Assembly (NCBI GenBank): GCA_902795835.1
Contig: CADBNA010000012.1
Coordinates: 1-16,574, forward strand
Direction: 5' to 3'
Length of the DNA stretch: 16,574 bases
DNA from: an uncultured Lachnospiraceae bacterium
GTDB taxonomy: Bacteria; Bacillota_A; Clostridia; Lachnospirales; Lachnospiraceae
The notes under the pieces: generated by a model
What the model was told of the DNA's origin: nothing
Databases searched by the model: none
Seen by the model: the letters and a program-made list of their open reading frames with translations, nothing else
In this document: positions 1 to 16,574 of the stretch, in pieces
How positions within the stretch are numbered: the stretch's first letter is position 1
Layout of the letters: every line of letters starts with the position of its first letter
Position numbers and translations under genes: made by a program

Positions 1-340
1 CGAGTTTATGATTTCTGCGAATGTTCTTAGCAGATGACGTGAATGCTTAGAAGTTCTTTGCGCGGAAGCCGTTTGAATGTTCATACAATTTCTCTCCCGC
101 ATCCCGTTTTGCAATTACCTATGTAATGTCTCAAATGCCGTTTTGTGCCGGCATCCGAAACGATACCGTGCTTTCAATAATACGTCCGCGGTATGGAGGA
201 TGCAAGTTTTTTTTTAGGAACCGGGGAATTCTTCCCCGGCGCAGAGCAGCAGCGCAAGGAAGATGTGGAAAAGAAATACGCCTTGTGATATATATGTACT
301 ATAAAGGTTATCCTTAAGAGACAGTGAGGCGTCTGCGGAT
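1..340. other. Non-coding leader upstream of the ABC exporter genes
   Basis: No convincing gene is present. Forward reading frames from position 1 hit stops within about 40 bases, so at most the last few codons of an upstream gene could lie here. The stretch is more AT-rich than the genes. It contains an interrupted stem followed by nine T (151-215), a short perfect hairpin (221-239) and an AT-rich segment around 283-305 (TACTAT/TATAAA-like) that could be a -10 region, although no good -35 lies at the right distance. A 63-codon reading frame (126-317) has no ribosome binding site and runs through the hairpins, so it was not accepted. Confidence 0.6.
151..215 (+). terminator. Candidate intrinsic terminator or attenuator
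   Basis: GCATCC (151-156) pairs with GGATGC (198-203). Inside it, ATACCG (163-168) pairs with CGGTAT (189-194), giving 12 pairs interrupted by a 6x3 internal loop. AAG and then nine T (207-215) follow directly. A stem followed by a U-run is the form of a rho-independent terminator, either ending an upstream gene or attenuating the exporter operon. The interrupted stem and 20-base loop make it weaker than a textbook case. Confidence 0.45.
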
Positions 341-2245
341 ATGACGGAAAAAGACCGGCAGCAGTTTCCCGGCAACCGGGCCATGATCACATACTTCCTG
401 CGGGGCAGCAGGAGGTATTTTTTGCTGAGCATGTGCATGGCTGTTCTGGCAGCGGCTGCGGATATGGTCAGCCCCAAGATTATCGAATATACAGTGGATT
501 CCGTCATAGGCAGCAAGCCTCTGGCTGCGCCTGCCTGGGTGCGGAACCTGTTCAATGCTGGCGGGGGAACGGCGTATCTGAGGGGACATCTTTTTCTGGC
601 GGCCGCTGTGCTTGCCGTATCCGCCCTGGCGGCGGCCCTTTTCCGGTATCTGTTCCGGCTGATGAATGCAAAAGGAGCGGAACAGCTGGTCCGCCGCATG
701 CGGGACTCTCTGTACAGCCATATCCTGGATCTTCCATATGCCTGGTTCGGGGAGAATCACACCGGCGAGATCATACAGCGCTGCACGTCTGATGTGGAAA
801 CTGTCAAAACGTTTGTGTCCGAGCAGCTGACTTCTCTTTTTCAGGTTACGGTACTGATCGGGCTGTCCATGTATTTTATGGCGGACATCCATATGGGAAT
901 GGCAGCCATTGAAGCCGTTTTTATACCGCTGGTTGTGCTTTCCTCTGTGGTGTTTTACGGAATTGTGGGCAGCTCGTTCGGAAAGGTTGACGAGACGGAG
1001 GCGGAACTGTCCGGCATCGTCCAGGAAAATCTGACCGGAATACGGGTCGTGCGCGCTTTCGGAAGAGAGGCGTATGAGAGAAACCGCTTTCTGGAGAAAA
1101 ATGAGATTTACACTGGTCTGTGGATCCGGCTGATGCGCACGCTGTCTGCTTTCTGGGTGGCCGGAGAAACCCTGTCCCTGTTCCGGAATCTTGCCATGGC
1201 TGTGCTGGGCGCAGTCTTCTGCATCAGGGGCACACTGACGGCCGGTGAGTACCTGGCGTTCATCTCGTATAACGCGCTGATCACGACGCCGGTGCGCAGA
1301 CTGGGACGCATGATCATGGAGATGAGCAAGGCCGGCGTATCCGTCGGGAGGATCCGCGAGATCATGAATGCCCCTGCGGAAGCGGATAAGACCGCTGAGG
1401 CGGTCCTGAATCTGCGCAGCGACAGAGAAGAGCCGGGCTCCGCTGCCGAAGCGTCCGGACGGGAAGCGCGGCCGGAAACGCAGACCCTGACGCGGGGCGA
1501 TATCTGCTTCCGGCATGTCACATACACCTATCCGGGCACCTCGGCTCCCGTTCTGCAGGATATCAGCCTGACGGTTCCCGCGGGCACAACGGTAGGCATA
1601 CTGGGCATGACGGGCTCCGGAAAATCTACGCTTCTCTATCTGCTGGACCGGCTGTATGAGCTGCCGGAAGAAGACGGACGCATTACCATCGGGGGACAGG
1701 ATATCCGCACGATCAGCAGGCATATGCTCCGGCGGAGCATAGGACTGGTTCTGCAGGAACCGTTTCTGTTCTCCGGCACGATCCGGGACAATATTGCCCT
1801 GGGAAAGCCCGGCGCTTCGGAAGAAGAGGTCCGGCAGGCTGCGATTGTGGCCGGGCTGGATGAGACGGTCAGCCATTTTCCGGCCGGCTATCAGACGATT
1901 GTCGGCGAGAGGGGCGTTACGCTCTCCGGAGGGCAGCGCCAGAGGACAGCCATCGCGCAGATGCTGATCCGAGAACCGCCGGTCATGATTTTTGATGATG
2001 CGCTCTCCGCCGTTGACGCCGAGACGGATGCAAAGATCCGCTCCAATCTGCAGAAATACCTGACTGGCAGCAGGAAACCGACGGTATTTCTGGTCTCTCA
2101 CAGGGCAGCAACTCTGCGGAATGCAGACCAGATTCTGGTGATGGACAGGGGCAGGATCGTACAGCGTGGGACACATGAGGAACTGCTGGGCAGGGAAGGC
2201 ATTTACCGCCGGATCTGCCGCCTGCAGATGCAGAGTGAGTATTGA
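341..2245 (+). CDS. ABC transporter half-subunit (permease + ATPase), degenerate Walker B
   Basis: This 634-residue half-transporter of the ABC exporter type (MsbA/BmrC-like) moves a substrate, often lipid, drug or peptide, across the cytoplasmic membrane. The N-terminal ~330 residues are the hydrophobic permease domain, expected to form six helices. After a charged linker (about 345-388) comes the ATPase: Walker A GMTGSGKST (422-430), Q-loop LVLQEP, signature LSGGQ (528-532), Walker B VMIFDD (548-553) and H-loop His587. The residue after the Walker B Asp is Asp553, not the catalytic Glu. In the exporter family this marks the subunit supplying the degenerate site of a heterodimer, so it should pair with the next gene. 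The ATG at 341 follows GAGG at 326-329. Its stop overlaps the upstream edge of the next gene's translation signal. Substrate is unknown. Confidence 0.93.
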   Translation: MTEKDRQQFPGNRAMITYFLRGSRRYFLLSMCMAVLAAAADMVSPKIIEYTVDSVIGSKPLAAPAWVRNLFNAGGGTAYLRGHLFLAAAVLAVSALAAALFRYLFRLMNAKGAEQLVRRMRDSLYSHILDLPYAWFGENHTGEIIQRCTSDVETVKTFVSEQLTSLFQVTVLIGLSMYFMADIHMGMAAIEAVFIPLVVLSSVVFYGIVGSSFGKVDETEAELSGIVQENLTGIRVVRAFGREAYERNRFLEKNEIYTGLWIRLMRTLSAFWVAGETLSLFRNLAMAVLGAVFCIRGTLTAGEYLAFISYNALITTPVRRLGRMIMEMSKAGVSVGRIREIMNAPAEADKTAEAVLNLRSDREEPGSAAEASGREARPETQTLTRGDICFRHVTYTYPGTSAPVLQDISLTVPAGTTVGILGMTGSGKSTLLYLLDRLYELPEEDGRITIGGQDIRTISRHMLRRSIGLVLQEPFLFSGTIRDNIALGKPGASEEEVRQAAIVAGLDETVSHFPAGYQTIVGERGVTLSGGQRQRTAIAQMLIREPPVMIFDDALSAVDAETDAKIRSNLQKYLTGSRKPTVFLVSHRAATLRNADQILVMDRGRIVQRGTHEELLGREGIYRRICRLQMQSEY

Positions 2246-2250
2246 GGAAG
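2244..2250 (+). promoter_or_regulatory. Ribosome binding site fixing the second ABC gene start
   Basis: GAGGAAG ends 6 bases before ATG 2257. It supports that start over the in-frame TTG at 2242, which overlaps the upstream stop codon and has a poorer upstream signal. Confidence 0.65.
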
Positions 2251-2256
2251 TCTGTT

Positions 2257-4062
2257 ATGCCTGAGAAGCCGAGAACAGAAAAGCAGAGACATCTTCCTCT
2301 GTTCGGGCTGCCGAAGATCCTCCCGTTTATCCGTCCGTACCGGCTGACGATCGCGGCCATGATCACAATGGGGGCGGCAAGCAGTCTGGCAGACGCGGTT
2401 TATCCTCTGTTTGACCGGTATGTGCTGGACCATTTTATCGGTGAGAAAACGCTTTCCGGCATGCATATGTTTGCTGCGGGGTATGTGCTGCTTGTCATTG
2501 TACAGCAGGCGGTCAATTACTGGTCCATGCGCATGTGCGGGAGTGTTGAAATGCGCATTGACAGGGACCTCCGCAATGCGGCTTTTTCCCACCTGCAGGA
2601 ACTGTCAGTCTCGTACTACAACCGGAACAGCGTGGGCTACATCCATGCCCGGGTCATGAGCGATACGGGCAAGATCGGGGAACTGGCGGCATGGCGCATG
2701 ATGGATATGATCTGGTATCTCTCTTACCTGATATTTGTATTTGTCATGATGTTCCTGATTCATCCGCCCCTTGCACTGCTCGTCACGCTGCTCGTGCCGG
2801 CTGCGGCCGTGCTGGTCTCTCTGTTTCAGGGCAGGCTCACAGCCCTCAACCGGCAGGTGAGGGAAATCAACGCAAAGATCACCGGCCGATTCAATGAAGG
2901 CGTATCCGGGGCGCGCAGCATTAAAGTGCTGGTGACGGAAGAACGTATGAAGAAGGCTTTTCTGACGGAGACGGCGCGGATGCAGCGGATATCTGTCCGG
3001 GCAGGGCGCTGCTCGGCACTGTTTATTTCTTCTGTGACCCTGCTGTCCTCCCTGGCGCTTGCCATGGTTCTGTGGCAGGGCGGCATGCTGACCAGAGAAC
3101 GGCTGATGGGGATCGGCACGCTGTCTGTGTTTATGTCCTATGCAGTCAGTCTTCTGGAACCTGTGCAGGTAATGATTGAGACGCTTGCCAGCCTGATTGC
3201 GATTCAGGTGAATATCGAACGGTTCTCCCAGCTTCTGGAGGAGAGGACAGAGATCACGGACCGGCCGGATGTCACAGCCGTCTACGGAGACAGTTTTCTG
3301 CCCCGCCGGGAGAACTGGGAACCCCTGGAGGGAGCAGTGGAGTTCCGTGACGTGACATTCCGCTATCCGGACGGCGATGAAAATGTTCTGGAGCATTTTC
3401 AGCTGCGGGTGGAGCCGGGGCAGAGAGTCGCGATCGTCGGTGAGACCGGGGCGGGAAAATCGACGCTGGTTAATCTTGTCTGCCGGTTTTTTGAACCGAC
3501 GGAAGGCAGGCTGCTGATAGACGGCCGCGACGTGAGAGACCGGTCACAGCTCTGGCTTCACAGCCATATCGGGTATGTCCAGCAGAGTCCCTATCTGTTC
3601 TCCGGATCGGTCCGCGATAACATGCGGTATGGCCGGCCGGAAGCTTCGGATGAGGAAATCATGGAAGCGCTTCGTCTGGTTTCGGCGGACCACATTGTAG
3701 AGCGAATGGAAGGGGGACTTGACAGCCCCCTCGGAGAAGGCGGGGACCAGCTCTCAACCGGGGAAAAACAGCTGTTTTCCATGGCGAGGGCGCTTCTGGC
3801 TGATCCGGCTATCCTGATTCTGGATGAGGCGACTTCTTCTATTGATACGGTGACAGAGGAACTGCTGCAGAGAGCAGTGGAAACGGTCGTGAAAGGCCGT
3901 ACATCCTTTGTGATCGCACACCGTCTGTCAACCATTGTGCGCGCTGATGTTATACTTGCCGTGAAGGACGGCGCAATCAGGGAGCAGGGCACACATGAGG
4001 AACTGATGCAGAGAGACGGGTATTACAGCAGACTGTACAGACAGCAGTTTTCAGGAACATAA
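2257..4062 (+). CDS. ABC transporter half-subunit (permease + ATPase), catalytic Walker B partner
   Basis: This second ABC exporter half-subunit, 601 residues from ATG 2257 (an upstream TTG at 2242 is in frame), is the likely dimer partner of the preceding gene. The N-terminal ~320 residues form the permease domain. The ATPase has Walker A GETGAGKST (395-403), Q-loop YVQQSP, signature LSTGEKQ (499-505), Walker B ILILDE (519-524) with the catalytic Glu524, D-loop SSID and H-loop His555. The signature departs from LSGGQ. In the head-to-tail ATPase dimer this altered signature faces the Walker motifs of the first subunit, so both deviations fall in one ATP site while the other stays canonical. 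This matches the asymmetric exporters of the BmrC/BmrD, LmrC/LmrD and TM287/288 type. The 30-base gap to the next gene suggests possible co-transcription downstream. Substrate is unknown. Confidence 0.93.
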   Translation: MPEKPRTEKQRHLPLFGLPKILPFIRPYRLTIAAMITMGAASSLADAVYPLFDRYVLDHFIGEKTLSGMHMFAAGYVLLVIVQQAVNYWSMRMCGSVEMRIDRDLRNAAFSHLQELSVSYYNRNSVGYIHARVMSDTGKIGELAAWRMMDMIWYLSYLIFVFVMMFLIHPPLALLVTLLVPAAAVLVSLFQGRLTALNRQVREINAKITGRFNEGVSGARSIKVLVTEERMKKAFLTETARMQRISVRAGRCSALFISSVTLLSSLALAMVLWQGGMLTRERLMGIGTLSVFMSYAVSLLEPVQVMIETLASLIAIQVNIERFSQLLEERTEITDRPDVTAVYGDSFLPRRENWEPLEGAVEFRDVTFRYPDGDENVLEHFQLRVEPGQRVAIVGETGAGKSTLVNLVCRFFEPTEGRLLIDGRDVRDRSQLWLHSHIGYVQQSPYLFSGSVRDNMRYGRPEASDEEIMEALRLVSADHIVERMEGGLDSPLGEGGDQLSTGEKQLFSMARALLADPAILILDEATSSIDTVTEELLQRAVETVVKGRTSFVIAHRLSTIVRADVILAVKDGAIREQGTHEELMQRDGYYSRLYRQQFSGT

Positions 4063-4092
4063 AAAGCGTTTTGGAGCCGGGGGAATATAAAG

Positions 4093-4959
4093 ATGACAAT
4101 GACAGAGCAGTATGAGCAGGACAGGGAACGGCTGATGTCCGAACTGGAAAATGCAGCCGATCCGGTGCGGGCCCAGACCGTGCTGGGCGCAGAGCTTGAC
4201 CGGATTCTGTTCCGGTATAATGAGCAGTGTCCGGATGAACGCGAGCGCCGGGCAGCCTCCTTCATGATCCAGACAGCCCGGATGGCCCTGAGCCTGGCGG
4301 ATACGGCGGGAGAGGTAAAGGTATGGGAACGGCAGAATGAGAGCAGGCAGAAGGGCGGGCCGGGGAGTCTGAAAGGCCTTCCGCTGGTGCTGCTGGCCGC
4401 GGGCATTGTCTGCGCAGGGCTGGTTTTTGCCATGGCGGCAGGACGTGCCTCCGGGGGCGGCCTTTCCTGGATTGTGACGGAAGGGATTCTGCTGGCCGCT
4501 TCTGCCGTCTGCTTCTGGCAGTCCGGCCATCTGCCGGGCAGGTCTGCGGCCCGGAAAGGGACGCAGCGGACAGAGATTTCCGTTGACGCGCACAAACTGT
4601 ACCGCAGCCTGCACAGCGTTCTTCTCACCATAGACAGGAATCTGGATGACATCCGCTCGGCTGCCGGCTGGGAAAAACGGTCACAGGCAAAACAGGATCT
4701 GCTGATCGACGGGAAAACACTGGAACTCTGCGCCGGACTGCTCGAGGCAGGGACATCGGGCGACGGTGCTTTTGCGCTGGAAAAACTGGATGACGTAAAG
4801 TTTTTCCTGCACGAAAAGGGCATTGAAGCAGTGCCGTATTCACAGGAACATGAGGACTGGTTTGACCTGCTGCCCGGTGCAGGGACGGGAACCGTCCGCC
4901 CGGCACTGGCCGCTGAGGGTGTGCTTCTGAAGAAGGGGCTGGCAGTCGGAGGAAGGTGA
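4093..4959 (+). CDS. Two-TM membrane protein with GrpE-like C-terminal region
   Basis: This 288-residue protein has no family I can name outright. The N-terminus (1-90) is charged and helical. Two hydrophobic segments follow (about 95-116 and 126-144), separated by a short glycine-rich turn, so both ends probably face the cytoplasm. The C-terminal part (about 165-285) starts with helix LYRSLHSVLLTIDRNLDDI. It continues with GIEAV (243-247), then an acidic, aromatic stretch and a GTV...GVLLKKG pattern (266-284). The order matches GrpE: a helix of LLpvlDNLe type, then GvE.i, an FDP..H region and a beta-wing G-T/N-V...GY.Lk.R. The next gene, overlapping or 5 bases away, is an Hsp70-like ATPase, the partner expected for a nucleotide exchange factor. 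I infer a membrane-anchored GrpE-like factor; the similarity is remote. ATG 4093 (or 4099) follows GGGGG at 4079-4083. Confidence 0.8.
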   Translation: MTMTEQYEQDRERLMSELENAADPVRAQTVLGAELDRILFRYNEQCPDERERRAASFMIQTARMALSLADTAGEVKVWERQNESRQKGGPGSLKGLPLVLLAAGIVCAGLVFAMAAGRASGGGLSWIVTEGILLAASAVCFWQSGHLPGRSAARKGTQRTEISVDAHKLYRSLHSVLLTIDRNLDDIRSAAGWEKRSQAKQDLLIDGKTLELCAGLLEAGTSGDGAFALEKLDDVKFFLHEKGIEAVPYSQEHEDWFDLLPGAGTGTVRPALAAEGVLLKKGLAVGGR

Positions 4960-4964
4960 GAGGT

Positions 4965-6878
4965 ATGGACAGATTTTTTGGATTTGATCTCGGGGATGCA
5001 GAAAGTGCCGTATCCCGCCTGAACAAAAAAGATCAGAAGGATCCGGAGGTCCTGAAGATCTGCGGAGAAAAAAGTCTGGTCAGCGCCTATGCACTGATGC
5101 AGGACGGGGAACTGGTAATTGGCGAAAAGGCCTGCTATCTGGCCAATGCCGTAAAAAGGAAGCTGCGTTTTAAGAGCGGTTTTCTCACGAAACCGGAAGC
5201 GTCGGCGGATATACGGAGTTTTGCCGCAGGTGTCCTGGGTGAGCTGTATGGCAGCGGAGACCTGGTGAAGAATGAAGACTGCTGTTTCTACATCGGCTGC
5301 CCTGCGGGGTGGGACCGCAATGCCAGAGAACAGTACAGGGAAATATTTGAGAGGGTCGGCTATCCCCCCGCCAGGATTGTCTCCGAATCCCGGGCGGCTC
5401 TGGTCAGCGCATGCCAGTCCCGCCACCTGCAGGTGGGCCAGGACATTCTGTCCAAACCGGTGCTGGTTGTGGATATCGGGTCTTCCACGACCGATTTTGC
5501 CTATATTACAAACGGCCGCGAGGTAGAGATGCAGACAGCCGGTGAGGTGGCCCTGGGGGGCGGCATCATGGACGAAATCCTGCTGGAAGAGGCAGTTGCC
5601 GCATCGCCGGCAGAGACGAAGCTGCGCGCGGTCTTCCGCCAGAGCGAAGCCTGGAAGAATTACTGCGAATTTGCCGCCAGGAGGCTGAAAGAAAAGTATT
5701 TTTCCGATGAAGAATACTGGAAGGAAAATGAGTGCCGGGAATCCGTCCTGATTCAGTACAGGGGAACCCTGCGCCTCATCCTGCGGATTGACCGGGGCAT
5801 TGCGGACCGGCTGCTGAATAAGCCGGCAGAGCGGCTGGGGATGCGCTCTTTTCACGAGACATTTGTAAACAGTCTCAGAGAGGTCCGTGAAAATATCAGC
5901 GGCCAGATGCCGGAACTCCTGTTCCTGACCGGAGGCGTGTCAAAGCTTCCTGCGATCCGCAAATGGTGCCAGGAGGTTTTCGGGGAGGCCGTCGTGATTA
6001 CCGGTGTGGAGCCGGAGTTTTCCGTCTCCCGGGGGCTGGCGGCCTGCGGCAGAATCGATGAGGAACTGCGGGAATTCCGCAAAGACATTGATGAGCTGAC
6101 GGCATCCTCCGTTGTGGAAAACATCGTGAGGGAGCATATCGGGGAGCTGTACAGAGGAATTGTGGAGGCACTGGTCGATCCGATTCTGGAAGAAGTGGCC
6201 ATACCCGTATTCGAGCAGTGGAGAGACGGAGAAATCCTCCGGCTGTCCGATACGGACGAAGTGATGCGCAGCCGTGTGGAGGAGTTTCTGCATTCCGATG
6301 AGGCCAGGGAACTTCTGGCCGATCCGATCGCGCAGTGGATGAAACCCGTGGCCGATGAACTGGAGGAGTACACGGTTCCCATCTGTGTGAAGCATCAGGT
6401 GCCGTATACCGCGCTGAGTCTGAATTCCTATTTCTCCGCTTCCGATATCGACATCCGCATAGACGCGAAAAATGTATTTGCGGTCGGGGAGGTCACCTGG
6501 ATGATCGACTCCATTATTTCGATTCTGGTCGGCCTGATCTGCGGAGGAAGCGGCATTGCCCTGGTATCCGGCGGCGTCAGCGGCATCGTGGCGGGCATCC
6601 TGATCTCGCTCCTGGTGCTGATTCTGGGAAAGGAAAAAATGGAAAACGCCCTCCTGGATGCAGACCTTCCGAAGGTCCTGCGGAAAATGGTTTCCAGGAG
6701 ATCTTTCCGCTCCCGTCTTTCCAGCATCAGCGCGGATGTCAGGGAAGACCTGACCGAGAGCTTTGAAAATGAAAAAAATGAAGAGATCACCAGCCGGCTG
6801 GTCGACGATCTCTCCGAGCAGATCGAACTCTGTCTGACGAAGATGGCAGAAGTGGTGGAAATTCCGCTGGGAAGCTGA
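4965..6878 (+). CDS. Hsp70-like ATPase with atypical helical/hydrophobic C-terminus
   Basis: This 637-residue protein from ATG 4965 (an in-frame GTG at 4956 overlaps the upstream stop) has an N-terminal Hsp70/actin-fold ATPase. Phosphate-1 motif: FGFDLGDAES (5-14). A GEKA...AVKRKLR stretch near 53-68 matches the Hsp70 catalytic lysine region. CPAGWD...RIVSESRAAL corresponds to the VPA.F...EPTAAAL region. Phosphate-2: VDIGSSTTDF (169-178). Adenosine motif: LFLTGGVSKLPAI, with Gly323-Gly324. After residue ~350 the canonical beta-sandwich peptide-binding domain is not recognisable. Instead there is a long acidic helical region, a glycine-rich hydrophobic stretch (about 515-555) able to form a membrane hairpin, and a charged helical tail. 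ATP-driven conformational cycling at the membrane is inferred; the client is unknown. The GrpE-like gene directly upstream supports a chaperone-type role. No J-domain protein is visible in the window. Confidence 0.88.
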   Translation: MDRFFGFDLGDAESAVSRLNKKDQKDPEVLKICGEKSLVSAYALMQDGELVIGEKACYLANAVKRKLRFKSGFLTKPEASADIRSFAAGVLGELYGSGDLVKNEDCCFYIGCPAGWDRNAREQYREIFERVGYPPARIVSESRAALVSACQSRHLQVGQDILSKPVLVVDIGSSTTDFAYITNGREVEMQTAGEVALGGGIMDEILLEEAVAASPAETKLRAVFRQSEAWKNYCEFAARRLKEKYFSDEEYWKENECRESVLIQYRGTLRLILRIDRGIADRLLNKPAERLGMRSFHETFVNSLREVRENISGQMPELLFLTGGVSKLPAIRKWCQEVFGEAVVITGVEPEFSVSRGLAACGRIDEELREFRKDIDELTASSVVENIVREHIGELYRGIVEALVDPILEEVAIPVFEQWRDGEILRLSDTDEVMRSRVEEFLHSDEARELLADPIAQWMKPVADELEEYTVPICVKHQVPYTALSLNSYFSASDIDIRIDAKNVFAVGEVTWMIDSIISILVGLICGGSGIALVSGGVSGIVAGILISLLVLILGKEKMENALLDADLPKVLRKMVSRRSFRSRLSSISADVREDLTESFENEKNEEITSRLVDDLSEQIELCLTKMAEVVEIPLGS

Positions 6879-6905
6879 GGAACTGCTCCCAGGCCGCAAA
6901 AGAAC

Positions 6906-6934
6906 TTGACATCCCATTCTGTTTGAAGAATAAT
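6906..6934 (+). promoter_or_regulatory. Sigma-A promoter of the sugar mutase gene
   Basis: A perfect -35 TTGACA (6906-6911) is followed, after exactly 17 bases, by AATAAT (6929-6934), one mismatch from TATAAT. Transcription would start near 6941, leaving a leader of about 75 bases. A perfect TATAAT also occurs at 6940-6945, but only a poor -35 (TTCTGT) lies 17 bases before it. Confidence 0.75.
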
Positions 6935-6949
6935 CATTTTATAATGATT
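6932..6949. promoter_or_regulatory. Dyad overlapping the -10 and start region (possible operator)
   Basis: AATCATT (6932-6938) and AATGATT (6943-6949) are perfect 7-base inverted repeats around TTAT. The dyad covers the end of the -10 box and the expected transcription start, a usual place for repressor binding. No regulator gene is nearby to assign it to. Confidence 0.4.
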
Positions 6950-7016
6950 CTGCAACTATTGGCGTACTGCCGGCATACACACGCCGGTCATCAGGAAAGA
7001 AAGAAGGAAGCGCAGT

Positions 7017-8699
7017 ATGTATACAGATGAGTATAAGCGGTGGCTGGAAGCTGAACTGATCGATTTTGACCTGAAGAAGGAACTGCAGGATATTGAGGGG
7101 GATGACGAAGCGATCCGCGAGCGCTTTGCCGTCGCTCTTCAGTTTGGAACGGCAGGACTGAGGGGCACGCTGGGCGCCGGGACCAACAGGATGAATATCT
7201 GGGTTGTGCGCCAGGCTACCCAGGGCGTTGCTGACTGGGTAAAGACCCAGGGCGGCACCCAGACGGTTGCCATCAGCTATGACAGCCGGCTGAAGGGCTG
7301 GAATTTTGCCAGAGACGCGGCAAGCGTGCTGGCAGCAAACGGAATCCAGGTCAGGATTTACGACGAGCTGATGCCGGTTCCCGCGCTCAGCTTCGCCACC
7401 AGGTATTATAAATGCAATGCCGGCATCATGGTCACTGCCTCGCATAATCCGGCGCAGTATAACGGCTACAAGGCCTACGGCCCTGACGGCTGTCAGATGA
7501 CGGATGACGCGGCGGCAGTTGTGTATGATTCCATTCTGAGAACGGATGTGCTTACCGGCGCAAAATTTATGCCGTTTGCAGAAGGCGTCGAGAAGGGACT
7601 GATCCATTTTGTGGGCGATGACTGCAAGAACGCGCTCTATGAAGCAATCGAGTCCTATCAGGTACGGCCGGGTCTCTGCCGGAGCGCCGGCCTGAAGCTG
7701 GTCTATTCCCCGCTGAACGGTACCGGACTGGTTCCGGTAACACGGGTCCTGCGGGATATCGGCATAGAGGACATCACCATCGTTCCGGAGCAGGAGTATC
7801 CGAACGGATATTTCACTACCTGTTCCTATCCGAACCCGGAGATTTTCGCCGCACTGGAGAAGGGACTCGAACTGGCAAAGGAGACGGGCGCGGATCTGAT
7901 GCTGGCTACAGATCCGGATGCGGACCGCGTGGGCATCGCCATGAAGTGCCCGGACGGCACATATGAACTGGTGTCCGGCAATGAAATGGGCGTACTGCTG
8001 CTGGATTACATCTGCGCGGGCAGAATAGAAAAAGGCACCATGCCGAAAAATCCCGTGGCCGTGAAGTCCATCGTGTCAACGCCGCTCGCGGATGCGGTAG
8101 CCGCACACTACGGGGTGGAACTCCGTCAGACGCTTACCGGCTTCAAATGGATCGGCGACCAGATCGCCCGCCTGGAAGAGGCAGGCGAAGTGGAGCGGTT
8201 CATTTTCGGATTCGAGGAGAGCTACGGCTATCTTGCCGGTCCCTATGTCCGGGACAAGGACGCCGTGATCGGTTCCATGCTCATCTGTGAGATGGCGGCA
8301 TACTACCGCAGCATCGGCTCTTCTGTCAAACAGCGGCTGGAGGAAATCTACGCACAGTACGGCAGATATCTGAACAAGGTAGACAGCTTTGAATTCCCGG
8401 GTCTGTCCGGAATGGACAAGATGGCAGGGATCATGAGCGGTCTCCGTCAGAACCCGCCGAAGGAATTCGCCGGAAAAGCTGTTGCAAAAGCAGCAGATTA
8501 TGCGAAACCGGAAGAAACAGGTCTGCCCAAGGCCAACGTTCTGATCTACACGCTGGAGGACGGCGCTTCTGTAATCGTGCGGCCCTCCGGAACGGAACCG
8601 AAAATCAAGGCCTATTATACGACCCTTGGCAAAGACCTGGCAGAGGCGCAGGCGGAGAAAGACCAGCTCGCAAAAGCGCTGGAGCCGCTGTTTGCCTGA
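7017..8699 (+). CDS. pgcA: Phospho-sugar mutase (phosphoglucomutase/phosphomannomutase)
   Basis: This 560-residue alpha-D-phosphohexomutase interconverts hexose 1- and 6-phosphates through a phosphoserine and Mg2+, feeding UDP-glucose or GDP-mannose type precursors. All four family landmarks are present: active-site loop TASHNP with Ser142, metal loop DPDADR (299-304), sugar-recognition loop GFEESYGY (398-405) and phosphate-binding loop RPSGTEPK (522-529). Length and the early LQFGTAGLRG motif fit the long Firmicutes branch typified by Bacillus PgcA, the basis of the symbol. The exact sugar preference cannot be read from sequence. ATG 7017 follows an AAGGAAG ribosome site at a good distance. 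The gene has its own promoter (6906) and is followed by a 250-base structured gap, so it is probably a single-gene unit, although no clear terminator follows it. Confidence 0.95.
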   Translation: MYTDEYKRWLEAELIDFDLKKELQDIEGDDEAIRERFAVALQFGTAGLRGTLGAGTNRMNIWVVRQATQGVADWVKTQGGTQTVAISYDSRLKGWNFARDAASVLAANGIQVRIYDELMPVPALSFATRYYKCNAGIMVTASHNPAQYNGYKAYGPDGCQMTDDAAAVVYDSILRTDVLTGAKFMPFAEGVEKGLIHFVGDDCKNALYEAIESYQVRPGLCRSAGLKLVYSPLNGTGLVPVTRVLRDIGIEDITIVPEQEYPNGYFTTCSYPNPEIFAALEKGLELAKETGADLMLATDPDADRVGIAMKCPDGTYELVSGNEMGVLLLDYICAGRIEKGTMPKNPVAVKSIVSTPLADAVAAHYGVELRQTLTGFKWIGDQIARLEEAGEVERFIFGFEESYGYLAGPYVRDKDAVIGSMLICEMAAYYRSIGSSVKQRLEEIYAQYGRYLNKVDSFEFPGLSGMDKMAGIMSGLRQNPPKEFAGKAVAKAADYAKPEETGLPKANVLIYTLEDGASVIVRPSGTEPKIKAYYTTLGKDLAEAQAEKDQLAKALEPLFA

Positions 8700-8730
8700 T
8701 TTGATCCGCACCGGGTACAGTCACCCTCCC

Positions 8731-8782
8731 GCAGGCATGCCCGAAAGGGCGCTCAGCCTGCGCGGGGTCCGTTTCCCGGCGC
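8731..8782 (+). promoter_or_regulatory. Two overlapping, mutually exclusive hairpins
   Basis: Structure A: GCAGGC (8731-8736) pairs with GCCTGC (8756-8761), enclosing a GCCC-GAAA-GGGC tetraloop hairpin (8739-8750). Structure B: GCGCGGGG (8760-8767) pairs with CCCGGCGC (8775-8782), eight positions with one mismatch. The two share 8760-8761 at their junction, so they abut or compete at those bases. No U-run follows either one. Confidence 0.4.
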
Positions 8783-8801
8783 TGTAATCAAACAAATATC
8801 T

Positions 8802-8891
8802 GGAAGGAACAGGGATACTGACCGGACCGGATTTCGGAACTTCTAATGTCCGGAGAGCAGGAGGGAACGGCAGCATCCCTGTTCCTTCCTG
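8802..8891 (+). repeat. 15-base perfect inverted repeat with competing inner hairpin
   Basis: GGAAGGAACAGGGAT (8802-8816) and ATCCCTGTTCCTTCC (8875-8889) are perfect complements. After one mismatch the pairing continues with CTG (8818-8820)/CAG (8871-8873). CCGGAC (8822-8827)/GTCCGG (8848-8853) can form inside. The right arm can instead pair locally: CAGGAGGGAAC (8858-8868) with GTTCCTTCCTG (8881-8891), 11 pairs including one G-U. The same arm therefore has two partners, as in switch-like leaders. Confidence 0.65.
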
Positions 8892-8935
8892 CGTATGATT
8901 GAAAAAGAAATACTTGAGACTGCGCAACGAAAAAA

Positions 8936-8940
8936 GGAGG
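8936..8940 (+). promoter_or_regulatory. Ribosome binding site fixing the moxR start
   Basis: GGAGG after a run of A lies 9 bases before ATG 8950. This is clearly better than an in-frame TTG at 8899, which has no such site and would sit next to the hairpin arm. Confidence 0.8.
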
Positions 8941-8949
8941 ACCGCTTCC

Positions 8950-9963
8950 ATGGACACGCATGCGAATACCGCCAACCCGTCCGGGATCGAAAAAGAAGAA
9001 TTTGACTACGCCCAGGATGTGATTGCCCGTCTTGCCGCTTACTATGATACCCGCGTGGTCGGACAGCAGGCACTGAAATTTGCGCTGATCGCTTCCGTCA
9101 TTGCTGATGGCCACGTCCTGATAGAATCGGTCCCCGGACTGGCAAAAACGACAGCGGCAAAAGCCATTTCCGATGCGGTAGACGGTCAGTTTTCACGGAT
9201 TCAGTGCACGCCGGATCTTCTGCCAAGTGACATCATAGGCACACAGATTTACAACCAGGCGACGGGAAAGTTTGAGACGACGCTTGGACCGGTGTTTGCA
9301 AACTTTGTGCTGCTGGACGAGATCAACCGGTCAAGCGCGAAAACACAGAGCGCGATGCTGGAGGCCATGCAGGAAAGGCAGGTAACGCTGGGCGGCGTGA
9401 CGTACCGCATGCCCGGGGATGTCTTTATTGTGATCGCGACCCAGAACCCCATCGAACAGGAGGGAACCTATCTGCTGTCAGAGGCGCAGACAGACCGGTT
9501 CATGATCAAGGAGAAAATAACCTATCCGACCGCCCTGGAGGAGACAGAGATTCTGAACCGCATTGAATCCGGCGCGATCAGCAGACGGGAGCCTGCCGTG
9601 CTCAGCATTGAGGATGTGGACAGGGTGCAGGATATAGCCGACAAGATTTATGCGGATGCCGCGATCAAGCAGTATATCGCCGATGTGGTAGACGCTACCA
9701 GGCATGCGGACCAGGTACTGCCGGAAGAACTGTCACAATACGTGCGGATGGGGGCGAGCCCCAGGGCGTCCATCGCTTTTATGAAGATGGCAAAGGCGGC
9801 CGCCCTTCTGAACAGGCGGACCTACGTGATTCCGGAGGATATCCGTCTGATCAGCCATCAGGTCCTCCGTCACCGGATCGGCCTCAGCTTTGCCGCGGCT
9901 GCGGACAACGTGGAGGTGGAAACCATTATTGACAGACTGGTTGCGACGGTAAAGACGCCCTGA
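8950..9963 (+). CDS. moxR: MoxR-family AAA+ ATPase
   Basis: This 337-residue protein from ATG 8950 is a cytoplasmic MoxR-type AAA+ ATPase. The family acts, usually with von Willebrand A proteins encoded alongside, in folding, metal insertion or activation of protein complexes. Visible landmarks: Walker A VPGLAKTT (Gly63 to Thr68), Walker B VLLDEINR (Asp123, Glu124) followed by the typical AKTQSAMLEAMQERQVT stretch, sensor-1 ATQNPIEQEGTY (Asn166) and sensor-2 GASPRAS (Arg272) in the lid domain. All ATPase residues look intact. It heads a run of six genes in MoxR-DUF58-VWA order, so its job is probably remodelling the membrane VWA complex encoded downstream. The target is unknown. The long structured leader upstream suggests its expression is regulated at RNA or operator level. 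Confidence 0.94.
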   Translation: MDTHANTANPSGIEKEEFDYAQDVIARLAAYYDTRVVGQQALKFALIASVIADGHVLIESVPGLAKTTAAKAISDAVDGQFSRIQCTPDLLPSDIIGTQIYNQATGKFETTLGPVFANFVLLDEINRSSAKTQSAMLEAMQERQVTLGGVTYRMPGDVFIVIATQNPIEQEGTYLLSEAQTDRFMIKEKITYPTALEETEILNRIESGAISRREPAVLSIEDVDRVQDIADKIYADAAIKQYIADVVDATRHADQVLPEELSQYVRMGASPRASIAFMKMAKAAALLNRRTYVIPEDIRLISHQVLRHRIGLSFAAAADNVEVETIIDRLVATVKTP

Positions 9964-10014
9964 CAGAGCCCGGGCTTGCATCCGTCAGATGAGAAAACAG
10001 GTGTCGGGTGAATC

Positions 10015-10881
10015 ATGGACTACGAATATCTGACAAAAATCAGGAGCAGGATTGCCCTGTATACAAAAAAGAAGACATCCAATCTTCTGGAAGGCGATTT
10101 CCGGTCCGTATACCGCGGCCGCAGCCTGGATTTTGATGATCTTCGGGAATATACGCCCGGCGATAATGTCCGGGATATCGACTGGAAATCTTCTTCCCGG
10201 ACGGGAAAGATGCTGGTCCGCCGCTATGTCGCGGAGAAAAGGCACAATATTCTGTTTGTGGCAGACGCGGGACGGAAGATGCAGGGAGATACGCCCTGCG
10301 CAGGGCCGAAATCAGAGACGGCGCTTACGGTTCTCGGGGTGCTGGCTTTTCTGGCTGACAGACACAGCGACGATTTCGCACTGCTCCACAGCAGTCCCCG
10401 CGGATTTGAATTCAGCTGGTTCCGCAGCGGGGCCATGCATTTTGAGTCGATTATGCACGCGTATGCCGGAAATGCAGGGCTCGGCGCCCGCCACATGCTT
10501 CCCGAACTTCTGGCTTATGCTGCGGAAAAGATCCGGAGACGCATGGTAATCTGCGTGATCACGGATCTGGACGGCCTGGACGGGATCTCCGAAAAACTGG
10601 TGCGGACACTGACGGTCAACAATGATCTCCTGGTTGTCTGCGTGGAGGATGCGCTTCTCACAGACGCAGGCGGGTTCAACCTGGACAGCGGCGAGTATGA
10701 GGATGCCCTGGTCGCAGGCAGCCGGCGGCTGCGCGAGGCGGAAGTGGCTGCGCGCACGGCGGTGCTGGAACGGGCGGAAGACCTCTTCCGGCGGTACAGG
10801 GTGCCGCTTGCCAGAGTGGCAGGTGAAGAGGAAGTGGTTGACCGGGTGACAGAACTTCTGGACAGAACAAGGGAGACGTAA
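10015..10881 (+). CDS. DUF58 protein with degenerate MIDAS
   Basis: This 288-residue protein carries the DUF58 hallmark LDFDDLREYTPGDNVRDIDW (38-57), followed by the RTGKMLVRRYVAEK segment. DUF58 proteins are regular partners of MoxR ATPases and contain a VWA-like fold. Where a metal-binding DxSxS motif would sit, this copy reads ADAGRKM (Asp84, then Gly and Lys), so metal binding there is doubtful. No membrane segment is apparent, making it a likely cytoplasmic adaptor between the ATPase and the membrane VWA proteins (inference). It lies 51 bases after moxR and 3 bases before the next gene. Its ribosome site is weak (AGGTG at 9999-10003), which could mean lower or coupled translation. Confidence 0.9.
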   Translation: MDYEYLTKIRSRIALYTKKKTSNLLEGDFRSVYRGRSLDFDDLREYTPGDNVRDIDWKSSSRTGKMLVRRYVAEKRHNILFVADAGRKMQGDTPCAGPKSETALTVLGVLAFLADRHSDDFALLHSSPRGFEFSWFRSGAMHFESIMHAYAGNAGLGARHMLPELLAYAAEKIRRRMVICVITDLDGLDGISEKLVRTLTVNNDLLVVCVEDALLTDAGGFNLDSGEYEDALVAGSRRLREAEVAARTAVLERAEDLFRRYRVPLARVAGEEEVVDRVTELLDRTRET

Positions 10882-10884
10882 GAG

Positions 10885-11406
10885 ATGGAATTTCCGTTTA
10901 CTGTTGAATTGCAGCCTCCTTTTTCCTTCTGGACGGGATGGTTTGTGTGCGGTCTTGTACTGCTTGCCGCTGCCGCTGTCCTGTGCTCTGTTTTCCGGTG
11001 GACTCTCAGGAACCGGCTGCGCGATCCGTCTTCTCCGCAGATCCGCCGTCCGGCTGATGCGGATATGATAAGGATCCGGCAGCGCGCCCTGACGGAACTG
11101 ACAGATCTGGAAAAAGAATACCGGGACGGCCGGATTTCCGTGCGGGAGACCAGTCAGAGACTGAGCGGACTGGTCCGGGGCTTTGTCGGAGATGTGACCG
11201 GCATTCCCGTGCAGGAGTATACCCTGAGTGATATCCGCCGGCTCCGCATGCCGGTGCTCACCGCTCTGGTGCAGGAATACTATGTCCCGGAATTTGCCGA
11301 CTATGACGAGACTTCCGGCCGGAATGCCGGCAGATGCGGCATAACCCGGGAAGCCGTACTGCAGTCCCTGTTTCGCACAAGAAAGGCGATAGAGAGATGG
11401 CGCTGA
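10885..11406 (+). CDS. Small one-TM protein of the MoxR/VWA operon, unknown function
   Basis: This 173-residue protein has a short N-terminus, one hydrophobic helix (about 16-37) followed by arginines, and a cytoplasmic domain. That domain reads as helices, including LTDLEKEYRDGRISVRETSQ, then a conserved-looking LSDIRRLRMP and YYVPEFADY segment. The layout (one TM, helical cytoplasmic domain, position between DUF58 and the first VWA gene) resembles the DUF4381-type proteins of Bat operons, but I cannot confirm family membership by eye. It starts 3 bases after the DUF58 stop and overlaps the start of the next gene by 10 bases, so translation is probably coupled. I infer a structural membrane partner of the VWA proteins. 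No catalytic motif is seen. Confidence 0.85.
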   Translation: MEFPFTVELQPPFSFWTGWFVCGLVLLAAAAVLCSVFRWTLRNRLRDPSSPQIRRPADADMIRIRQRALTELTDLEKEYRDGRISVRETSQRLSGLVRGFVGDVTGIPVQEYTLSDIRRLRMPVLTALVQEYYVPEFADYDETSGRNAGRCGITREAVLQSLFRTRKAIERWR

Positions 11407-12491
11407 AATATCCGCTGGTACTTGCGGCAGGCCTGCCCCTTCTGGCGGCCCTGCTGGTACTGTTTCACCTGTTCAGGAAAAAGACCGGATACCGGGGCGG
11501 TCCCCGCGTGGCAAATACAAGGTTTGTTACGGAACTGCCGGAATACAGAAAACTGCAGACCATACGAATGGCGGGCCAGATCCTGCTGGAAGCCTCTCTG
11601 ATTCTGTGCCTGGTCAGCACGCTTGTACTGGCTGCCAGACCATACCGCACCATGACTGTCACCAGCGGCACAAAGAAGCGAGACATTTTCCTCTGCATGG
11701 ATGTTTCCTACTCCATCTACAATCTGAATTATGACCTGGTGGAGAGCCTGGAGGATGTTGTGAGACATCTGGAGGGAGACCGTTTCGGCATATCGATATT
11801 CAATACTTCCACGGTCCTGTATGTGCCGATGACGGATGACTATGATTTTGTCCTGGAAAAGCTGGAGGAACTGAAGGAATACTTCCGCCTCCAGAAGGCA
11901 TATATGGATAAATTCGGCGATTATACTTATATCCCGGATGATGAATGGGACGAATACATGGATCTGTGGGAGCAGCTGGAATACTTTGATGCCGGTACGC
12001 TGATCAACAATCAGGTCAAGGGAAGCTCCCTGATCGGAGAAGGACTGGCTTCGTGCCTGTACAGCTTTCCGAGATTTGAAAAGGAGGCCCGCACCCGGGT
12101 TGTGATCCTGTCTACGGACAATGCGCAGGAGGCCAGGTCAAAGCCCCTGCTGGATCTCAGAGAAGCGGCCGGCCTCTGTGAAAAAAACGATGTTACTGTT
12201 TTCGGGATATTTCCGAACAGGGATTCTTTCAGCAGTTCCGCCACCACAGATTACGAGACAGATCTTCGTGAACTGGAGGAAGCCGTCAGGACAACCGGCG
12301 GGGTCTGCTACAGAGAGAGCGAGAATCTGACAGTGGAAGATATTGTCGCCAGCATACAGAAGGAGGAGGCGATGATCGTTCAGGAAATCACGATTGTCCG
12401 TGAAGTGGACCAGCCCGGAAAAGCTGCCGCGGCGCTGCTTGCGGCTCTTGCGGGCATGATGGCGGCAGGCTTTGTCCTGCGCAGAATCTGA
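11397..12491 (+). CDS. Membrane-anchored von Willebrand A protein (BatA-like)
   Basis: This 364-residue protein from ATG 11397 has an in-frame upstream ATG at 11334, which lies deep inside the previous gene. Two hydrophobic helices (about 6-26 and 60-82) precede a VWA domain, and a third helix (about 342-360) is near the C-terminus: the BatA/BatB layout. The metal-site motif is intact: DVSYS (Asp102, Ser104, Ser106) and a later TDN (Asp241). Between the first VWA half and the SSLIGEGL segment lies an acidic, aromatic stretch (about 162-201, including YIPDDEWDEYMDLWEQLEYF), longer than usual for the family and probably an insertion. The domain should face the outside of the membrane and bind ligands through the metal site. 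The role is inferred from the operon. Confidence 0.9.
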   Translation: MALKYPLVLAAGLPLLAALLVLFHLFRKKTGYRGGPRVANTRFVTELPEYRKLQTIRMAGQILLEASLILCLVSTLVLAARPYRTMTVTSGTKKRDIFLCMDVSYSIYNLNYDLVESLEDVVRHLEGDRFGISIFNTSTVLYVPMTDDYDFVLEKLEELKEYFRLQKAYMDKFGDYTYIPDDEWDEYMDLWEQLEYFDAGTLINNQVKGSSLIGEGLASCLYSFPRFEKEARTRVVILSTDNAQEARSKPLLDLREAAGLCEKNDVTVFGIFPNRDSFSSSATTDYETDLRELEEAVRTTGGVCYRESENLTVEDIVASIQKEEAMIVQEITIVREVDQPGKAAAALLAALAGMMAAGFVLRRI

Positions 12492-12502
12492 AGGGGACAG
12501 CT

Positions 12503-13462
12503 ATGGTTATGCAACCGGTTATACCTGTACAGATTGTCCTGCCGGTGATGCTGGCGGTTTACGGCGTCATTGTGTTCCATCTGATCCGGAGAAAGGGAAC
12601 AGCCAGGGATAAGATCCTGACACTGATCCGTCTGCTCTGTATCGGCGCGCTTGTATTCGTAATCAATCTGCGCATTATGAAAGAAAGATCGGACATGGAT
12701 GTCGAGATGAAGAATATCGATGTCCTGTTTGTCGCGGATACGACGATCAGCATGTGGGCAGAGGATTATAACGGGACCCATCCCCGTATGGACGGCGTGC
12801 AGACGGACCTGCGCTATATTATGGATGAGCTGTACGGCGGCAGCTTCGGACTGATCCGCTTTGACAACCGTTCCCAGATCCTCGCACCTTTTACCCAGGA
12901 TGCGGATACGGTGGCGGACGCCCTTGAGACCATCAGCGCCCCGGACCGCTACTACGCAAAAGGCAGCTCTCTGAATACGGCATACGACGATATGGAAAAG
13001 CTTCTGCAGTCCTCCCGCAAAAAGGAAGGGAGGCAGACCTATCTGTTTTTTGTCAGTGACGGGGAAATCACGGATGATTCTGATCTGCGGTCCTTCCGGG
13101 AGCTGGCGCCCATGGTGGACGGCGGTGCGGTGCTCGGCTACGGAACGGAAAAGGGAGGCCGCATGTCGGACGGGAAATATCATTCCTATGTGTCGGATCC
13201 CGAGACCTGGCAGGATGCCGTATCCCGCATAGATGAGGATAACCTTCGCAGTATCGCCGCAGACCTTGGCGTAGAGTATATTCATATGAATACAAAACAG
13301 AATGTCAGCGCCGTATGCGCCGGCATCAGGGCGGCCAGCTCCCGCACATCCGGCAGGAAGGACGCGGTCGTATATGATGACACCTATTATCTGTACACCA
13401 TACCCCTGCTGGCCCTTCTGCTGTGGGAGGCATGGGAAATCATCAGAAGAAAAAAGATGTGA
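12503..13462 (+). CDS. Membrane-anchored von Willebrand A protein (BatB-like)
   Basis: This 319-residue second VWA protein has two N-terminal hydrophobic helices (about 7-28 and 38-58), a VWA domain, and a C-terminal helix (about 296-312) ending in a basic RRKKM tail. The metal motif is DTTIS (Asp79, Thr81, Ser83), so Thr replaces the first Ser of DxSxS; both can ligate through a hydroxyl. A SDGE segment supplies Asp186. It starts 11 bases after the BatA-like gene, with AAGGGG just upstream of ATG 12503. Tandem VWA proteins of this type are the membrane part of MoxR systems and probably interact with each other. It is clearly diverged from its neighbour, so this is not a recent duplication. 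Confidence 0.9.
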   Translation: MVMQPVIPVQIVLPVMLAVYGVIVFHLIRRKGTARDKILTLIRLLCIGALVFVINLRIMKERSDMDVEMKNIDVLFVADTTISMWAEDYNGTHPRMDGVQTDLRYIMDELYGGSFGLIRFDNRSQILAPFTQDADTVADALETISAPDRYYAKGSSLNTAYDDMEKLLQSSRKKEGRQTYLFFVSDGEITDDSDLRSFRELAPMVDGGAVLGYGTEKGGRMSDGKYHSYVSDPETWQDAVSRIDEDNLRSIAADLGVEYIHMNTKQNVSAVCAGIRAASSRTSGRKDAVVYDDTYYLYTIPLLALLLWEAWEIIRRKKM

Positions 13463-13473
13463 GTGAACGCGGA

Positions 13474-14265
13474 ATGGCAGAGAACAGATCTGAAAAAAAG
13501 ACAGAGACCATAAGTGAGAACAGCAGGCGGTCCGCAAAACGCATTATGCTGGCAGTTACGGTCTGCGCCGTTCTTCTCGGCGCGGCAGGGCTTCTGCTCT
13601 GCGGCAGGCAGCTTCTGAATGAAGCTTTTCTGCGGGACTGGAACAGCGGCCGGTATACGGATACATGGGAGCGCCCGCTTCTGCCGGTCAACCTTCCGGA
13701 GGGCTGGCTTCCTCTCTATCACATGGGAAATGTCAGCTATATGCAGGAGGATTACGATGCCGCAGTCAGCTGGTACCAGCAGTCACTCGGGAAAAACCCT
13801 CCCGCGGAAGAAAAGGAATGTGCCGTGCGGATCAACCTGGCGCTGGCTCTCCTGCATAAGATTGACTATGCGCATCTGGATTCGGAAAATGCCGTCCGCA
13901 CTGCGGTCTCGCAGCTGAAGACGGCCCGCGGCGTCCTTACGGAGCACGGCTGCGCAGATCCGGAAGGAACAGACGGGCACAGCAGGGAGGCCGAACAGCT
14001 GAAGAAGGAGATCGATGAACTGCTCCGGAAGCTGCAGGATGAGAGCGGCCAGCAGTCCGATGAGGAGCAGAACGAACAGGAACAGCAGGACGAACCGAAA
14101 GACCAGAAGGATGACCGTCAGGAGTCTGTCAGAGAAAAACAGATCCGCAGGGAGCTGGAGGAACAGAGAAAGCAGTCCGCGCAGGAACGCGCCGATATGC
14201 AGCAGGAGAAAAACAGGGCAGAGGACGGCAGCGGCTTTGGCGAGTTTGAAGGAAAGACCTGGTGA
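13474..14265 (+). CDS. One-TM protein with TPR and charged coiled-coil tail (BatC-like)
   Basis: This 263-residue protein from ATG 13474 has alternative in-frame starts at GTG 13423, ATG 13432 and GTG 13459, and the choice is not certain. One hydrophobic helix (24-44) follows a charged N-terminus. A TPR-like unit (about 80-113) contains the typical YHMGNVSYMQEDYDAAVSWY pattern, followed by another helical pair. From about 170 the chain becomes very rich in Glu, Gln, Lys and Asp, forming a probable coiled coil or disordered arm, and ends with aromatic GFGEFEGKTW. TPR proteins after tandem VWA genes are typical of Bat operons, where they are thought to scaffold the complex. It overlaps or nearly abuts the upstream gene and closes the operon; a new promoter follows. 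Confidence 0.88.
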   Translation: MAENRSEKKTETISENSRRSAKRIMLAVTVCAVLLGAAGLLLCGRQLLNEAFLRDWNSGRYTDTWERPLLPVNLPEGWLPLYHMGNVSYMQEDYDAAVSWYQQSLGKNPPAEEKECAVRINLALALLHKIDYAHLDSENAVRTAVSQLKTARGVLTEHGCADPEGTDGHSREAEQLKKEIDELLRKLQDESGQQSDEEQNEQEQQDEPKDQKDDRQESVREKQIRRELEEQRKQSAQERADMQQEKNRAEDGSGFGEFEGKTW

Positions 14266-14269
14266 AAAC

Positions 14270-14310
14270 CGGAAGGGCCGGGCCTGTACAGGGCCGGAAC
14301 CGGTCAGGCC
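14270..14310. repeat. GC-rich dyad between the Bat-like operon and trkA
   Basis: GGCCTG (14281-14286) pairs with CAGGCC (14305-14310), and CCTGTACAGG within it is itself palindromic. No T-run follows, so it is not a standard terminator. It lies just upstream of the trkA promoter and could end the operon by another mechanism or bind a protein. Confidence 0.35.
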
Positions 14311-14319
14311 AGACAGGAA

Positions 14320-14348
14320 TTGAAAGAGACCGCAGAAAATGATATAAT
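14320..14348 (+). promoter_or_regulatory. Near-consensus sigma-A promoter of trkA
   Basis: TTGAAA (14320-14325), exactly 17 bases, then TATAAT (14343-14348). Transcription would start near 14355, giving a leader of about 35 bases before ATG 14389. Because a TTG lies at 14320, reading the gene from there would translate its own promoter, which argues against that longer start. Confidence 0.85.
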
Positions 14349-14378
14349 AATTACTTCAGTGAATCAGACGGCAGCAGT

Positions 14379-14383
14379 GGAGG
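14379..14383 (+). promoter_or_regulatory. Ribosome binding site fixing the trkA start
   Basis: GGAGG lies 5 bases before ATG 14389, and that start puts the NAD-binding fold right at the N-terminus, as in other TrkA proteins. Confidence 0.75.
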
Positions 14384-14388
14384 ATGTT

Positions 14389-15744
14389 ATGCAGATACTT
14401 CTCGTAGGCTGCGGCAAGGTGGGAAGAACCCTGATTGCCCAGCTGGTAAAGGAAAATCACGACGTAACGGTCATTGACACATCGGATACAGTGATCCGGG
14501 ATATCGTCCGCATCTATGATGTCATCGGCATTGTGGGGAACGGAACCAGCCATGAAATACTGGAAGAGGCGGATATCGCACATGCGGATATGCTGATCGC
14601 CGTGACGGATATGGATGAAGTCAACCTGCTGTGCTGTGTGATCGCAAGACAGAAGCACCAGTGCGCTACGATTGCCCGTGTGCGGAATCCCGTCTATTCG
14701 AAGGAGCGGCATTTTCTGCGCAGTGAGCTGGAGCTCTCCATGACGATCAATCCGGAGCTGGAAGCCGCACGCGAGATAGCCCGGCTGCTTCAGTTCCCGA
14801 ATGCAATCGAAATCGACAGCTTTGCTAAGGATGCCGTAGACCTTCTGCGCTTCAAGGTGGCTTCCTCATCGCCGCTCATCAATATGGCGCTGAAAAATAT
14901 CCCGCAGGACATCACGCATAATATTCTGGTGTGCATTGCGGAAAACAACGGTGAGATCACTATTCCCGACGGCAGCTACGTCATCCGGCAGGGAGACACC
15001 CTGACGATCATAGCCATGCCGGGCGAGGCGGAGAAGTTTTTCCGCCGTATCGGCGTAAAGACAAACAAGGTGAAGGATACGCTGATTGTGGGCGGAGGCG
15101 GCATCACGTATTATCTGACGGAAATCCTTCTCAAAATGGGGGTAGATGTCAAGATTATCGAACAGAAAAAGTCCCGGTGTGAGGAACTCTCCGAGATGTT
15201 TCCCGAAGCGGTTGTTGACCGCGGCGACGGCAGCGACCAGGAACTGCTGAACGAGGAGCACCTGGATGAAATGGATTCACTGGTGGCCTGTACGGGCATT
15301 GATGAGGTCAATGCCATCCTCTCACTGTACGCGCAGAAAAAAGTCCGGACAAAGGTTGTCACAAAGCTGAATCATCTGGAATTCAACGAGGTGATCCGCA
15401 CCCTGGATCTGGACAGCATTGTCAACCCGAAGCTTCTGACCGCCCAGAGAATTCTGCAGTATGTCCGGGCCATGCACAATGGAATCGGCAGCAATGTGGA
15501 GACGCTGTACCGGCTGATGGACGGACAGGTGGAAGCACTGGAATTTAAAGTGCAGCCGGGATCTGACATGACCAATATCCGGCTGGCCGACATGCATTTC
15601 AAGAAGAATGTCCTGATCGCAGGCATCCTGCGCAACTTCAGGCTGGTTATCCCCGGCGGTCAGGACCGCTTCCTGGAGGGAGATTCCGTCATTGTTGTCA
15701 CGACGAATATAGGATTCGGGGATATTCACGATATCCTTGCATAG
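14389..15744 (+). CDS. trkA: TrkA, regulatory subunit of Trk potassium uptake
   Basis: This 451-residue cytoplasmic regulator is the full TrkA length, with two RCK modules. The first starts at the N-terminus with ILLVGCGKVG (3-12; GxGxxG at Gly7, Gly9, Gly12), a VIDTS strand end and a C-terminal lobe near RFKVASSSPLIN. The second has LIVGGGGITYYL (Gly235 to Gly238), then IIEQ and its own C-terminal lobe near LEFKVQPGSDM. Two modules per chain distinguish TrkA from the single-module KtrA. It binds nucleotide (NAD(H) or ATP/ADP in studied members) and gates the TrkH channel. It has its own near-consensus promoter, and trkH follows 36 bases later, as an expected two-gene unit. Confidence 0.96.
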   Translation: MQILLVGCGKVGRTLIAQLVKENHDVTVIDTSDTVIRDIVRIYDVIGIVGNGTSHEILEEADIAHADMLIAVTDMDEVNLLCCVIARQKHQCATIARVRNPVYSKERHFLRSELELSMTINPELEAAREIARLLQFPNAIEIDSFAKDAVDLLRFKVASSSPLINMALKNIPQDITHNILVCIAENNGEITIPDGSYVIRQGDTLTIIAMPGEAEKFFRRIGVKTNKVKDTLIVGGGGITYYLTEILLKMGVDVKIIEQKKSRCEELSEMFPEAVVDRGDGSDQELLNEEHLDEMDSLVACTGIDEVNAILSLYAQKKVRTKVVTKLNHLEFNEVIRTLDLDSIVNPKLLTAQRILQYVRAMHNGIGSNVETLYRLMDGQVEALEFKVQPGSDMTNIRLADMHFKKNVLIAGILRNFRLVIPGGQDRFLEGDSVIVVTTNIGFGDIHDILA

Positions 15745-15780
15745 TGCGAAACCTGAGAAAGAAGCGAAAAGAGGAAGAAT

Positions 15781-16574
15781 ATGAACTATCCGATGATTCG
15801 GTTTGTTCTGTCATGGGTACTGAAGGTTGAGGGACTCCTGATGCTGCTCCCCTGCATAATTTCAGTTGTGTTCAGGGAGCGGGAAGGCATCATCTACCTG
15901 GGGCTGGCTGTCGCTGCCATGCTGCTGGGGGAACTTGTTTCCCGGTTCCGTCCCGCAAACAAAGAGATATATCAGAAGGAAGGCTTTGTCGCTGTAGGCC
16001 TGTCATGGCTCCTGATGAGCTGCTACGGCGCAATCCCCTTTGTGCTCACGCGTGAGATTCCGGACTACATCGATGCCCTATTTGAAGTTGTTTCCGGCTT
16101 TACGACGACGGGATCTACGATTCTGGCCGATGTAGAAGTGATCTCCCACACCTCCCTGCTCTGGCGCAGCCTGACGCACTGGGTGGGCGGCATGGGCGTC
16201 CTGGTGTTTATCCTGATGCTGATTCCCGCCCAGAACGGGTCGCATATGAACCTGATGCGCGCGGAGAGCCCCGGCCCGGACGTGACAAAATTTGTTCCCC
16301 GCGTGCGGAATACGGCAATCCTGCTGTACAAGATCTATCTGACGCTGACGGTTCTTCAGATCACCCTGCTGCTGCTGTCGGGCATGCCCTGGTTCGATAC
16401 CGTATGCATTACCTTCGGCACGGCAGGAACCGGCGGATTTGGCGTTCTCAATGCCAGCTGTGCGACATACACGCCGCTCCAGCAGTGGATCATTACTTTT
16501 TTCATGATCTCATTCGGCATGAATTTCGGGTTTTATTACCTCTGCCTGTGCAGAAAGCCCGGCGAAGCCTTCCG
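15781..16574 (+). CDS. trkH: TrkH potassium channel subunit (5' part, cut by window end)
   Basis: The reading frame is open from ATG 15781 to the window edge (264 complete codons), about half of a usual ~480-residue TrkH. It is hydrophobic throughout. The first selectivity-filter loop is visible as GFTTTGST (106-113), and the second as FGTAGTGGFG (212-221). WVGGMGVLVFI is another family hallmark. GAGG at 15771-15774 lies 6 bases before the ATG. TrkH forms the K+ path in the membrane and is gated by TrkA, encoded directly upstream, presumably on the same transcript. Nothing unusual is seen in the available part. Confidence 0.96.
   Translation, partial: MNYPMIRFVLSWVLKVEGLLMLLPCIISVVFREREGIIYLGLAVAAMLLGELVSRFRPANKEIYQKEGFVAVGLSWLLMSCYGAIPFVLTREIPDYIDALFEVVSGFTTTGSTILADVEVISHTSLLWRSLTHWVGGMGVLVFILMLIPAQNGSHMNLMRAESPGPDVTKFVPRVRNTAILLYKIYLTLTVLQITLLLLSGMPWFDTVCITFGTAGTGGFGVLNASCATYTPLQQWIITFFMISFGMNFGFYYLCLCRKPGEAF

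Follow-up and report, generated by a model that had tools for sequence, protein, structure and literature searches.

A predicted membrane-anchored GrpE-like protein encoded beside an Hsp70-like ATPase in uncultured Lachnospiraceae-type bacteria

Results

In a 16,574-nucleotide stretch of DNA from an uncultured Lachnospiraceae bacterium (the window), a 288-residue open reading frame directly upstream of an Hsp70-like gene encodes a protein in which a membrane hairpin precedes a C-terminal domain with the predicted fold of the GrpE head. We consider it probable that the product of this gene is a nucleotide exchange factor of the GrpE type, anchored in the membrane and dedicated to the adjoining Hsp70-like ATPase, with a C-terminal beta-wing that would open the nucleotide cleft of its neighbor. 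The features of the two genes are collected in Table 1.

Table 1. Features of the gene pair in the window
Feature	Position	Strand	Basis
GrpE-like protein, membrane-anchored (P0001), 288 aa	4093..4959	+	ORF, homologue alignment, AlphaFold2, fold search
N-terminal helical domain, residues 1-80; main helices 24-45 and 49-71	4093..4332	+	AlphaFold2
Membrane hairpin, helices 96-116 and 124-149	4378..4539	+	AlphaFold2, hydropathy
GrpE-like domain, residues 157-288: helices 166-199, 207-222 and 225-241, then beta-wing	4561..4956	+	AlphaFold2, fold search
Beta-wing, residues 242-288; peak of conservation in the GrpE-like protein	4816..4956	+	Fold search, dN, column entropy
Hsp70-like ATPase (P0002), 637 aa, next gene	4965..6878	+	PF00012, family alignment
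Hsp70-type nucleotide-binding domain, residues 1-370	4965..6074	+	PF00012, DnaK alignment
Hsp70-like C-terminal domain, residues 375-637, in place of the peptide-binding domain; hydrophobic hairpin ~504-559	6087..6875	+	Hydropathy, Pfam, profile search of PDB sequences

Predicted fold of the GrpE-like protein

A first-pass annotation of the sequence had proposed that the C-terminal part of P0001 follows the order of GrpE, and the motifs on which it relied are in place (LLTIDRNLDDI at residues 177-187, GIEAV at 243-247, FD at 257-258, and GTVRPALAAEGVLLKKGLA at 266-284). It had also read two transmembrane (TM) helices; hydropathy gives hydrophobic segments at residues 89-120 and 122-142, and a simple hydropathy cut-off applied alike to 31 family sequences finds two such segments in 28 and one in 3. 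In the AlphaFold2 monomer, the stalk region consists of a single 34-residue helix (166-199) with the TM hairpin before it. When residues 157-288 were folded alone, the model contained the predicted GrpE head fold (a helix pair plus a beta-wing), and GrpE chains took ranks 1-11 in a PDB-wide fold search. The Z score of the match is moderate, most GrpE entries lying within 1 of the top unrelated entry; in a second look at the match, GrpE from T. thermophilus stands clear of the remaining entries. With the whole protein as Foldseek query, membrane helices and helical bundles swamped the results, and no GrpE appears in the best 50 of 230 matches.

Sequence comparisons gave no such signal: Pfam, NCBIfam, phmmer, profile searches of PDB sequences, and hhalign all failed to reach GrpE. 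P0001 falls below every Pfam and NCBIfam cut-off, its sole Pfam hit being a holin model on the TM part (E = 0.023), and searches of PDB sequences with the protein and with its family profile found nothing credible. The GrpE family PF01025 is matched neither by P0001 nor, among the matches listed, by 21 family members at E = 1, nor at the family's loci in whole-genome scans of three genomes at E = 10. In the profile-profile comparison, hhalign returned a probability of 0.5% over 12 columns against 27 GrpEs of related bacteria (27 of 28 loci gave a usable protein), whereas the same 27-GrpE profile finds E. coli, Thermus, mycobacterial-type, and human GrpE at 98-99%. Sequence thus gives no support for common descent from GrpE, and if the family is related to GrpE, it must lie far outside the usual spread of GrpE sequences. 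A comparison restricted to the wing carries little weight as a link. Against GrpE wings, the wing profile reached a score of 19.6, whereas 150 column shuffles all scored lower (mean 9.9, sd 2.0). The match is nevertheless weak (12 columns, probability 10%), aligns in another register (TVRPALAA on RVLRPAMVK) than the fold match, and is equalled or bettered by 117 of the 150 shuffles when global mode is used. The GrpE-like reading is upheld by the top ranks in the fold search and by the adjoining Hsp70-like gene, and not by profile-profile comparison; on the evidence of the structural model, the initial proposal of a membrane-tethered GrpE-like exchange factor is supported, with exchange as its presumed activity.

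The Hsp70-like neighbor

Five bases separate the stop codon of the GrpE-like gene from the family-conserved start of the next gene at 4965, where an ATG common to the family is most likely the start codon (a GTG at 4956 is disfavored). As the first-pass annotation had it, this gene is Hsp70-like: P0002 matches PF00012 at 34.6 bits against a cut-off of 20.6. PF00012 is found in 13 of 13 family members, and a profile of these 13 aligns with DnaK over residues 1-366, that is, over the whole nucleotide-binding domain. In a five-sequence alignment, D8, K70, E141, D170, T175, D177, G323, and G324 of P0002, which we take to be the ATPase motif residues, are invariant with two DnaKs. The PF00012 match stops at profile position 374 of 599. 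Beyond it, no Pfam family matches P0002 within residues 375-637 at E = 0.1, and searching PDB sequences with a 13-member profile of these residues gives no match at E = 10; this part contains a hydrophobic hairpin and ends in a nearly invariant AEVVEIPLG. With a complete nucleotide-binding domain, a C-terminal part of ~260 residues that matches no PDB sequence or Pfam family at these thresholds, and the hairpin, P0002 is an Hsp70-type engine that lacks the peptide clamp. A dynamin-like C-terminus was considered and set aside: the PADLOC model of LeoB, described as one half of a split bacterial dynamin (PMC4159319), matches residues 447-628 at E = 6.6e-4 and 2 of 13 members at E = 0.1, and there is no Pfam dynamin among the families listed and no PDB sequence match.

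Conservation of the family

Two protein searches yielded 18 homologous proteins that align along the GrpE-like protein (19 with that of the window), 14 of the 18 on contigs shorter than 6 kb. Three loci come from named genomes, one an uncultured Eubacterium and two uncultured Lachnospiraceae (L001-L003; P0003 is the L001 protein, and G001 the genome carrying L001). Scanning 397 genomes from the family to which G001 belongs gave 11 credible members, one of them in G001; the corresponding scan at the level of the order (344 genomes) added 7 besides that of G001. Three matches were dropped as chance before counting, one in G142 (E = 4e-4, residues 77-178 inside a 903-residue frame) and two with internal stops (G1063 and G1041). 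Over the 31 aligned sequences, 29 or more agree at 17 positions, among them P261, T267, R269, P270, A271, and G282, and 15 of the 17 lie at residue 165 or later; these positions and the 18 aligned homologues argue that the open reading frame is more than a chance one.

Between the window and L001, dS is about equal for the two genes (0.83 and 0.87), and dN is 0.19 for the GrpE-like and 0.03 for the Hsp70-like gene. Along the GrpE-like protein, dN is lowest in residues 241-288 (0.06), followed by 1-80 (0.09), 157-240 (0.16), and 81-156 (0.48), and column entropy over the 31 sequences agrees, the linker and TM part being far less conserved than the wing. This pattern, with a constrained wing and a drifting membrane part, is consistent with contact between the wing and a conserved partner.

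Pairing and genomic context

In the window, L001-L003, and ten further genomes of the 397-genome scan, the two genes lie on the same strand in 14 of 14 loci, with spacings from a 4-base overlap to 124 bases. The Hsp70-like gene is also next in 7 of 7 further loci from the order scan (spacing was read for 5), so that the pair is intact in all 21 loci counted, with the three chance matches set aside. One of these, L097 in G1063, scores 23 bits on rescoring and has no adjoining Hsp70-like gene in the DNA examined; should this be a genuine member that has been broken, the pairing would have one exception. When the 397 genomes were scanned separately with each protein, the same 11 genomes were credible for both, and each scan had one extra weak or distant match in a different genome (G142 for the GrpE-like query, G256 for the Hsp70-like one). 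The earlier suggestion that the protein is dedicated to one Hsp70 paralogue agrees with this adjacency and co-occurrence. Matches at 24-29% identity in G681 and G474 lie in ordinary grpE-dnaK-dnaJ operons and were rejected; a third extra match, in G656, falls within the same range of identity. In G056 the Hsp70-like gene is split over two frames (L055, L057), by a frameshift or an assembly error.

The pair does not replace the housekeeping set: canonical GrpE, together with DnaK in pieces, is encoded elsewhere in G001 and G003, and in G002 a DnaK piece at a contig end is all that was seen of that set. Judged by eye, the neighborhoods of L002 and L003 are the same and those of G378 and G377 are others, while L001 is syntenic with the window. 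Upstream in the window, two ABC exporter half-transporter ORFs that overlap by 4 bases (341-4062) end 30 bases before the GrpE-like gene; L001 has the second of them upstream as well, so that in this lineage the ABC genes and the pair may share a transcript. Downstream, a sigma-70-like site (11/12) at 6906-6934, between the Hsp70-like and phosphoglucomutase genes, may mark where the next transcript begins; sites of this kind are about as frequent in the stretch as chance predicts. Further on, a row of genes for a MoxR-type AAA protein, a DUF58 protein, a vWA protein, and a protein with sub-threshold TPR matches (8899-14265), also found in L001, looks like an ordinary MoxR-vWA operon. An origin from a mobile element or plasmid was considered and rejected: 65 pattern stretches were found in viral contigs, none of them confirmed, and there was no plasmid match.

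Possible distant versions

Two genomes may hold distant versions of the pair. In G594, an Hsp70-like protein (25% identity over residues 8-555, cut by the contig end, with no PF00012 match of its own) is preceded by a 307-residue protein with two hydrophobic segments that ends in SVYPAVVKDDSIIVKGRV. The family profile aligns with the latter collinearly over 145 columns and reaches its C-terminus, at a probability of just 0.7%; the raw score of 19.3 is the second best of 12 targets, nine unrelated ORFs scoring at most 15.7, and the protein used as a search query finds itself as sole match. These comparisons weakly support the same gene arrangement in G594. In G256 (L059:3055-8979), genes for two small proteins, one of which has a single TM segment, stand in a row before those for a distant Hsp70-like protein (PF00012 at 12.6 bits, below the cut-off, and no hydrophobic segment) and an AAA ATPase. 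One of the small proteins scores 29.3 against the family (25 columns, 12% probability), and the partner scan of the 397 genomes gave no GrpE-like match in G256; the row may be related to the pair and have additional components.

Discussion

One of the beta-domains of GrpE enters the cleft of DnaK, which opens through rotation of subdomain IIB (PMC4753570). For the pair described here, we infer binding, exchange, topology, and output. Both proteins would sit in the cytoplasmic membrane through their hydrophobic hairpins with their working domains in the cytosol, and the membrane would keep the two partners together. The C-terminal beta-wing would wedge into the nucleotide cleft of the neighbor's Hsp70-type domain and open subdomain IIB, releasing ADP as GrpE does on DnaK, while the N-terminal helices and helix 166-199 would stand in for the long dimeric stalk of GrpE. 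Since P0002 has no peptide-binding domain, there would be no peptide clamp for its ATPase cycle to move; the cycle would instead act on the conserved C-terminal membrane domain of P0002 itself. More tentatively, the two proteins may form a repurposed Hsp70-GrpE membrane machine, in which an anchored exchange factor that is unrecognizable by sequence is coupled to a clamp-less ATPase with a membrane-inserted helical body; its turnover would act on the membrane or on membrane proteins instead of unfolded clients, and it would constitute a second kind of exchange factor beside ordinary GrpE.

The main rival is a holding or assembly role, in which the GrpE fold keeps the ATPase nucleotide-free or fixed at the membrane, as an assembly factor or inhibitor, and catalyzes no turnover. 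The evidence from fold and pairing applies to it equally, a protein without a peptide-binding domain has no obvious need to cycle fast for client folding, and the specialized bacterial Hsp70s HscA and HscC are described as working without GrpE (PMC8215388). The invariance of the ATPase motif residues of P0002 with those of two DnaKs, however, fits an active cycle, and we regard this role as unlikely. The likeness to GrpE could also be convergent or an artefact of modeling, the helical hairpin and small beta-sheet binding the neighbor in some other way; the missing link to GrpE at any profile level, the shallow alignment, and the narrow separation of most GrpE entries from the best unrelated one are what such a case would look like. 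Yet eleven GrpE chains stand alone at the top of an unbiased fold search, the gene adjoins the very partner expected of a GrpE, and the domain was predicted from sequence ahead of any fold computation, which together make this account quite improbable. That the protein is a membrane anchor of unrelated fold, merely tethering the Hsp70-like protein, is hardly credible: the family does have the TM hairpin, but P0002 already carries a hairpin of its own, and it is the wing, far more than the linker and TM part, that is conserved.

The GrpE-type exchange factor that we favor can be set against several known systems. With GrpE and GrpEL1 (PF01025), the exchange factors of DnaK and mitochondrial Hsp70, it shares a predicted head domain and the pairing with an Hsp70-type gene; unlike them, it has a membrane hairpin and an N-terminal helical domain, lacks a long free stalk helix in the monomer model, shows no detectable sequence relation, and is paired with a protein that is not DnaK. 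The GAP1-N2 conflict systems, reported mainly from actinobacteria and firmicutes, also have Hsp70 and GrpE genes in a special neighborhood, with a subset in which Hsp70 lacks the peptide-binding domain; as described, however, they carry GAP1-N2 GTPases, FNIII proteins, and a GrpE that is named as such (Kaur et al., 2020; PMC7159879), whereas the present protein escapes recognition by profile. Pfam named no GAP1-N2 GTPase or FNIII domain on 12 window proteins (6 searched at E ≤ 1 and 6 at E ≤ 1e-5). HscC is likewise a specialized Hsp70 of bacteria and is believed to work at the membrane together with anchored co-chaperones of its own, the tail-anchored DjlB and DjlC, but there the anchor sits on J-domain proteins, GrpE is thought to be unused, and the peptide-binding domain is kept (PMC8215388). 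Yeast Snl1 also combines a membrane anchor with membership in the exchange-factor class of Hsp70 co-chaperones; it differs in having a BAG domain and residing in the eukaryotic ER membrane (PMC3962485). A full-text literature search for membrane or divergent GrpE turned up no membrane-anchored bacterial case that we recognized among the matches listed.

A 2015 review states that eubacterial genomes encode a single Hsp70 exchange factor, GrpE (PMC4753570). The family described here is an additional, membrane-anchored protein of predicted GrpE-like fold with its own Hsp70-type ATPase, and two of its host genomes also carry ordinary GrpE and DnaK. If our reading is correct, the GrpE wedge would be older or more re-usable than sequence searches indicate, further exchange factors could hide among unnamed membrane proteins whose genes adjoin odd Hsp70 genes, and with just two proteins the pair would allow a clean test of how an Hsp70 ATPase functions when it has no peptide clamp.
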